NCBI RefSeq assembly: GCF_030413175.1
Contig: NZ_CP129212.1
Coordinates: 4,588,001-4,652,000, forward strand
DNA: 64,000 nucleotides
Direction of reading: 5' to 3'
Source: Bradyrhizobium roseum
Lineage (GTDB): Bacteria; Pseudomonadota; Alphaproteobacteria; Rhizobiales; Xanthobacteraceae
Under the pieces are notes generated by a model. The model saw only the letters and a program-made list of their open reading frames with translations. It searched no databases and had not been told where the DNA came from. Within the stretch, counting starts at the first letter, position 1. Every line of letters begins with the position of its first letter. Made by a program: the position numbers and the translations under genes. This document shows positions 1 to 64,000 of this stretch, in pieces.

Positions 1-1870
1 GGGCGAGTTTCTCCCGCGCCGCCTCGGCCTCGCGCTGCCTGTTCCACATGCTGGCGTAGAGCCCACCGGCCGTCAGAAGCTTGGCATGGGTGCCGCGCTC
101 GGCGATGCGGCCTTGATCCAGCACGATAATTTCATCTGCGCCGACGATGGTCGACAGCCGGTGCGCGATCACCAGCGAGGTGCGGCCGCGCGAGACGCGC
201 TCCAGCGCCTCCTGGATCTCATGCTCGGTGTGGCTGTCGAGCGCCGAGGTCGCCTCGTCCAGCACCAGGATCGGCGGCGCCTTCAGCACGGTGCGCGCAA
301 TTGCCACGCGCTGCTTCTCGCCGCCGGACAGTTTCAGGCCGCGCTCGCCGACCTGGGTTTCATACCCCTTCGGCGACATGCGGATGAAGGCGTCGATCTG
401 CGCCAGTTGCGCCGCCTCCTCCACCTCGGTGTCGCTGGCGTCCCAGCGGCCGTAGCGGATGTTGTAGCGGATCGTATCGTTAAACAGCACGGTGTCCTGC
501 GGCACCATGCCGATCGAGGCGCGCAGGCTCGCCTGCGTCACGTTCCGGATGTCCTGGCCGTCGATCAGGATCTTTCCGCCGGAGACGTCGTAAAGACGAA
601 ACAACAGCCGCGAAATCGTCGACTTGCCGGCACCGGAGGGACCGACGATCGCTACCGTCTTGCCGGCCGGCACCTCGAAGCTGAGGCCTTTCAGGATCTG
701 CCGATCGGGATCGTAGGCAAAGCGCACGTCGTCGAAGCGCACATTGCCTGAAGTCACGATCAACGGCATGGCTCCCGGGATATCCTTGACCTCGGGATTG
801 CGCGACAGGACATCGAACATTTTCTCGATGTCGATGATCGCCTGCTTGATCTCGCGATAGACCATGCCCATGAAATTCAGCGGCTGGTAGAGCTGGATCA
901 TCATGGCGTTGATCATGACGAAATCGCCGACCGTATGCGTTCCGTTGCGGATGCCGGACACGCACATCAGCATGGTCGCCGTCAGGCCGGCGGTGAAGAT
1001 GATCGCCTGCCCGGCGTTGAGAATCGCCAGCGACGTGTAGGTCTTGACGCTGGCTTTCTCGAACCGCTCCATTGAGCGGTCGTAACGCGCAGCCTCGCGC
1101 TCTTCCGCGCTGAAATATTTCACCGTCTCGTAGTTCAGCAGCGAGTCGATCGCCTTGGTATTCGCCTCGCTGTCGGAATCGTTCATCTTGCGGCGGATCT
1201 CGATCCGCCACTCGGTCGCGACATAGGTGTAGGTCATGAAGACCACGACCGTGACCATCACGGCGGCGACATAGCGCCAGTCGAACTGCCACAGCAGTAC
1301 CGCCGCCAGCAGCGCGACCTCGACGACGGTCGGGATCAACTGCAGGATCACCATCCGCACGATCACCTCGATGCCGGAGCGGCCACGCTCCAGCACCCGC
1401 GTCAGGCCGCCGGTCTTGCGCTCCAGATGAAAGCGCAGCGACAATTCGTGCATGTGGACGAAGGTGATGTAGGCGAGCTTGCGCACCGCATGCATCGCGA
1501 CACGGGCGAAGATACCGTCACGCCACTGCGTCAGTACCGCCATCAGCACGCGTATCGCGCCGTAGCTTGCGGTCATCAGCAAAGGCGAGGCGATCAGCCA
1601 CAGCATCCAGTTCGACGCTTCGACCGGCGCGGTGCCCACGCCGTTCAGCGCATCGATCGCCCATTTGAAGGTGAACGGCACCGTCAGCGTCGCGACCTTG
1701 GCGACCAGCAGCAGCACCACCGACCAGACCACGCGCATCTTCAGATCCGCGCGGTCGCCCGGCCAGATATAGGGCCACAGATGCGCCAGCGTCCCGATCA
1801 GGGTCGCTTTCTCGGCGGAACCGCTGGGCGGAGATTGCGTGGCCGCAGTGTGCGAATCAGCGTCAGCCAT
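1..1870 (-). CDS. ABC transporter, fused permease and ATPase (ATM1/HMT1-like), C-terminus beyond window
   Basis: The leftward frame opens with ATG at 1868-1870 and stays open to base 1, giving about 623 residues without a stop. The N-terminal half is a six-helix exporter membrane domain. The C-terminal half is a nucleotide-binding domain: Walker A GPSGAGKS near residue 407, signature LSGGEKQRVAIAR near 515, Walker B LVLDEATSALD, and an H-loop in VIAHRLSTI. The motif NTKAIDSLLNYETVKYF is typical of the ATM1/HMT1 heavy-metal or Fe-S/glutathione exporter branch rather than lipid A flippases. It should be an inner-membrane homodimer. The substrate cannot be read from sequence. Only the extreme C-terminus is missing. 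Confidence 0.9.
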   Translation of the reverse strand, partial: MADADSHTAATQSPPSGSAEKATLIGTLAHLWPYIWPGDRADLKMRVVWSVVLLLVAKVATLTVPFTFKWAIDALNGVGTAPVEASNWMLWLIASPLLMTASYGAIRVLMAVLTQWRDGIFARVAMHAVRKLAYITFVHMHELSLRFHLERKTGGLTRVLERGRSGIEVIVRMVILQLIPTVVEVALLAAVLLWQFDWRYVAAVMVTVVVFMTYTYVATEWRIEIRRKMNDSDSEANTKAIDSLLNYETVKYFSAEEREAARYDRSMERFEKASVKTYTSLAILNAGQAIIFTAGLTATMLMCVSGIRNGTHTVGDFVMINAMMIQLYQPLNFMGMVYREIKQAIIDIEKMFDVLSRNPEVKDIPGAMPLIVTSGNVRFDDVRFAYDPDRQILKGLSFEVPAGKTVAIVGPSGAGKSTISRLLFRLYDVSGGKILIDGQDIRNVTQASLRASIGMVPQDTVLFNDTIRYNIRYGRWDASDTEVEEAAQLAQIDAFIRMSPKGYETQVGERGLKLSGGEKQRVAIARTVLKAPPILVLDEATSALDSHTEHEIQEALERVSRGRTSLVIAHRLSTIVGADEIIVLDQGRIAERGTHAKLLTAGGLYASMWNRQREAEAAREKLA

Positions 1871-2073
1871 CGCGGTCGCGTCCGCAGCAAGGTGGCGCGA
1901 CGGCCGCCGTCAGATGGTTGTTGATGATCTGCATAGACCCGTCATATAGAGCGTTTAACTCTCCCGTACAGCCTTGAAAGATAAATCTTTCCCCCGTTCG
2001 GTTTGATTTCGGGCCTATTTCTGCTGCATCAGCGAAAGGAGTCAGGCTTGAGCTTTCCCAGGTGCGGTGCCAC

Positions 2074-2703
2074 ATGATTCCCATGGATCAAATGAAAACC
2101 GATCAAATCAAAACAGTCTGTGTCTATTGCGGCTCCGGCCCCGGCTCCAGCCCGCGCTTCGTTGAAGCTGCCCTCGCACTGGGAAAGATTTTCGCCGAGA
2201 ACAACATCCGGCTCGTCTATGGCGGCGGATCGGTCGGGCTGATGGGTGCGGTCGCCAAAGGCACGCTGGATCACGGTGGCCAGGTGACCGGCATCATTCC
2301 GGATTTCCTGCGATCCCGCGAGCACATGCTGACGCGCGTTCAGGAAATGATCGTCACGCCCGACATGCACGAGCGCAAGCGGCTGATGTTCGAACATTCC
2401 GACGCGTTCGTGGCGCTGCCCGGCGGCATCGGCACGCTGGAGGAACTGGTCGAGCAGATGACCTGGCAGCAGCTCGGCCGCCACGCCAAGCCGGTGCTGC
2501 TCGCCAACATCGACGGTTTCTGGGAACCGTTGATCGCGCTGCTGGCGCATATGCGCGAGACCGAATTCATCCGCCCGGGACTGAACATCGACGTGCTCAA
2601 GGCGGAGCGGGTCGAAGACATCGTGCCGCGCCTGCGCGCCGCCGCCGCCCGCGCGCCTGAAGGCAGCAAGGAAATGGCCCCGGAAATGGCGCGGAAGCTG
2701 TGA
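2074..2703 (+). CDS. LOG family protein (cytokinin riboside 5'-monophosphate phosphoribohydrolase-like)
   Basis: About 209 residues with a Rossmann-like fold. It has the family hallmarks GGGSVGLMG and PGGIGTLEEL (the PGGxGTxxE motif) plus the catalytic-site Arg in MHERKRLMFEHSDAF. LOG enzymes cleave the N-glycosidic bond of nucleoside 5'-monophosphates; in plants and some bacteria this releases free cytokinin, while many bacterial members may be nucleotide housekeepers. The start is ambiguous: GTG at 2062 and ATGs at 2074, 2083 and 2092 are all in frame. I chose 2074; conserved sequence starts only at IKTVCVYCGSG. The gene is monocistronic and divergent from the ABC exporter. Confidence 0.88.
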   Translation: MIPMDQMKTDQIKTVCVYCGSGPGSSPRFVEAALALGKIFAENNIRLVYGGGSVGLMGAVAKGTLDHGGQVTGIIPDFLRSREHMLTRVQEMIVTPDMHERKRLMFEHSDAFVALPGGIGTLEELVEQMTWQQLGRHAKPVLLANIDGFWEPLIALLAHMRETEFIRPGLNIDVLKAERVEDIVPRLRAAAARAPEGSKEMAPEMARKL

Positions 2704-2711
2704 ATTTTTAG

Positions 2712-2782
2712 GGCGGGTTAGCGGAGCGTAACCCGCCATCGCGGCGCCGACGTATCGGCGGATTACGCCCAGCTAATCCGCC
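2712..2782. repeat. Pair of tandem hairpins, possible terminator
   Basis: Two related hairpins follow the LOG gene: GGCGGGTTA (2712-2720) pairs with TAACCCGCC (2729-2737), and GGCGGATTA (2757-2765) pairs with TAATCCGCC (2774-2782). Each has a perfect 9-bp stem and an 8-base loop. They resemble a palindromic intergenic repeat common in Bradyrhizobium and sit between two convergent genes, so they may end transcription from both sides. There is no T-tract. Confidence 0.6.
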
Positions 2783-2790
2783 CTCCGCTT

Positions 2791-3168
2791 TCACTCGCTC
2801 GGAAACGTCACGGCCTCGATGCGATTACCGTCGGGATCGATGACGAACGCGGCGTAATACTTGACGCGATCATGCGGACGCAGGCCCGGTGCGCCGTCGG
2901 AACGGCCGCCGGTGCTCAGCGCCGCGGCATGAAACGCATCGACTTCGCCGACTGCCTTGGCGCGCAGGCAGACGTGTGTGCCGCTTTCGGGCGGCACCGG
3001 CGCCATGCCGGCGCGCAGGTTGATCCAGAATTCGGGATAGGTTTTGCCGAAGCCGATCGTGGCCGGACGGGTGACGAGGCGCGACAGGCCGAGCGGGGCC
3101 AGGGTTGCTTCATAGAAGCTCGCGGCGCGTTCGAGATCGGCAACGCCGACGGAGATGTGGTCGATCAT
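2791..3168 (-). CDS. VOC / glyoxalase superfamily protein
   Basis: A 125-residue protein starting MIDHISVGVADLERAA and ending EAVTFPSE, a single vicinal-oxygen-chelate module. The metal-ligand pattern fits the fold: His near the N-terminus, His in GTHVCLRA, and Glu in DPDGNRIEAV. Such proteins bind divalent metals and act as lyases, dioxygenases or resistance proteins; the substrate is unknown. The open frame extends upstream to 3279, but that extension is translated palindromic repeat (3188-3298), so ATG at 3168 is the credible start. Confidence 0.82.
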   Translation of the reverse strand: MIDHISVGVADLERAASFYEATLAPLGLSRLVTRPATIGFGKTYPEFWINLRAGMAPVPPESGTHVCLRAKAVGEVDAFHAAALSTGGRSDGAPGLRPHDRVKYYAAFVIDPDGNRIEAVTFPSE

Positions 3169-3187
3169 GGTATAGCCCCGCTCTCTC

Positions 3188-3298
3188 CCGTCATTGCGAG
3201 CGAAGCGAAGCAATTCATGGCGCGGCCTAACGGATAGGTGGATTGCTTCGCTACGCTCCCATGCGCAAATGCTTCGCATTTGTCGCAGGCAATGACGG
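3188..3298. repeat. Intergenic palindromic repeat (CGTCATTGCGAGCGAAGC type)
   Basis: The unit is bounded by CCGTCATTGC at 3188-3197 and its inverse GCAATGACGG at 3289-3298, with internal inverted copies of GAAGCGAAGCAA / TTGCTTCGC. This sequence type is scattered between genes of Bradyrhizobium and relatives. Translated leftward it yields the familiar false peptide SEAIHLS...LLRFARNDG. No function is established. Confidence 0.8.
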
Positions 3299-3321
3299 CT
3301 GATAGACCGTCACCGCTGCTC

Positions 3322-4920
3322 TCACACCGGCGCGCCTGATTTCACCAGCTTGTAGATCACCGAATCCATCAGCGCCTGGAACGAGGCGTCGATGATGTTG
3401 GGTGACACCCCGACCGTGGTCCAACTGTCGCCATTCTCGTCCTCGCTCTCGATCAGCACCCGCGTCACCGCTTCGGTGCCGCCATTGAGGATACGCACGC
3501 GGTAATCGATCAGCTTCAGGCCTTCGATGTATTTCTGGTATTTGCCGAGGTCCTTGCGCAGCGCGACGTCGAGCGCGTTGACGGGACCGTTGCCTTCCGC
3601 CGCCGAGATCAGCCGCTCGCCGGCGACGTCGACCTTGACCACGGCGAGCGCCACCGTGACGCGCTGGCCGTTGGAATTGTAGCGCTGCTCGACATTGACG
3701 TCGAACTGCTCGACCTTGAAATATTCCGATACCTTGCCGAGCGTGCGCCGCGCCAACAGATCGAACGACGCGTTGGCGGATTCATAGGCATAGCCCGCGG
3801 CCTCCCGCTCCTTCAGTTCCTCGACCAGCCGCGCCAGCTTTGGGTCGCTCTTCTCGTAGGCGATGCCGGCGCGGTCGAGTTCGGCCATCACGTTGGAGCG
3901 GCCGGCCTGGTCGGATACCAGCACCTTGCGGTGGTTGCCGACCGATTCCGGCAGCACGTGCTCGTAAGTGTGCGGATCCTTCATGACCGCAGAGGCGTGG
4001 ATGCCGGTCTTGGTCACGAAGGCGCTTTCGCCGACGTAAGCCGCATGACGGTTCGGCGCACGGTTGAGCATGTCGTCGAGCGTGCGCGATACCTTCATCA
4101 AGGTTGCCATCTTCTCGGCAGTGACGCCGATATCGAAGGCGTCGGAGAATTCGTTCTTCAAGCGCAGCGTCGGGATCAGCGAACAGAGATTGGCGTTGCC
4201 GCAGCGCTCGCCGAGCCCGTTCAGCGTGCCCTGGATCTGCCGTGCGCCGGCGCGCACCGCGGCCAACGAATTCGCCACCGCCTGCTCGGTATCGTTATGG
4301 GCGTGGATGCCGACATGGCTGCCCGGAATCTGCGTTACAATGTGGCCGACGATGGTCTCGATCTCATGCGGCATGGTGCCGCCGTTGGTGTCGCACAACA
4401 CCACCCAGCGCGCGCCGGAGTCATAGGCCGCCTTGGCGCAGGCGAGCGCGAACCCGGCGTCTTCCTTGTAACCGTCGAAAAAATGCTCGCAATCGACCAT
4501 CACCTCGCGCCCCGCGGCCTTCGCTGCCACGACGCTGTCGCGGATCGAGGCGAGGTTTTCCTCGTTGGTGGTCTCCAGCGCCACCCGCACCTGATAGGCC
4601 GAGGACTTGGCGACAAAGCAGATCGCATCCGCCTTGGCCTCGATCAGCGCCGCGAGCCCGGGATCGTTCGAGGCCGAGCGGCCCGGACGGCGCGTCATGC
4701 CGAAGGCGGTGAATTTGGCCTGTTCCAGCTTCGGCTTCTTGGCGAAGAATTCGGTATCGGTCGGGTTGGCGCCGGGATAGCCACCCTCGACATAGTCGAT
4801 GCCGAGCTCATCCAGCATTTGCGCGATGATCTGCTTGTCGTGCAGCGTGAAATCGACGCCGTTGGTCTGCGCGCCGTCGCGCAGCGTGGTGTCAAACAGA
4901 TAGAGGCGTTCGCGGCTCAT
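3322..4920 (-). CDS. cimA: (R)-citramalate synthase
   Basis: A 532-residue HMGL/isopropylmalate-synthase-like enzyme. It condenses pyruvate and acetyl-CoA to (R)-citramalate, the threonine-independent entry to isoleucine synthesis. The N-terminal TIM barrel carries FDTTLRDGAQ near residue 10 and the metal-ligand motif HAHND near 210, followed by GTLNGLGERCGNANL. The C-terminus (about 400-532) is the LeuA-type allosteric domain. The start MSRERLYLF at 4920 overlaps the upstream GNAT stop by ATGA, so translation is probably coupled. It is the last gene of the cysS unit. Confidence 0.95.
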   Translation of the reverse strand: MSRERLYLFDTTLRDGAQTNGVDFTLHDKQIIAQMLDELGIDYVEGGYPGANPTDTEFFAKKPKLEQAKFTAFGMTRRPGRSASNDPGLAALIEAKADAICFVAKSSAYQVRVALETTNEENLASIRDSVVAAKAAGREVMVDCEHFFDGYKEDAGFALACAKAAYDSGARWVVLCDTNGGTMPHEIETIVGHIVTQIPGSHVGIHAHNDTEQAVANSLAAVRAGARQIQGTLNGLGERCGNANLCSLIPTLRLKNEFSDAFDIGVTAEKMATLMKVSRTLDDMLNRAPNRHAAYVGESAFVTKTGIHASAVMKDPHTYEHVLPESVGNHRKVLVSDQAGRSNVMAELDRAGIAYEKSDPKLARLVEELKEREAAGYAYESANASFDLLARRTLGKVSEYFKVEQFDVNVEQRYNSNGQRVTVALAVVKVDVAGERLISAAEGNGPVNALDVALRKDLGKYQKYIEGLKLIDYRVRILNGGTEAVTRVLIESEDENGDSWTTVGVSPNIIDASFQALMDSVIYKLVKSGAPV

Positions 4921-5429
4921 GTCGGTGCTCCCGGCGCTGCGCCTTCGGCCAGCGTCTTCTGCATCGTGGTGTTGGCGAGCCATTCGCCATTGAGCGTGAC
5001 CGTGTTGCGCTGCTTGGGCGTGTAACCGCGCTTGCGAAACAGCGGCTCCGCGGTATCGCTGGCATCGACCGTGAGGATTTTGGCCCCGCGCGCGCCCGCC
5101 AATTTTTCCAACGCATCGACCAACATCGAGGCGATGCCCTGCCCCGCCACGCTCGGATGCACGAACAGCATGTCGATGTGATCGGGCCCCTTCAGCGAGG
5201 CAAAACCGACCGGTGCGTTCTGGATGGTCGCGATCAGCGTCAACTGCCCGGCGAGTTTTTTGCCGAACGCTTCCTCATCCTCGGCCGCCTGTGCCCAGGC
5301 CTGCTGCTGCGCCTCGCTGTAGTCGTCGCCGGTCAGACCTTCGATGGCGGCAACGAAGATCGCCGCCAGCATCGGAACATCCGCCGGCAGGAACGGCCGC
5401 AAGCCGGGTTTGGGCAATGCCTGTCCCAT
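4917..5429 (-). CDS. GNAT family N-acetyltransferase
   Basis: A 170-residue protein starting MGQALPKPGLRPFLPADVP. It has the GNAT acetyl-CoA site at HPSVAGQGIASMLVDALE (an R/Q-x-x-G-x-G/A variant) followed by the C-terminal TVDASDTAEPLFRKRGY block. The acceptor is unknown. The open frame continues upstream to 5555, but that part lies across the 37-aa gene and has no homologous look; ATG 5429 is preceded by a plausible TAGGGA ribosome site. The stop overlaps the cimA start by 4 bp, placing it within the cysS-cimA unit. Confidence 0.87.
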   Translation of the reverse strand: MGQALPKPGLRPFLPADVPMLAAIFVAAIEGLTGDDYSEAQQQAWAQAAEDEEAFGKKLAGQLTLIATIQNAPVGFASLKGPDHIDMLFVHPSVAGQGIASMLVDALEKLAGARGAKILTVDASDTAEPLFRKRGYTPKQRNTVTLNGEWLANTTMQKTLAEGAAPGAPT

Positions 5430-5434
5430 CGTCC

Positions 5435-5548
5435 CTACCACAATCCGTACAGCTTGGTCGCCAGCGCCACCGCACCGGCGATCAGCGCGATCTTGAGCGC
5501 GATATAGTAGAGCCAGTGTCTCGGAAACGGCGTATCGGGCTTGTCCAT
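5435..5548 (-). CDS. 37-aa single-span membrane peptide between cysS and GNAT gene
   Basis: The peptide begins [16 protein letters not shown], continues with a hydrophobic stretch rich in Ile, Ala and Leu (about residues 14-32) and ends KLYGLW. Its ATG (5546-5548) shares one base with the cysS stop (TGATG), and its TAG (5435-5437) lies 5 bp before the GNAT start. This filled, phase-perfect slot in a tightly packed operon is the main reason to call it real. The charged N-terminus, one helix and short tail suggest an inner-membrane micro-protein. No function is known to me. Confidence 0.65.
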   Translation of the reverse strand: MDKPDTPFPRHWLYYIALKIALIAGAVALATKLYGLW

Positions 5549-6963
5549 CACGCAACCTCCCATGTCGTCACCGGTTTTCCGTCAGCGTCCTTGCCGTCCT
5601 TGATGGCAACGCCCATCGCGACTAGCTCATCGCGGATGCGATCGGATTCCTTGAAATCCTTTCGGGCACGCGCGGCGGCGCGCTCCGCAATCAGCTCATC
5701 GACCCGCTTGGCGTCGATGCCGCTCGCCTGCTGCTTGCGTCCCTTCCATGCGGCCGCACCCATCGAGAGGAAGCCGAGCAACCGGAGCGAGGCGGCAAAC
5801 GCGCTACGTTCGCGCGCCCCGCCGGACGCTGCCCTGTTACGCAGCCCATGCAGCACGGCCATGGCCTGCGCCGTGTTGAGATCGTCATACAGCGCTTCGA
5901 TCATCGCCGTAGATGGCTCGCCGCCCTCGGCGTCGGCCGCGACCGCATACCAATCGTCGAGCGTCTTCGCGCTCTCCTCGGCGCCCTTCAGCGTCCAGTC
6001 GAGCGGTGAGCGATAATGCGTCTTCAGCATGTTGAGACGCAGCACCTCGCCCGGCCAATCGGCCAGCAAGTCCCGGATCGTAAAGAAGTTGCCGAGCGAT
6101 TTCGACATCTTCTCGCTCTCGAGCTGCAGGAAGCCGTTGTGCATCCAGACATTCGCCATGCGGTCGGTATGGAAGGCGCAGCAGGTCTGCGCGAGTTCGT
6201 TCTCATGGTGCGGAAACACCAGGTCGATGCCGCCGCCATGAATGTCGAATTTCTCGCCAAGATGCTTCCAGGCCATCGCCGAGCACTCTATGTGCCAGCC
6301 GGGGCGGCCTTCCGCCTTGATGCCCGCCGGCGACGGCCATGACGGCTCGCCCGGCTTCGACGGCTTCCACAGCACGAAGTCGGTATTGTCGCGCTTGTAG
6401 GGCGCGACGTCGACGCGCGCGCCGGCGATCATCTCGTCGAGCGAGCGTTTTGACAGCGCGCCGTAGCGCGGCATCACAGAATTGGCTTCGTTCATCGCCT
6501 GCGGCGAGAACAGCACGTGATCCTCGGCGACATAGGCAAAGCCGCCGGCCACGAGCTTCTCGATGATCGCCCGCATCTCCGGAATGTGCTCGGTCGCGCG
6601 CGGCTGCACGGTCGGCGCCAGGCACCCCAGTGCGGCGACATCGTCCTGATATTGCTTGTACGTCTCCTCGGTGACCTTGCGGATCGCCTCGTTCAGCGGC
6701 ACGCCGGGATAATCGCGCGCGGCGCGCACGTTGATCTTGTCGTCGACGTCGGTGATGTTGCGAACGTACTTCACGTGATCGGCGCCGTAGCGATGGCGGA
6801 GCGCACGGAACAGCACGTCGAACACGATCGCCGCGCGGCCGTTGCCGATATGGGCGAAGTCATAGACCGTCGGTCCGCATGCATACATGCGCACGTTCGC
6901 TGGATCGAGCGGCACCAGCGGTCGCTTCTCCTTCGTCAGGGTATCGTAGAGGCGCAGTTCCAT
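5548..6963 (-). CDS. cysS: Cysteine--tRNA ligase
   Basis: A 471-residue class I aminoacyl-tRNA synthetase that charges tRNA-Cys. Visible motifs are the zinc/active-site Cys in [17 protein letters not shown] (HIGH equivalent HIGN), a further zinc site in [13 protein letters not shown] and [10 protein letters not shown], and KMSKSLGN near residue 285. The length is normal for the family. It is the first gene of a leftward unit continuing into the 37-aa peptide, GNAT protein and cimA. Confidence 0.97.
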
Positions 6964-7264
6964 GGGATATCCGTACCTTGCGGCCGGGCGTCCAGTGATC
7001 TCATATTTTGAGAAAAGACGGCCTCAGCCAGCGAATCGCTAGCTAATAATCTCGCGGCAAATGCTGCAGATGGCGAGGCGGCCGTTCATGGTTCCACCAT
7101 TGCGGTATCGGGCTGCAATCGTCAAGGCCTTGCTCGTGCCCGATTTGGGGGCGATCAGGCCCCCGAACCCCTCGCCATTCGCCGCCGCCTGAAGGGCCTT
7201 GGTTAATCATTGTTAACATTTTGGGCCTATTCCTGTGGCCCTCTCCTCATCCCGGTAGCCCTCC
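6964..7264. other. Divergent intergenic region cysS / exported protein
   Basis: About 300 bp with no credible gene. It must hold the cysS promoter (leftward) and that of the small exported protein (rightward). A 6-bp hairpin GGGGGC / GCCCCC lies at 7147-7164, and an AT-rich stretch (TTAATCATTGTTAACATTTT) precedes the rightward gene. I cannot assign -35/-10 boxes with confidence. Confidence 0.4.
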
Positions 7265-7573
7265 ATGCGACTTTCTTCAGCCCTCGTAGCCAGCGCCTTC
7301 CTGATGGGCGCATCGGCCGCCTTCGCTGACACCCGTGTTTTCATCGTCGCCAACCAGGCCGACGGCTACGGCGTCGACGAATGCCTCGCCAGGGGCGAGA
7401 AATGCGGCGCCCATGCCGCCCGCTCCTACTGCCAGTCACGCGAATTTGCACAGGCCACCGCCTATCGCCGGGTCGAGCCTGAAGAGGTCACTAGCGCGGT
7501 TCCGGGCAATGGCAGCGACGCATGTTTCGGCCCTGGCTGCGGCGAATACGTCGCCATTACCTGTCAGCGCTAG
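7265..7573 (+). CDS. Small exported protein of unknown function
   Basis: 102 residues. A Sec signal peptide of about 21 residues ends in SAAFA, followed by a mature part with eight cysteines (DECLARGEKCG, SYCQSRE, DACFGPGCGEYV, ITCQR), suggesting a disulfide-bonded periplasmic protein. I recognise no domain. It stands directly upstream of the DUF2865 gene on the same strand and could be co-transcribed with it. Confidence 0.75.
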   Translation: MRLSSALVASAFLMGASAAFADTRVFIVANQADGYGVDECLARGEKCGAHAARSYCQSREFAQATAYRRVEPEEVTSAVPGNGSDACFGPGCGEYVAITCQR

Positions 7574-7750
7574 TCATCTGTGCCGGAATACCAGGGACTG
7601 GCTGCCACATCGGCGCCCCGGAAACGACGTGACGCTGCCCCGAGAAGCGGCTATTGGATGCCGCCTTGGCTGCGGAATGCCGCCTCGGTCGCGCGATGGG
7701 GCCAGCGATTGGGCTGTTCGGCCGCGCGGATCAGCCCTCAACGGCGGGAT

Positions 7751-8902
7751 ATGCTGGAAATTCGCAACGCGCTTGCCCTTCGGATTCTGACCTGCGCCGT
7801 CCTGCTCGGTATCGCCGCCCCGGGCGCGCCCGCGCTTGCGCAGTCGAACCAGGATGCGATGGCGCAGATGGGCCAGGATAACCCACAAGCGCAGGGTAAC
7901 CCGATCTGCATCCGGCTCGAAGGCCAGCTGGCGACCATCGATCGCGGCGCCGGCACCGGAGACCCCGCCAAGGATGAACAGATCCGCCGCTATCAGGATG
8001 CGCAGGCCAAGCAGCAGGCCGAACTAGATCGAGTCACGCAGCAAGCCAGGCGGATGGACTGCGACAGTTCCGGCTTCTTCTCGCTGTTCAACGGCCGCTC
8101 GGCGCAGTGCGGCCCGGTCAACAACCAGATCCAGCAGATGCGCGCCAATCTCGACCAGATCACCTCCAGCCTGGAACGCCTGCGCAGCGGCGGCATTGGC
8201 GGCGCCGACCGTGAAAACCAGCGCCGCTCGGTGCTGACGGCGCTCGCCCAGAACAATTGCGGCCCGCAATATGCCGCCGCGGCGCGCGGTCCCGGCAACT
8301 TCATCGACAGCCTGTTCGGCACCCCCAACCAGTCGCTGCCGCCGCCCAGCGCCGACTTCGGCGCGCCCTCCGGCACCTTCCGCACCGTCTGCGTCCGCAC
8401 CTGCGACGGCGGTTATTTCCCGGTGTCGTTCGCCACGTATCAGGCGCGTTTCGGTGACGACGAGCGGGCCTGCAAGGCGCTTTGCCCGGCGACGGAAGCA
8501 ACGCTGTTCACCTACCGCAATCCCGGCGAGGACATCAATCAGGCAGTCTCGATCAACGGCCAGTCCTACACATCGCTTCCCAACGCATTCAAATACCGCA
8601 CCGAGTTCAACCCGTCCTGCGCCTGCAAGGCCGCAGGGCAGACCTGGTCGGAAGCATTGAAGTCGGTCGACGACCGGGCCGGCGTCGAACAGGGCGACAT
8701 CATCGTCACCGAGGAAAGCGCCAGGCGGATGCAGCAGCGCGCCCAGCCCAAGGGCGCGACGCCGACGGCCAAGAAGGGCGCCGCGCCTGGCACCAACGCC
8801 GCACCGGCTTCCTCTACAGCTCCGGCCGAGACGACCGCGGTCGCCCCCGAGAGGGACAAGGTCCGCACCGTGGGCCCGACCTTCATCCCGCCGAAGCAGT
8901 AG
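7751..8902 (+). CDS. DUF2865 domain-containing exported protein
   Basis: 383 residues from ATG 7751, which gives a clean signal peptide ending APALAQ; the same frame is open back to 7580 without signal character. The central part has glutamine-rich helical sequence. It is followed by the DUF2865 block with conserved Cys residues (VCVRTCDGGYFPVSF, CKALCPA, NPSCACKA). The C-terminus is low-complexity Ala/Pro/Thr. The family is common in Bradyrhizobiaceae and periplasmic, with unknown role. Confidence 0.85.
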   Translation: MLEIRNALALRILTCAVLLGIAAPGAPALAQSNQDAMAQMGQDNPQAQGNPICIRLEGQLATIDRGAGTGDPAKDEQIRRYQDAQAKQQAELDRVTQQARRMDCDSSGFFSLFNGRSAQCGPVNNQIQQMRANLDQITSSLERLRSGGIGGADRENQRRSVLTALAQNNCGPQYAAAARGPGNFIDSLFGTPNQSLPPPSADFGAPSGTFRTVCVRTCDGGYFPVSFATYQARFGDDERACKALCPATEATLFTYRNPGEDINQAVSINGQSYTSLPNAFKYRTEFNPSCACKAAGQTWSEALKSVDDRAGVEQGDIIVTEESARRMQQRAQPKGATPTAKKGAAPGTNAAPASSTAPAETTAVAPERDKVRTVGPTFIPPKQ

Positions 8903-8944
8903 ATAAAACGGTATGACCTGATGCGGACTCGTCCGCAGGGCTCA

Positions 8945-10117
8945 TCAGCCCGGCCGCATCACGACCTTGATCACACCGGCCTCCTTGTCGCGAAATTTCC
9001 GGTACATCTCGGGTGCGTCTTCGAGACTTGCAGGATGCGTGACGACGAAGCTCGGGTCGATTTCTCCTGCCACGATCTTTTCCAGCAGAGGCTTGGTGTA
9101 AGCCTGCACGTGGGTCTGCCCGGTCTTGATGGTGAGGCCCTTGTTCATCGCAGCGCCGAGCGGGATCTTGTCGCCCATGCCGACATACACGCCCGGGATT
9201 GAAACAGTGCCAGCCTTGCGGCAGCACATGATAGCTTCCCGGAGGACATGGACGCGGTCCGTTGCCAGGAAGGTCGCTGCCTTGACCTTATCCAGAACGG
9301 CATCCGCAGCGCCGTGACCGGACGCCTCGCAGCCGACGGCATCGATGCAGCTGTCCGGACCACGCTTGTTGGTGCGTTTCATAAGCTCGTCGTAAACGTC
9401 GGTTTTCGAAAAATCGATCGTTTCCGCGCCGCCGGCTTCGGCCATGGCCAGCCGCTCCGGCACTTCATCAATGGCGATGACGCGCCCGGCCCCCAGCATG
9501 AGAGCGGAGCGGATCGCAAACTGTCCCACGGGACCGCAGCCCCAGATCGCAACGGTGTCGCCCGGTTCGATCTGCGCGTTGACAGCAGCCATGTAACCAG
9601 TCGGGAAGATATCGGACAGGAACAGCGCCTGTTCATCGGTCAAGCTGTCCGGCACCTTGATCGGCCCCACATCGGCCATCGGGACGCGGAGATATTCGGC
9701 CTGCCCGCCCGAGTACCCGCCGAGCATGTGACTGAAACCGAACAGCCCTGCCGGCGATTGCCCCATGGCCTTCGCAGCGATTTCGGCATTGGGATTGGTG
9801 CGGTCGCAACAGGAGAACAGGCCCTGCTGGCAGAACCAGCATTGGCCACAGCTGATCGTAAAGGGAACGACGACCCGATCGCCGATCTTCAGATTGGTAA
9901 CCTCTGAGCCGAGCTCGATCACCTCGCCCATGTTCTCATGCCCGAGGATATCGCCGCTCTCCATGGTCGGCTGATAGCCATCGAGGAGATGGAGGTCGGA
10001 GCCGCAGATCGCGCAGGCGGTGATCTTGATGATGGCGTCGCGCGCATGCTGGATCTTGGGATCCGGAACGGTGTCCACGCGAACGTCATTCTTGCCGTGC
10101 CAGCACAGTGCGCGCAT
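8945..10117 (-). CDS. Zinc-dependent alcohol dehydrogenase (glutathione-independent formaldehyde dehydrogenase-like)
   Basis: A 390-residue medium-chain dehydrogenase. The catalytic zinc region is [14 protein letters not shown] with [12 protein letters not shown]. The structural zinc lobe is [15 protein letters not shown] near residue 95. The NAD site is [26 protein letters not shown]. The extended loop and start [15 protein letters not shown] match the threonine/formaldehyde-dehydrogenase-like branch. Exact substrate is unproven; oxidation of formaldehyde or another small alcohol/aldehyde is likely. It is monocistronic and convergent with the DUF2865 gene. Confidence 0.9.
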
Positions 10118-10292
10118 GGGTCATTCTCCATTTGAGGGACGGCAGCGCCGTCATTCGGTCATGTTGTGCAGGCGCAACAGAGCCAGGCGGGTTATGTTCC
10201 AAAAGCAGTCGGCGGTTCACCCCTGCCCCGCAACCGGTCGCCTCAACACCCGGTCGACTGCGCTTCCTGGAGCAGCATGCGGTTACGCGCTT

Positions 10293-10526
10293 TCAGTGAT
10301 ACCTCCGCCGGGGACGAACCAAACAATTGTTAAGTTCGGCACCCAATGTTGAGTCCGCGTTGAGCAGAAGCCAGATCCTGTGGATCGTCTCGTGGGGATT
10401 CTGGCAATTTTCAAAATGGTCGCTCAGGACCAGATCGATCGCGGCTTCAATTGTCAGTGTTTTGCCTAGAGACATTTCCGTGCTTTCGAATTCCAATGAA
10501 CCGACATCAATGGGCCGAAGCTGCAT
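10293..10526 (-). CDS. Small hypothetical protein, 77 aa
   Basis: The frame begins MQLRPIDVGSLEFEST, has a helical, acidic middle (EAAIDLVLSDHFENCQNPHE) and ends in the basic tail RPRRRYH. A strong ribosome-binding site, GGGAGGAA, lies about 4 bases before the ATG, which is the main reason to accept it. It is divergent from the GntA-like gene starting 69 bp away. No family recognised. Confidence 0.5.
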   Translation of the reverse strand: MQLRPIDVGSLEFESTEMSLGKTLTIEAAIDLVLSDHFENCQNPHETIHRIWLLLNADSTLGAELNNCLVRPRRRYH

Positions 10527-10594
10527 TCGTTCCTCCCGGAAATATGCGCGTATTTAGGCACATTTTCGGGGGTCGATCGTTGGTGCGCGCAACA

Positions 10595-11275
10595 ATGGAA
10601 GCATCAATGACATCGCCAAGCCTTGCCGAGAAGTTTCGCAACCTGATCCATCAAACCGACTTTCCGTGCGTCGGCGCCAAATCCGCCCTGGCAAAGGGCA
10701 CACTGGACGTGCTGATTGCGCGCGACATGACATCCAACTGGGACGACCGCCGCATCTACGACGGCATTACCCGCATTGCGCGGTCGTATCGCAGTGACCG
10801 CGAACTCTTTCAGAGTTTCGCGGTGATCTTCGAGGGGCCCGTCGACCTGGACGAAACGGCATTCGAGAAATTTCTGTGGGCGCGCGCAGAAAGTCTCACC
10901 AATAAGGATGCGTGGCTGGGAACGTCGCGCGACACCCGTGTCAGCAGCGATCCGGAGGACCCGCACTTTTCGCTGAGTTTTGGTGAGGAAGCTTTTTTCA
11001 TTGTCGGACTGCACCCGCGCGCCAGCCGGCCGGCGCGCCGCTTTGAACGGCCGGCGCTGGTTTTCAATCTTCACGACCAGTTCGAGCAGCTGCGCGAGCA
11101 GGGCCGATACGAACGGATGCGCGCCAAGATCATCGAAAGAGACGTGGCGCTGGCGGGCTCGCCCAACCCGATGCTGGCACGGCACGGCACGATTTCCGAG
11201 GCGCGGCAATACAGCGGCCGCAACGTCGCCGAACCGGGATGGGTTTGTCCCTTCAATCCCGTGGAGCGCCCGTGA
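10595..11275 (+). CDS. YqcI/YcgG family protein (GntA-like heme-dependent N-hydroxylase family)
   Basis: 226 residues starting MEASMTSPSLAEKF (a second ATG at 10607 is possible). Conserved blocks FPCVGAKSALAKG, SFAVIFEGP, FFIVGLHPRASRPARRF, ALVFNLHDQFEQLREQGRYERM and PGWVCPFNP match the YqcI/YcgG family. Characterised members (GntA of guanitoxin synthesis and related arginine/guanidine N-hydroxylases) use heme and oxygen to hydroxylate a guanidino nitrogen. By family knowledge, this one may act on arginine or another guanidine; the substrate is not readable. Its stop shares one base with the DUF1989 start, so the two are surely co-translated. Confidence 0.8.
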   Translation: MEASMTSPSLAEKFRNLIHQTDFPCVGAKSALAKGTLDVLIARDMTSNWDDRRIYDGITRIARSYRSDRELFQSFAVIFEGPVDLDETAFEKFLWARAESLTNKDAWLGTSRDTRVSSDPEDPHFSLSFGEEAFFIVGLHPRASRPARRFERPALVFNLHDQFEQLREQGRYERMRAKIIERDVALAGSPNPMLARHGTISEARQYSGRNVAEPGWVCPFNPVERP

Positions 11276-11856
11276 TGGATCCCACACTCATTCCGCCGCG
11301 CTCGGGAACGGCATTTCGGCTGGCCCGCGGTGAATCGCTGACCGTGATCGATCCGCAGGGGCAACAGGTGGCGGATCTCGTCGCATTCAGCGCAACTGAC
11401 CTGCGTGAGGTCATCTCGTCAGGCCGAAGCCTGGATTACGCCAGCAAGCTGTACCTGACCGAAGGTGATCCCATCTACTCCAACCGCAGCAATGTCATGC
11501 TGCGCATCGTCGAGGACACAGTTGGACGGCATGACTTCCTGCTGACGCCCTGCTCCAAGGACACGTTCAGGATCATCTATCATGATGAAGACCCGCACCC
11601 GGGATGCTTTGGAAATCTCGCGACCGCGTTGGCGCCGTTCGGAATCGAACCGGATCACATACCGGTTGCTTTCAATTGCTTCATGAATGTGGTGATCCAG
11701 CCTACTGGCACCTTCACCGTGGAAGCTCCCATCAGCAAGAGCGGCGACTTCATCAGGTTCAGGGCCGAGATGGATCTCGTGATCGGCCTGACGGCATGCT
11801 CGGCCTTGCAGTCCAACAACTACGCTTTCAAGCCGATTGCTTACGTCGTCGGCTGA
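11275..11856 (+). CDS. DUF1989 / urea carboxylase-associated family protein
   Basis: 193 residues from ATG 11275 (overlap TGATG with the GntA-like gene). Family signatures are GQQVADLVAF, SSGRSLDYASKLYLTEGDPIYSNR, LLTPCSKDTF, DPHPGCFGNL and a C-terminal FRAEMDLVIGLTACSA block; the conserved His/Cys/Asp residues suggest a metal site. DUF1989 proteins often lie beside urea carboxylase or amine-degradation genes, with unproven enzymology. Pairing with an N-hydroxylase-family protein suggests a joint reaction on a guanidino or urea-type nitrogen compound. Confidence 0.85.
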   Translation: MDPTLIPPRSGTAFRLARGESLTVIDPQGQQVADLVAFSATDLREVISSGRSLDYASKLYLTEGDPIYSNRSNVMLRIVEDTVGRHDFLLTPCSKDTFRIIYHDEDPHPGCFGNLATALAPFGIEPDHIPVAFNCFMNVVIQPTGTFTVEAPISKSGDFIRFRAEMDLVIGLTACSALQSNNYAFKPIAYVVG

Positions 11857-11972
11857 GGTAGCCACCCAGAGCAGCACGCGGCACGAAAAAAGCCCCGTCG
11901 CTAAACCGGGCTTCAACCCGTGATGGACGCCAGCCTTGAGCGCTATCGCCTGAGCAAGGCATCGGCGCCGAT

Positions 11973-13724
11973 CTATCCCTCAAACGCCTCTGCCGAAGCG
12001 CGGCCGGCGCGCGCGACCAGCTTCTCGTCGGGCGCGGGCAGCGCCTTGCCGTTATCGCGAAAACGGTTGGTGATGGGATAGCGGCGGTCGCGGCCAAAAT
12101 TCTTTTCCGTCACCTTGACGCCTGGGGCTGCCTGCCGGCGCTTGTATTCGGCGAGGTTGAGCAGCCGATCGATCCGCGTCACCATTTCGGCCGGGAAGCC
12201 AGCGGCGATGATCGTCGCCAGCGGCTCCTCGCGCTCCACCAGGCGCTCGAGAATTCCGTCGAGCATGTCGTAAGGCGGCAGCGAATCCTGGTCGGTCTGG
12301 TTCTCGCGCAACTCAGCGGTCGGCGGGCGGGTGATGATGTTGACCGGGATCACCTCGCCCGACGGACCGAGCGCGCCGTCCGGCTTCCATTCGTTGCGCA
12401 GGCTGGAGAGCCGGAACACCTCGGTTTTGTAGATGTCCTTGATCGGATTGAAGCCGCCGTTCATGTCGCCATAGATGGTGGCATAGCCGACCGACATTTC
12501 CGACTTGTTGCCGGTCGTGACCACCATCGCGCCGGTCTTGTTGGAAATCGCCATCAGCAGCGTGCCGCGGGTACGCGCCTGCAGATTTTCCTCGGTGATG
12601 TCCCGCGGCAAACCGGCAAAGGGTTTTGACAGGATCTTTTCAAATCCGTTCACGGCGTCGGCGATCGGCAGCACTTCGTAGGGAAAGCCGAGCGCCTTGG
12701 CGAGTTTGGCGGCGTCGTCGAGCGAGACCTGCGCGGTAAACCGGAACGGCAGCATCACGCCGCGGACCTTGTCGGCGCCGAGCGCGTCGACCGCGATGGC
12801 CGCGCACAGCGCGGAATCGATGCCACCGGAAACGCCAAGCAATACGCCCGGAAAGCCGTTCTTGCGCACGTAGTCGCGCAGGCCCAGCACGCAGGCCGCA
12901 TAATCGCCCTTGTCGCCCTCCAGCAGCGGCGCAACCGGTCCGGCGCAGCGCCAGCCGTCAGCGGTCTTGGTCCAGTGCAGCGTGGTGATGTTTTCCTCGA
13001 ATGCCGGCAGTTGCGCTGCAACGGAAAGATCGGCGTTCAGCGCGAACGACGCGCCGTCGAACACCAGCTCATCCTGCCCGCCGATCTGGTTGAGATAGAC
13101 CAGCGGCAGGCCGCTCTCGGTGACGCGGGCCACCACGATCGACAGCCGCAGATCGTTCTTGTCGCGCGCATAGGGCGAGCCGTTCGGCACGACCAGGATT
13201 TCCGCGCCGGTCTCGGCGAGGCATTCGACGACGTTTTCGTACTCTTCGGACTCTTCGAGCCAGATGTCCTCGCAGATGGGAACGCCGACCCGCACGCCTT
13301 TGACCGTGACCGGGCCCGCGGCCGGACCGCGTGCGAACAGGCGCTTTTCGTCGAACACGCCGTAGTTCGGCAGATTGGCCTTGTATCGAAGGGCAGCGAT
13401 GCGGCCCTGATCGAGCAGCGCGCAGGCATTATAAAGCTTGCCGTCCTCAACCCAGGGCGTGCCGATCAGCACCGCGGGCCCGCCGCCCGCCGTCTCGCGC
13501 GCCAGTGCCTCGACAGCCGCGCGGCAGGCCGACTGAAACGCAGGCTTCAGCACCAGGTCTTCCGGCGGATAGCCGCAGATGAACAATTCGGGCAGCACCA
13601 GCAGATCGGCGCCGTCGGCCTTGGCTTGCTCGCGCGCGGCGCGCGCCTTGGCGGCGTTGCCGGTGACATCGCCGACCGTCGGGTTCAACTGAGCCAGCGA
13701 AATTATGAACTTGGGTTCGGTCAT
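11973..13724 (-). CDS. nadE: Glutamine-dependent NAD+ synthetase
   Basis: 583 residues with two domains. The N-terminal nitrilase-type glutaminase (about 1-270) has the triad Glu46 (in LPELF), a Lys in the RYKANLPNYGVFDE region and Cys in VPICEDIW. The C-terminal ATP-pyrophosphatase domain has the PP-loop GVSGGIDSALCA and the GNKSEMSVGYATIYGDMNGG region. It converts deamido-NAD to NAD using ammonia channelled from glutamine. Length is usual for the fused form. Confidence 0.96.
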   Translation of the reverse strand: MTEPKFIISLAQLNPTVGDVTGNAAKARAAREQAKADGADLLVLPELFICGYPPEDLVLKPAFQSACRAAVEALARETAGGGPAVLIGTPWVEDGKLYNACALLDQGRIAALRYKANLPNYGVFDEKRLFARGPAAGPVTVKGVRVGVPICEDIWLEESEEYENVVECLAETGAEILVVPNGSPYARDKNDLRLSIVVARVTESGLPLVYLNQIGGQDELVFDGASFALNADLSVAAQLPAFEENITTLHWTKTADGWRCAGPVAPLLEGDKGDYAACVLGLRDYVRKNGFPGVLLGVSGGIDSALCAAIAVDALGADKVRGVMLPFRFTAQVSLDDAAKLAKALGFPYEVLPIADAVNGFEKILSKPFAGLPRDITEENLQARTRGTLLMAISNKTGAMVVTTGNKSEMSVGYATIYGDMNGGFNPIKDIYKTEVFRLSSLRNEWKPDGALGPSGEVIPVNIITRPPTAELRENQTDQDSLPPYDMLDGILERLVEREEPLATIIAAGFPAEMVTRIDRLLNLAEYKRRQAAPGVKVTEKNFGRDRRYPITNRFRDNGKALPAPDEKLVARAGRASAEAFEG

Positions 13725-13768
13725 ACAGCAATGGTGCCCTGCACCAGAACAAACTGCAATCGTCTGCT

Positions 13769-14122
13769 TTAGAACGCGCCTATGCGTTCGGCGATGGCGA
13801 ACAGCCAGAACGCGCCGGACATCAGGAGCGCGACGCCGACCGCCGCCGAGCCCATGTCCTTGACCCGGCCGATCTGCGGATCATGCTCGGTGGTGAGCCG
13901 GTCGGCGAGCTTCTCGATCGCGGTATTGAGAATCTCGACCACCAGCACGAAGGCCACGGCCGCGACCAGTTCCACGCGGCGCATCACGCTCGCGCCGACC
14001 AGCCAGGCCAGCGGCACCGACAGCGCCAGCGCCAGAAGTTCCTCACGGACGGCCTGCTCCGAGCGGATCGCAAAGGCGAGGCCGTTGCGCGTGTTGATGG
14101 TGGCACGCCAGAGTCGCAGCAA
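13769..14122 (-). CDS. dgkA: Diacylglycerol kinase (prokaryotic DgkA type)
   Basis: About 117 residues from a TTG at 14122, just past the aroG stop. The frame is open to 14161, but that part is inside aroG. It shows the small three-helix membrane kinase pattern: RATINTRNGLAFAIRSEQAVREE, then helices, with the signature VVEILNTAIEKLADR and DMGSAAVG. It phosphorylates diacylglycerol at the inner membrane to recycle lipid head-group by-products. Overlap or abutment with aroG suggests co-transcription. Confidence 0.88.
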   Translation of the reverse strand: MLRLWRATINTRNGLAFAIRSEQAVREELLALALSVPLAWLVGASVMRRVELVAAVAFVLVVEILNTAIEKLADRLTTEHDPQIGRVKDMGSAAVGVALLMSGAFWLFAIAERIGAF

Positions 14123-14123
14123 G

Positions 14124-15506
14124 TCAAAGCCCCGCTGCGGCCGGCATCGGCTTGGCCCCACGTTCCTGCTTCAGCAGTTCGGCGATCAGGAAGGCCATGT
14201 CGATGGATTGTTCGGCGTTGAGGCGCGGATCGCAAACCGTATGATAACGGTCGTTGAGATCCTCGTCGGTGATGGCGCGGGCACCGCCGATGCATTCGGT
14301 GACATCCTGCCCGGTCATCTCCAGGTGAACGCCACCGGCATGCGTCCCTTCCGCCGCGTGGATGGCGAAGAACGACTTGACCTCCGACAGCACGCGGTCG
14401 AACGGCCGGGTCTTGTAGCCCGAGGTCGAGGTGATGGTGTTGCCATGCATCGGATCGCACGACCAGACCACGACGCGCCCTTCCCGCTTCACGGCGCGGA
14501 TCAGCGGCGCCAGATGATCGCCGACCTTGTCGGAGCCGAAGCGGTTGATCAGCGTCAGCCGTCCGGGCTCGTTGTCGGGATTGAGGATGTCGATCAACTT
14601 CAAGAGTTCATCCGGCTTCAGCGACGGGCCGCATTTCAGGCCGATCGGGTTCTTGATGCCGCGGAAATATTCGACATGGCCATGGTCGAGCTGGCGGGTG
14701 CGGTCGCCGATCCAGATCATGTGGCCCGAGGTCGCGTACCAGTCGCCGGTGGTGGAATCGACCCGGGTGAAGGCTTGCTCGTATCCCAGCAGCAGCGCCT
14801 CGTGGCTGGTGTAGAAATCGGTGGCGCGCAGCTCGGGATGGCTCTCGAGATCGAGGCCGCAGGCGCGCATGAAATTCAGCGCGTCCGAGATCCGGTCCGC
14901 CAGTTCCTTGTAGCGGCGCGACTGCGGGGAGTCCTTGAGAAAGCCGAGCATCCACTGATGCACGCTTCCCAGGTTGGCAAAGCCGCCGGTCGCGAACGCC
15001 CGCAGCAGGTTCAGCGTCGCGGCCGATTGCCGGTAGGCGTTCAACTGGCGCTGCGGATCCGGAATCCGCGCTTCCGGCGTGAACGCGATGTCATTGATGA
15101 TGTCGCCGCGATAGCTCGGCAGCTCGACGCCGTTGATCTTTTCGGTGTTCGAGGAACGCGGTTTGGCGAACTGCCCGGCGATCCGGCCGACCTTCACCAC
15201 CGGCAGCGCGCCGGCATAGGTCAGCACCACGGCCATCTGCAGCAGCACGCGGAAGAAGTCGCGGATGTTGTTGGCACCGTGCTCGGCAAAGCTCTCGGCA
15301 CAGTCGCCGCCCTGCAGGAGGAAGGCCTCGCCTGCGGCGACGCGGGCTAGCGCCTTTTTCAGGTTGCGGGCCTCGCCGGCGAACACCAGCGGCGGAAAGG
15401 TGGCAAGCTGCGCCTCGACATCGGCCAACGCCTTGGCGTCGGGATAGTCCGGCACCTGCAGCACCGGCCTGCTGCGCCAGCTATCGGGCGTCCACCGCTC
15501 GGACAT
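14124..15506 (-). CDS. aroG: Class II 3-deoxy-7-phosphoheptulonate synthase (DAHP synthase)
   Basis: 460 residues, plant/mycobacterial type II. It begins [22 protein letters not shown]. Conserved blocks are [56 protein letters not shown] and [17 protein letters not shown]. It condenses phosphoenolpyruvate and erythrose-4-phosphate, the first step of the shikimate pathway. dgkA follows immediately on the same strand. Confidence 0.96.
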
Positions 15507-15667
15507 GACGTTAACTCCTGAGCAAAAACCGCAACTTACCGGCGGTAATGAAGGCCGGTTTATACACAGGCTGCGAGCGCTCCGCCAGTTAGATTTCCGC
15601 TAGCCCCGACAAGGCCTTGCGGCAAAAGCTGATTTCGCTTTTTGTTAGGCCGCTCACTAAACCTTAG

Positions 15668-16582
15668 ATGGAGCATGCGGTGGCCGACCCGAGGCTGGAC
15701 GACGTTTTCATCGACGATATCACGGTGCCCGCGACGGACGGATACTCACTCGCCGCGACGCTGTATCTGCCCCGGGGAGCCAAGCGCCACGCCGTTCTGA
15801 TCAATTCGGCGACCGCCGTCCCCCGCAAATTCTACCGGGGCTTTGCCGGCCACCTCGCCAGACGCGGCTGCGCGGTACTGACCTACGACTATCGCGGCAC
15901 CGGTGACAGCAGGCCGAAGGCGCAGGACGGTCAGGACCAGCCGAAATCGCTGGCCGGCTTCAAGGCCTCGATGTCGGACTGGGCGTGCCGGGATATCGTC
16001 GCGACGGTTGCCTGGATGCGCGAGCGCTACGCGGAGCTGCCGTTCGCCTATGTCGGGCATTCGTTCGGCGGCCAGGCGCTCGGCCTGCTGCCGAACAATT
16101 TCGAGATTCCGCGCGCGCTGCTGATCGCGGCCCAGGCCGGCTACTGGAAGCTGATGGCCTCGCCGGAGCGCTACCGCGTCTATGCGATGCTCAATCTTGT
16201 CGGCGTACCCCTCACCCGCGCGCTCGGCTACATGCCTGGCAAGGCCGGCCTCGGCATGGACCTGCCGAAGGACGCGTTTCTGCAATGGGTCGGCTGGGTG
16301 ATGAGCCCGCGCTATCTGTTCGATTCCCGGCTGGGCGAATTGCAGAATTTTCCACGGTACAGGGGCGCCTTGCGCGCGATCTGCCTATCCGACGATCCCT
16401 GGGCGACGCGGCCTGCCGTCGAACTGCTGTGCTCGGGCTTTACCTCGATCACGCCGGAGATCGTCACGGTGACGCCGGCCGAGGCCGGCGTGAGCCGGAT
16501 CGGGCACATGGGATTCTTCAGGCCCGAGCATCGCGACACACTGTGGCGGGATGCGGCGGAATGGATCGAGGCGGGGGAGTAG
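15668..16582 (+). CDS. Alpha/beta hydrolase (serine aminopeptidase-like lid family)
   Basis: 304 residues with the alpha/beta-hydrolase core: oxyanion region around INSATAVPRKFYRGFA, LTYDYRGTGDS, nucleophile elbow GHSFGGQALG near residue 132, and a C-terminal His in RIGHMGFFRPEH. Likely a cytoplasmic esterase or lipase-like enzyme; the substrate is unknown. It is followed 58 bp later by a Crp-family regulator on the same strand. Confidence 0.85.
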   Translation: MEHAVADPRLDDVFIDDITVPATDGYSLAATLYLPRGAKRHAVLINSATAVPRKFYRGFAGHLARRGCAVLTYDYRGTGDSRPKAQDGQDQPKSLAGFKASMSDWACRDIVATVAWMRERYAELPFAYVGHSFGGQALGLLPNNFEIPRALLIAAQAGYWKLMASPERYRVYAMLNLVGVPLTRALGYMPGKAGLGMDLPKDAFLQWVGWVMSPRYLFDSRLGELQNFPRYRGALRAICLSDDPWATRPAVELLCSGFTSITPEIVTVTPAEAGVSRIGHMGFFRPEHRDTLWRDAAEWIEAGE

Positions 16583-16640
16583 TTGCTTTCCTGCTGGGCG
16601 TCCTGAATTGTTACAAGCCAGAAAACCATTCTGGAGCCCC

Positions 16641-17384
16641 ATGACTGACATCGGCAACGACACAGCGGGAATCCTGCTTGCTGAAGAAGAAGACCTCGTC
16701 CCGCGTCAGCAGAGCCTGATCGAGCGTCTTCCGCCGGCGGCGCGTGACCGGGTCAAGGCGTATGGTGAGGAGCAAAGCTACCAACTCGGCGAAACACTGT
16801 TTCGACACGGCGATCATCACGACGGCATCGTGATCATCGAGAGCGGCTTAATCCGCAGCTTCTACACCGCGCCATCGGGCCGGGAAATCACGCTGGCCTA
16901 TTGGCTGCCAGGCAACTTTGTCGGCGGCCCCGACGTCTTTGGCGGCGGGGTCCACATGTGGACCGCGGTTGCGGCCCGGCGCAGCGTCGTCACACGGCTA
17001 CCGGGTGCAGGCCTCCGAGACCTCGCGCGCGAAGTGCCTGACCTCGCGCTCGGCATCATCGACGCGCTTGTCTTCAAAGCGAGGTGCTACTCCTCGCTGG
17101 CGCAGATGCTGGGCACGCGCTCCCTGACCCAACGGCTGGCCCAGGTGCTGCTTCACCTCGCCCATACCTACGGCTTCGAAGAAGACGAAGCCGGCCGGGG
17201 CATCACCATCGCAGCCGCCTTCACCCACGCTGAGATTGCGAACCTGATCGGCGGCACCCGGCAGTGGGTAACGATCAGTCTCAACCGCCTGCAGAAGGCC
17301 GGCGTTCTCAGCCAGAAGCGCGGCCTGCTCGTGATCCGCCGCATCGATCTGCTGTCCTCGGCGGCCTCCGCGACCGAAGAGTAG
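16641..17384 (+). CDS. Crp/Fnr family transcriptional regulator
   Basis: 247 residues from ATG 16641; the open frame reaching back to 16551 overlaps the hydrolase. The N-terminal cyclic-nucleotide-binding fold (about 30-140) includes YQLGETLFRHGDHHDGIVIIESG. The C-terminal winged helix includes FTHAEIANLIGGTRQWVTISLNRLQKAGVL. No N-terminal Cys cluster of FNR type is visible, so an oxygen-sensing Fe-S centre is unlikely. It precedes the M20 peptidase/ABC unit and might regulate it. Confidence 0.9.
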   Translation: MTDIGNDTAGILLAEEEDLVPRQQSLIERLPPAARDRVKAYGEEQSYQLGETLFRHGDHHDGIVIIESGLIRSFYTAPSGREITLAYWLPGNFVGGPDVFGGGVHMWTAVAARRSVVTRLPGAGLRDLAREVPDLALGIIDALVFKARCYSSLAQMLGTRSLTQRLAQVLLHLAHTYGFEEDEAGRGITIAAAFTHAEIANLIGGTRQWVTISLNRLQKAGVLSQKRGLLVIRRIDLLSSAASATEE

Positions 17385-17588
17385 CTGCAGCGAAGCCCTG
17401 ATCCGCACAGGCCCGCCGCTGCCCAGCGAACCCCCAGAACGGCGGCGATGGAAATTATCTGACACTGCCGGAAAACACCCACATCCTATTGAATTATCAG
17501 CGGTTCTCGCTTCTCCGCAACCTCGCGCGGCGACGCACGGCGGTTGGCACATGGCTTGCGTAGTAGTCGACGGCGATGACCGGAGACG

Positions 17589-18899
17589 ATGATGCAGTCG
17601 ACCATCGAAATTGAACGAGCCGAGCTGACGACGATCGAACGGCGCGTGTTGGACCGCATTACCGAACAAGCGTGGCTCGACCTGACCTGCGAGCTGGTGC
17701 CGGCAGGCCAGCCGGAGGCGGAGAACCCGCTGGATCCCGACGAGGCGCCGGCGCGCGAAGAAGGCGCGGCCCATTTCATCGCCGACAAACTGACCGACAT
17801 GGGATTCGAGGTTTCGTTCCACACCAAGCGTGAGGGCCGTCCCAATGTCGTGGGCGTCCTCGAAGGCACCGGCGGCGGACCCTCCCTCATTCTAAACGAC
17901 CACCTCGATACCTATCCCGCTGGCGACTGGAACGCCTGGACCATGACGGGCGGGCATCCGTTCCGTCCCACGCGCCATGGCAACAGGCTGTACGCCCGCG
18001 GCACGTCGGATACGCGCGGGAATCTCGCCTGCACGCTGTTGGCTGCGCGCGCGATCCGCGAAGCCGGCGTCGCGTTGCGGGGAACGCTGAAATGCGTCTA
18101 CACCGCCGACGAGGAAAAAAACGGGCCGGACGGTTCGATTTTCCTGCTCGACGAATGCGGCCTCGACGCCGATTACACGATCGTCTGCGAACCGACCGGC
18201 TGGACCAGGCCCGACGGCAGCTGGGGGATGGGTATTGCCGTCGCCAATGGCGGCAACTTCCTGGTCGAAATCGAAACGCGGGGAATCAAGACCCATATCT
18301 GGCGACCCGATACCGGCATCAACGCCATCGGCAAGATGGCGCGCCTGCTCGCCGCGTTCGAGACGATGACATTCACCCACACGCCGGCCAGACTTGCCGG
18401 CGGCACGCCGCCGACGGCTTCGATCGTGCGCATGCAGGGCGGCGTACGACGCGAAATGCAGTTTACGCCCGATATCTGCCACGGGGTGCTGGCGGTCGTT
18501 GGCATTCTGCCCGGCATGACACGCGAGAGCGTGATGGCCGATATCCAGCGCGTCATCGATGCCTGCATGAAAGCCGATCCGGATCTGAAGGCAACCGCGC
18601 GGCCCTACCCCGGCGCGCTGTTCGTCGACGGAACGCTGGAGCAGGACGAACTGGCCGACCCGACGGCCGCACTGGGGCGCAGCTACCGCCGCATCCTCAA
18701 GGAAGCGCCGGCCTTCTATCGCAAGAACGCCTTCAACGACACCATTCGCTTTGCCGAACGCGGACGCGCCGCCATCACTTTCGGTCCCGGCGAGGACGGC
18801 TGGCCTCCCGTCAATGAGTACATCCACATCGACAAGGCGGTCGCCGCCACCAAGATCCTTGCCCTTGCCGTCCTCGAATTGCTCGGGACAGCGGAATGA
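17589..18899 (+). CDS. M20 family metallopeptidase (ArgE/DapE-like deacylase)
   Basis: 436 residues (ATG ATG at 17589/17592). Zinc ligands and catalytic residues fit M20: LNDHLDTYPAG, RGTSDTRGN, a catalytic Glu pair in YTADEEKNG, and a dimerisation-domain insert near residues 220-330. These enzymes hydrolyse N-acyl amino acids, dipeptides or related amides in the cytoplasm. It abuts an NrtA/SsuA-type ABC transporter, so it probably processes the imported compound. The N-terminus is longer than in ArgE. Confidence 0.88.
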   Translation: MMQSTIEIERAELTTIERRVLDRITEQAWLDLTCELVPAGQPEAENPLDPDEAPAREEGAAHFIADKLTDMGFEVSFHTKREGRPNVVGVLEGTGGGPSLILNDHLDTYPAGDWNAWTMTGGHPFRPTRHGNRLYARGTSDTRGNLACTLLAARAIREAGVALRGTLKCVYTADEEKNGPDGSIFLLDECGLDADYTIVCEPTGWTRPDGSWGMGIAVANGGNFLVEIETRGIKTHIWRPDTGINAIGKMARLLAAFETMTFTHTPARLAGGTPPTASIVRMQGGVRREMQFTPDICHGVLAVVGILPGMTRESVMADIQRVIDACMKADPDLKATARPYPGALFVDGTLEQDELADPTAALGRSYRRILKEAPAFYRKNAFNDTIRFAERGRAAITFGPGEDGWPPVNEYIHIDKAVAATKILALAVLELLGTAE

Positions 18900-18934
18900 C
18901 TTTGACCCACCTTTCACCGCCGCACGGAGATTTC

Positions 18935-19951
18935 ATGACCAGACTGACCCGCAAGCTTGGACTCGTCGCCGGCTTGATTCTGACGACGCTCGGCGTCGCT
19001 TCGGCGCAGGAGCTGAAGCCGATCCGCATTGGATTCCAGAGCGGCGAAATCAACGTCCTGCTGTCCTACGCACTCGGCTCCGGCCTGTTCAAGGCGAACG
19101 GCCTCGACGTGAAAGTCTCGCAATTTCCGGCCGGCCCGGCGATGCTGCCGGCGCTCGCCGCCGAGGAAGTTGATCTGGCATGGATGGGTGAATTCCCGGC
19201 GGTGACGGGCTATTCGAACGGCCTGCCGATCCAGATCCTGTTCATGGAACGGATCGACGCCACCAATGTGCGCCTCGTCGCCAATCCCGCCGGCGGTATC
19301 GCGGCGCCCGCGGACCTGAAGGGAAAGCGCGTCGGTGCCGCCATCGGCTCGACCAGCCACTACCACCTGCTGCGGGCGCTGTCGCAGGCGAACCTGAAGG
19401 CATCCGACCTCACGCTGGTTAACCTGACGCCGGCCAACATGCCGCCGGCCTACATCGCCGGGCAGATCGACGCCGCGTTCGTATGGGAGCCGAATGCCGG
19501 TGTCATCGAACGCGCCGGAGCCAAGCCGATCGCGACCACCAAGAGCCTCGGCATGATCACCGGCGGCGTCTGGGTCACCCGCAAGGCGTTCATCGGCGGC
19601 AGCCCCGACACTCTGCAGCGCTTCCTCAAGACGTGGGACCAGGCGCAGCAGGATTACAAGGCCAAGCCCGCCGAGGTGCGCCAGTACGAAGCCAAGCGGA
19701 TCGACATGGCGCCGGCGCAATTCGACACCCTCATCGAAGGCCAGACCGTCGCTCATCCGACGCTGGAGCAAACATTGACCGCCGACTTCCTCGGCGCGCC
19801 GGGCCAGGAGCTGAATTCGCGACTGATGAAGCATCTGCAGGGGATCGGCGCTTTCCTCCTCGAAGAGAAGCGCATCCAGGCGCTGCCAGGTGACTGGACC
19901 GGCCTGTTCGATACCAAACCCATCCAGGCCTATCTCGCGAGCCGCAAGTGA
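18935..19951 (+). CDS. ABC transporter substrate-binding protein, NrtA/SsuA/TauA type
   Basis: 338 residues from ATG 18935, giving a signal peptide ending VASAQ; an in-frame ATG at 18896 overlaps the peptidase stop but spoils the signal. Conserved features include IRIGFQSGEINVLLSYALGSGLF, the WMGEFPAV ligand-pocket segment, and GKRVGAAIGSTSHYHLLRAL. The family binds nitrate, sulfonates, taurine, pyrimidines or small nitrogenous organics. Given the downstream amidase relic, an amide or ureide is possible. Confidence 0.88.
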   Translation: MTRLTRKLGLVAGLILTTLGVASAQELKPIRIGFQSGEINVLLSYALGSGLFKANGLDVKVSQFPAGPAMLPALAAEEVDLAWMGEFPAVTGYSNGLPIQILFMERIDATNVRLVANPAGGIAAPADLKGKRVGAAIGSTSHYHLLRALSQANLKASDLTLVNLTPANMPPAYIAGQIDAAFVWEPNAGVIERAGAKPIATTKSLGMITGGVWVTRKAFIGGSPDTLQRFLKTWDQAQQDYKAKPAEVRQYEAKRIDMAPAQFDTLIEGQTVAHPTLEQTLTADFLGAPGQELNSRLMKHLQGIGAFLLEEKRIQALPGDWTGLFDTKPIQAYLASRK

Positions 19952-20778
19952 GTATGCCGGCGCCTGTCATCGCCCTCGTATCGCGCGATGGCTCCGAGCG
20001 CGGACACGAACCGATGGATTCCCCGGCGCCGGTCCGACCGATCCTCAAGTTCGAGAAAGTCGGATTTCAATACGATGGTCGCGCCATCATGCGGGACGTT
20101 TCGTTTGCGATCCGCCCCGGCGAACTCGTCGCGGTGCTCGGGCCCTCCGGCTGCGGCAAGACCACCATCCTCAACATGGTGGCGGGATTTCTCCAGCCGA
20201 CCGAAGGCGCCGCCATCATCGATGGCCGGGAGATCACCGGTCCGGGGCCGGATCGCGGCGTGGTGTTTCAGGCCGCCGCGCTCTACGACTGGATGACGGT
20301 CGCGGACAATATTTCCTTCAGCCTGCGCTGCGCCGGTCGGCCGAAAGCCGAGCGACGCCGCGTCGCGGAGGAAATGGCGGCGCTGGTCAATCTCACCGGT
20401 TTCAAAGACGCCTATCCCTACCAGCTGTCCGGCGGCATGCGGCAACGCGTCGGGTTGGCAAGAGTGCTCGCCGCGAAACCAAAAGTCATGCTGATGGACG
20501 AGCCGTTCTCGGCGCTCGACGTGCAGACCCGCGAAGCCCTGCAGGAGGAAGTTCTGCGGATTCGCGACCAGACCGGCTGCACCATCCTGTTCGTCACCCA
20601 CAGCATCGACGAGGCGGTATTCCTCGGCGACCGGATCTTCCTGCTTACCGATTTGACCGACGGCGCCTACGACGAATTCGCGATCGACCTGCCCTCGCCG
20701 CGGGCCAACAGCGAAAACCGGCTGCACCCGACCTTCATCCGCCTGCGCGAGACGATCTACCGCAAGATGCGCCATTGA
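19948..20778 (+). CDS. ABC transporter ATP-binding protein (SsuB/TauB type)
   Basis: 276 residues beginning at GTG 19948, overlapping the binding-protein stop (ATG 19954 also possible). Walker A GPSGCGKTT, Q-loop VFQAAALYDWMTV, signature [16 protein letters not shown], Walker B VMLMDEPFSALD and H-loop FVTHSIDEAV are all present. It energises the transporter formed with the permease at 20805. Confidence 0.92.
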   Translation: MSMPAPVIALVSRDGSERGHEPMDSPAPVRPILKFEKVGFQYDGRAIMRDVSFAIRPGELVAVLGPSGCGKTTILNMVAGFLQPTEGAAIIDGREITGPGPDRGVVFQAAALYDWMTVADNISFSLRCAGRPKAERRRVAEEMAALVNLTGFKDAYPYQLSGGMRQRVGLARVLAAKPKVMLMDEPFSALDVQTREALQEEVLRIRDQTGCTILFVTHSIDEAVFLGDRIFLLTDLTDGAYDEFAIDLPSPRANSENRLHPTFIRLRETIYRKMRH

Positions 20779-20804
20779 ACGCGAAACTCTGCAGCGAGGC
20801 TCCC

Positions 20805-21593
20805 ATGATCTCGGCAAAATCCCAGGCGAAGCGGCGCTACATCGCGCTGGCGATCCTGTCGCCGCTCACCATCCTGTTCGTTTGGACCCTGCTGACGGCC
20901 AACGGCTCCGTGAAACCCATCATCCTGCCCTCGCCTGCTGCGGTGACTGCGAGCTTCCTCGACATGGTCCAGCGCGGCTATTCCGGCGTCGGTATCTGGA
21001 CTCATATCGCCGCGAGCCTTGCCCGGGTCGGCATTGCTTTCTTCACGGGCGCGACGCTCGGCGTCGCCATCGGCCTGTTGCGCGGCCGGATCGCGGAGAT
21101 CGACGCGCTGTTCCTGGTACCTTCCGAAATCGTAAGACCGATACCGCCGCTCGGACTCATTCCGCTGTTCATTCTGTGGTTCGGCATCGGCGAGACGTCA
21201 AAAATCCTGCTGATCTTCCTGTCGGTCTTTCTCATCATGATGGTGAACGCGCAGGCCGGTTCTCGCTCATGCGCCGTCGATGCGTTGCGCGCGGCCCAAT
21301 CGATGGGCGCCGGCCGCTGGCAGATTTTCCGCTTCGTGGTGCTGCCCTCGGCGCTGCCGCAGATCATGACGGGACTGCGGGTTTCCATGGGCACGGCGCT
21401 GACCATTCTCGTCGCCTCCGAACTGCTCGGTGGCGACCGTGGCCTGGGGTTCATCATCCTCGACGCATCGAGCTTCTTCCGCACGACTTACGTCTTCGCC
21501 GGCATCATCCTGATCGGCTTCATCGGGCTTGTCAGCGACCGCACCATCGCGTTCCTCGCCCGACGGATCGTCCATTGGGAGGGTCGGCAGTGA
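20805..21593 (+). CDS. ABC transporter permease (SsuC/TauC type)
   Basis: 262 residues from ATG 20805. An open frame back to 19890 overlaps the ATPase gene and is spurious. About six membrane helices, with the permease EAA-type loop AAQSMGAGRWQIFRFVVLPSALPQIMTGLR. Ends with the basic tail RRIVHWEGRQ. It completes the NrtA/SsuA-type importer. Confidence 0.92.
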   Translation: MISAKSQAKRRYIALAILSPLTILFVWTLLTANGSVKPIILPSPAAVTASFLDMVQRGYSGVGIWTHIAASLARVGIAFFTGATLGVAIGLLRGRIAEIDALFLVPSEIVRPIPPLGLIPLFILWFGIGETSKILLIFLSVFLIMMVNAQAGSRSCAVDALRAAQSMGAGRWQIFRFVVLPSALPQIMTGLRVSMGTALTILVASELLGGDRGLGFIILDASSFFRTTYVFAGIILIGFIGLVSDRTIAFLARRIVHWEGRQ

Positions 21594-21650
21594 GTTGGTC
21601 TTGGTACACACGACCAGCCTGATGATTCATCCATACTGACAACGGCCGCC

Positions 21651-22475
21651 ATGACCGATCTCGATTCCATACCGCTGAACTTCGCATCGGTACGAAAGGC
21701 ATCAGCCGCGGTGCAAAGCCCCGCGCACTCGTTGCGGAAAGTTACCGGCGCGCCATGACCGCGCGAGAAGGAATTTCACCTCGCTTGTCCCGGAGCAGGA
21801 TGTCATGAAGCGCGTAGCGGACCTGCAGCGGCGGGCCCATGCCGGCGAGCGCCTTCCGTTGCTGGGGCTTGCATTCGCGGTCAAGGACAACATCCCCGTC
21901 GCCGGCATGGCGACGACAAGTAACTGCCCGGCGCTTTCCATCATGCCCGAGGAGACTGCCCCGGCCGTCCGCACTCTGGAGGACGCTGGTGCGGTTCTGA
22001 CCGGCAAGAATACCATGGACTGGCGCGCGCGGCCCGGAGCTGCTTTGCCGCAACGCGATCGATTCGGCCTACATTCCCGGCGGATCGAGTTCGGGGTCCG
22101 CCGTGGCAGTCGCCCGCGATATCGTCTCGTTCTCACTCGGCAGTGATACCGGCGGCTCCGCCGTGTCTCTGCGGCCTGCAACGGGATCGTCGGACGGAAA
22201 CCCACGATCGGCCTCGTGAGTACGCGCGGCGTGCTCTACAACAGCCGGATATTCGACTGCATACCCGTCTTCACGCGATATTGCGCGGACGCCTACGAAA
22301 TACCCGAACTGATCGCCGGCAACGATGCGCAGGATCCCTTCAGCCGGGTCGACGCGAACAGGATCGAACTCGGCGCCCGCCTGCCGGAGGCGCGCGCGTC
22401 CTCGCCGCCCCTGCCACGCAGGACAGGACGTTGCGCGCCATCGCCGTGCTCTTTGAAGCCGGTTCGTCGTCGTAG
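21651..22475 (+). pseudogene. Decayed allophanate-hydrolase-like amidase
   Basis: The pieces line up in order in different frames: start MTDLDSIPLNFASVR (21651), FTSLVPEQD, LLGLAFAVKDNIPVAG (catalytic Lys region), then after a shift CRNAIDSAYIPGGSSSGSAV (the Ser-Ser amidase signature) and SLGSDTGGSAV, then after another shift GRKPTIGLVSTRGVL and DAQDPFSR. This is the N-terminal amidase domain of an AtzF-like protein. At least three frame changes and loss of the C-terminal half make it non-functional. It directly follows the ABC permease, so it was probably once part of that operon. Confidence 0.8.
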
Positions 22476-22533
22476 TCGCCCCATCATGGGGCGCAGCCTC
22501 CGTTTATGATGGATCGCTCTCTTGCGACGATCT

Positions 22534-22890
22534 TTACACCCGCCGAAACGCAATCGCGTTGGCGACCGAGCGTGGACGCGTGCGAACCGCGCCGCCATCA
22601 TTGCCGCTATGGACGATCCACTGGCCGTCGGGTGTTTGGCCCGTGATGATCCCGACGTGATGCGACCAGACCACCACGACGCCGACTCCGGGGCCGCCGG
22701 CGTTGCTGCCTTCGCTGGCCCAGGCGCGCGCCAGCGCGAGGCGACGGTCCGACTTGCCGAGATAGTTACTTAGATAACTGCCGCACCAGGCGTGCGCGCG
22801 GTAGCCGTGATGCCGATGATGGGGACGCGCTTCGGCCTGGATGGAGCAGGCGAGCAGGAACGCGGACGCAACAACAAGAGGTTTCAGCAT
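22534..22890 (-). CDS. Small exported papain-like (NlpC/P60/CHAP-type) protein
   Basis: 118 residues from ATG 22890 with a signal peptide ending QAEA. The mature part is short: AWCGSYLSNYLG (candidate catalytic Cys), ALARAWASEG, WSHHVGIITG (candidate catalytic His) and a late VHSGNDGG. The order Cys-His-polar and the GHVGIIxG-like strand resemble minimal papain-fold amidases that cut peptidoglycan or amide bonds. The identification is by motif only; it may be a hypothetical family without activity. The open frame continues upstream but without signal character. Confidence 0.65.
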   Translation of the reverse strand: MLKPLVVASAFLLACSIQAEARPHHRHHGYRAHAWCGSYLSNYLGKSDRRLALARAWASEGSNAGGPGVGVVVVWSHHVGIITGQTPDGQWIVHSGNDGGAVRTRPRSVANAIAFRRV

Positions 22891-23093
22891 AGATACTCCA
22901 GATGACGCTGATGGGGGTACGAACGCCCGCCAACAGCGCCATGCGTGGGATCGTTCCTGCATGGCTGCCATTTCGCGCCGATCGGGCAATGGGTCGGCGG
23001 AACGCCACGCCAACGCGCAGCGATGCATCGCCACCAAAGGAACCCGACGGTTGCGGCCAGCAGCAGCTATTCCACGAAAGGTGGAAACCGCGC

Positions 23094-24017
23094 CTAGCCG
23101 GGCTTGCCCATCACATAGGGCTTCAAGACCGCGTACAGCATCGCGTGCGTCGGTGTCGGAACACCGAGCTGGCGGCCGAGTTCGACGACCTTGCCGTTGA
23201 GCCAGGGCAATTCGAGGCGGTTGCCGCGCTCGAGATCGAGCGCCATCGAGGCCTTCATGGCCGGCGGCGCATGGCCGATGAAATCGAGAGCCCTATCCAC
23301 CGCGTCGGCCGGCAGCGCCACGCCTTTGGCTTTGCCGACTTCAAATACTTCCTGCACCGCGGCGCGCATGACCGGACGAATGTCGGGATCATCCCGCAAC
23401 TCGCCAAGCGGCCGCCGCGTCGCCGCCGTGATCCCGGCATTGGTGGTCAGCGGGATGAACTTCATCCAGAGCTCGGTGAGGATCTGCTCGCTCAACGTCG
23501 CATCGAAGCCCGCCTTCTGGCACAGCGCGAGAAAATCCTCGGCGCGCCGGCTGCGCTGGCCATCGAGTTCGCCAAAGATCATGCGCATGAAGGTGCCGAC
23601 CTGCTGGATCACGCCGGGCGCGGTGATCGACGCACTGATCTGCGCCACGCCGCCCATGACGGCGTCGCGGCCAAGGATCGGCAGCAGCCGCTCGGCCGCG
23701 TCGATGCCGTTCTGCAGCGGGATCACGGCCGTGCCGAGGCCGACCAGCGGCTTGATCGCCTCGCCCGCGCTTTCGACGTCCCACAATTTGACGCAGAAAA
23801 GCACGATATCGACCGGGCCGATCCCGGCGGGATTTTCGGTCGCCTGCGTTGGCACCAGATGGGTGTCGCCGCGCGGGCTTTGAATTTTCAACCCGTCGCG
23901 CTTCATGGCGGCGAGGTGCGCGCCGCGCGCAACAAAGGTAACGTCAGCGCCGGCCTTCGCGAGCGCCGCGCCGAACCCGCCTCCGACGCCGCCCGCGCCG
24001 ATAACCGCAATACGCAT
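23094..24017 (-). CDS. 2-dehydropantoate 2-reductase family protein
   Basis: 307 residues. Rossmann N-terminus MRIAVIGAGGVGGGFGAALAKAG, catalytic Lys region WMKFIPLTTNAGITAATRRPLG and a C-terminal helical domain ending NGKVVELGRQLGVPTPTHAML. Family members reduce ketopantoate with NADPH in pantothenate synthesis. Bradyrhizobia carry several paralogs, so the role may differ and panE is not assigned. Confidence 0.9.
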   Translation of the reverse strand: MRIAVIGAGGVGGGFGAALAKAGADVTFVARGAHLAAMKRDGLKIQSPRGDTHLVPTQATENPAGIGPVDIVLFCVKLWDVESAGEAIKPLVGLGTAVIPLQNGIDAAERLLPILGRDAVMGGVAQISASITAPGVIQQVGTFMRMIFGELDGQRSRRAEDFLALCQKAGFDATLSEQILTELWMKFIPLTTNAGITAATRRPLGELRDDPDIRPVMRAAVQEVFEVGKAKGVALPADAVDRALDFIGHAPPAMKASMALDLERGNRLELPWLNGKVVELGRQLGVPTPTHAMLYAVLKPYVMGKPG

Positions 24018-24030
24018 GATTACCTCAGTT

Positions 24031-24124
24031 CGTAGGGTGGGCTGAGCGAAGCGAGCCCACCATTCGAGCCCCCGTGCGCGGATAGATGGTGGGCATGTCG
24101 CTTCGCTCCTCTGCCCACCCTACG
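24031..24124. repeat. Palindromic intergenic repeat (CGTAGGGTGGG type)
   Basis: Ends CGTAGGGTGGG (24031-24041) and CCCACCCTACG (24114-24124) are perfect inverses. Inner segments GCGAAGCGAGCCCACCAT and ATGGTGGGCATGTCGCTTCGC also pair, so the whole 94 bp can form a long cruciform or RNA hairpin. This repeat type is frequent between Bradyrhizobium genes. Confidence 0.8.
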
Positions 24125-24136
24125 CACCGCGCAGCT

Positions 24137-24988
24137 TCACTTACCGTAACTATAGAACCCCTGCCCGGTCTTGCGGCCGAGATGGCCGGCGGCGACCATT
24201 TCCTTCAGCAGCGGCGCAGGCCGGTACTTCGGATCGTTGAAGCCTTCGTAGAAGACCTCCATCACCGACAGCATCGTATCCAAGCCGATCATGTCGGCAA
24301 GCGCCAGCGGGCCGATCGGATGGTTGCAGCCGAGCTTCATGCCGGCGTCGAGGTCTTCCGCCGTCGCGATTCCTTCCTGCAGCGCGAAGATCGCCTCGTT
24401 GATCATCGGGCACAGGATGCGGTTGACCGCAAAGCCCGGGCTGTTCTTCGCCGTGATCGCCACCTTGCCGACCTTCCTGGCAAACGCTTCCGCCTTGGCG
24501 TGGGTATCGTCCGAGGTCTGCAGGCCGCGGATCAATTCGAGCAGCGCCATCAGCGGCACCGGGTTGAAGAAGTGCATGCCGATGAAGCGGTCCGGCCGGT
24601 CGGTCGCGGCAGCAAGCTTTGTGATCGAGATCGAGGACGTGTTGGTGGCAAGCAACGTCCGCGACCCCACCTTGGCGCAGAGATCTTTCAATATCTTGAT
24701 CTTCAGGTCTTCGTTCTCGGTCGCGGCCTCGATCACGAGATCGCAGGTCGAAAACTTCGCCGTGTCCGTCGTCGTGGTGATCCGCGCCAGAGCGGCCTGC
24801 CGGTCGGCGTCGGTCATCTTCTGCTTGTTGACCAGCCGCTCCAGGCTGTTCGAAACCACCGACATGCCGCGGGAGAGCGCGGCATCGGAGATATCGCTCA
24901 TGACGACGGGAAGACCGGCGGCGGCGCACACCTGCGCGATCCCGTTACCCATCGTGCCTGCGCCCACGATCCCAATCTGCTCAATCAT
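24137..24988 (-). CDS. 3-hydroxybutyryl-CoA dehydrogenase
   Basis: 283 residues. NAD-binding start IGIVGAGTMGNGIAQVCAAAG; catalytic His in FIGMHFFNPVPLM near residue 138; the HCDH signature KNSPGFAVNRILCPMINEAI; C-terminal dimer domain ending GRKTGQGFYSYGK. It oxidises (S)-3-hydroxybutyryl-CoA in fatty acid, butyrate or PHB-related metabolism. Length matches single-domain Hbd/PaaH enzymes. Confidence 0.95.
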   Translation of the reverse strand: MIEQIGIVGAGTMGNGIAQVCAAAGLPVVMSDISDAALSRGMSVVSNSLERLVNKQKMTDADRQAALARITTTTDTAKFSTCDLVIEAATENEDLKIKILKDLCAKVGSRTLLATNTSSISITKLAAATDRPDRFIGMHFFNPVPLMALLELIRGLQTSDDTHAKAEAFARKVGKVAITAKNSPGFAVNRILCPMINEAIFALQEGIATAEDLDAGMKLGCNHPIGPLALADMIGLDTMLSVMEVFYEGFNDPKYRPAPLLKEMVAAGHLGRKTGQGFYSYGK

Positions 24989-25194
24989 CGCTCGTCTCGC
25001 TCCGTTGCTGAAAGCCGGGTTGCATCGTTAGCAGAGCGCGGCAGGCCCCGGTAGTGCGTTCCCCGCCGGTTCGACGGGTAGTGGGCAGACCGGGCCCAAA
25101 ATTACGGCACGTGCCCCGACCTCGATTTCGGAACAATCAGACGGAGCCGGCCTTACCTAGTCGAGCCCTGCAATTCAGCCCACGAGACAAGCCC

Positions 25195-25395
25195 ATGGAC
25201 ACGCTTCCCGTCGATCGCACGCTCAGCATCTATGAAACCCTCGCCGATCGCTCGGTGGTCAGGGGTACAAGGGAGCGCCTCTCGAAGCACCTGATGAAGA
25301 TGTATCTCGAAGGCGAAAAGGACCCACACCGGCTGACCGTGCATGGCCTGTCATATCTTCGCGCGTTCGACCGGCAAATCGACTCGCAAAATTGA
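25195..25395 (+). CDS. Small hypothetical protein, 66 aa
   Basis: Starts MDTLPVDRTLSIYETLADRS and continues with a basic amphipathic helix (TRERLSKHLMKMYLEG) and HRLTVHGLSYLRAFDR. Composition is that of a real cytoplasmic protein. The upstream sequence is divergent from the Hbd gene. No domain is recognised. Confidence 0.65.
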   Translation: MDTLPVDRTLSIYETLADRSVVRGTRERLSKHLMKMYLEGEKDPHRLTVHGLSYLRAFDRQIDSQN

Positions 25396-25431
25396 GTGGC
25401 GGAGTTTGCGCGTTGACGGTATCGCGCCACG

Positions 25432-25659
25432 CTAGCTCTTGAGCGCGGCGCGCTGCTTCCGGAGCGAGTTCCGGCGGGAGATTTTCGCTTTGACGGCGTC
25501 GACCAGTTGCGCCCTCGTCAAGCGTTTGCGCGGCGTGCGGTCCCGAACGTTTGCTTCAGAGCTTGCCGACGGCATCAGCGGCAGCGTGGGCTGCATCATG
25601 CCCAGCTGAAGCGGCTGGGTTCGCATCGGTCCCGTTGAGGATGGTCCAGGTTTAGCCAT
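25432..25659 (-). CDS. Small basic hypothetical protein, about 75 aa
   Basis: From ATG 25659 (an in-frame ATG at 25692 is an alternative). The N-terminal half is low complexity and rich in Pro, Met and Gln; the C-terminal half is a strongly basic helix (TPRKRLTRAQLVDAVKAKI, then SRRNSLRKQRAALKS). It could bind nucleic acid but I do not recognise a family. Convergent with the 66-aa gene. Confidence 0.5.
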   Translation of the reverse strand: MAKPGPSSTGPMRTQPLQLGMMQPTLPLMPSASSEANVRDRTPRKRLTRAQLVDAVKAKISRRNSLRKQRAALKS

Positions 25660-25715
25660 CCCTGTCAACGCGCCAGGGCGCGTTTTGTTCAAGGACGCGA
25701 CGTGAAGATACCGCC

Positions 25716-27101
25716 CTACTCCGCCGCCTGCCTGACATGCCGCGCGGTCGGCGTCCGCATCGTCACCAGTTCCTCGGCGGCGGACGGATGCACCGCAATG
25801 GTGGCGTCGAACTCGGCCTTGGTCGCCTTCATCTTCACGGCAATGGCGACCGCCTGGACGATCTCGGCTGCAGCATCGCCGACAATGTGACAGCCGAGCA
25901 CGCGATCCGTCGTGCCGTCGACCACGAGCTTCATCAGCACGCGGGTGTCGCGGCCGGACATCGTCGTCTTGATCGGGCGGAAATCGGTCTTGTAGATATC
26001 GACATGACTGAACGCCGCGCAGGCTTCAGCTTCGGTCAGGCCGACGGTGCCGACCTCGGGCTGCGAGAACACCGCGGTCGGGATCGTCGCGTGATCGACC
26101 TGGACCGGGCGCTTGCCGAACACGGTGTCGGCGAAGGCATGCCCCTCGCGGATCGCCACCGGCGTCAGGTTGATGCGGTGGGTGACGTCGCCGATCGCAT
26201 AGATGTTGTCGACCGAGGTTTTTGACCAGCTGTCGACGGCGATGCCGCCGTTCGCCGGGTTGATGGCGACGCCGGCCTTTTCCAGTCCAAGATTGGCGAC
26301 ATTCGGGTGCCGCCCGATCGCGAACATCACCTTGTCCGAGGCGATGCTGGAGCCGCTCGACAGGTGCGTGGTGAATTCGTGGCCGTGCTTCTCCACCCTG
26401 TCGATGGTGCAGCCGGTGATGATCGTAATCCCCTGCTTCTCCATCTCGGCGCGGACATGCTTGCGGACGTCTTCGTCGAACCCGCGCAGGATGTTGTCGC
26501 CGCGATAGATCACGGTCACGTCGGAGCCGAAGCCGGCAAAAATGCCGGCGAACTCCAGCGCGATATAGCCGCCGCCCTGGATCACGATGCGCTTCGGCAA
26601 TTCGGGGAGATGAAACGCTTCGTTGGAGGAAATCACATGCTCGATGCCGGGAATTTCGCGGCCATGGTTGGGCGCGCCGCCGGTCGCGATCAGGATGTAT
26701 TTTGCGGTGACGTTCTCGCCAGTCATCAGGCGCAGCGTGTGGGCACCTTCCAGCACCGCGCGGGTCTTTGCGATGCGCGCGCCGGTCTTCTCGACGTTGG
26801 CGGCGTAGATGCCCTCCAACCGCGCGATCTCCTTGTCCTTGTTGGCGACCAGCGTCGACCAGTCGAAGGTGGCGCTCGGGATGGTCCAGCCGAAACCGGC
26901 GGCGTCCTCGATCTCGTGCTTGACGTGCGAGCCGATCACGAACAGCTTTTTCGGCACGCAACCGCGGATCACGCAGGTGCCGCCCATCCGGTATTCTTCG
27001 GCGACCATGACCTTCGCGCCGTAACCCGCCGCGATTCGGGCGGCGCGCACGCCGCCCGAGCCACCGCCGATGACGAACAGATCGACGTCGAACTCAGCCA
27101 T
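25716..27101 (-). CDS. gor: Glutathione-disulfide reductase
   Basis: 461-residue FAD/NADPH disulfide oxidoreductase. FAD site IGGGSGGVRAARIAAGYG, redox-active pair GGTCVIRGCVPKK (CxxxxC) near residue 43, NADPH site IQGGGYIALEFAGIFAGFG, FAD-binding YAIGDVTHRINLTPVAIREG, and C-terminal active-site His in HPSAAEEL. It keeps glutathione reduced in the cytoplasm. Followed downstream on the same strand by DUF2059 and preceded by no gene in close coupling. Confidence 0.95.
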   Translation of the reverse strand: MAEFDVDLFVIGGGSGGVRAARIAAGYGAKVMVAEEYRMGGTCVIRGCVPKKLFVIGSHVKHEIEDAAGFGWTIPSATFDWSTLVANKDKEIARLEGIYAANVEKTGARIAKTRAVLEGAHTLRLMTGENVTAKYILIATGGAPNHGREIPGIEHVISSNEAFHLPELPKRIVIQGGGYIALEFAGIFAGFGSDVTVIYRGDNILRGFDEDVRKHVRAEMEKQGITIITGCTIDRVEKHGHEFTTHLSSGSSIASDKVMFAIGRHPNVANLGLEKAGVAINPANGGIAVDSWSKTSVDNIYAIGDVTHRINLTPVAIREGHAFADTVFGKRPVQVDHATIPTAVFSQPEVGTVGLTEAEACAAFSHVDIYKTDFRPIKTTMSGRDTRVLMKLVVDGTTDRVLGCHIVGDAAAEIVQAVAIAVKMKATKAEFDATIAVHPSAAEELVTMRTPTARHVRQAAE

Positions 27102-27183
27102 GGTTCAGTCCCGATTGCTCTTTTGTTTGACGCGTTTTCTTTACGCGAGCCGGAAATCCACTTCGCTCGAAAACGCTACGGGC

Positions 27184-27723
27184 TCAGATTTCCTTGCCGC
27201 GCTTCTTCATCTCGGCGCGGAACTGGCCGTTGATGGTTTCGGCAAAGTTCTGCGCCCACTGGTTCATGTAGGACATGCTGAACTGGATGGCGCGCGGTTC
27301 GCTGGCGAGCAGCTTCTGGCCGAGCGTCGACTTGTAGAATGTGACGAGGTCCTTCAGCTCCTGCTCGGTGAACTCGTTGGCGTAAACCTGCGCCATGCCG
27401 TCGCCGATTTCCTTCTCGCGCCCGGCGAGATTCTTCGCGACGATCTCGGCGACGTCGTTGAGGTCCTTCTGATAGTTCAGGTTGCTCTGTAGCAGCACGT
27501 TCTTGGTCTGCTGGACCAGATTGGGAACGGCGTTGGCGTACATCGCGCTCGCGTTCTTCATCGTCAGGATTTCCTTGGCGGCGGCGATGGCGGCCGGCGA
27601 AGCCGGCTTGAGCGGTGTGGCCGCGGCGGGCGCATTCTTCTGCTGCGCCTCGGCCGGAACGGCGGTCAGGGCCAGTCCCATTGCAAGGCCGGCCGCCGAC
27701 AAAATCCGTGAAAGACTCTTCAT
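27184..27723 (-). CDS. DUF2059 domain-containing exported protein
   Basis: 179 residues with a signal peptide (cleavage near VPAEAQ). The mature part contains the DUF2059 block: DVAEIVAKNLAGREKEIGDGMAQ region, then EFTEQELKDLVTFYKSTLGQ and a helical end. DUF2059 proteins are periplasmic with unknown role. It lies 24 bp from the rpiA stop on the same strand, so rpiA-DUF2059-gor may be one transcript. Confidence 0.88.
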   Translation of the reverse strand: MKSLSRILSAAGLAMGLALTAVPAEAQQKNAPAAATPLKPASPAAIAAAKEILTMKNASAMYANAVPNLVQQTKNVLLQSNLNYQKDLNDVAEIVAKNLAGREKEIGDGMAQVYANEFTEQELKDLVTFYKSTLGQKLLASEPRAIQFSMSYMNQWAQNFAETINGQFRAEMKKRGKEI

Positions 27724-27747
27724 TCCGATTCTCCTCGATTACCGGCG

Positions 27748-28440
27748 CTACCGCCGCTCAACTACGCGAATTCCCTGAGCACCTGCCAGGATGGCGGTGC
27801 TGGCCAGGCCAATGAACAACCCGTGTTCGACGACACCCGGGATCAGGCTCAACAGGCCCGCCAGACGGGGCGCATCCGTGATGCGCCCCAGATGGGCATC
27901 GATAATCCAGTGGCCGCCATCGGTGACAAAAACGTGGCCGTCCTTGCCCTTGCGGAGCCCCATTTGCCCGGAAACGCCGCTTTGGGCAAACGCGGCAGCG
28001 ATGGCCCGCCGGGTGGCGGCCACCCCGAACGGAATCACCTCTACAGGTAGTGGGAAACGGCCGAGCGCATCGACCCATTTGGTGTCGTCGGCAATCACGA
28101 TCATGCGATCCGAGGCCGCCGCCACGATCTTCTCCCGCAACAGCGCACCGCCACCGCCCTTGATCAGGTTGAGCGCGCCGTCGATTTCGTCGGCGCCGTC
28201 CACCGTGAGGTCGAGGCGGTCGATCGCGTCAAGCGTGGTCAAAGGAATCTTGCAGGCTTCGGCCTGGGCGCGGGTCGCTTCCGAGGTCGGCACGCCCACC
28301 ACGTTCAAGCCGCCGGCGACCTTCTCGCCGAGCAGGTCGACAAAATGTTTGGCGGTCGAGCCGGTGCCGAGCCCGAGCTTCATGCCGTCCTGTACATGCG
28401 CCAGCGCCTGAGCCGCCGCCTGCCGCTTCAACTGGTCCAT
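27748..28440 (-). CDS. rpiA: Ribose-5-phosphate isomerase A
   Basis: 230 residues from ATG 28440 (GTG 28446 is also in frame). Diagnostic blocks: [46 protein letters not shown] (catalytic acids and Lys) and the C-terminal [13 protein letters not shown]. Interconverts ribose-5-phosphate and ribulose-5-phosphate in the pentose phosphate pathway. Confidence 0.96.
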
Positions 28441-28541
28441 ATCCACGTGCCGAGTGCCCTAAAGAATCCGCCGATCCGCGGGCGCATGTCTAGCGTCGTT
28501 TGGTCCTTGGGAACAGCACTTAAGGTGTTAGGTGAGCCGGA

Positions 28542-28831
28542 TTATGGGGGTGAAACCGCGTCCATCGCGGCCGAAATGGCGGCGAAACGCCCCTCAACCT
28601 CGGCCCGCATGCCGGGATGTGTGAAATAAAGTGCACATCATTCCGGATCGCCGCGAGCAAACGCACGGCGACCGCGTCAGGATCGAGCCCGGCGGCGATC
28701 TGTCTGGCGATCGACCACGACGGCCACCGCCGGACTGGCGGGATCGAGCGGCTGTGACGGGCCATAGCGCACCGGTTGCGCCCGCTTTCGCCGACGCCAG
28801 TGAAGGCGGTCTTGCCGGCCAACTCCCGCAT
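28542..28831 (-). pseudogene. Short-chain dehydrogenase remnant
   Basis: Three pieces in different frames recall one SDR: an N-terminal MRELAGKTAF, a middle RYGPSQPLDPASPAV and GLDPDAVAVRLLAAIRNDVHF, and after another shift a C-terminus FTHPGMRAEVEGRFAAIS ending at the TAA at 28542-28544. Nearly the entire Rossmann core and the active-site Tyr are deleted. It sits between rpiA and gph and has no remaining function as an enzyme. Confidence 0.7.
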
Positions 28832-28897
28832 GGCGGTCCTGGCTGGATTTGAACTTCCCTACTTGCACGATGCCCGGCCTGACGATAGCCAATTCAC

Positions 28898-29572
28898 ATG
28901 CCCCTTCCCCGCACCATCGTCTTCGATCTCGACGGCACTCTCGTCGACACCGCACCCGATCTGATCGCCGCGCTCAATTACGTGCTCGGCCGAGAAGGCA
29001 TGCCGCCGGTGCCGCTGCAATCGGCGCGCAACATGATCGGCGCCGGCGCCCGCAAGCTGATCGAGCGCGGGCTGGAGGTCGAAGGGCGCATGATGAGCGT
29101 TGCGGACGTCGATCGCCTCCTGAAAGATTTCATCGACTTCTATGCCGCCCACATCGCCGACGCCTCGCGGCCGTTCGAGGGCCTGGAAGCCTCGCTCGAT
29201 GATCTTGCGGCACAAGGCTGCCGCTTCGCGGTGTGCACCAACAAGCTGGAATGGCTGTCGAAGCGCCTGCTCGACGAGTTGGGTCTGAGCGGACGGTTTT
29301 CCGCGATCTGCGGCGCCGACACGTTCGGGGTCTCCAAGCCCGACCCGATCATCCTGCAGCAGACGGTGGCGCGCGCGGGCGGCGATATGGCCGCGGTCAT
29401 CATGGTGGGCGACGCCGGCCCCGACGTCGGCGTGGCACGGCGGGCCGGCGTTCCCGTGATCGGCGTCGAATTCGGCTACACCGACGTGCCAATCGCCGAG
29501 CTCAAGCCCGACCGGCTGATCGGCCATATGAAGGACCTGCCGGCGGCAGTGGAAAGCCTCATCAAGGCGTAA
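28898..29572 (+). CDS. gph: HAD hydrolase, phosphoglycolate phosphatase
   Basis: 224 residues. HAD motif I DLDGTLVDTAPDL near residue 10, cap domain, motif II region CTNKLEWLSKRLL, motif III Lys in VSKPDP, motif IV MVGDAGPDVGVARRAG. It matches Gph-type enzymes, which dephosphorylate 2-phosphoglycolate; other small phosphates are possible. A probable lipoprotein and moaA follow on the same strand. Confidence 0.9.
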   Translation: MPLPRTIVFDLDGTLVDTAPDLIAALNYVLGREGMPPVPLQSARNMIGAGARKLIERGLEVEGRMMSVADVDRLLKDFIDFYAAHIADASRPFEGLEASLDDLAAQGCRFAVCTNKLEWLSKRLLDELGLSGRFSAICGADTFGVSKPDPIILQQTVARAGGDMAAVIMVGDAGPDVGVARRAGVPVIGVEFGYTDVPIAELKPDRLIGHMKDLPAAVESLIKA

Positions 29573-29663
29573 CAATTTCGCCCAACTCTGTTGCAGCTCT
29601 GTTCTGGGCAACCTATGGTTCGCCTTGTGGCGGATTGCCGCATGCAATTCAGAGTGGTGGGTC

Positions 29664-30113
29664 ATGCGACGTGTCATCGCGATTGCCGTCGTCGGAGCGG
29701 GCCTCGCCGGCTGCTCATCCTTTTCGTTCGATTCCTTCAAGTCGGCGCCGCCGCTGGTGAAGGTCGCCCTGGAATCGGCGCCACCGGGTGCGGAAGCGAC
29801 CACCTCGCTCGGACCGGGCTGCAAGACCCCCTGCGCGATCGACCTGCCCGCACCCGACGCCGGCTTCTCCGTAACCTTCGCGATGGCGCGGTTCCAGACG
29901 GTAACCGTTCCGGTCCAGGTGATCCGCAATCCCGGCGATTTTGCCTCGCCGCCGACCACCATCATCGAGCCGAGCCCGGTATTCGCCGAACTTCAGCCGG
30001 CCGCGCCGCCGCCGGGGGCGCGCAAGCCGAAGCGTCCGAAAAAGCCGAAGCCATCCAAGGCGGCGACGGCGCCGGCCCCTGCTGACGCCCCCACGCAGCC
30101 CACCGCACGCTGA
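29664..30113 (+). CDS. Putative lipoprotein with PEGA-like segment
   Basis: 149 residues starting [19 protein letters not shown], which contains the lipobox LAGC. The middle resembles a PEGA-type surface module ([20 protein letters not shown] followed by a beta-rich segment). The tail is rich in Pro, Lys and Ala. It is likely anchored to the envelope with unknown role. Confidence 0.75.
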
Positions 30114-30213
30114 ACCGCTCCGGCGGCTTGCGGATTGTAGCCGGCCCGGAAGGTGCCTAGATTATACCAGCGGCGTCGCGGGGCCCCTCGCGCCGAAACC
30201 AGCAAGGCAGGTT

Positions 30214-31248
30214 ATGACCGGTTCCTCGTTGACTTCATCCGACCAACGGTTCCAGCCGATGGTCGATCCGTTCGGGCGGACCATCCGATACCTGCGCGTG
30301 TCGGTGACCGATCGCTGCGACCTGCGCTGCTTCTACTGCATGTCCGAGGACATGACCTTCCTGCCGAAAAAGGACCTGCTGACGCTGGAAGAACTCGACC
30401 GGCTGTGCTCGGCCTTCGTCGCCAAGGGCGTACGAAAGATTCGGCTCACCGGCGGCGAGCCGCTGGTCCGGCGTAACGTGATGACGCTGGTGCGTTCGCT
30501 GTCACGGCACCTTTCCAGCGGTGCGCTGGACGAACTGACGCTGACCACCAACGCGTCGCAACTGGCGCGCTTCGCGACAGAGCTCGCCGACTGCGGCGTC
30601 CGCCGCGTCAACGTCTCGCTCGACACGCTCGATGCGGCAAAATTCCGCGCCATCACCCGCTGGGGCGATCTCGACAAGGTGCTGGCCGGCATCGAGGCCG
30701 CGCGCGACGCCGGCCTCGCCGTCAAGATCAATGCGGTCGCGCTGAAGAACATGAACGAGGAAGAAATCCCCGCGCTGATGGAATGGGCGCACGGCAAGGG
30801 CATGGCGCTGACGCTGATCGAGGTGATGCCGATGGGCGATATCGGCGAAGGCCGCATCGATCAGTACGTACCGCTGTCGCTGCTGCGCGCCCGCCTCGCC
30901 AAGCACTACACGCTGTCCGACCTCGACGACGACTCCGGCGGGCCTGCGCGCTACGTCCGCGTGGCGGAAACCGGCGGCAAGCTCGGCTTCATCACGCCGA
31001 TGACGCATAATTTCTGCGAGTCCTGTAATCGGGTACGGATCACCTGCACCGGAACGCTGCACACCTGCCTCGGTCACGAGGATGCCTCCGATCTGCGCAA
31101 GCCGCTGCGTGCCTCCGCCGACGACGATCTGCTGTCGGCCGCGATCGATCGCGCCATCGGGTTGAAGCCGAAGGGCCACGACTTCATCATCGACCGCCGG
31201 CATGATCGCCCGAGTGTTAGTCGCCACATGAGCGTTACCGGCGGTTGA
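30214..31248 (+). CDS. moaA: GTP 3',8-cyclase MoaA
   Basis: 344 residues from ATG 30214. Radical SAM cluster C35-x3-C39-x2-C42 ([10 protein letters not shown]), SAM-binding [11 protein letters not shown], second [4Fe-4S] cluster in [20 protein letters not shown], and the conserved C-terminal Gly-Gly tail (SVTGG) needed for catalysis. Catalyses the first step of molybdenum cofactor synthesis with MoaC. A longer open frame back to 29941 overlaps the lipoprotein gene and is not the start. Confidence 0.96.
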
Positions 31249-31350
31249 AATTTCGGCGCCCGGTCAAGCCTTTCACGCAACCAATTGCCCTGAAATTCAG
31301 CTGAGCCCCAATTTCCATTCCCCAATTGACGCCGCCGCGCCGCGCTGAAA

Positions 31351-31475
31351 TGGTGCGGGTGCTTTCACGCCAGCCCGGCCGGGACAGGCCGCTGCATCTT
31401 CCAGGTGCAGTCAGACGGCGGTAGCACGAGATGGGGGAGGACTATCGTTGCAATCGCTCCAGCGAATGAGCTGTG
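31351..31475 (+). promoter_or_regulatory. Duplicated TRAP leader, copy 1, with conserved hairpin
   Basis: This stretch in the roughly 350-bp gap after moaA matches the leader of the second TRAP pair (33844-33961) over more than 100 bp: TGGTGCGGG, GCTTCA, AGCCCGGCC, ACAGGCCGCTGC, then GGGGGAGG and a TTGCAA start-like site. A hairpin conserved in both copies is AGC-CC(bulge)-GGCC, loop GGGACA, GGCC-GCT at 31372-31393. In copy 1 the start-like TTG (31448) no longer leads into the dctQ gene, which begins at 31599. It may be a promoter/leader duplicated with the transporter or a cis-regulatory RNA. Confidence 0.5.
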
Positions 31476-31598
31476 GTTTCGCGCGTGTGCGGCGCCGGGA
31501 TAAAGCCGCGCTGCGACGGCTCCGTCTGCCTGGCGGGGGAAGCGACGCAATGTCCACGAATAGTCCGGCGCGTCGATGACGCAGCCGAGGAGAGCGTA

Positions 31599-32138
31599 AT
31601 GCGCCCATTGCTGGCACTGAGTAACTCTATCGATTGGCTCAATGAGAAACTAGGCGGCGTCTGCAACTGGCTCGTGCTCGCGGCCTGCATCGTGAGCGCC
31701 GGCAACGCCATGATCCGGTACGCGTTCGGCTACTCTTCCAACGCCTGGCTCGAACTGCAATGGTACATGTTCGCCGTGTTCGTGATGTTCGGCGCCTCCT
31801 ATACGTTCAAAAAGAACGAGCATGTCCGGGTCGAAATCCTGTACCTGATGCTGTCCGAGCGTGGCCAACTCAAGCTCGACCTGATCGGCACGCTGTTTTT
31901 CCTCATCCCGTCCTGCCTGTTGCTCAGCTATCTCTCGTGGCCGTTCTTCGTGCAGTCCTATGTCGTCGGTGAAACGTCGAGCAATGCCGGCGGCCTGCTG
32001 CGCTGGCCGATCAAGCTCGTCGTTCCCGTCGGCTTAGTTCTCCTGGCGCTGCAAGGCGTCTCCGAAGTGATCAAGCGCATCGCTGCACTGAAGGGATATG
32101 TCGTGATCGATGCGAAGTACGAGAGGCCGACCCAATGA
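31599..32138 (+). CDS. dctQ: TRAP transporter small permease (DctQ), first copy
   Basis: 179 residues, four predicted helices. Family signature sequences: AGNAMIRYAFGYSSNAWLEL, WYMFAVFVMFGASYTFKKNE and HVRVEILYLMLSERG. Ribosome site GAGGAGAG lies about 5 bases before the ATG at 31599. The stop overlaps the large permease start by ATGA. The small subunit joins DctM in the membrane complex that uses the Na+ gradient for uptake of organic acids from a periplasmic binding protein. Confidence 0.92.
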   Translation: MRPLLALSNSIDWLNEKLGGVCNWLVLAACIVSAGNAMIRYAFGYSSNAWLELQWYMFAVFVMFGASYTFKKNEHVRVEILYLMLSERGQLKLDLIGTLFFLIPSCLLLSYLSWPFFVQSYVVGETSSNAGGLLRWPIKLVVPVGLVLLALQGVSEVIKRIAALKGYVVIDAKYERPTQ

Positions 32139-33736
32139 TCACGCTGGAGATGATGCCGCCGCTGATGTTCGGCGGCCTGATCCTGGCCATGCTGATCGGC
32201 TTTCCGGTGGCCTTCACGCTGGCCGCGCTCGGGCTGTCGTTCGGGTTCCTGTCGATCCATCTCGGCTTCTTCGACATGAACTTCCTGCAGGCGATCCCGG
32301 GGCGCATCTTCGGCAGCGTGCTTTCAAACGAATTGCTGCTGGCGATCCCGTTCTTCACCTTCATGGGCGCCATTCTCGAGCGCTGCGGCCTCGCCGAGGA
32401 CATGCTTGATTCGATGGGCCAGTTGTTCGGCCCGGTCCGCGGCGGCCTCGGCTATTCCGTCATCATCGTCGGCTTCATCCTTGGCGCGATCACAGGCACC
32501 GTGGCGGCGCAGGTCATCGCGATGGCGCTGATCTCAATGCCGGTGATGCTGCGCTATAACTATAACGTCCGCTACATCACCGGCGTGCTCGCGGCATCCG
32601 GTACCATCACGCAGCTGGTGCCGCCCTCGCTGGTGCTGATCGTGATGGCCGACCAGCTCGGAAAATCGGTCGGCGACATGTATCTCGGCGCCTGGGGCCC
32701 ATCGATCCTGCAGATCGCCCTGTTCGCCGGCTACACGTTCTTTCTCAGTATCTTCCTGCCCCATCACGTCCCGGCCGTGCCGAGGGACGAGCTCACGCTC
32801 CGGGGCTGGCCGCTCTGGCGCAAATGCCTGATGGGCATCATCCCGTCGGCCGTGCTGATTTTCGTCGTGCTCGGCACCATGATGCTCGGCCTGGCGACGC
32901 CGACCGAAGCCGGCGCGATGGGCGCCATCGGCGCCATCGTGCTTGCCGCCATCCATCACAAGGACCTCAGCGACAAGGGGCACAAGATGCTGCTCCTCGG
33001 CATCGCCGCCACCGGCGTCGCCGTGATCATCGGAATGCTGGTCGGCGAAGGCAAGCTGCTGAAGCTGACCTTCGCCGTGCTCTATATCGCCGTGGTCTGG
33101 CTCTGCCTCGAAGCCGTCCGCATTCCGGACCTGCGCGACCTGATCAAGCAGGGCTACGAGTCGACGATGCGGCTCTCCACCATGGTGGTGTTCATCCTGA
33201 TCGGATCAACCTGCTTCTCGGTCGTGTTCCTCGGCGTCTCCGGCGGCGTCTGGCTCGAACACCACCTGACCTCGCTGCCCGGCGGCGTCTGGGGTTTTCT
33301 GATCTTCATCAACCTCTTCATCTTCTTCCTGGCGTTCTTCCTCGACTTCTTCGAGATCGCGTTCATCATCCTGCCGATGGTGGCGCCGATCGCGCAGAAG
33401 GTGCTGGCGCCCGTGGTGGGGGCAGATGCCGCGCTGATCTGGTTCGGCGTCATGCTCTGCGTCAACATGCAGACTTCGTTCCTGCATCCGCCATTCGGTT
33501 TTGCGCTGTTCTATTTACGCGGCGTAGCCCCCAAGGAAGTGAAGAGTTCCGACATCTACTGGGGGGCGCTGCCCTGGATCGGCTTGCAGGCGATCATGGT
33601 GGCGATCGTGATCGCCTTCCCCATCACGGTGACGGCTTTGCTCGACAAGCCGGTCGACGTCGATCTCAGCAAGGTCAAGATCGTGGTACCGGAGATCGAA
33701 CTCCCATCGCTGGATTTCGGCCCTCCGAAGCAGTAA
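32135..33736 (+). CDS. dctM: TRAP transporter large permease (DctM), first copy
   Basis: 533 residues, longer than the usual ~425 because of extra hydrophobic segments in the middle (about 230-330). DctM features: IPFFTFMGAILERCGLAEDML, GAITGTVAAQVIAMALISMP, ASGTITQLVPPSLVLIVMAD, GLATPTEAGAMGA and a C-terminal MQTSFLHPPFGFALFYLRG. The long form is typical of the mannitol/chloroaromatic/2-oxo-acid TRAP group, matching the TakP-like binding protein at 36309. Confidence 0.93.
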   Translation: MITLEMMPPLMFGGLILAMLIGFPVAFTLAALGLSFGFLSIHLGFFDMNFLQAIPGRIFGSVLSNELLLAIPFFTFMGAILERCGLAEDMLDSMGQLFGPVRGGLGYSVIIVGFILGAITGTVAAQVIAMALISMPVMLRYNYNVRYITGVLAASGTITQLVPPSLVLIVMADQLGKSVGDMYLGAWGPSILQIALFAGYTFFLSIFLPHHVPAVPRDELTLRGWPLWRKCLMGIIPSAVLIFVVLGTMMLGLATPTEAGAMGAIGAIVLAAIHHKDLSDKGHKMLLLGIAATGVAVIIGMLVGEGKLLKLTFAVLYIAVVWLCLEAVRIPDLRDLIKQGYESTMRLSTMVVFILIGSTCFSVVFLGVSGGVWLEHHLTSLPGGVWGFLIFINLFIFFLAFFLDFFEIAFIILPMVAPIAQKVLAPVVGADAALIWFGVMLCVNMQTSFLHPPFGFALFYLRGVAPKEVKSSDIYWGALPWIGLQAIMVAIVIAFPITVTALLDKPVDVDLSKVKIVVPEIELPSLDFGPPKQ

Positions 33737-33843
33737 CGAACGCCGACCGCGACTGGACGGCAGACGCGGACCGCCGATCCAAAGGGCTAATTCCCTTTCA
33801 ATATCAACAAACTTCCAATTGACGAGACCCGCGCCCACTGGTT

Positions 33844-33936
33844 TGGTGCGGGGGCTTCATGCTAGCCCGGCCGGACAGGCCGCTGCGCCTTTTGGGTGCC
33901 GCCAAGACTGCAGATGCGAATTGGGGAGGGTTACCG
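33844..33936 (+). promoter_or_regulatory. Duplicated TRAP leader, copy 2, with conserved hairpin
   Basis: Second copy of the leader described at 31351. Hairpin AGC-CC-GGCC, loop GGACA, GGCC-GCT at 33864-33884. A strong ribosome site GGGGAGGG (33923-33930) precedes the TTG at 33937. In this copy the leader runs straight into the gene. Confidence 0.5.
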
Positions 33937-34518
33937 TTGCAAGCGCTCTTGAAACTGAGCCGTGGAATCGACGCGTTCACAAGATGGACGGGCAAGCGTC
34001 TGGCGTGGCTGATTGTTCTGGCCGTCGTGATCTCGGCGGCAAACGCCATCATGCGTAAGACGTTCGACATTTCATCCAATTCATGGCTGGAGCTGCAATG
34101 GGTGCTGTTCAGCATCGTCTTCTTGATGTGCTCGCCATGGACATTGCTGGACAACGAACACATCCGAATCGATATCGTCAGCAACGCACTGCCAAAAACC
34201 GCGCGTGACATTATCGACGTCGTTGGACACGCGTTCTTTTTGATGCCGCTGTGTATCGTCATGATTGTCACCGGCGGCCCGTTCTTCATGCGCTCGTACG
34301 AGGTCAACGAGCAATCGGGCAACGCGGGCGGGCTTCCGCAATGGCCGGCCAAGTCGCTGGTCATCATCGGGTTCGCGTTCTTGCTGGTTCAGGGTTTTTC
34401 CGAGCTGATCAAGCGCATCGCCGTGATGCGCGGCCTTATTCCGGATCCGCACGCATCACAGGTGCACGCGCTCGAAGCCGAGGTCGAACACCTCGTCGAG
34501 GCGATCGAAAAACGCTGA
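33937..34518 (+). CDS. dctQ: TRAP transporter small permease (DctQ), second copy
   Basis: 193 residues from TTG 33937, chosen because GGGGAGGG precedes it by about 6 bases and because the upstream sequence is the duplicated leader; an in-frame ATG exists at 33859. Four helices with AANAIMRKTFDISSNSWLEL and HIRIDIVSNALPKTARD, clearly paralogous to the first DctQ but diverged. A C-terminal extension (EAEVEHLVEAIEKR) forms a short coiled-coil-like helix. It is 25 bp upstream of the second DctM. Confidence 0.9.
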   Translation: MQALLKLSRGIDAFTRWTGKRLAWLIVLAVVISAANAIMRKTFDISSNSWLELQWVLFSIVFLMCSPWTLLDNEHIRIDIVSNALPKTARDIIDVVGHAFFLMPLCIVMIVTGGPFFMRSYEVNEQSGNAGGLPQWPAKSLVIIGFAFLLVQGFSELIKRIAVMRGLIPDPHASQVHALEAEVEHLVEAIEKR

Positions 34519-34543
34519 TCGCGTACGCGTCGGGGGACAAGAG

Positions 34544-36199
34544 ATGACAGCCTTTCTTATCGCCAACATGGCGCCAATCATGTTCGCGTCACTGGTGATC
34601 ATGCTGCTGCTCGGCTATCCGGCGGCATTTTCGCTCGGTGCGGTCGGCCTGCTTTACGCCATCGTGGGCATCCAGCTTGGGGAGTTCCGCCCGGACTTTC
34701 TGCAAGCGCTTCCCGAGCGCGTTTACGGCGTGATGAACAACGACACGCTGCTCGCGATCCCGTTCTTTACGTTCATGGGATTGATTCTGGAGCGATCCGG
34801 CATGGCCGAGGACTTGCTCGACACCATCGGGCAGTTGTTCGGCACCATCCGCGGTGGCCTCGCCTATGCCGTCGTTTTCGTCGGCGCCCTGCTCGCGGCA
34901 ACGACCGGCGTCGTTGCCGCTTCCGTGATCTCCATGGGCCTGATCTCGCTGCCGATCATGTTGCGCTATGGCTACGACCGCCGGATGGCGACCGGCATCA
35001 TCGCGGCCTCGGGCACGCTGGCGCAAATCATTCCGCCCTCGCTGGTCCTGATCGTGATGGCCGACCAGCTCGGCAAGTCCGTCGGCGACATGTACGAAGG
35101 CGCCTTCATCCCAGGCATGGTGCTTGCGGGCCTTTACGCCGGATACGCCTTTCTCGTGACGATGATCTTCCCGAAGGCGGCGCCGGGACTGCCGCCGGAG
35201 GCGATCGGGTTCCGCGAGCAGGACGGCAGCCGCGGCCTGCTTTCGCTCGGCGTGCTCACGCTGGCCAGCGTGGGTTTCGGCTGGTTCATGATGCGCGGCT
35301 CATCAACCCACGGCGCCGACTACGTCGTGCTCAGTATGTTCTACGGGATCCTGTTCGCATTCTTCGTGGCTGTACTGAACTGGGTCATCGACAAGCTTAC
35401 GGGATTCCGCTTCCTGTCGGCGATGGCGCAGCAAACCACGTTTGTCATGGTGCCGCCGCTGTTCCTGATCTTCCTCGTGCTCGGTACGATCTTCATCGGT
35501 ATCGCGACCCCCACCGAGGGCGGCGCGATGGGCGCGGCCGGCGCGGTCATTCTCGGCGCCGCCAAGCGGCGGCTGAGCTGGGACCTGATCCGGCAGGCCA
35601 CGGAGTCGACCGCGAAGCTTTCCGCCTTCGTCATCTTCATCCTGATCGGTGCGCGGGTGTTCTCGCTGACCTTCTACGGCGTGAACGGTCACGTATGGGT
35701 CGAGCATCTGCTGACATCCCTGCCCGGCGGCCAGGTCGGCTTTCTCATTTTCGTCAACGCGCTCGTGTTCATTCTCGCCTTCTTCCTCGACTTCTTCGAA
35801 CTCGCCTTCATCATCATTCCGCTGCTCGGACCGGTGGCGGAAAAGCTCGGCATCGACCTGATCTGGTTTGGTGTGATCCTCGGCGTCAACATGCAGACGT
35901 CGTTCATGCATCCGCCGTTCGGGTTCGCGCTGTTCTACCTGCGCTCGGTGGCGCCAAAGGAATCCTATATCGATCGCATTACCGGAAAGCGCATGGACCC
36001 GGTGACGACCGGCCAGATCTACTGGGGAGCCGTGCCGTTCGTCATCATCCAGGTCATCATGGTCGGACTAGTCATCCTGTTCCCCTCGATGGTGATGCAC
36101 TACAAGGGTGTGGCGTCCAACATCGATCCAAACACGATCAAGATCGAGGTGCCGCAGATCGAGCTGCCGCCGATCGATTTCGGATCTCCCAAACAATAG
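34544..36199 (+). CDS. dctM: TRAP transporter large permease (DctM), second copy
   Basis: 551 residues, paralogous to the first copy over its whole length (IPFFTFMGLILERSGMAEDLL, ASGTLAQIIPPSLVLIVMAD, GIATPTEGGAMGAAGA, MQTSFMHPPFGFALFYLRSV). Like copy 1 it has the long insert, and it carries an extra segment near ESYIDRITGKRMDPVTTGQ. The end VEVPQIELPPIDFGSPKQ-like tail resembles the tail of copy 1, supporting tandem duplication of the QM pair. Confidence 0.93.
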   Translation: MTAFLIANMAPIMFASLVIMLLLGYPAAFSLGAVGLLYAIVGIQLGEFRPDFLQALPERVYGVMNNDTLLAIPFFTFMGLILERSGMAEDLLDTIGQLFGTIRGGLAYAVVFVGALLAATTGVVAASVISMGLISLPIMLRYGYDRRMATGIIAASGTLAQIIPPSLVLIVMADQLGKSVGDMYEGAFIPGMVLAGLYAGYAFLVTMIFPKAAPGLPPEAIGFREQDGSRGLLSLGVLTLASVGFGWFMMRGSSTHGADYVVLSMFYGILFAFFVAVLNWVIDKLTGFRFLSAMAQQTTFVMVPPLFLIFLVLGTIFIGIATPTEGGAMGAAGAVILGAAKRRLSWDLIRQATESTAKLSAFVIFILIGARVFSLTFYGVNGHVWVEHLLTSLPGGQVGFLIFVNALVFILAFFLDFFELAFIIIPLLGPVAEKLGIDLIWFGVILGVNMQTSFMHPPFGFALFYLRSVAPKESYIDRITGKRMDPVTTGQIYWGAVPFVIIQVIMVGLVILFPSMVMHYKGVASNIDPNTIKIEVPQIELPPIDFGSPKQ

Positions 36200-36253
36200 C
36201 GTCTCTTGCCACGCGACTCCCTCCCGCAACTTCGCTGCGGGGGGGGTGCCGTC

Positions 36254-36289
36254 AAAAAAGCCCGGTCTCGCAACGAGACCGGGCTTTTG
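36254..36289. terminator. Bidirectional rho-independent terminator
   Basis: AAAAAA (36254-36259), stem GCCCGGTCTCG (36260-36270), loop CAA, stem CGAGACCGGGC (36274-36284), then TTTT. Eleven perfect GC-rich pairs flanked by A- and T-tracts. It separates the rightward dctM copy 2 from the leftward dctP and should stop both transcripts. Confidence 0.93.
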
Positions 36290-36308
36290 CCGCTCTTCGA
36301 GCTCTGTA

Positions 36309-37397
<1,089 letters not shown>

Positions 37398-37580
37398 TCA
37401 AGTCTCTCCTTCAGACGGGCGTTTCCCAATTCCTCGAGCACGTCCTCCGGCGGGCGAATCCATGTCATCCGGGGGGCTCTGGCGGGGCGGCTTTAACACG
37501 GAAGTCGGCTATCGAAAACGCGACAAAGGCATGACTGCGCTGATTAAACCAAAGTCTTAGAGAGCCAGGATAAAGGCCTG

Positions 37581-38726
37581 TCAGGCTGCGGCGATGGCAA
37601 CTTGAAGCTGGTCGCGGACCTTGCTCCCGATAGCCCGGTAGATCGCGGCATGTGGTCCATCCGGGTCGCTCGCCACCACCGGGTTACCGTCGTCGGACGT
37701 GGTCCGGATCGACATATGCAACGGGATCTCGCCCAGGAACGGCACACCCAGCCGCTCCGCCTCCTGCCGCGCCCCACCGTGGCCGAAAATGTCCGACCTC
37801 GTGCCGCATTCGGGGCACTGGAAGTAGCTCATGTTCTCGACGATGCCCAGCACCGGCACATTGACCTTCTTGAACATGGCGAGCCCCCGCCGCGCGTCGA
37901 TCAGCGAGAGATCCTGCGGGGTCGAGATGATCACCGCGCCCTTCAGCGGCACGTTCTGCGCCAGCGTCAGTTGCGCATCGCCGGTGCCGGGCGGCATGTC
38001 GACCACCAGGATATCGAGCGTGCCCCACGCCACGTCGCGCAGCATCTGGGTGATCGCCGACATCACCATCGGCCCGCGCCAGATCATCGCGGTGTCTTCC
38101 TCGACCAGAAAACCGATCGACATGATGGCGAGACCGAAACGCTGGATTGGAATCATCTTCCTGTTGCCGTCGAGCTGCGGCTTCTCATTGATGCCGGTCA
38201 GCCGCGGCACCGAGGGGCCGTAAATATCCGCGTCCAACAGGCCGACGCGCAGGCCAAGGTCGCGCAGGCCCAATGCGAGATTGAGCGCGGTGGTGGATTT
38301 GCCGACGCCGCCCTTGCCCGAGGCCACCGCGATGACGGCGGCGACACCGGGAATTTCCGCCTGTTTCGACATCGGCGACGCCCCGCCTTGCGGCGGGCGA
38401 TGCGCGGAAACCGGCTGCACGCCGGGAGATTGCGAATGGGCATGACGATGCGGCGCGGGCGCAGGCGACGGCGATCCGGGCTTGCGCTCGGCGGTCAGCG
38501 CGATCATCGCCGCGGTGACGCCGGGGATGGCGCGCACGGCGGCCTCGGCCTCCGCGCGCACGCTTTCCCAAGCCCGGGCCTCCGCGGCATCGACGTTGAT
38601 GGAGAAGAACACCTTGCCGTCGGTGACCGAGATCGCCGACAGCACGTTGGCGTTGGTCAGGGGCACGCCGCGGGGCGAAGCCACCTGCTTGAGGGAATCC
38701 AGAACCTGCTGCTGCGTCACGCCCAC
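37581..38726 (-). CDS. apbC: Mrp/NBP35 family ATP-binding iron-sulfur carrier
   Basis: 381 residues. N-terminal DUF59-like domain (about 1-85), a Pro/His-rich linker, then the P-loop ATPase with the deviant Walker A SGKGGVGKSTT near residue 135, DADIYGPSVP, DMPPGTGDAQLTL and the Cys pair in YFQCPECGTR that binds a bridging Fe-S cluster. Delivers Fe-S clusters to apoproteins in the cytoplasm. Confidence 0.94.
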   Translation of the reverse strand: MGVTQQQVLDSLKQVASPRGVPLTNANVLSAISVTDGKVFFSINVDAAEARAWESVRAEAEAAVRAIPGVTAAMIALTAERKPGSPSPAPAPHRHAHSQSPGVQPVSAHRPPQGGASPMSKQAEIPGVAAVIAVASGKGGVGKSTTALNLALGLRDLGLRVGLLDADIYGPSVPRLTGINEKPQLDGNRKMIPIQRFGLAIMSIGFLVEEDTAMIWRGPMVMSAITQMLRDVAWGTLDILVVDMPPGTGDAQLTLAQNVPLKGAVIISTPQDLSLIDARRGLAMFKKVNVPVLGIVENMSYFQCPECGTRSDIFGHGGARQEAERLGVPFLGEIPLHMSIRTTSDDGNPVVASDPDGPHAAIYRAIGSKVRDQLQVAIAAA

Positions 38727-38901
38727 TCGCGCATCTCCTGAGGCCTTTTTGGTCCAGAGTGAGAACCGGGCTCTACTCTCTTCTATTGACGCGCTTCTAG
38801 ACGCGCCCCGACTAACCTCCGAGCGATCCGAGGCGTCAGCGATCGTCCCGAAACGACGGCGTCAGTCCGATGCGACCCATAGAGCGGTTCCGCGCAAAAG
38901 G

Positions 38902-39339
38902 CTACCTCGCTCCCACATCGTCCGTGCGCATGGCCGGCGCCGAGGTTCCCTGCTCCTTGGCCGCCTCGTAGTTCAGTTCGATCATGACGCCGTTGGGATC
39001 ATCGACGAAGATCTGCCAGAGATCGCCGCCCGGAACCTGGCGGGATTCATACGCCATGCCCTTTTGCTCCAGCCGCCGCTTCATGCCGTCGAAGCCGGAG
39101 CTGGCGAACGCGACGTGATGGACCACCCCGGAATCCGGCTTTTGCGCCTCGTCGGTCTTGGAGATGTCGACGAGATGCACCACCGCCTTGCCCTCGCTGT
39201 ACATCCACGCCCCCGGAAAGGCGAAGTTCGGCCGGGCGCCCTTTTCCAGGCCCAGAACGTCCTCATAGAACCGGACCGTATCGGCAAGGTTGCGGGTCCG
39301 GATGTTGAAATGGTCGAGCACGCCCACACTGACGCCCAT
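38902..39339 (-). CDS. VOC family protein (glyoxalase I-like)
   Basis: 145 residues, one paired beta-alpha-beta set. Metal-ligand pattern: LDHFNIRTRNLADTVRFYEDVLGLEKG, KAVVHLVD, VVHHVAFASSGFDGMKRRL, and DPNGVMIELNYE with the terminal Glu. Probably a metal-dependent lyase or dioxygenase-like enzyme; the substrate is unknown. Monocistronic; the 175 bp up to apbC holds nothing recognisable. Confidence 0.85.
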   Translation of the reverse strand: MGVSVGVLDHFNIRTRNLADTVRFYEDVLGLEKGARPNFAFPGAWMYSEGKAVVHLVDISKTDEAQKPDSGVVHHVAFASSGFDGMKRRLEQKGMAYESRQVPGGDLWQIFVDDPNGVMIELNYEAAKEQGTSAPAMRTDDVGAR

Positions 39340-39515
39340 GCGATGTCACTCCCTTTTTTGTGAGGTTCTTCAGACCCTCATTCTAGCACAAATCCAGCCC
39401 CGCCCGCCAAACGAAGGCGTTGCCCTGCCCTGCGCAGCTTGTATGGTGCGGCCTTCCTCAAGAACACCCGTCCGGCCCGCCCGATGTCGCCGGCAAAACT
39501 CCAAGGTAATCGCAC

Positions 39516-40388
39516 ATGGCTAAAGTCGCTTTTCTCGGTCTCGGCGTCATGGGTTTCCCGATGGCGGGACATCTGGTGAAAAAGGGCGGCCACGAAGTCA
39601 CCGTCTATAACCGGACCGGCGCCAAGGCCAAGGAATGGGCGGACAAGTTCGGCGGCAAGACCGCCGCGACGCCGAAGGCCGCCGCCGAAGGGCAGGATTT
39701 CGTGATGTGCTGCGTCGGCAACGACAACGACCTGCGCGCGGTTACGATCGGCCCCGACGGCGCCTTTGCCGGCATGAAGAAGGGCGCCACCTTCGTCGAC
39801 CACACCACCGCCTCCGCCGAAGTGGCCCGCGAGCTCGACGCCGCCGCCACCAAGGCCGGCTTCAAGTTCATCGACGCGCCGGTGTCCGGCGGACAGGCCG
39901 GTGCGGAAAACGGCGTGCTGACGGTGATGTGCGGCGGCAAGGAAGACGTCTATGCCGCGGCCGAGCCGATCATCGCCGGCTCTTACGCGCGGATGTGCAA
40001 GCTGCTCGGGCCCGCAGGCAGCGGCCAGCTCACCAAGATGGTCAACCAGATCTGCATCGCGGGCCTCGTCCAGGGTCTGTCCGAGGGCCTGCATTTCGCC
40101 AAGAAGGCGGGGCTCGACATTTCGGCGGTGGTCGAGACCATCTCCAAGGGTGCGGCGCAGTCCTGGCAGATGGAGAACCGCTACAAGACGATGAACGACG
40201 GCAAGTTCGATTTCGGCTTCGCGGTTGAATGGATGCGCAAGGACCTCTCGATCTGCATCGCCGAAGCCCGCCGCAACGGCGCCAATTTGCCGGTGACCGC
40301 ACTGGTCGACCAGTTCTACGCCGAAGTCGAGAAGATGGGCGGCAAGCGCTGGGACACGTCGAGCCTGATGGCCCGGCTGGAGCGGTGA
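39516..40388 (+). CDS. NAD(P)-dependent beta-hydroxyacid dehydrogenase (3-hydroxyisobutyrate/glyoxylate reductase family)
   Basis: 290 residues. N-terminal LGLGVMGFPMAGHLVKKGG dinucleotide fold, substrate-binding DAPVSGGQAGAENG near residue 122, catalytic Lys in GSGQLTKMVNQICIAG near 172, and a C-terminal helical domain. It matches the branch that reduces glyoxylate or succinic semialdehyde, or oxidises 3-hydroxyisobutyrate. Confidence 0.93.
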   Translation: MAKVAFLGLGVMGFPMAGHLVKKGGHEVTVYNRTGAKAKEWADKFGGKTAATPKAAAEGQDFVMCCVGNDNDLRAVTIGPDGAFAGMKKGATFVDHTTASAEVARELDAAATKAGFKFIDAPVSGGQAGAENGVLTVMCGGKEDVYAAAEPIIAGSYARMCKLLGPAGSGQLTKMVNQICIAGLVQGLSEGLHFAKKAGLDISAVVETISKGAAQSWQMENRYKTMNDGKFDFGFAVEWMRKDLSICIAEARRNGANLPVTALVDQFYAEVEKMGGKRWDTSSLMARLER

Positions 40389-40420
40389 GTTAAAAAAGCC
40401 GGTTAAGATCGCAGCGCCCG

Positions 40421-40449
40421 CCCCGCTTCTTTTCCAGTCAGAAGCGGGG
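40421..40449 (+). terminator. Hairpin after the dehydrogenase gene
   Basis: CCCCGCTTCT (40421-40430) pairs perfectly with AGAAGCGGGG (40440-40449) across a 9-base loop. Only TTCC follows, so intrinsic termination may be weak. It separates the dehydrogenase from the histidine kinase. Confidence 0.6.
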
Positions 40450-40588
40450 TTCCGCCTGCCCGACAGGTTAATTTTAACTTCCGGTTAACGAAAATTTTTA
40501 GCTCTTTAAGTCATCGCTTAATGATTTACCGGCAGAGATAGACAATGCAAAAGCCCGTGCGGTTCGCGGGCAGGATTTGTGTTGTTCG

Positions 40589-42193
40589 ATGAGTAACCCC
40601 GCAGAAAAGCCTGAAGTTGTCCAGCTTCCGGCAGAGGCGCCGGCCGCGCAGCCGGCCAACACCCGGCGCGTGGCGGCGCAGCGGGTACGCGAGGCGCGGG
40701 ACCGGTTAACGTCTTCGAGCGGCACCCGCCCGGCTTTCGATACCGAGTTGCTCCGGCAATACGCCCAGACCCGGGTATCGGCCTCCTTCGTCGTGATGCT
40801 GCTGGTGGTTTCGACCGGCGTCCTGTTCGGCCTCTGGAAGGCCGCCGTGCCGGCCACGGTGTGGACCGTCGGCATGCTCTGCATCCATGCCGCGATCATT
40901 CGCAATTGCCTGCGCTTCCTCCGCGAGCAGCCCACGCTCGCCGCCACGCGCAAATGGCAAACCCGCTTCGTGCTGCTCGACCTGCTCTACGGCCTGAGCT
41001 GGACGGCGATCCTGCTGCATCCGGCCGGCATCGACACCGTCTCGAACACCATGATGATGTTCCTGATGCTGCTGGTGATCGCGGTGTCGAGCATGCTGGC
41101 CGCGACGCTGCCGATCGCGGCGATGGCTGCGACCGCGCCGGTGACGGCGGCAATCGCGCTCAATTTCGTCATGGGCGGCACCTTCGACAATTACGCGCTG
41201 GCGCTGCTGGCGGTCGCCGCCGAAGCCTATTTCGCCCTGCTCGCCCACCAGCTCCATTCGACCACGCTGGCGACGCTGGAAGCCCGCGCCGAAAAAGATG
41301 CGCTGATCGGCGAGCTCGAACAGGCCAAGGCGATCTCGGACGAGGCGCGGCACCGCGCCGAATCCGCCAACGTCGCCAAGTCGCGCTTCCTGGCGCAGAT
41401 GAGCCATGAACTGCGAACGCCGCTGAACGCCATCCTCGGCTTTTCCGAAGTGATGAAGAGCGAGATTTTCGGCCCGCACGCCGTGCCTGTGTACAAGGAA
41501 TACTCCGCCGACATCCACAATTCGGGCGTTCACCTGCTCAATCTCATCAACGAGATTCTCGATCTGTCGCGGATCGAGGCCGGCCGCTACGAACTGAACG
41601 AGGAAGCGGTGTCGCTGGTGCACGTCGTGTCCGACTGCCACCACCTGCTCAAGCTACGCGCCACCAACCGCGGCATCACCATCCACGAAGTGTTCGAGAA
41701 GGGCATGCCCCGGATCTGGGGCGACGAACGCGCCACCCGCCAGGTCGTGCTCAATCTGATATCCAACTCGATCAAGTTCACCCCGCAAGGCGGCGAGATC
41801 TGGCTCAAGGTGGGCTGGACCGCATCCGGCGGGCAGTATCTGAGCGTCAAGGACAACGGCTCGGGCATCGCCGAGGATGAAATCCCGATCGTGCTGGCCT
41901 CGTTCGGCCAGGGCTCCAACTCGATCAAATCGGCCGAACAGGGTGCCGGGCTCGGCCTGCCGATCGCCAAGAGCCTGATCGACATGCATGGCGGCACCTT
42001 CACGCTGAAATCGAAGCTGCGTATCGGCACCGAGGTGATCGTCACCTTCCCGCCGGAACGCGTGATGAGCGCGCTGGCCCCGCTGGCCGAGAACGCCCCG
42101 CCTTTGCAGCCGGAGCAGACCGCTTCCGCGGCCGCCGACGAGAAGCGCCGGGCGCGTAACAAGCCGATCATGAGTGCAGGAACCGGGTTGTGA
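40589..42193 (+). CDS. Membrane sensor histidine kinase (PdhS/PleC-like kinase core)
   Basis: 534 residues from ATG 40589. A cytoplasmic N-terminus is followed by six or so hydrophobic helices (about 60-215), then a dimerisation helix with H-box FLAQMSHELRTPLNAILGFSE near residue 270, N-box ATRQVVLNLISNSIKFTP, G1 VKDNGSGIAEDEI and G2 GAGLGLPIAKSLIDMHGG. The phrase IFGPHAVPVYKEYSADIHNSG is typical of alphaproteobacterial PdhS/DivJ/PleC-like kinases. No receiver domain or adjacent response regulator is seen. DUF1289 follows 45 bp later. Confidence 0.93.
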   Translation: MSNPAEKPEVVQLPAEAPAAQPANTRRVAAQRVREARDRLTSSSGTRPAFDTELLRQYAQTRVSASFVVMLLVVSTGVLFGLWKAAVPATVWTVGMLCIHAAIIRNCLRFLREQPTLAATRKWQTRFVLLDLLYGLSWTAILLHPAGIDTVSNTMMMFLMLLVIAVSSMLAATLPIAAMAATAPVTAAIALNFVMGGTFDNYALALLAVAAEAYFALLAHQLHSTTLATLEARAEKDALIGELEQAKAISDEARHRAESANVAKSRFLAQMSHELRTPLNAILGFSEVMKSEIFGPHAVPVYKEYSADIHNSGVHLLNLINEILDLSRIEAGRYELNEEAVSLVHVVSDCHHLLKLRATNRGITIHEVFEKGMPRIWGDERATRQVVLNLISNSIKFTPQGGEIWLKVGWTASGGQYLSVKDNGSGIAEDEIPIVLASFGQGSNSIKSAEQGAGLGLPIAKSLIDMHGGTFTLKSKLRIGTEVIVTFPPERVMSALAPLAENAPPLQPEQTASAAADEKRRARNKPIMSAGTGL

Positions 42194-42238
42194 CCGAAGC
42201 GCTTGCACCAACGATGAAAACCGTTTCACTATCGATCG

Positions 42239-42442
42239 ATGAGCAAAGAAACGCCGTGTATCGCAGTCTGTATGATGGACCCCAGGACCAAACTCTGCTT
42301 CGGCTGCGGACGGACGCTGCCGGAGATCGCGCGCTGGCATCGCATGGAAACGACGGAGCGGCTGGCCGTCATGGAAGGGCTTGCCGCGCGCATGGTGGAA
42401 GCCGGCCTCGCACCGATGCCGCCGCGCGCCGAACGCGGTTGA
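42239..42442 (+). CDS. DUF1289 domain-containing protein
   Basis: 67 residues with the family pattern PCIAVCMMDPRTKLCFGCGRT (four Cys, likely a zinc or Fe-S site) and IARWHRMETTERLAVM. Small cytoplasmic proteins of unknown role, often near envelope or redox genes. It is followed by a GTG-started protease gene. Confidence 0.9.
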   Translation: MSKETPCIAVCMMDPRTKLCFGCGRTLPEIARWHRMETTERLAVMEGLAARMVEAGLAPMPPRAERG

Positions 42443-42470
42443 TGTCCGAACGCGACTGCGGAGGTGCGCT

Positions 42471-43025
42471 GTGATCCGCCTCCTGCTCGTGGTAGCCATG
42501 CTCGCCGCCACCGCCGGCGCCGTCGTCGCCTATGGCGATCCCGACCAGATCGCACGCGCCGGCAACTCGGTCACTAAAATGCTGCGGCAACACAGCCCCG
42601 CGCCGCCGCCTGCCGTGCAGATCGCGCGCGGCAAGGCCGGCGAGTTCGCGCTGCATGCCAAGATCAACGGCGTCAAGGCGCCGATGGTGATCGATACCGG
42701 CGCGACCTCGGTGGTCCTGACCTGGGAGACGGCGAAGGCGATCGGCCTGCCGATCGAGATGCTCGAATACAATGTCGACGTCGAAACCGCCGGCGGCCAT
42801 ACCAAGGCGGCGCGGCTGACGCTCGACCGCCTCGCGGTCGGCGGCCTGGTCGAGAAGTCGGTCCCGGCGCTGGTGGTGCCGCGCGGCCAGATGAAGACCA
42901 ACCTGCTCGGCATGAGCTTTCTGGACCGGCTGGAAAGCTGGGGCGTGCGGGCCGACAAGGTGATGCTGCACGGCTATCCCGAGGTCGCCACCAACAACAG
43001 GCGCTCCCGCTCGGCAGCCAACTAG
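42471..43025 (+). CDS. Retropepsin-like aspartic protease (TIGR02281 type)
   Basis: 184 residues from GTG 42471. N-terminal membrane or signal helix (about 1-22), then a single-lobe aspartic protease with catalytic VIDTGATSVVLTWETAKAIG near residue 75 and the downstream NLLGMSFLDRLESW flap/hydrophobic-hydrophobic-Gly motif. Such proteins act as dimers at the periplasmic face. The GTG start gives the signal helix; the open frame reaches back into DUF1289. Confidence 0.88.
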   Translation: MIRLLLVVAMLAATAGAVVAYGDPDQIARAGNSVTKMLRQHSPAPPPAVQIARGKAGEFALHAKINGVKAPMVIDTGATSVVLTWETAKAIGLPIEMLEYNVDVETAGGHTKAARLTLDRLAVGGLVEKSVPALVVPRGQMKTNLLGMSFLDRLESWGVRADKVMLHGYPEVATNNRRSRSAAN

Positions 43026-43135
43026 CCCGGATCAGTCGGTCCGAACACAAAACATCGAAAACAACCCCATGCAAAGTAGGATGGGCCACGGCCCGCGGCC
43101 CTCTCGCCGCGGGCTTCCGGGCCCGGGGATGATCC

Positions 43136-44128
43136 TCACGCCGCGACCAGCGCCCTGCGATCCTCGACCTGCGCGATGGCGTCGCGCAGCACGTCGATGC
43201 CGGCGCCCGGCCTGACGCCGTTCTCCGCCAGATGGCGGCGGAAGGCGCGGGCGCCGGGCACACCGTGGAACGCGCCGACAAAATGCCGCGTCATCGAATG
43301 CAGTTTTGTCCCCCGCGCCAATTGCTCCTCGATATAGGGCACCATCGCCGCGAACACGTCCTTCATCGTGTTGTGGGGCGCCGCCTCGCCGAACAGTTCC
43401 GGATCGACGTCGAGCAGTCGCCACGGCTCCTGATAGGCCACCCGCCCCAGCATCACGCCGTCGACATGGTCCAGATGCCGCTTCGCCTCCGCAACGCCGG
43501 CGATGCCGCCATTGATGATAACGGGGACGTCCGGCAGCGCGGCCTTGAGCCGGTAGACCCTGTCGTAATCGAGCGGCGGGATGTCGCGGTTTTCCTTCGG
43601 CGACAAACCATTCAGCCACGCCTTGCGCGCGTGCACGATCAGCGCGTCCGCACCGGCTGCGATCACGCTGCGCGCCAGCACGTCGAGAGCGACTTCCGGA
43701 TCCTGGTCGTCGATCCCGATCCGGCATTTGACCGTGACCGGAATCGTCACCGCACGCTTCATCGCGGCCACGCCCTCCGCCACCAGCGCCGGCTCCGCCA
43801 TCAGGCAGGCGCCGAAGCGGCCGTCCTTTACGCGATCGGACGGACAGCCGACATTGAGATTGATTTCGTCATAGCCAAAATCCTCGCCGATCGTCGCAGC
43901 GGCCGCGAGATCGCCCGGGTCCGAGCCGCCGAGCTGCAGCGCCACCGGATGCTCGCTTGCATCGAAGCCAAGCAGCCGTCTGCGGTCGCCATGAATAACA
44001 GCGCCGGTCGTCAGCATCTCCGTGTAAAGCCGCGCGCGCCTGGACATCAGACGGTGGAACACCCGGCAATGCCGGTCGGTCCAATCCATCATAGGCGCCA
44101 CAGAAAATAGATAGTCCTGATATTTCAA
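43136..44128 (-). CDS. dusA: tRNA-dihydrouridine synthase A
   Basis: 330 residues. FMN TIM barrel: FSVAPMMDWTDRHCRVFHR, LQLGGSDPGDLA, NLNVGCPSDRVKDGRFGACLM (catalytic Cys), VTVKCRIGIDDQD, IVHARKAWLNGLSPKENR and GGIAGVAEAKRHLDHVDGVM. Reduces uridines 20/20a in the tRNA D-loop. The best start is TTG at 44126-44128; the next ATG (44092) would remove the conserved FSVAP strand. Its 5' end is an integration site (see 44080-44128), so the first 16 codons and promoter were probably supplied by the inserted element. Confidence 0.95.
   Translation of the reverse strand: MKYQDYLFSVAPMMDWTDRHCRVFHRLMSRRARLYTEMLTTGAVIHGDRRRLLGFDASEHPVALQLGGSDPGDLAAAATIGEDFGYDEINLNVGCPSDRVKDGRFGACLMAEPALVAEGVAAMKRAVTIPVTVKCRIGIDDQDPEVALDVLARSVIAAGADALIVHARKAWLNGLSPKENRDIPPLDYDRVYRLKAALPDVPVIINGGIAGVAEAKRHLDHVDGVMLGRVAYQEPWRLLDVDPELFGEAAPHNTMKDVFAAMVPYIEEQLARGTKLHSMTRHFVGAFHGVPGARAFRRHLAENGVRPGAGIDVLRDAIAQVEDRRALVAA
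44080..44128. other. Attachment site in the 5' end of functional dusA
   Basis: Core TCCAATCCATCAT (44080-44092) encodes the MMDW segment of DusA on the minus strand and is repeated exactly at 48031-48043. The next 35 or so bases up to the TTG start also match the distal copy at about 26 of 35 positions with one gap. Recombination in the core would swap the sequence upstream of codon 13. Confidence 0.8.
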
Positions 44129-44163
44129 CTAGTTGTCCTATATTTTTAACGGACTAGAACGCG

Positions 44164-44276
44164 AACACGGTGCACACGTGTGCACTCAAACTGGTCCAAA
44201 TTGCACACGTTTGTAACTCATTTGATCTCCCGATGCACACGTAGCGCACACGAATTAGAAACGGAGTGCACACGCC
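44164..44276. repeat. Cluster of GCACACG-type repeats (candidate integrase arm sites)
   Basis: Four near copies lie between the dusA start and the integrase: the palindrome GTGCACACGTGTGCAC, TTGCACACGTTTG, ATGCACACGTAGCGCACACG and AGTGCACACGCC. A similar block, CTGCACACGTCGTGTACACG, lies inside the other end (about 47970-47990) after a shared ATCTCCCG. Position next to att cores on both sides fits arm-type binding sites of a tyrosine recombinase. This is inference from position and repetition. Confidence 0.55.
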
Positions 44277-45050
44277 ATGCCGACCTTCACGAGGCTATAG
44301 TCTGGTAGGTGGCGCGTTCAGGTCAGGAGGAAAAGTGAGTACGTCGCGAACACCTTCGTCCGACGACGTGACGCTGAGGAATGGGCACTCGCTGTCGAGC
44401 GCTCAATCGATCAGGGTATCCCGATCCGGCGCTCCAAATCTCAGGAACAGCCGCGCATTGTCTCCGACTTAATCGCTCTACATCTCGACGATCTTGCTCA
44501 AGTTGGCAAGCCGGTTCGGCGCTCAAAATCGATGGTCCTTAGATCGCTCAAGACTTCTCTCGGGCGCGTGAATCTCAAAGATATCACTCGCGAGAAACTG
44601 ATCGAGTTTGGAAGGAAGCGAGTTGCACAAGGCGCGGGACCAGCAACTCTCGCGATTGATTTCTCTTTCATACCAACCATCCTGACGCACGCTGCGGCGG
44701 TCCACGGCATCGACGTTTCTATCGAGAGCGTTCAGTTGGCCCGAGCTGCGCTTAGACACCTCGACCTCGTGGGAAAATCTAACGAGCGCGATCGCCGTCC
44801 CACTCAGGACGAACTGAATCGGTTAATCGAATATGCCTAATGTAATCCCTTACAATTTATACCGCTCGGCAGAATTATTCGCTTCGCAATGCGCCAGGCT
44901 GAGATCTGCCGGATAGAATGGTCTGATGTTGATCTGAAGAAGCGGATGGTCACTATCCGCGATAGCAAAGACCCGCAAAGAAATGACGGAAAGATCGTCG
45001 CCATTCTCAATTCCACGGGCTACGACGTAAAGATTGGCGGATTCTACGGC
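44277..45050 (+). pseudogene. Broken phage-type tyrosine integrase
   Basis: The frame starts MPTFTRL at 44277, hits TAG at codon 8 (44298-44300), continues RWRVQVRRKSEYVANTFVRR (N-terminal arm-binding domain) through a SAM-like core-binding domain (KDITREKLIEFGRKRVAQGA), hits TAA at 44838-44840, and resumes in the same frame with PLGRIIRFAMRQAEICRIEW, which holds the first catalytic Arg. After RDSKDPQRNDGK the similarity fades, so box II (HxxR) and the Tyr are missing. It is adjacent to and divergent from dusA, as expected for a dusA-specific integrase. Confidence 0.85.
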
Positions 45051-45440
45051 GCTATGCGAATCTCAAACCCGACGATTTGCACAAAATGCAAACTGCTGCA
45101 CAGCCTTCGATGGAGCAATTCTTGGCAACGTTGGTTGCGAGCTAAGCCACTTCGAGCTGCTGCCGGTTGATGGACACCAAGGAGGCGTGAACGCGTGGGT
45201 GGCAGTCAACGCGATGCACGCGAGCACCATAGAAACCGCGAAGCCATCGACCACCAACTGAGGCTGCGCCGTGCTGCCTCGTGCTGGTGATTTCGGCCGA
45301 TATAGGCAACGTGTCCCACGGCATACTGGCACCTCTCTCAGAGATTGTGAAGTGGATCATGCACATCCGGCCTCGCCCTTTCGTAACCTCCCTGCGCGCC
45401 CTCCACCGCGAGGGCGATGGCGATCAAGGAGAATTTTGTC
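45051..45440. other. Gene-less stretch inside the element
   Basis: About 390 bp between the integrase remnant and the exported-protein gene. Overlapping frames occur on both strands (for example 45063-45332 leftward, with a hydrophobic run near LVVDGFAVSMVLACIALTAT), but none has a ribosome site or recognisable family. Probably scrambled remains. Confidence 0.35.
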
Positions 45441-45848
45441 ATGACCAAGTCCTCATTTCCCGTTGCAATCGGCCTTTCTGCCGCACTGCTGTGGTCCTCG
45501 GCAGCTCAAGCCGCCAACGAAAAACACTATGGGGTTGTTTGCTTGCGGAACGACACCAAGGCCAACATCACCTATTCGCGCAAGGTCGGCGACGGCGGCT
45601 GGGAAACCCGCTTCCTGGCGCCGGGCGACCGATGGAAGATCTCGCACCGCTATGACAGATCGAACGAAAACAGGTCGCCGACGGTCCGCGTCAGATACGA
45701 TGCCGACGCCAGTGGCCGCAGGTTCTCGCAAAGCAGGGAACTCGATCGGCTGGCTGCCGTCGGCGATACCTGCCAAGAAGCTAGGATCTATGCCTTCCAA
45801 TACGAGCCGCGCAACCGGAGCTTCATTACGCTTGAACGCGTGCAATAG
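45441..45848 (+). CDS. Small exported protein of unknown function
   Basis: 135 residues from ATG 45441, preceded by AAGGAGAA. Signal peptide ending AAQAA (about residue 23). Mature chain NEKHYGVVCLRNDTKANITY, GWETRFLAPGDRWKISHRYD, then VRVRYDADASGRRFSQSREL and a second Cys in GDTCQEARIY; beta-rich and basic. It looks intact, unlike most of the element. No family recognised. Confidence 0.7.
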   Translation: MTKSSFPVAIGLSAALLWSSAAQAANEKHYGVVCLRNDTKANITYSRKVGDGGWETRFLAPGDRWKISHRYDRSNENRSPTVRVRYDADASGRRFSQSRELDRLAAVGDTCQEARIYAFQYEPRNRSFITLERVQ

Positions 45849-46105
45849 CTGACGCCGAGCCGCGATCCAGGCGCGCTGCGTCGCTAAGGCGGATTTTTGC
45901 CGAAGCAACCTACGGCGTTGGCGCGCTTGGTATTCCAGCGAGATTTCCGCAGGAGTTCCGGCAACATTCTTTTAATGAGTGTGCTAAAGTTCACAACATT
46001 TTTGATTGCTTACAAGATCTGTTGGCGGGGCAAGAGAAGAGCCCGCCCTGCGCTCTGGCAGCCGATCCGTTGGAACATTTTTCGGAAACCTTGCTTGTAA
46101 GAGAC
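45849..46105. other. Gene-less stretch inside the element
   Basis: No credible gene. AT-richer than the surroundings around 45965-46020. It separates the exported-protein gene from the serine-recombinase remnant. Confidence 0.35.
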
Positions 46106-46336
46106 CTAACGCGCCTTACGCCGCCACTTTGATGCCAGCAGGTTGAAGAGCCCCCAAATTGTCCCGACGTGGCAATCATATTCGCGGGCCAATTCGGGAA
46201 TGGTGCCCTTGGCGTACAGCTCCGCAACCTTGCGCTTCTGGCCTTCATCAAGCCGCTCCCTGCGGCCGAATTTCTAGCCGAGCTTGCGCGCGCGCTCAAT
46301 TCCGGCATCGGTTCGCCCCCGGATCAGCGCTGCGGC
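46106..46336 (-). pseudogene. C-terminal remnant of a serine recombinase (resolvase/invertase)
   Basis: Leftward translation gives ALIRGRTDAGIERARKLG, an in-frame TAG, then KFGRRERLDEGQKRKVAELY, AKGTIPELAREYDCHVGTIW and a basic tail to the stop at 46106-46108. This is the helix-turn-helix DNA-binding end of a Hin/resolvase-type protein; the catalytic serine domain is absent. Confidence 0.8.
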
Positions 46337-46337
46337 C

Positions 46338-46640
46338 GTCGAGAACCAGGTTGGGCTTGTCCGGGAGCGCTTCTTCACGCCACGGCTGCGGTTCAAAAGC
46401 CTCGACGAACTGAACGCATGGCTGTTGGACAAGTGCATCGCCTACGCCAAGCTGCCGCTCACCAAGGACCTTGAGGACTTCCAGTTCGAGGGAACACCCA
46501 TCAACCAGACGCTGGTTAATGACCTCGCCGGCGGCTTCATACCCCAGCAACGCAACGCCGTGCTGGTCGGCGGCACCGTTACCGGCAAGACCCGCTATTG
46601 CCATCGCCAGAAAAATGCCGACGACCGGAATGATCGACCT
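46338..46640 (+). mobile_element. IS21-family remnant: istA end fused to istB start
   Basis: The frame begins with an IstA C-terminal segment (VENQVGLVRERFFTPRLRFK, then LDELNAWLLDKCIAYAK) and passes, without the rest of IstA, into an IstB N-terminal segment (LPLTKDLEDFQFEGTPINQT, NDLAGGFIPQQRNAVLVGG). The Walker A that should read GGTGTGKTH is changed to GGTVTGKTR and is followed by a frame change. An internal deletion joined the two genes. No terminal inverted repeats were found. Confidence 0.8.
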
Positions 46641-46834
46641 TGACGACAGGATCGTCTTAAAATCGAAGACCCTGAAGCAATAAATCGACAAGGCCGTGCT
46701 GCCCGGTTTTCGCGCAAGCGGCGCCGGTTTCCGATGGTGATCAAGGCAGGCAATTCGTCGTATTGCCCACACCTAGGGCGTATCGTAGCTGCGGCAACGA
46801 CACCCTGCTGGCCGTCATCAAGCCTGATCTCGAT

Positions 46835-47794
46835 TCAATCAGAACCGATCGGGCTTTCGATGCCGTTGCGTGCGCGGCGAAACCAGGCCCACGTCTGCCG
46901 CGTCACTGCGATATAGCCCGGGCCCCGGTATACGATCTGATCGGCGACGATCCGGTTCAGCTTCGGCAGCGCATGAAACGGAATAGAAGGATAGGCATGG
47001 TGCTCGACATGATAGGGCATGTTCCAAGCAAACCAGCGCACGAACATGGCGGTATAGGTGGTGCGGGTATTTTGGAAGGCGCTGCGCGTGCGGTCGCAGC
47101 CGGTGTGTTCTGCAAGCAGATACGGACGCAGAAACAATTGACCGACGATCACGGGGACGACCCAGACCCACAACAGGATCCAACTATTCAGCGCGACCGA
47201 TGCCAGCAGCAGCGCAACGTAGCCGGCCAGATAGAGACGCGCTTCCCTCACGACAACGTGGCGCTTGTTTTCCGGAATCCAAGGCGACGTGGCGTTGCCG
47301 GTCAACGCATGGCGAAGCATCAGCCACGCCCGGAATGCAACCTGCCGCAAGCCGCTGTAGACGATCACCAGTTGTGCGTCCGAGGTCGGGATCGGAACCG
47401 ACAGCAGCTCCGGATCCCTCTTTGGATCCTGCGTATAGCGATGATGATCCCAGTGGAACAGGCAGTAGTATTCGTAAGGTAAGCCGACTGCGAACGAGGA
47501 GAGATGACCGAAGGCGAGATTGAGTGCGCGGCTGCGAAACGCCGTCTTGTGGGCAGTCTCGTGTACCACCATGAACAGGAACGCGACAAAGTAGCCTTGG
47601 ACGACGACCAGCGGCAACGCCCAGACGATTCCGTATCGCGACGAGATCAACCAGATCAGCGTGCCGACAACGACGATGACGCCGTAGTGGCTGGCCGCAC
47701 GGACCAGACCTTGCCAATCGGACCGCACGGACAACTCCCGTAGCATAGCCGGAGTCAGCGGCTTTTGTCCGGTGGCAGTGATCGCGTTGCTCAT
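46835..47794 (-). CDS. Fatty acid desaturase family protein
   Basis: 319 residues, intact. The three histidine boxes of membrane di-iron desaturases are present: HETAHKTAF (near residue 97), HWDHHRYTQ (near 132) and HVEHHAYP (near 265). Four or so membrane helices lie between them. Likely an acyl, sphingolipid or carotenoid-type desaturase/hydroxylase; the substrate cannot be told. RBS AAAAGAGG precedes the ATG at 47794. It is the one clearly intact metabolic cargo gene of the element. Confidence 0.9.
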   Translation of the reverse strand: MSNAITATGQKPLTPAMLRELSVRSDWQGLVRAASHYGVIVVVGTLIWLISSRYGIVWALPLVVVQGYFVAFLFMVVHETAHKTAFRSRALNLAFGHLSSFAVGLPYEYYCLFHWDHHRYTQDPKRDPELLSVPIPTSDAQLVIVYSGLRQVAFRAWLMLRHALTGNATSPWIPENKRHVVVREARLYLAGYVALLLASVALNSWILLWVWVVPVIVGQLFLRPYLLAEHTGCDRTRSAFQNTRTTYTAMFVRWFAWNMPYHVEHHAYPSIPFHALPKLNRIVADQIVYRGPGYIAVTRQTWAWFRRARNGIESPIGSD

Positions 47795-48030
47795 GATCGT
47801 AGTCGCCTCTTTTCGGGATGATCGTGCAGGTGCGGATTCTGAAATTCGTCAAGCACATGCCGACCCTAGGGAGCGACGCCGCAATTCAGAAGCAATCAAT
47901 TTCGCAAACGTTGGCCGGGATTGCGGACCTCGCGTCACTGCATTGGCCACCACAAGATGTTTATTAATCTCCCGCTGCACACGTCGTGTACACGCCGACT
48001 TCTAACCAATTGAAAAACTTGAACTCTCGC

Positions 48031-48078
48031 TCCAATCCATCATGGTGCGACGGAAAAGCGATAGTCTTGCGATTCCAA
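48031..48078. other. Distal attachment site carrying the displaced 5' end of dusA
   Basis: The core TCCAATCCATCAT (48031-48043) equals that in dusA. Read leftward from TTG 48078, the sequence encodes LESQDYRFSVAP, colinear with the functional start LKYQDYLFSVAP. One base is missing before the ATGATG, so it is out of frame. This is the expected relic of the original dusA start pushed away by insertion of the element. Confidence 0.8.
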
Positions 48079-48426
48079 TGATTTACCTTACACCCTCGAT
48101 GGGAGAAAGAAGAACGTGTGCACTCCAAACAGAACGAATTTGCACACGTTTGGAACTCTCGGTGCACGCGAAAGTGGGCGTGCGCACGGGCTATCTGATC
48201 GACCTGCACGACGAAGACATGCGCGAGGCCGGCTTCGCGCAGCCAGAGGGGGCGACAGCTGAGGCATAGCGGAATCGCGGGAAGAACGCTGTCACCGAAG
48301 CGTGAAGCCGATCATTGATCGAATTTTGATGTCTGGCCATGCGAGTATGGCTAGGATGATGCAACTTCGCCAAATAATGGGCGGTGGATCGACGACTTTG
48401 CTCCCGGGTTGACGGTGGTGGTCGCA
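48079..48426. other. Gene-less flank with GCACACG repeats beyond the distal att site
   Basis: About 350 bp without a convincing gene; a 75-codon frame at 48042-48269 lacks family resemblance. Bases 48112-48165 (ACGTGTGCACTCC, TTGCACACGTTTGG, GGTGCACGCG) repeat the order of the block at 44164-44215 inside the element. The spacing from the att core is also similar (about 70-80 bp). Confidence 0.45.
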
Positions 48427-49311
48427 ATGCAAACTATCATTCTGGATGATCACGGCCGCGCATGGGACGCGCGATCACCAGCTTTAAGAAATTTTCTGCA
48501 CTGCTCACTTCCTGACTTCGATTTTCTGACTTACGTCGTCGAAAATCTGGGATTTGTGGCTGTCACGAAAATCGCTCCCAATGCGGCGCGCATCCGGTTT
48601 CGAGCCGAAACAGCGTCTCAGACGAGCATTGCCGCAGCTCTGTACTGCATCGCGGATATGGGGATCGAGCGCGCCGTCATTTCCCAACCGGACCGGTTCG
48701 CCGAAAAGCTTTTTCCTAGCCTCGCACAGACGATCGCTTACCTTGCCGAACAGGTTGCTGCGAACCATCAGAAACCGTCTCGCGCGTTCACGGGCAGAGA
48801 GCTGCCGCTCGAAATGCTTGCCAGCGCGGGCAAAGCACTTGAATCACTTTTCGCCCATTGGATTGATTCCAAGCAGGTTTACGATTCAACGAAGCTGGCC
48901 GACATGTTGCCCGATTCGCTTCGTGGGCGATTCATGCTCGTCGAGCCTGTAGATGGCCGCCTGACCATTACCGACGTCGGACCTGGCTTTGAGATTTTTG
49001 GCGAGACCTGGCGGAACAATGCGCGAGGCATGCCTATGGAAGAACAACCGGATTACAATTACGGCCAGTGGGTGCAAGGCATTTACCGCCGCGTCCAGGA
49101 GACGCTGGTGCCGCGCCTGGACGAGGTGAACGCCACGATCAGACGGCCAGACAGGAACGACAGCATTCAGTGCCATTATCAGCGTCTCATCTTGCCGTTC
49201 ACCTGCAAGGCAAACGGGGAAACATGCCTGCTCGGCGCGTCGGTCGTTGACGTCTGGAAGCAACAACCCGCCGCCCTAGATCGCCGGGCTATCGAAGAAT
49301 GTCCGGCGTAG
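48427..49311 (+). CDS. Hypothetical protein with PAS-like C-terminal half
   Basis: 294 residues from ATG 48427 (open frame to 48409). N-terminal half: MQTIILDDHGRAWDARSPAL through EKLFPSLAQTIAYLAEQ, unassigned. C-terminal half (about 165-290) runs GRFMLVEPVDGRLTITDVGP, FEIFGETWRNNARGM, QCHYQRLILPFTCKANGETC, LLGASVVDVW, which follows the beta-helix-beta rhythm of a PAS sensor. No output domain is fused. Its 3' end overlaps the convergent NTF2-like gene by 36 bp. Confidence 0.65.
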   Translation: MQTIILDDHGRAWDARSPALRNFLHCSLPDFDFLTYVVENLGFVAVTKIAPNAARIRFRAETASQTSIAAALYCIADMGIERAVISQPDRFAEKLFPSLAQTIAYLAEQVAANHQKPSRAFTGRELPLEMLASAGKALESLFAHWIDSKQVYDSTKLADMLPDSLRGRFMLVEPVDGRLTITDVGPGFEIFGETWRNNARGMPMEEQPDYNYGQWVQGIYRRVQETLVPRLDEVNATIRRPDRNDSIQCHYQRLILPFTCKANGETCLLGASVVDVWKQQPAALDRRAIEECPA

Positions 49312-49671
49312 ATCAATCCGCCCTTCCCTGATGCGGTAGACATCTGCAAAACGCATGGTGAGATTGCACCCGTTCTTGGCAACGCCGGAAAAGCTGCCCC
49401 AGCACGCGATGTTTGCGCCGTCGCTCAGCACCTTCTCGACACGATGCTGGCCGAGCGAAATAATCCGTTTCGTCAGGTAGAAGTCCAGGATCGCCGGCTT
49501 TCCGACGAACGGTTCATAACCCGGTCGTTCGTAGATCGCCTCGTCGTGGAGAAATCCGGAAAGCCCTGCCCAGTCCTTGCCGTCGATGCAACCGAACAGC
49601 CTTTTGACAAGCCCTTCTGAATCCTCGGGACGAAAGGTTTGACCATTTAACATCGCCACGCCTTGCAACAT
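49276..49671 (-). CDS. Nuclear transport factor 2 / SnoaL-like protein
   Basis: 131 residues from ATG 49671 (ATG 49653 also possible). SnoaL-like cone fold pattern: SEGLVKRLFGCIDGKDWAGL, FLHDEAIYERPGYEPFVGKP, and NLTMRFADVYRIREGRIDLR. Such proteins are small isomerases, hydrolases or ligand binders. The start shares one base with the stop of the 260-aa gene upstream (TGATG), so they form a two-gene unit. Confidence 0.78.
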   Translation of the reverse strand: MLQGVAMLNGQTFRPEDSEGLVKRLFGCIDGKDWAGLSGFLHDEAIYERPGYEPFVGKPAILDFYLTKRIISLGQHRVEKVLSDGANIACWGSFSGVAKNGCNLTMRFADVYRIREGRIDLRRTFFDSPAI

Positions 49672-50453
49672 CAGGGATTTGCGTCCTCCGCAATGCGGGG
49701 CCCAATGACAGGGACATTCAACCGGTCCATGACTGCTGCGATATCAGCGAGGAGTTCGTCAGACTGCATCCAGCCCAGCCCGCAACGCATCTCACCAAGC
49801 GGCGACGCTACAAGTTCGATGCAGCTATGCTCGATCTTCGTGTATCCGGCACGCTCTGCCAGACCGCCGGCGATGACGGCATTGGCCATCATGCCAATCG
49901 TGAAATCGCTATTCCAGCGTGTGAAGGCATATGCCCGCGAAATGCGAGACTGGATGGATGCAAGGTCCTTGCCTCTGAAATCGCGACGATACCAGACGGC
50001 ACCGGAAAAGACGACACGCCCGCTGATTTTCTCGGCAATCGGCGTGGTGATCTCGCAGTGATCTCCTCGCGCGAATGCAGCATCGGGATCAGCAAAGAAC
50101 ATTCGCAGGGAAGCTGCTTCGTCCTTCAGAGACGTTGTCGGCCAATCATAGATGCGCGCCGCCTGGGTTGTGACGACCTCCCCATGCTTGTTCCGCCCGA
50201 TCAGGACAAACGCTGTCTCCGGCGTAACGCCGCCCAGAGCCTCGTCAAAAACCGGCACAAGCGGTCGCCAGCTATCAGAGTTGCCTCTGTTGGCCTCAGC
50301 GAGATCCTGAAGGCTACCAAAAGACAGCGTTACACCACGATCCCTTGCGGCGGTATCGGCCCACAGAAAAAACCGCCCGAGCAGGCCTACCGGCCCGTAC
50401 TTGATCTTGAGTTGAGTGGGTAGGCGCCCCGATTTCGGAAGAGGCTCTTTCAT
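49671..50453 (-). CDS. Hypothetical protein, 260 aa, possibly GNAT-like
   Basis: Starts MKEPLPKSGRLPTQLKIKYG. The segment TAFVLIGRNKHGEVVTTQAARIYDW, the VVFSGAVWYRRDFRGKDLAS strand-turn-helix, and AVIAGGLAERAGYTKIEHSC recall an acetyltransferase core, but the acetyl-CoA loop is not classical. Function is not assigned. It forms a translationally coupled pair with the NTF2-like gene, and the 163-bp divergent gap to the XRE-like gene may hold both promoters. Confidence 0.68.
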   Translation of the reverse strand: MKEPLPKSGRLPTQLKIKYGPVGLLGRFFLWADTAARDRGVTLSFGSLQDLAEANRGNSDSWRPLVPVFDEALGGVTPETAFVLIGRNKHGEVVTTQAARIYDWPTTSLKDEAASLRMFFADPDAAFARGDHCEITTPIAEKISGRVVFSGAVWYRRDFRGKDLASIQSRISRAYAFTRWNSDFTIGMMANAVIAGGLAERAGYTKIEHSCIELVASPLGEMRCGLGWMQSDELLADIAAVMDRLNVPVIGPRIAEDANP

Positions 50454-50616
50454 GGATTATTTTCTGCCATTCTCACATCGTGTGGTTGAGGCATGATAAT
50501 CCGTGCATTTGTAACCCGCATGACATAATTCTAGTTGGTAGCTACACCCATTAGTTGATATACCATTTTCCAACCTTCCAGTTGATTGTGCCTGGCAAGA
50601 ATTCAACCGCGGTTGC

Positions 50617-50973
50617 GTGATGCCTTCTGACTTTTCCGAAAAGAAATCGAACTCACGCACGCCGAAAGGCTGGCGCCAAGAGCAGGGTGCCCTCGAAGAA
50701 GCCGACTCATGTCGACGGATCAGCGCGTCAAGACTCTACGGCATTGCCGGAGAACTCGCCGTCCCGATCACATGGTTCTTTGACGAGTTGGAAGGCAAGA
50801 AACGCGCGCCCATCGGGTCGAAGCAAACCTCCGAACCGGATGATTGGAGTGAACTCGTTATGAAGCGTGAGTCGCGTCAGCTCCTCGAACTCTACTTCGG
50901 CATTGCTGATGAGCGTCTGCGCCGAAAATTGATGGAAGTCGCGCAGCTTCTGAAGACAGCCGACCCGGAATAG
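50617..50973 (+). CDS. Truncated XRE-family regulator lacking its helix-turn-helix
   Basis: 118 codons from GTG 50617 (ATG 50620 follows). The part from RISASRLYGIAGELAVPITW FFDEL onward matches the end of the HTH and the C-terminal region of Rhizobiales XRE regulators (ESRQLLELYFGIADERLRRK, LMEVAQLLKTADPE). The first helices of the HTH (the usual RxxxGMSQEKLGDALGLTFQQ region) are replaced by unrelated sequence. It may be a pseudogene or a regulator fragment without DNA binding. Confidence 0.6.
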   Translation: MMPSDFSEKKSNSRTPKGWRQEQGALEEADSCRRISASRLYGIAGELAVPITWFFDELEGKKRAPIGSKQTSEPDDWSELVMKRESRQLLELYFGIADERLRRKLMEVAQLLKTADPE

Positions 50974-51198
50974 TCACCTTCGTCCAGATGATCTCTCGCC
51001 AGATCATCTCGGCATGACCCACCCCCGGCTGTATGAAACACCCGATCTTGGTGTCCATCAAACCGGCAGCAGCTCAGCCTCTCGGTGTTCACCCTCCGAA
51101 AGGATCGTCCCCAGCGACAAAACAACAGAAACAGATGGCCGCCGCCGATTGCGCAAACTTGCGATGTTCTCCTGTCGGCGGACGGCGCACCACATCGG

Positions 51199-52144
51199 TC
51201 AATCGAAGTGAACCGGCTCCGGTCCCGGATAGGCCAGCGCCACGAACTCGCAGAAGGCACGGGCCGCGGGGGACAAGTTGGCCTTGTTTTTCCAGGCGAG
51301 GCCGACGTCCATGGTGTGAACGGTGTCGTCCAGCGTCTTCAGATCGATGCGATGCCCTTCGAGCGACCACGGCCGATACACCATGTCGGACAAGATGGTG
51401 ATGCCCATGCCGGTCGCCACCATGCTGCGGACGGCCTCCACCGAGATGGTGCGGAAGATGACGTTGGGGACGTGCGGCGTGCTCTGCCAGTAGCGCATCG
51501 CCGAGCGTTCCGCCTCGTCGACGGTCAGCATCAGAAACGGCTCGCTTGCAAGATCGGCCAGCCGCACGGTGTCCTTGCGCAACAGCGGATGGTTGGCGCA
51601 GGCCCACAGCCGGCGCGGTGAGCGCAACAGCAGGCGCGAGCGGATCGAACGGCGGTCGTGCAGGTTGGAGACCAGCATCACCGCGGCATCGACGCTGCCG
51701 CTCATCAGGCTGTATTCGATGGCATCGCGCGCGTATTCGTGCAGGCGCACGGTGATGCCCGGAAATGCCCGCCAGAATCGCGACAGCAGCGGCGGCAGAA
51801 AATAGCCCGCGACAGTGTAACTCACCGCGATGTCGACGGTGCCGTCGACCTGGGTTCCCCAAGCGATGCGGCCCCTGCATCGCATCGGACACGCTGGCCT
51901 CGATGACGCGGGCGCGCTGCAGGAATTGCTGTCCGTCGAAAGTGAGCGTGACGCCGTTGGAATGCCGGTCGAACAGCTTCCTGCCGAGCTCGGCTTCAAG
52001 CGCCTTGATCGACGCGGTCACGGCGGATTGCGTCACATTGAGAGATGCAGCCGCGGCCGAAAGCTGTCCGGCTTCGGCGGTGGCGATGAAGTGGCGGACC
52101 TGACGGAAGTCAGAGCCATAAGTAAATCCGATATCAGCGAACAT
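51199..52144 (-). pseudogene. LysR-family regulator with a one-base frameshift
   Basis: The N-terminal winged helix is normal from ATG 52144: FRQVRHFIATAEAGQLSAAA, LNVTQSAVTASIKALEAELG. After SVSDAMQG (about 51880) the reading frame changes; the effector domain continues in another frame as RIAWGTQVDGTVDIAVSYT through AYPGPEPVHFD, ending at the stop 51199. Removing one C in ATGCAGGGGC restores a continuous protein of about 314 residues. It is divergent from the class III aminotransferase and was probably its regulator. A sequencing error is the alternative. Confidence 0.85.
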
Positions 52145-52381
52145 TTTTCGAGTTTTACAATTGCTCGCCGCAACGCAACAAATCAAGCGCTGTTTTCGTG
52201 GCGCATGGAGAAAAGGATTCGATGGCTTCCAGTTCAGCCGGAACTACCGCAGCCGGTTCGGCCGCACGCCGAGCGATGCGCGCGCAGCATGCCGGACCCG
52301 CGTTCCATGATGGCGCTGTCACTCCCGGCGATATCCCCATAGAAATCGGGCGTTCCTCATCTTTGGAAAGACAAGGCATCC

Positions 52382-53761
52382 ATGCTCACGAACTCCCTGC
52401 ACAGCAAAGATATCGCCCACCAGATCCATCCCGCGACCAATATGCGGCGTCATGAGCGTGTCGGGCCGATCGTGATCGACCGCGGCTCCGGCATCTACGT
52501 CTACGACGACGAGGGACGCGAATATATCGAGGGGCTCGCCGGCCTGTGGAGCGTCGGCGTCGGGTTCGGCGAGAAGCGCCTGGTCGACGCCGCCACGCGG
52601 CAGATGTCCAAGCTGCCTTATTATCACATCTTCTCGCACAAGACGCATGAACCTTCGACGCTGCTGGCCGAGAAGCTCGTCTCGCTCGCACCGGAGGGAC
52701 TGAAGCACGTCTTCTTCACCAATTCCGGCGGCGAAGCCAACGACAGCGCCATCAAGTTCGTCTGGTATTACAACAATGCCCTCGGGCGCCCCGAGAAGAA
52801 GAAGTTCATCTCGCGCCAGAACGCCTATCATGGCATCACCATCGCGGCCGGCAGCCTGACCGGACTGCAGGCCAACCAGCGCGGTTTCGATCTGCCGCTG
52901 CCGTTCGCCCGGCATGTCTCGGCCCCGCATTATTATCGCAACGGGTTGCCCGGCGAGAGCGAGGACACCTTCATCGAGCGGCTCGCGACCGAGCTTGAGA
53001 CCCTGATTCTGGACGAAGGACCGGACACGGTCGCCGCCTTCATCGGCGAGCCGCTGATGGGAGCCGGCGGCGTGATCGTGCCGCCGCGGGGCTATTGGAA
53101 GCGGATCCAGGAGGTCTGCCGCAAGTACGACGTGCTGGTGATCGCAGATGAAGTCATCAACGGTTTCGGGCGGCTCGGCACCATGTTCGGCTGCGAAAGC
53201 CTTGGCATCAAGCCGGACATCCTGGTCTGCTCCAAGCAGATCACCTCGTCCTATCAGCCGCTCGCCGCCGTCCTGATCAGCGACACCATCTACCAGGCGA
53301 TGGCCGACCAGTCGGACCGGCTCGGCACCTTTGGACACGGCTACACGACGGGCGCCCATCCGGTCGCCACCGCGGTAGCGCTGGAAAACCTCGCGATCAT
53401 CGAGGAGCGCGGACTGGTCAACAACGCCGCGGAAGTCGGCGCCCATATGCGCGAAGGCCTGGCGCGCTTCGCCAATCATCCGCTGGTCGGCGAGGTCCGC
53501 GGCATGGGCCTGATCGCCGCGATCGAACTGGTCGCCGACAAGGCGACCAAGGCCCGCTTCGACCCTGTCGGCAAGGTCGGCATGAGAGTGTTCGAGCGCG
53601 CGCATGACCACGGCCTGATCATTCGCGCCATCGGCGACAGCATCGCCTTCTGCCCACCGATGATCATCACCACGGCGCAAGTCGACGAAATGCTGAAGCG
53701 ATTCGCCGCCACGCTCGAGGATGTCGCGGGCTGGGTCTCCGCCGGCATGCCGGACGCCTGA
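52382..53761 (+). CDS. Class III PLP-dependent aminotransferase (omega-amino acid/polyamine:pyruvate type)
   Basis: 459 residues, intact. PLP phosphate site TNSGGEANDSAIK, aromatic stacking region RQNAYHGITIAAGSLTG, ADEVINGFGRLG (Asp pairing the pyridine N) and Schiff-base Lys in LVCSKQITSSYQPLAAV near residue 285, then FGHGYTTGAHPVA. It resembles beta-alanine/putrescine:pyruvate transaminases. The upstream 237-bp gap to the frameshifted LysR gene should contain its promoter. Confidence 0.93.
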   Translation: MLTNSLHSKDIAHQIHPATNMRRHERVGPIVIDRGSGIYVYDDEGREYIEGLAGLWSVGVGFGEKRLVDAATRQMSKLPYYHIFSHKTHEPSTLLAEKLVSLAPEGLKHVFFTNSGGEANDSAIKFVWYYNNALGRPEKKKFISRQNAYHGITIAAGSLTGLQANQRGFDLPLPFARHVSAPHYYRNGLPGESEDTFIERLATELETLILDEGPDTVAAFIGEPLMGAGGVIVPPRGYWKRIQEVCRKYDVLVIADEVINGFGRLGTMFGCESLGIKPDILVCSKQITSSYQPLAAVLISDTIYQAMADQSDRLGTFGHGYTTGAHPVATAVALENLAIIEERGLVNNAAEVGAHMREGLARFANHPLVGEVRGMGLIAAIELVADKATKARFDPVGKVGMRVFERAHDHGLIIRAIGDSIAFCPPMIITTAQVDEMLKRFAATLEDVAGWVSAGMPDA

Positions 53762-53871
53762 TCGGGAGGCGGCCGGAAATCGAGGCGACAGTGCACTCTG
53801 ACGCAAAGCTTCATGCGCTGAGCGTCAAGCGCGTCGCCGGCGAGTTGCGCATAATCCCAGGCGATACCCTG

Positions 53872-53970
53872 GAGCATGATCCGGAAAAGCCGGTACCGGT
53901 TTTCCGAAACGATCATGCTCAATCAAGGATATGGAGCGGGATGACGCTTCGAAGAAAAATCATCCCGCTC
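53872..53970. repeat. Two adjacent palindromes (GAGCATGATC and GAGCGGGATGA types)
   Basis: GAGCATGATC (53872-53881) pairs with GATCATGCTC (53911-53920), with CGGAAAA / TTTTCCG and CCGGT / ACCGG inside. Then GAGCGGGATGA (53934-53944) pairs with TCATCCCGCTC (53960-53970). Both are dispersed intergenic repeats typical of Bradyrhizobium. They could act as terminators for the aminotransferase gene. Confidence 0.8.
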
Positions 53971-54050
53971 CGGTGATCCGCCAACCGCCGCGACGTCCCT
54001 GTGCCGAGCGCGCGTTTGAGAGGAAGTCGCATCGTACGACGGGATCATGA

Positions 54051-54974
54051 GCGGGGTGTCCAAGGGCCGGAATCGACCTTGCCCAGGTCGCGCTGTTCTC
54101 GCACGGCACCACGGTCGCGACCAACGCCCTGATCACGCGCCGGCTGCCGCGCACCGCCGTGGTGACCACCAAGGGCTTTCGCGACGTCATCGAGATCCGG
54201 CGCGCCAACAAGGAAGACCTCTGGGATACCTACAAGGACGTCGTCAAGCCGTATGTGCCGCGGCGCGACCGGCTGACGGTGCCCGAGCGCGTGGATGCCG
54301 CCGGCGTCGTGCTCGAACCGGGGGGGCGATGGCGCGGCGGCGCCGGGGTCACCAAGACCTCGCGGATGCTGCAAGCCGAAAAGACCGTGATCTCCTATAT
54401 CTGCGACCGCGAACGCGCCGTGGTCTGGGGCATCGACGGCGGCCTGCCGTCGATGCCCCACGGCCTGACACTCAAGCGCGCCGGGGCCGCCGCCGAGGAG
54501 CGGCTCGGCTCGATCTTCTCCGACGTGCCGATCGGCGAAGGCGACGTGTTCTCGCGTCCGACCGCCGGCGGCGGCGGCTTCGGCGATCCGCTCGAACGCG
54601 AGCCCGACCTTGTGATCGAGGATGTCAAGGACGACTACGTCTCGATCGCGCGCGCAGCCAAGGATTATGGCGTGGTGATCACCACCATCGACGCCGAACT
54701 CTGCGACTACGCGGTCGACGAGGCCGCAACCGCCGCGCTGCGTGCCACCATCCGGGCCGAGCGCGTCACGAACGCCCGGCTCGATCCGGAGAGCGTGGCG
54801 GCGCGCTATCGCGGCGGCGAGCTCGATGCCTTCGACGTCATCCGCCAGCACGCCGTGATTCTCGACTGGGGCAGCGGCAAGCTGCTTCCCGAATCCACGG
54901 GCCAGTTTCGCGAGGGATTCGAGCGGCGCTCGGTCGCCATGTGGGGGGCGCGCCGATCGACGCCACCGGGTTGA
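54051..54974 (+). pseudogene. hyuA-hyuB deletion fusion (hydantoinase/oxoprolinase remnant)
   Basis: The frame opens after a TGA at 54048 without a proper start. Its first part is from HyuA (LAQVALFSHGTTVATNALI, VVTTKGFRDVIEIRRANKED, to about VVLEPGG near 54325). It then jumps to the C-terminal half of HyuB (GGAGVTKTSRMLQAEKTVIS, YICDRERAVVWGIDGGLPSM, SRPTAGGGGFGDPLEREP). About 75% of HyuA and more than half of HyuB are missing, yet the reading frame is continuous for 300 codons, indicating a fairly recent deletion. No activity expected. Confidence 0.85.
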
Positions 54975-55057
54975 TCCGACGTGCGACGTCAGTAGATCGA
55001 GCGTCGGGCGGCGCATCCGTCTCGGAAACATCACAACACCGCCGCCCGGCTGATCGG

Positions 55058-55501
55058 CTAGTTGATCGTGCCCTTCCGGATCAAGAAACAGCCGAAACTG
55101 CGCTTGTCGCCGACTTGCACCACACCGAAGCTGCGTTTCGCGCTGTCATAGAATGCAAAGCGCTCGATTGCCCCGAACGCTATGGGCTGGTCCAAACCAC
55201 GGTTGATCTCCCGCAGCACCGCGCCGTGAACCTCCGGCGTCTTGTCGGGCTCCCGTGCATCGATCATGACGCGGACCGGAGCCGGTTCCGATGCATCGAG
55301 CGGAAAGACGCTGAGAATCGCGCCGATCACCTGCGGCAGGTGCAGGCCGGGCAGCCGGATCAGCCGGCCTGAGACTGACGCGCGAGCAATGCGCTCCGCC
55401 GGATGGTTGGCATCGACCACAGCCAGATCGTCGCCGTGCCCCATCGAGGCCATCAGCCAGAGCAGGTCTGGCGTCAGGATCGGATCGATACCCTTCAACA
55501 T
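55058..55501 (-). CDS. fucU: RbsD/FucU family sugar mutarotase
   Basis: 147 residues. Features of L-fucose mutarotase: MLKGIDPILTPDLLWLMASMGHGDDLAVVDANHP region (catalytic His in MGHGD), PQVIGAILSVFPLD, and a late FAFYDSAKRSFGVVQVGDKR. Interconverts sugar anomers so that the dehydrogenase can use the beta form. Its start overlaps the amidohydrolase stop by 7 bp; it is the last gene of the LacI-led unit. Confidence 0.88.
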   Translation of the reverse strand: MLKGIDPILTPDLLWLMASMGHGDDLAVVDANHPAERIARASVSGRLIRLPGLHLPQVIGAILSVFPLDASEPAPVRVMIDAREPDKTPEVHGAVLREINRGLDQPIAFGAIERFAFYDSAKRSFGVVQVGDKRSFGCFLIRKGTIN

Positions 55502-56349
55502 GCGATGGTCTTTCCGCGATCAGACAAGTAAACACCGATGGCGTTGCCGCCGAACACAAGCGATTGCGCTGATACGTCGAGTCCGGCCATCAATTGCTCG
55601 GCGGTCGAGATCCAGCGGCGATAGTCCGCGGCGAGATTGACGACCGGCCAGTCGCTGCCCCAGATCAGTCGCTCCGCGCCGAAACAGATCAGGAGGTGTT
55701 CGACATAGGGTCGCAGATCGTCGACAGTCCAGTTGGACGGCGCCTCGGTGACAAGGCCGGAGAGTTTGCAGGCGACGTTCGAAAATTGCGCAACGGCGGC
55801 GACGTCACTCCGCCATGCCGAATCATCGCCACTTCCAATCGCGGGCTTGGCCGCATGATCGACAACGACACGCAACTGAGGGTGCCGCTCGAGCACGGCA
55901 ATGAGCCGTCGCAAATGTCGGGGTTTTAGCAGCGCGTCGAAAACCAGTTGATGCGCGGCCATGGCGTCGAACGCGGGCGCAAGCTCCGCGCGCATAAGCC
56001 AGTCATCGTCATCCATGTCCTGCACCATCGGCCGCAGACCGACGAGCAGCGGATCGGCGGCCAGTCTTGCGATCGTCGCATCGGCGGCGGGTGCGGCGAA
56101 CTCGGTCCAGCCGACCACGCCGGCAACGAACGCGGTCTTGTCCGCAAGATCAAGCAGGAAGGCCGTCTCGGCATGCGTCGGTGCAGCCTGCACCAGGATG
56201 GTGGCCGCAATTCCATGCGCGGCGAGATGCGGGGCCAGATCTTCGGGGTTGAAGTCGCGATAGATCGCGCCAAGCGCGGGCGTCAGCCACGAATAGTCGC
56301 CGCGGGCGATGCGCCAGAAATGTTGATGCGCGTCGATCCGCGGTGTCAT
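55495..56349 (-). CDS. Amidohydrolase family sugar lactonase (L-fuconolactonase-like)
   Basis: 284 residues from ATG 56349. TIM-barrel amidohydrolase_2: metal HxH in MTPRIDAHQHFWRIARGDYSW, GLRPMVQDMDDDDWL, VVDHAAKP, CKLSGLVTEA and catalytic Asp in LIWGSDWPVV. This COG3618 type includes L-fuconolactonase and related aldonolactonases. With an aldo/keto sugar dehydrogenase and FucU beside it, ring opening of a fucono- or related lactone is the likely role. Confidence 0.9.
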   Translation of the reverse strand: MTPRIDAHQHFWRIARGDYSWLTPALGAIYRDFNPEDLAPHLAAHGIAATILVQAAPTHAETAFLLDLADKTAFVAGVVGWTEFAAPAADATIARLAADPLLVGLRPMVQDMDDDDWLMRAELAPAFDAMAAHQLVFDALLKPRHLRRLIAVLERHPQLRVVVDHAAKPAIGSGDDSAWRSDVAAVAQFSNVACKLSGLVTEAPSNWTVDDLRPYVEHLLICFGAERLIWGSDWPVVNLAADYRRWISTAEQLMAGLDVSAQSLVFGGNAIGVYLSDRGKTIAC

Positions 56350-56351
56350 GG

Positions 56352-57395
56352 CTAAGCCGGAACCGGAACATGGGATTCGAGCAGTCCTTCCGCCTTGAGA
56401 TCGGACCACAGACTCGCTGGAATTTTGCGCGACTGCGAGGCGATATTCCGGCGAACTTCCTGCTCCGACGCTGCCCCCAGCACGATGCTGGAGACAGCGG
56501 GATGGGCGAGCGGAAACTGCAGCGCCGCGTCGGCGAGCCTGGTTCCATGCGCGTTACATACCGATTCGATCCGTTCGACGCGGGCCATGATTGCCGGCGG
56601 CGCTACGGCATAATTGTAATGCGCCCCCGGCCGCGCGCCGGTGGCGAGAATGCCGGAATTGAACACACCTCCGAGCAGCACGCCCAGTCCCTTGCGCGCA
56701 GCGGTGGGCAGAAACCCCTGCAGCGCCGGCTGCTCCAGCAACGAATAGCGCCCTGCCAGCAGCATGACGTCGAAATCGCCGGCCTCAGCGAAGCGCTGAC
56801 ACATCTCGGCTTCGTTGACGCCGACGCCGATGGCTGAAATCACCTTCGCGCTGCGCAGCTGATCGAGCGCACGATAGGCTCCGTCCATCGCCTCCTTGAA
56901 ACGCTGCTCGATCGCGGCCGCGCCATGCGTCCAGACATCAACGTCATGAATGAGAAGGATATCGATGCGATCGATGCCCAGCCGCAGCAGTGACTGCTCG
57001 AACGAACGCATGGTGCCGTCATACGAGTAATCGATGATGGCCGCGTGCGGCAGGCCGCCGACATATCCCGATCGATCGCCCCGCCCTTTCGACGGATCCA
57101 TCCAGCGGCCCACTTTGGTAGATAACACGAAGCTGTCGCGCGGATGTCCGCGCAGCGCGGTGCCGCAGCGATGTTCAGCCAGGCCGTGCCCATAAAGCGG
57201 GGCCGCATCGAACAGGGTAATTCCGGATTCGATTGCCGCCGTTACCGCGCCGATGGCCACGCTCTCATCGAGACGCGCATAGAGGTCACCGATCGGCGCC
57301 GCGCCGAACCCGATCGCGCTGACCTTCAGCCCGGTGCGGCCGAGCGGTCGTGTCGGCAAGCGGTTGCCGTCAGCGGTGACCGATATTGTCGTCAA
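56352..57395 (-). CDS. Aldo/keto reductase, D-threo-aldose (L-fucose) dehydrogenase-like
   Basis: 347 residues. Catalytic tetrad visible: Asp in LFDAAPLYGHG, Tyr in the same motif, Lys in LSTKVGRWMD, His in LLIHDVDVW. The insert after STKVGR and the segment GVGVNEAEMCQRFAE fit the galactose/fucose dehydrogenase branch of AKRs. It would oxidise L-fucose or a similar aldose to the lactone with NAD(P). Stop is 2 bp before the lactonase ATG; start overlaps the amidase stop by 4 bp. Confidence 0.9.
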   Translation of the reverse strand: MTTISVTADGNRLPTRPLGRTGLKVSAIGFGAAPIGDLYARLDESVAIGAVTAAIESGITLFDAAPLYGHGLAEHRCGTALRGHPRDSFVLSTKVGRWMDPSKGRGDRSGYVGGLPHAAIIDYSYDGTMRSFEQSLLRLGIDRIDILLIHDVDVWTHGAAAIEQRFKEAMDGAYRALDQLRSAKVISAIGVGVNEAEMCQRFAEAGDFDVMLLAGRYSLLEQPALQGFLPTAARKGLGVLLGGVFNSGILATGARPGAHYNYAVAPPAIMARVERIESVCNAHGTRLADAALQFPLAHPAVSSIVLGAASEQEVRRNIASQSRKIPASLWSDLKAEGLLESHVPVPA

Positions 57396-58834
57396 AGCAC
57401 CATCGCCCTTTGACGTGCCTGCGCCTGGGATCGCGGATCGATCGGCAAACGGGGCAGAGCCATTTCACGTTCGATCCAGGCGGCGAGATGAAAGAGATCG
57501 GCCTCGCGACGCGGATGGGCGAGAATCTGGATGCCGATCGGGAGGCCATCTTTTGAGAAGCCTACCGGAATTGAAATCGCCGGGCAGCCGGTCAAAGACC
57601 AGATCGCCGTGATCGAGATCCAGTCGAGATAGGTCGAAAGCTTGTGGCCGTCCAATTCGGTCAGGAACAGGGTCTCGACCGGGAACGGCATCGCCTGTGT
57701 AGCGGGACAAATCATGAAACGGTGCGTGTCGAGAAAGTCGATGGTGCGGCGGAACAGCTCGGCCCGATATCGTTCCGCAGCGGCCAATGCGGCGCCGGGT
57801 TGATGCCGGCCGCGCTCGATATCTTCCATCACCGGCTCGGGAAACTGGCCGCGGTGTTCCGCCATGTACGGGTCCCATGCGGCGAGGAAGCTCGACCCGC
57901 GCAACGCCCGAAAGGCGTCCATGGCGCCGGCGACATCGGGTGAATCCGTCGCGACCGTGATGCCGGCGCGTTCGAACAGACGCCTCAGCTCAGCCATGGC
58001 GACGCGGATATCGTCGCTAACAGGCAGTTCGCCGAGATCGACCGACATGGCGAGCCGGTCGGGCTTGTGCGGCGATTCCGCCGCATCGAGAAACGGCGGC
58101 TCGGAGCTTGGCGAGGTCAGCGGATCGCCCGGATCGAAGCCGACCATGGCATCGAACATGAAGGCGAGGTCAGCGACATCGCGGGCCATCGGGCCTTCCA
58201 CCGCCATGGTATCGAACGGATTGGCGAGTCGCTTGCGCGGCACCCGGCCCGGCGTCGGACGCAGCCCGGTCACATTGCAGAACGCCGCCGGAATCCGCAG
58301 GCTGCCGCCGAGATCATTGCCGTGCGCGAGCCACGCCTCGCCGGTGGCTAGCGCTACCGCCGCACCGCCCGACGATCCGCCGCAGGTGAGACGGATATCG
58401 TAGGGATTCCGTGTCGTACCGTGCACAGCGTTGGTCGTCTGGGCGCCGCCGAGTTCGGACAGATTGGACTTGCCGAGCACGATCGCGCCGTTGGATTCCA
58501 GCTTTGCGACGGTGCGGTCCGAAACCTCGGCGATCCGCGTCCTGAAAATCGGTGTCCCGCTGGTGGTCCGGACGCCGCCGACGTCGTTGTTGTCCTTGAC
58601 GACGATCGGCAATCCACCCAGCAGGGTTTTTTGCCCGGCCCGGCGCGCGCTGTCTGCGCTCTGCGCCTGCGCGCGGGCCTGCTCCAGGCACAGCGTCGGC
58701 AGCGCATTGACCGCAGGTTCGATGATGGCGATCCGCCGGGCTGCGGCATCGACAAGCTCAACCGACGTCAGCTCGCCGCCGGCAAGCAGCCGGTGCGCGG
58801 CCAGCGCGCCGAGCTTGATAAGATCTTCAGACAT
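57392..58834 (-). CDS. Amidase signature family enzyme
   Basis: 480 residues from ATG 58834. Ser-cisSer-Lys triad: Lys in LPIVVKDNNDVGG, cis-Ser and Ser in TCGGSSGGAAVALATGEA and GNDLGGSLRIPAAF. C-terminal half TGCPAISIPVGFSKDGLPIGIQ. No signal peptide, so cytoplasmic. Specificity is unreadable; in this operon it probably cleaves an amide on the imported substrate. Start overlaps the LacI stop by 8 bp. Confidence 0.92.
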   Translation of the reverse strand: MSEDLIKLGALAAHRLLAGGELTSVELVDAAARRIAIIEPAVNALPTLCLEQARAQAQSADSARRAGQKTLLGGLPIVVKDNNDVGGVRTTSGTPIFRTRIAEVSDRTVAKLESNGAIVLGKSNLSELGGAQTTNAVHGTTRNPYDIRLTCGGSSGGAAVALATGEAWLAHGNDLGGSLRIPAAFCNVTGLRPTPGRVPRKRLANPFDTMAVEGPMARDVADLAFMFDAMVGFDPGDPLTSPSSEPPFLDAAESPHKPDRLAMSVDLGELPVSDDIRVAMAELRRLFERAGITVATDSPDVAGAMDAFRALRGSSFLAAWDPYMAEHRGQFPEPVMEDIERGRHQPGAALAAAERYRAELFRRTIDFLDTHRFMICPATQAMPFPVETLFLTELDGHKLSTYLDWISITAIWSLTGCPAISIPVGFSKDGLPIGIQILAHPRREADLFHLAAWIEREMALPRLPIDPRSQAQARQRAMVL

Positions 58835-59864
58835 CGGCGGCCTCGGCATTGGGCGCTGACGCGGGAGCGGCGCAGGAGTTTCGAACCATCAACCGCGGCT
58901 CCATCACGGTGGTGGTTCCCGAGCCGAGACGGGTGCCGGCAATGCGCTGGGCCAGCAGATCGAGCGCGGTCTCGCCCATGGCACGAACCGGTTGCGCGAC
59001 CATGGTCAGACGCGGGGCAACGGCCTCCGCCCAGGAAAGATCGTCGATGCCGATGATCGAAATATCGTCGGGACAATTGAGGCCGAGTTCGGCAGTAGCG
59101 CGCAGCACGCCGATCGTCATCAGATTGTTGGTCGTGAAGATCGCGGTCGGCCTTTCGTCGCTGCGCAGCAGCTGAAGCGCGGCTTCATAGGCGGACTGCT
59201 CGCGAAAGCCCGCGTCCTTCACCAAAGCGGGGTCGAGCGCAAGGCCGGCCGCAAGCAGCGCTTCGCGATAGCCCTGCAGGCGATCAGCTGCGGTGCGGAC
59301 CGTCTTCGGGCCATTGATCAGTGCGATACGCCGATGGCCGCAGCCGATCGCGTAAGACGTCGCCTCATAGGCGGCGCGGTGATTGTTGAGCACCACGGCA
59401 TCATAGCCGAGCCCTTCCATGGCGCGGTCGACCAGCACGACCGGCATTTCGAGCGCGGCGAGCAAGGCCGCACGGTTCATTGAAGCGGTACCCGTCGGCG
59501 CCAGGATAAGGCCGTCGATGCGCTGCGAACGCAGCATCCGCAAATGGGTCTCCTCGCGTTCGGTGATCTCGTTCGAATTGCACAGGATGACCGAGAAGCC
59601 GCGCGCCGCGGCGGCAAGCTCGATGGCCTCGAACAGCTCAGCGAAAAACGGATTGGTAATGTCCGCAACGATCAGGCCAAGGAGCCCGCTGGAACGCTTG
59701 CGCAGGCTCCGCGCGGCAGCATCGGGGGCATAGCCGAGCTTGTCGACCGCAGCGCGTACCCGCGCCAGGAGCTCGGGACTGACCTTGGCCGGATTGTTGA
59801 GGACGTTGGAGACGGTGGCCACTGACACGCTTGCGAGATGAGCCACGTCGCGGATGGTCGCCAT
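58827..59864 (-). CDS. LacI family transcriptional regulator
   Basis: 345 residues from ATG 59864 (ATG 59903 is in frame but places an operator-like sequence inside the gene). HTH ATIRDVAHLASVSVATVSNVL, hinge ARSLRKRSSGLLGLIVADIT, then a periplasmic-binding-protein-like sugar-sensing domain (DGLILAPTG, VVLVDRAMEG, PTAIFTTNNLMTIGVL, ISIIGIDDLSWAEAV). Probably a local repressor of both arms of the divergon. Confidence 0.93.
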   Translation of the reverse strand: MATIRDVAHLASVSVATVSNVLNNPAKVSPELLARVRAAVDKLGYAPDAAARSLRKRSSGLLGLIVADITNPFFAELFEAIELAAAARGFSVILCNSNEITEREETHLRMLRSQRIDGLILAPTGTASMNRAALLAALEMPVVLVDRAMEGLGYDAVVLNNHRAAYEATSYAIGCGHRRIALINGPKTVRTAADRLQGYREALLAAGLALDPALVKDAGFREQSAYEAALQLLRSDERPTAIFTTNNLMTIGVLRATAELGLNCPDDISIIGIDDLSWAEAVAPRLTMVAQPVRAMGETALDLLAQRIAGTRLGSGTTTVMEPRLMVRNSCAAPASAPNAEAADV

Positions 59865-59874
59865 CAGCGCCTCG

Positions 59875-59888
59875 TTGAAACGATACAA
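59875..59888. promoter_or_regulatory. Candidate LacI operator 1
   Basis: TTGAAACGATACAA, a near-palindrome centred on CG as in LacI-family operators (half-sites TTGAAAC and TTGTATC agree at 5 of 7). It lies 11 bases before the lacI-family ATG at 59864. An identical copy lies exactly 100 bp to the right. Confidence 0.7.
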
Positions 59889-59974
59889 TTCAGGAGATGA
59901 CATTTCTTCATCGCGGCCAAATTGGCAAGCTAAATATAGAGTTGATGGCCGTATAAATCTATGAAACAGTCAAA

Positions 59975-59988
59975 TTGAAACGATACAA
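59975..59988. promoter_or_regulatory. Candidate LacI operator 2
   Basis: Second perfect copy of TTGAAACGATACAA, 72 bp before the first ABC permease ATG. A partial copy (ATGAAACAG, 59961-59969) lies just upstream. The pair flanks the divergent promoters, well placed to repress both directions. Confidence 0.7.
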
Positions 59989-60059
59989 TAATTATCGATT
60001 TGGCGGGAGGGAGCGTTGGCTCACAGCAGCAGCGCGGGTGCGACAAGGGTGGTCCGGCC

Positions 60060-61001
60060 ATGATGGGATACGCGCTTCGCCGTGTGCTTTCGACCGTGCC
60101 GGTCTTCATCTTTGTGGCGCTGTTCGTGTTCTTCCTGCTGCGCATCACGCCCGGCGATCCCGCCATCATGATTGCCGGCGACCAGGCGACCTCGGCGCAG
60201 ATCGAAACCGTTCGCGAGCAACTCGGGCTAAACCGCCCTCTGGTCGATCAGTTGCTTGCATGGGCAGGCCAGTTGCTGCGCGGTGATCTCGGACGCTCGG
60301 TGTTTTCCGATATCCCGGTCAGCCGCCTGATCGGGCAGCGCCTGGAACCGACAGCGATGCTGGCGCTGGTGGCGATCGTGTTTGCGATCGCGATTGCGCT
60401 GCCGCTCGGCATGCTGGCTGCGGTGCGAGCCGGCGGCCTTGCCGATCGCGTCGTGATGGCCTTGGCGGTGCTCGGCTTTTCCTCGCCGGTGTTCGTGATC
60501 GCATTTCTGCTGGTCTACGTGTTCGCACTCACCCTCGGCTGGTTTCCGACCCAGGGCTACGTGCCGCTGTCGCAAGGCGCCCTTGCCTGCCTGCACAGCC
60601 TGATCCTGCCGGGCGCCGCGCTGGCGCTGCTGTATGCCTCGCTGCTGGCGCGCGTGACGCGCGCCAGCCTGCTCGAAGTGCTGTCGGAAGATTACATTCG
60701 TACCGCGAACGCCAAGGGGTTGATGCCCGCGCGCATCAACATCCGCCACGCGCTCAGCAATGCCGCGGTCCCGATCGTCACGGTGATCGGTATCGGGATG
60801 GCGGCGCTGCTCGGCGGCGTGGTCGTCACCGAAACCGTGTTCAATATTCCAGGACTTGGACGGCTCGCCACCGACGCCATTCAGCGCCGCGACTATCCGG
60901 TGGTGCAGGGCCTGATCCTGGTGTTCTCCTCGGTGTATGTGGTGATCAACCTCCTGGTCGACCTCAGCTACGTGCTGTTCGATCCGCGGGTCCGGTACTG
61001 A
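60060..61001 (+). CDS. ABC transporter permease, DppB type
   Basis: 313 residues from ATG 60060 (ATG 60063 follows). N-terminus YALRRVLSTVPVFIFVALFVF and ITPGDPAIMIAGDQATSAQI are typical of DppB. Cytoplasmic loop with SEDYIRTANAKGLMPARINI and ALLGGVVVTETVFNIPGLGR. Stop shares a base with the next gene. The family serves peptides, nickel, opines and oligosaccharides in rhizobia. Confidence 0.95.
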   Translation: MMGYALRRVLSTVPVFIFVALFVFFLLRITPGDPAIMIAGDQATSAQIETVREQLGLNRPLVDQLLAWAGQLLRGDLGRSVFSDIPVSRLIGQRLEPTAMLALVAIVFAIAIALPLGMLAAVRAGGLADRVVMALAVLGFSSPVFVIAFLLVYVFALTLGWFPTQGYVPLSQGALACLHSLILPGAALALLYASLLARVTRASLLEVLSEDYIRTANAKGLMPARINIRHALSNAAVPIVTVIGIGMAALLGGVVVTETVFNIPGLGRLATDAIQRRDYPVVQGLILVFSSVYVVINLLVDLSYVLFDPRVRY

Positions 61002-61894
61002 TGTCGATGGCAGACACCGTGATCGATACCGCCGCCGCGGCGAGCCATCGCCGCCATGCCGTTCGCAGGATCGCGTCGCTCCTTGCGAAACACCCGGCGA
61101 TCCTGATCGGGGGCGCCGTGCTGCTGCTGTTCATCGTCATCGCGCTGCTGGCGCCGCTGGTGCTGCCGGACCCGCTACGGCTCAATCCACTGCAGCGTCT
61201 GCGCACGCCGAGCCTGCAGGACCCCTTCGGCACCGATCAATTCGGGCGCTCGACGCTGTCGCGGACGCTGAACGGCACGCGGATCTCGCTGACCGTCGGC
61301 ATTCTCGTGGCAATAGCGACGACTGTCGTCGGTCTTCTGTTCGGTCTGCTGGCAGGCTTTTTGCGGCGGGCCGACAACGTCATCATGCGGTTGATGGACG
61401 GTATCATGGCGATCCCCGGCATTCTGCTGGCGATCGCCCTGATGTCGCTGTTCGGCTCCAGCGTCCAGAATGTGGTGGTGGCGATCAGCATCGCCGAAAT
61501 CCCGCGTATGGCCCGCGTGGTACGCAGCTCGGTGCTGGTGATCCGCGAGCAGCCCTATGTGGAAGCCGCCGTCACCAACGGGACCAAGCTGTCCCGTCTG
61601 CTGTGGCGGCACGTGCTGCCCAATATCGCCGCGCCGGTCATCGTGCAGGCGACCTATGTCTTCGCCTCCGCCATGATCGTGGAATCGGTGCTGTCGTTTC
61701 TCGGCGCCGGCACGCCGCCGACGATTCCGAGCTGGGGCAACATGCTGGCTGAGGGCCGTCAATATCTGCAGCGCGGGCCGTGGATGATTGCATTCCCGGG
61801 CGCCTGCCTCGCGCTGCTGGTGCTCACCGTCAATGTCCTCGGCGACGCCTTGCGCGACGCGCTCGACCCGCGTCTTTCGCGGTCACGGCGCTAG
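61001..61894 (+). CDS. ABC transporter permease, DppC type
   Basis: 297 residues. N-terminal extension with a first helix (ILIGGAVLLLFIVIALLAPL), FGTDQFGRSTLSRTLNGTRI, and the loop REQPYVEAAVTNGTKLSRLL. Overlaps the DppB-type stop by one base (TGATG) and is followed after 3 bp by the ATPase gene. Confidence 0.95.
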   Translation: MSMADTVIDTAAAASHRRHAVRRIASLLAKHPAILIGGAVLLLFIVIALLAPLVLPDPLRLNPLQRLRTPSLQDPFGTDQFGRSTLSRTLNGTRISLTVGILVAIATTVVGLLFGLLAGFLRRADNVIMRLMDGIMAIPGILLAIALMSLFGSSVQNVVVAISIAEIPRMARVVRSSVLVIREQPYVEAAVTNGTKLSRLLWRHVLPNIAAPVIVQATYVFASAMIVESVLSFLGAGTPPTIPSWGNMLAEGRQYLQRGPWMIAFPGACLALLVLTVNVLGDALRDALDPRLSRSRR

Positions 61895-61897
61895 GGG

Positions 61898-62904
<1,007 letters not shown>

Positions 62905-62908
<4 letters not shown>

Positions 62909-63894
62909 CCGCTGTGCTCGAAGTCGATCGGCTCACCAAGCACTTTGCGTTTCGCCGTGGCCTGTTCGGCGGCGAAGGAGCGGTGCGTGCCGTCGATGGC
63001 GTGACGTTTTCGCTGGCGCGAGGCGAAACGCTGGCGCTGGTCGGCGAATCCGGCTGCGGCAAGTCCACCGTGGCCCGGCTGGTGCTTCGGCTGGCTGATC
63101 CGACGTCAGGCACCATCCGCCTGAACGGTGAAGATGTCACGCACATGGCAGGTGAAAGCCTGCGGCAGGCTCGCCGCCATGTGCAACTGGTGTTTCAGGA
63201 CCCGTCCGCTTCGCTCAACCCGCGCATGACGGCGCGCCAGATCGTCGCCGAGCCCCTGATCAATTACGGCGCGGTCGACGACGCTGCGTTCGGCCGCCGG
63301 ATCGAAGCGCTATTCGACTCCGTTGGGCTGGCGCGACATCAGTGGGACCGCTTTCCGCATGAATTCTCAGGCGGCCAGCGACAGCGCCTCGGCATCGCGC
63401 GCGCATTGGCGCTCAATCCTGCGGTGCTGGTAGCGGATGAGCCGGTCGCGGCACTCGACGTTTCGATCCAGGCGCAAATCCTCAATCTGCTCGCCGATCT
63501 CAAGCGTGACCTCGGGCTGGCCTACCTGTTCATCAGCCACGACCTGAGTGTCGTGGAATTCATCAGCACGACGGTCGCGGTCATGTATCTCGGCACCATC
63601 GTCGAAATCGCCTCCCGCGATGCGTTCTTCAAAAATCCGCGGCATCCCTATGCGCGCGCCCTGCTCGACTCCGTTCCGGTCACCCATCCGAGCCGGCGCG
63701 GCCGGCGTGCGTTGTTGCAGGGAGAGATTCCAAGCGCCAGCGCGCTGCCGTCCGGGTGCCGGTTTCGAACGCGGTGCCCGATGGCGACGGCGATCTGTGC
63801 CGAACGGCCGCCGCCGCTGGAGGAGAAAGCCAGCGGTCATCAGGTGGCCTGCCACCATGTCGACCAACAGACGTCCGCAGCAGCCTATCAATGA
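62905..63894 (+). CDS. ABC transporter ATP-binding protein, DppF type
   Basis: 329 residues from ATG 62905; the open frame back to 62791 is within the previous gene. Walker A GESGCGKSTVA, VFQDPSASLNPRMT, FSGGQRQRLGIARALA, LVADEPVAALDVS, ISHDLSVVEFIS and the C-terminal Cys motif GCRFRTRCPMATAIC. Works with DppD-type protein as a heterodimer. Confidence 0.95.
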
Positions 63895-63927
63895 AAACGA
63901 CAAAATCGTGTGAGGGGAGAAACCAAT

Positions 63928-64000
63928 ATGAACAGAACTCTGGGAGTCATCATCGCAGCGGCACTGGCCGTCACGGCCGTGCCGGCCTCGGCACAAACCA
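63928..64000 (+). CDS. ABC transporter substrate-binding protein, N-terminus only
   Basis: Only 24 codons are in the window: MNRTLGVIIAAALAVTAVPA and SAQT, a Sec signal peptide. Ribosome site GAGGGGAGA lies before the ATG. Position after permease-permease-ATPase-ATPase genes points to an SBP_bac_5-type solute binder; its sequence would give the best hint of the transported substrate. Confidence 0.75.
   Translation, partial: MNRTLGVIIAAALAVTAVPASAQT

Follow-up and report, generated by a model that had tools for sequence, protein, structure and literature searches.

The window, meaning the whole 64,000-nucleotide stretch of the Bradyrhizobium roseum chromosome that was analysed, contains dusA bordered by remnants of integrative elements (Table 1). 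The Dus domain covers residues 10–304 of the dusA product (Pfam), and the start of the gene falls in the repeat of the near copy of a 13-bp attachment core, with codons 1–12 consisting of element-side DNA. As the sequence-only reading of this DNA had noted, the core TCCAATCCATCAT occurs exactly at 44080–44092 and 48031–48043, on the same strand and 3,951 bp apart (start to start). With up to one mismatch allowed, the 64 kb hold 2 matches; 100 shuffles averaged 0.12, and no shuffle had as many as 2. ARAGORN identified no tRNA or tmRNA gene in the window, and thus the locus is not an island integrated in a tRNA gene. We refer to the DNA between the two cores as element A and to the DNA behind the far core as element B.

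Table 1. Features of the dusA locus, in window coordinates
Feature	Position	Strand	Remarks
dusA	43136..44128	-	330 aa, TTG start at 44128; ORF, Pfam Dus 5.9e-85, upstream comparison
att core TCCAATCCATCAT	44080..44092	+	inside dusA, MMDWT codons
dusA 5' end in use, LKYQDYLFSVAP	44093..44128	-	supplied by nearest element (A)
arm-type repeats, GTGCACACG and its inverse	44170..44279	+	element A, core–integrase interval
broken DAI-type tyrosine integrase	44277..45139	+	tblastn with intact relative, 82% over residues 1-256
ORF, 143 aa	45417..45848	+	without Pfam or NCBIfam match
IS21-type istB fragment	46338..46643	+	Pfam IstB_IS21; 92-99% near-copies elsewhere in same genome (L070)
desaturase-like gene, 319 aa, open	46835..47794	-	Pfam FA_desaturase 5.1e-41
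right-end arm of element A (ctgcacacg...gaactctcgc)	47955..48030	+	
second att core	48031..48043	+	junction, element A right end / element B left end
displaced earlier dusA start LESQDYRFSVAP	48044..48078	-	one base short before core
element B arm repeats	48114..48158	+	84% to 44176-44219; aligned to attL of other Bradyrhizobium
element B integrase fragment	48189..48233	+	about 195 bases missing before fragment

Some 35 further matching bases had been claimed at both ends, and this likeness holds on the dusA N-terminus side, where a one-base offset brings 26 of the following 37 bases into agreement, but not on the opposite side, where 5 of 20 agree, which is chance level. BLAST joins the core and its flank likeness as 53 columns at 79%. 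The att repeats at this locus consequently amount to 13 exact bases and 26/37 on one side, as compared with the two 21-bp semiconserved att repeats of the dusA-associated integrase (DAI) class. The far copy does read LESQDYRFSVAP, colinear with the DusA N-terminus as described earlier, but it is one base shorter before ATGATGG and its frame therefore meets a stop at the core.

The tyrosine integrase proposed beside dusA is of the DAI class, but it is broken: compared with an intact relative (I47), it contains two in-frame stops and a frameshift and has lost residues 257–327 (71 residues; HDLRH...VTGH in I47), leaving the RHRH tetrad plus tyrosine of tyrosine recombinases incomplete. The intact I47 and I58 types scored 177–202 bits with the DAI phages mEp460, H66, and BcepIL02, 86–87 bits with Rci, 58–76 bits with P22 (a tRNA-gene phage), at most 40 bits with lambda, and at most 28 bits with P2, and the window copy is 82% identical to I47 over 256 residues. 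As expected from the earlier reading, these integrases group with DAI phages and not with tRNA-targeting families, although the branch placing the DAI members on one side and Rci and P22 on the other has a support of only 69/97; a tree that included lambda, P2, and P4 had long branches and was unreadable, and the smaller tree was used. The DAI-type integrase search matched 314 phage records, of which the best 40 are listed. Within element A, every NCBIfam match of the desaturase-like gene fell under the cut-off.

Among relatives, 25 of 26 near-full integrases have an open frame across 85% or more of the query, and the 26th (G073) is also open, aligned only to residue 308. A DAI-type integrase or fragment lies beside dusA in 46 of 94 Bradyrhizobium genomes, and three queries detected no integrase at dusA in the other 48. 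Across those 46 genomes the class of DusA N-terminus follows the integrase type, no class occurring with both types. Integrase DNA was closer than the dusA body, as a test of interspecies transfer, in only 25 of 66 pairs (largest gap, 0.907 versus 0.786), and no general result on such transfer can therefore be drawn.

The sequence-only reading took the far copy to be the displaced original start of dusA, a claim contradicted by what follows the far core. Two features had been missed, namely a second matched pair of arm-type repeats (44176–44219 and 48114–48158; 45 columns, 84%) and, beyond the far core, a piece of an integrase. Counterparts of both 48114–48158 and 48189–48233 are present at dusA-attL-integrase junctions in other Bradyrhizobium, with best identities of 84% and 97%, and 48189–48226 exhibits 97% DNA identity to a B. 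retamae locus (L206). Because the far core is followed by the left end of a second element, consisting of arms and an integrase fragment, position 48031 joins two stacked elements. Three further Bradyrhizobium loci have the same right-arm/core/left-arm joint in full (L234, 86% over 225 columns; L225, 81% over 214; L241, 81.5% over 200), and the right arm and core, then a dusA-start-like flank, are present in 2 of the 20 relatives for which 20 kb were read (G087 and G061). In its own genome the right-end 22-mer occurs at 48022, 298216, and 324664 (0, 4, and 1 mismatches), with 0 matches in 10 mononucleotide shuffles and 0 in 20 dinucleotide-Markov sequences of 364 kb. A core copy at position 4723853 of G000 is a chance match within a long ORF.

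It is very unlikely that a single element occupies 44080–48031 and that everything from 48044 onward, dusA start and upstream DNA alike, is native. Such an arrangement would fit the resemblance of the two ends in core and N-terminus and the LESQDYRFSVAP reading of the far frame, but the arms and integrase fragment after the far core match the attL-integrase ends of other genomes, and the predicted contiguity of dusA with the sequence from 48079 onward in relatives lacking the element did not materialize: none of 20 relatives, read for 20 kb upstream of dusA, joins the two by a match of at least 250 bp. Moreover, the dusA-side flank in G053 has its counterpart near glnE, at a distance of 2 Mb, and the native dusA flank appears to lie approximately 2 Mb away by way of a large inversion. 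No empty dusA site was found and the ancestral flank is thus deduced from synteny; in the 20 relatives, the first genes upstream of dusA differ, integrases aside. Two candidate markers were discarded, as a methyl-accepting-chemotaxis-like gene was useless for synteny (10 to 19 matches per genome) and a pepN-like gene of other genera, tried as a marker of the native flank, was uninformative (0 matches in 30 genomes at E 1e-150). We consider it slightly less probable still that there was only one arrival, with unequal exchange producing a local copy of one element's left end, which then decayed at 48031. Core, start, and arms do follow the same order at both left ends; however, the integrase pieces are different subtypes, the near piece being 82% identical to the I47 type and 61% to I58, while the far fragment fits I58 (16/19 residues, E 7e-7) and fits I47 poorly. 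Its 97% DNA identity to B. retamae, and a right arm before the far core as in a tandem joint, also argue against local copying.

The locus very probably forms the near-dusA end of a series of stacked DAI-class integrative elements in the Bradyrhizobium chromosome, with element A the nearest and element B an earlier one. The dusA of this soil bacterium would thus be a gene struck more than once at one spot by mobile elements, each supplying a new gene beginning. The insertion lies within the 5' end of dusA, which is now element sequence as in other DAI elements, but the far att site has another element's left end in place of a native dusA 5' end. Every element would have recombined at one 13-bp core in codons 13–17 of dusA, the junctions presumably being made by the integrases. 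Such an element begins on its left with the core, which is followed by a replacement 5' end of dusA including a start codon, then by the arm repeats, and finally by the integrase gene; because it carries both core and substitute 5' end, each arrival would give dusA a fresh start while shifting the previous start and the previous element outward. Element B would have arrived first, and the start at 48031 would belong to it; most likely, this start is the one dusA used before the arrival of element A, brought by the earlier element. Element A is a 3.95-kb relic nearest dusA. The integrase that moved it cannot be the present broken copy, and its excision as a circle is improbable because that integrase is broken. 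DusA itself is presumably still produced and working.

Further element ends were found outside the window at 114884, 298225, and 324673 (numbered as in the window), with a conjugation relic between them at 224.9–240.6 kb. This relic contains genes for TrbI, CagX, VirB8, TrbL, a TrbE-like protein, T2SSE, a coupling protein, and an RlxS relaxase (873 bits, cut-off 850), such that the outer part of the array has the relaxase, coupling protein, and type IV secretion genes of an ICE. It has neither the working integrase nor the defined ends of one, as the integrase at 203125–204117 is frameshifted and lacks its N-terminus and the ends pair poorly. In G004, dusA is accompanied by an intact integrase, and the same conjugation stretch follows immediately behind it. 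From the outer ends and this relic, at least one member of the stack was probably a conjugative element, and any pairing of the outer ends would be provisional. Relative to the window core, those at 114884 and 324673 carry a single-base difference. To the left of 114884 a right arm is lacking, and to the right of 298225 and 324673 a common tail, AAGTTTGAGC, stands in place of a dusA start. Since these ends pair poorly, some of them belong to another kind of site.

It is possible, at somewhat short of even chances, that the outer ends belong to a separate element outside the stack that entered a secondary site resembling the dusA one (CTAACGTGGATCAG-core-NNNNAAGTTTGAGC), which lies at least 67 kb from dusA by chance. 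The left half of this site is present at 114884 and the right half at 298225 and 324673, and the bare site was found in 5 of 265 genomes. However, the array has two right halves against one left half, so at least one outer end is left over, and in G247 the bare site is 2.9 Mb distant from dusA, while in the remaining four genomes it is on a contig other than that of dusA. A second integrase, X, was considered as the owner of the site and was not established as such: it matches 21 loci in 17 of 98 genomes, and only one of these (L267) has an exact core in the 1.5 kb behind the integrase. The pattern search added L256, L257, and a remnant in L258 to this one. The gene right of 298225 (L010:16058-18466) was set aside, its close matches lying at least 600 kb from dusA (G053, G025, and G004).

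DAI genomic islands and prophages, described as ranging from 4,758 to 184,808 bp with Bradyrhizobium sp. BTAi1 named among the carriers (Farrugia et al. 2015, PMC4482086), share with the present locus the dusA 5' end as target, an element-supplied new 5' end, a tyrosine integrase on the dusA side, att direct repeats, and, in some, conjugative cargo; what sets this locus apart is its broken integrase and the stacking of several elements. In the main text of that paper, the word tandem does not occur and accretion of further elements is suggested once. SGI1-like elements of Vibrio use the same dusA site and, as described, include one tandem pair there (IEVpaBan1a and 1b), but they have an integrase of another clade, are mobilised by IncC plasmids, and form a pair only (PMC8409611). 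The symbiosis ICEs of Bradyrhizobium are large elements of the same genus, and integration of some causes large inversions, but they use tRNA genes and ybgC, with no occurrence of dusA in the main text (PMC9174649). A survey of Mesorhizobium ICEs, in whose text dusA is mentioned once and without a stack, lists it among the integration sites of ICEs lacking symbiosis genes and states that elements with a common site may integrate in tandem (PMC8627217). Both the DAI class and one tandem pair at dusA are thus already in print, and what is new here is the depth of the stack and the second, dusA-like att site.

Displaced dusA starts can be regarded as layers of which the one nearest dusA should be the youngest, such that the order in which large elements arrived would be readable from sequence. 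A note of caution also follows: where the far end of an island repeats the start of its target gene, the repeat is not necessarily the native boundary. More tentatively, the original beginning of dusA may have been lost nearly genus-wide in Bradyrhizobium, with the promoter, start codon, and first strand coming from the last-landed element and the discarded starts piled behind, and the same elements may also use the second, dusA-mimicking site in common with an element family that has an unrelated integrase. If this genus-wide reading is true, mobile DNA would choose the N-terminus and the expression signals of a widely conserved enzyme.

The window spans positions 4588001-4652000 of a 7.32-Mb contig that holds the genome in one piece. 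Two copies of the 13-bp core, at 44080 and 48031, are confirmed, and no third occurs in the window within one mismatch. The further matching once claimed for both ends holds toward the dusA N-terminus, where 26 of 37 bases agree with a one-base offset, but fails away from it, where 5 of 20 do. Reading from the far start gives LESQDYRFSVAP, and because one base too few precedes the core, the frame ends in a stop there. A further pair of segments that the sequence-only reading did not list, 44176-44219 and 48114-48158, matches at 84% and is rich in GTGCACACG repeats.

The far copy had been taken for the displaced original start of dusA. Instead, it matches the left end of an earlier element (element B): positions 48027-48167 align at 84% with the dusA-attL of a Bradyrhizobium retamae locus (L206), and positions 48189-48226 match the start of the integrase gene of that locus at 97%, with approximately 195 of its bases absent in between. 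A right-end arm adjoins the far core on its left. The same joint of right arm, core and left arm is whole in three other Bradyrhizobium loci (L234, L225, and L241), while genomes G087 and G061 carry the right arm and core followed by a flank resembling a dusA start. Together, the arm, the attL and integrase match behind it, and the parallel joints show that two elements meet at 48031. Each arriving element would separate the dusA body from whichever start it was then using; the far start should thus be the one that served dusA before the dusA-proximal element (element A, 44080-48031) arrived, having been brought by element B.

The tyrosine integrase beside dusA had been assigned to the dusA-associated integrase (DAI) class, an assignment that its relatives bear out by scoring higher with DAI phages than with Rci, P22, lambda or P2, but the window copy itself is broken. 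Compared with the intact I47 integrase of genome G010, it has a stop at codon 8, another stop and one frameshift, and is without residues 257-327, the part in which HDLRH and VTGH fall. As it stands, this integrase cannot be active. Intact relatives possess the Pfam Phage_integrase domain, and 314 phage records matched, with mEp460, H66, and BcepIL02 among the 40 matches listed; all three are named as DAI carriers in Farrugia 2015 (PMC4482086). The I47 and I58 query integrases scored 177-202 bits against these three and 162 and 183 bits against a Rhizobium phage, versus 86-87 for Rci, 76 and 58 for P22, 40 and 19 for lambda, and 28 and 20 for P2. A 15-row tree separates the DAI-type rows from Rci and P22 with weak support (69/97). 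A desaturase-like gene (46835-47794) is still open, while the rest of the 4-kb element has decayed.

From the window start, 364 kb were read rightward, with coordinates above 64000 continuing the window numbering along the contig. A 22-base right-end pattern (at most 4 mismatches), searched in 1.57 Mb from this genome and related ones, gave nine matches: three own ends, the ends in G087, G061, and a further genome, G066, the dusA bodies of loci L115 and L125, and locus L117, the last probably by chance. None of the four end and start patterns matched any of 20 dinucleotide-Markov sequences, each 364 kb long; indels keep the start pattern from matching at 48031 and the arm pattern from matching at 48116. 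The stretch 224946-240620 (L074), with its Trb-type genes and RlxS, has the appearance of a relic conjugative element. In genome G004, a counterpart of this conjugation stretch (224.9-240.6 kb) lies directly behind an intact integrase at dusA.

Features outside the dusA-proximal element (window numbering unless a locus is named)
Feature	Position	Description
Outer end	114884	start LKDQDYRFCVAP; core differs at one base; left side lacks a right arm
Outer end	298225	right arm present; no dusA start to right
Outer end	324673	core with same base changed as 114884; right arm; no dusA start to right
Integrase relic	104193-104389	short, E 3e-5
Integrase relic	203125-204117	frameshifted, without N-terminus
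Conjugation genes	224.9-237 kb	TrbI, CagX, VirB8, TrbL, TrbE-like, T2SSE, coupling protein
RlxS relaxase	238.6-240.6 kb	score above family cut-off
Arm-DNA-bind_3 integrase	L257 88-1500	471 aa; it or its remnant ends before the core here and in L256, L258, L267

The flanks at the outer ends of these DAI elements are not dusA but CTAACGTGGATCAG-like on the left (own 114884, L218, and L224) and NNNNAAGTTTGAGC-like on the right (own 298225 and 324673, G066, and L240). A bare CTAACGTGGATCAG-core-NNNNAAGTTTGAGC site (L254-L258) was found in 5 of 265 Bradyrhizobium genomes at up to 3 mismatches, and a reversed control of the two-flank and core pattern had no match in the same 265. The bare site lies 2.9 Mb from dusA in G247 and on a different contig in the other four genomes, and its left flank, read on the dusA strand, gives MMDWTDPR and then a stop, a short dusA mimic. 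This dusA-like site may be a second landing site or else a joint with a different family of elements. At three of the five bare sites, the core is preceded at 9-130 bases by the end of a different integrase (Arm-DNA-bind_3) or of its remnant; this integrase was matched in 17 of 98 genomes, usually with no core behind it. Insertion of an element spanning 114884-298225 into the dusA-like site would fit both flanks of that element, but leaves 324673 over.

For the native flank, gene names such as glnE, trmH, and pepN were assigned from the appearance of the proteins. In other genera, glnE is nearer to dusA, collinear and 14-222 kb apart in 8 of 11 genomes searched, and both genes occur within a 14.5-kb stretch in G120 and G128. 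Among 30 Bradyrhizobium genomes, the two are collinear in 25, at 74-633 kb (median 428 kb), and not collinear in five, our genome included; the whole gap need not be mobile DNA. In our genome, glnE stands at 2.66 Mb in inverted orientation, and the adjoining 2.67-2.72 Mb matches the flank lying on the glnE side of dusA in G053. In 12 of 15 relatives (all but G019, G002, and G021), the trmH-like gene shares the strand of dusA and is found 1.5-2.3 Mb downstream of it; in B. roseum, it is 302 kb upstream on the opposite strand. Both positions would be explained by a single inferred inversion, one end of which falls between 324673 and 346135. The genome regions 2.66-2.72 Mb and 4.913-4.934 Mb bear signs of one large chromosomal inversion with an end at the outer limit of the stacked elements.

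Across the genus, dusA was present in 97 of 98 genomes searched (no match in G097), and upstream DNA was read in 94, own included, leaving out G016, G072, and G090, whose dusA is truncated or incomplete where the contig stops. Within the 0.5-2.3 kb of DNA read upstream, three integrase queries, which would miss other integrase types, found a near-full integrase (300 residues or more covered) in 26 of the 94, part of one in 20 and none in 48. In the 46 genomes with an integrase or part of one, each DusA N-terminus class pairs with one integrase type only: the I47/I58 type accompanies QDYRF (36) and LNQ (3), and the I53 type accompanies SYDF (3) and four dissimilar others. These classes were defined after the sequences had been seen, the shortest fragments are 33 residues, and the counts ignore kinship. 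QDYRF also occurs in 13, and SYDF in 1, of the 48 genomes in which no integrase was found. For named records, dusA lies within the flank of 25 of 39 I58-type loci; the core precedes the integrase in 10 of the other 14, three of these being tandem joints. The record of locus L236 is titled Frankia sp. RB7; the locus has a Bradyrhizobium-like dusA together with the beginning of the dusA-adjacent integrase. This record may be mislabelled, or its assembly may be mixed. A related, unannotated integrase occurs on the Mesorhizobium plasmid pMspAR10a (L252 3001-4034), aligned in two pieces at 59.5% identity.

According to the portions of the literature consulted, the DAI class, its dusA site and start replacement have already been described (PMC4482086), as has a tandem pair at dusA in Vibrio (PMC8409611), which also mentions Bradyrhizobium dusA elements predicted to encode conjugation. 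A literature search, mostly of titles and abstract openings of the records listed, found no account of a dusA stack in Bradyrhizobium. We rate the Bradyrhizobium dusA stack as a known kind of element at an unusual depth.
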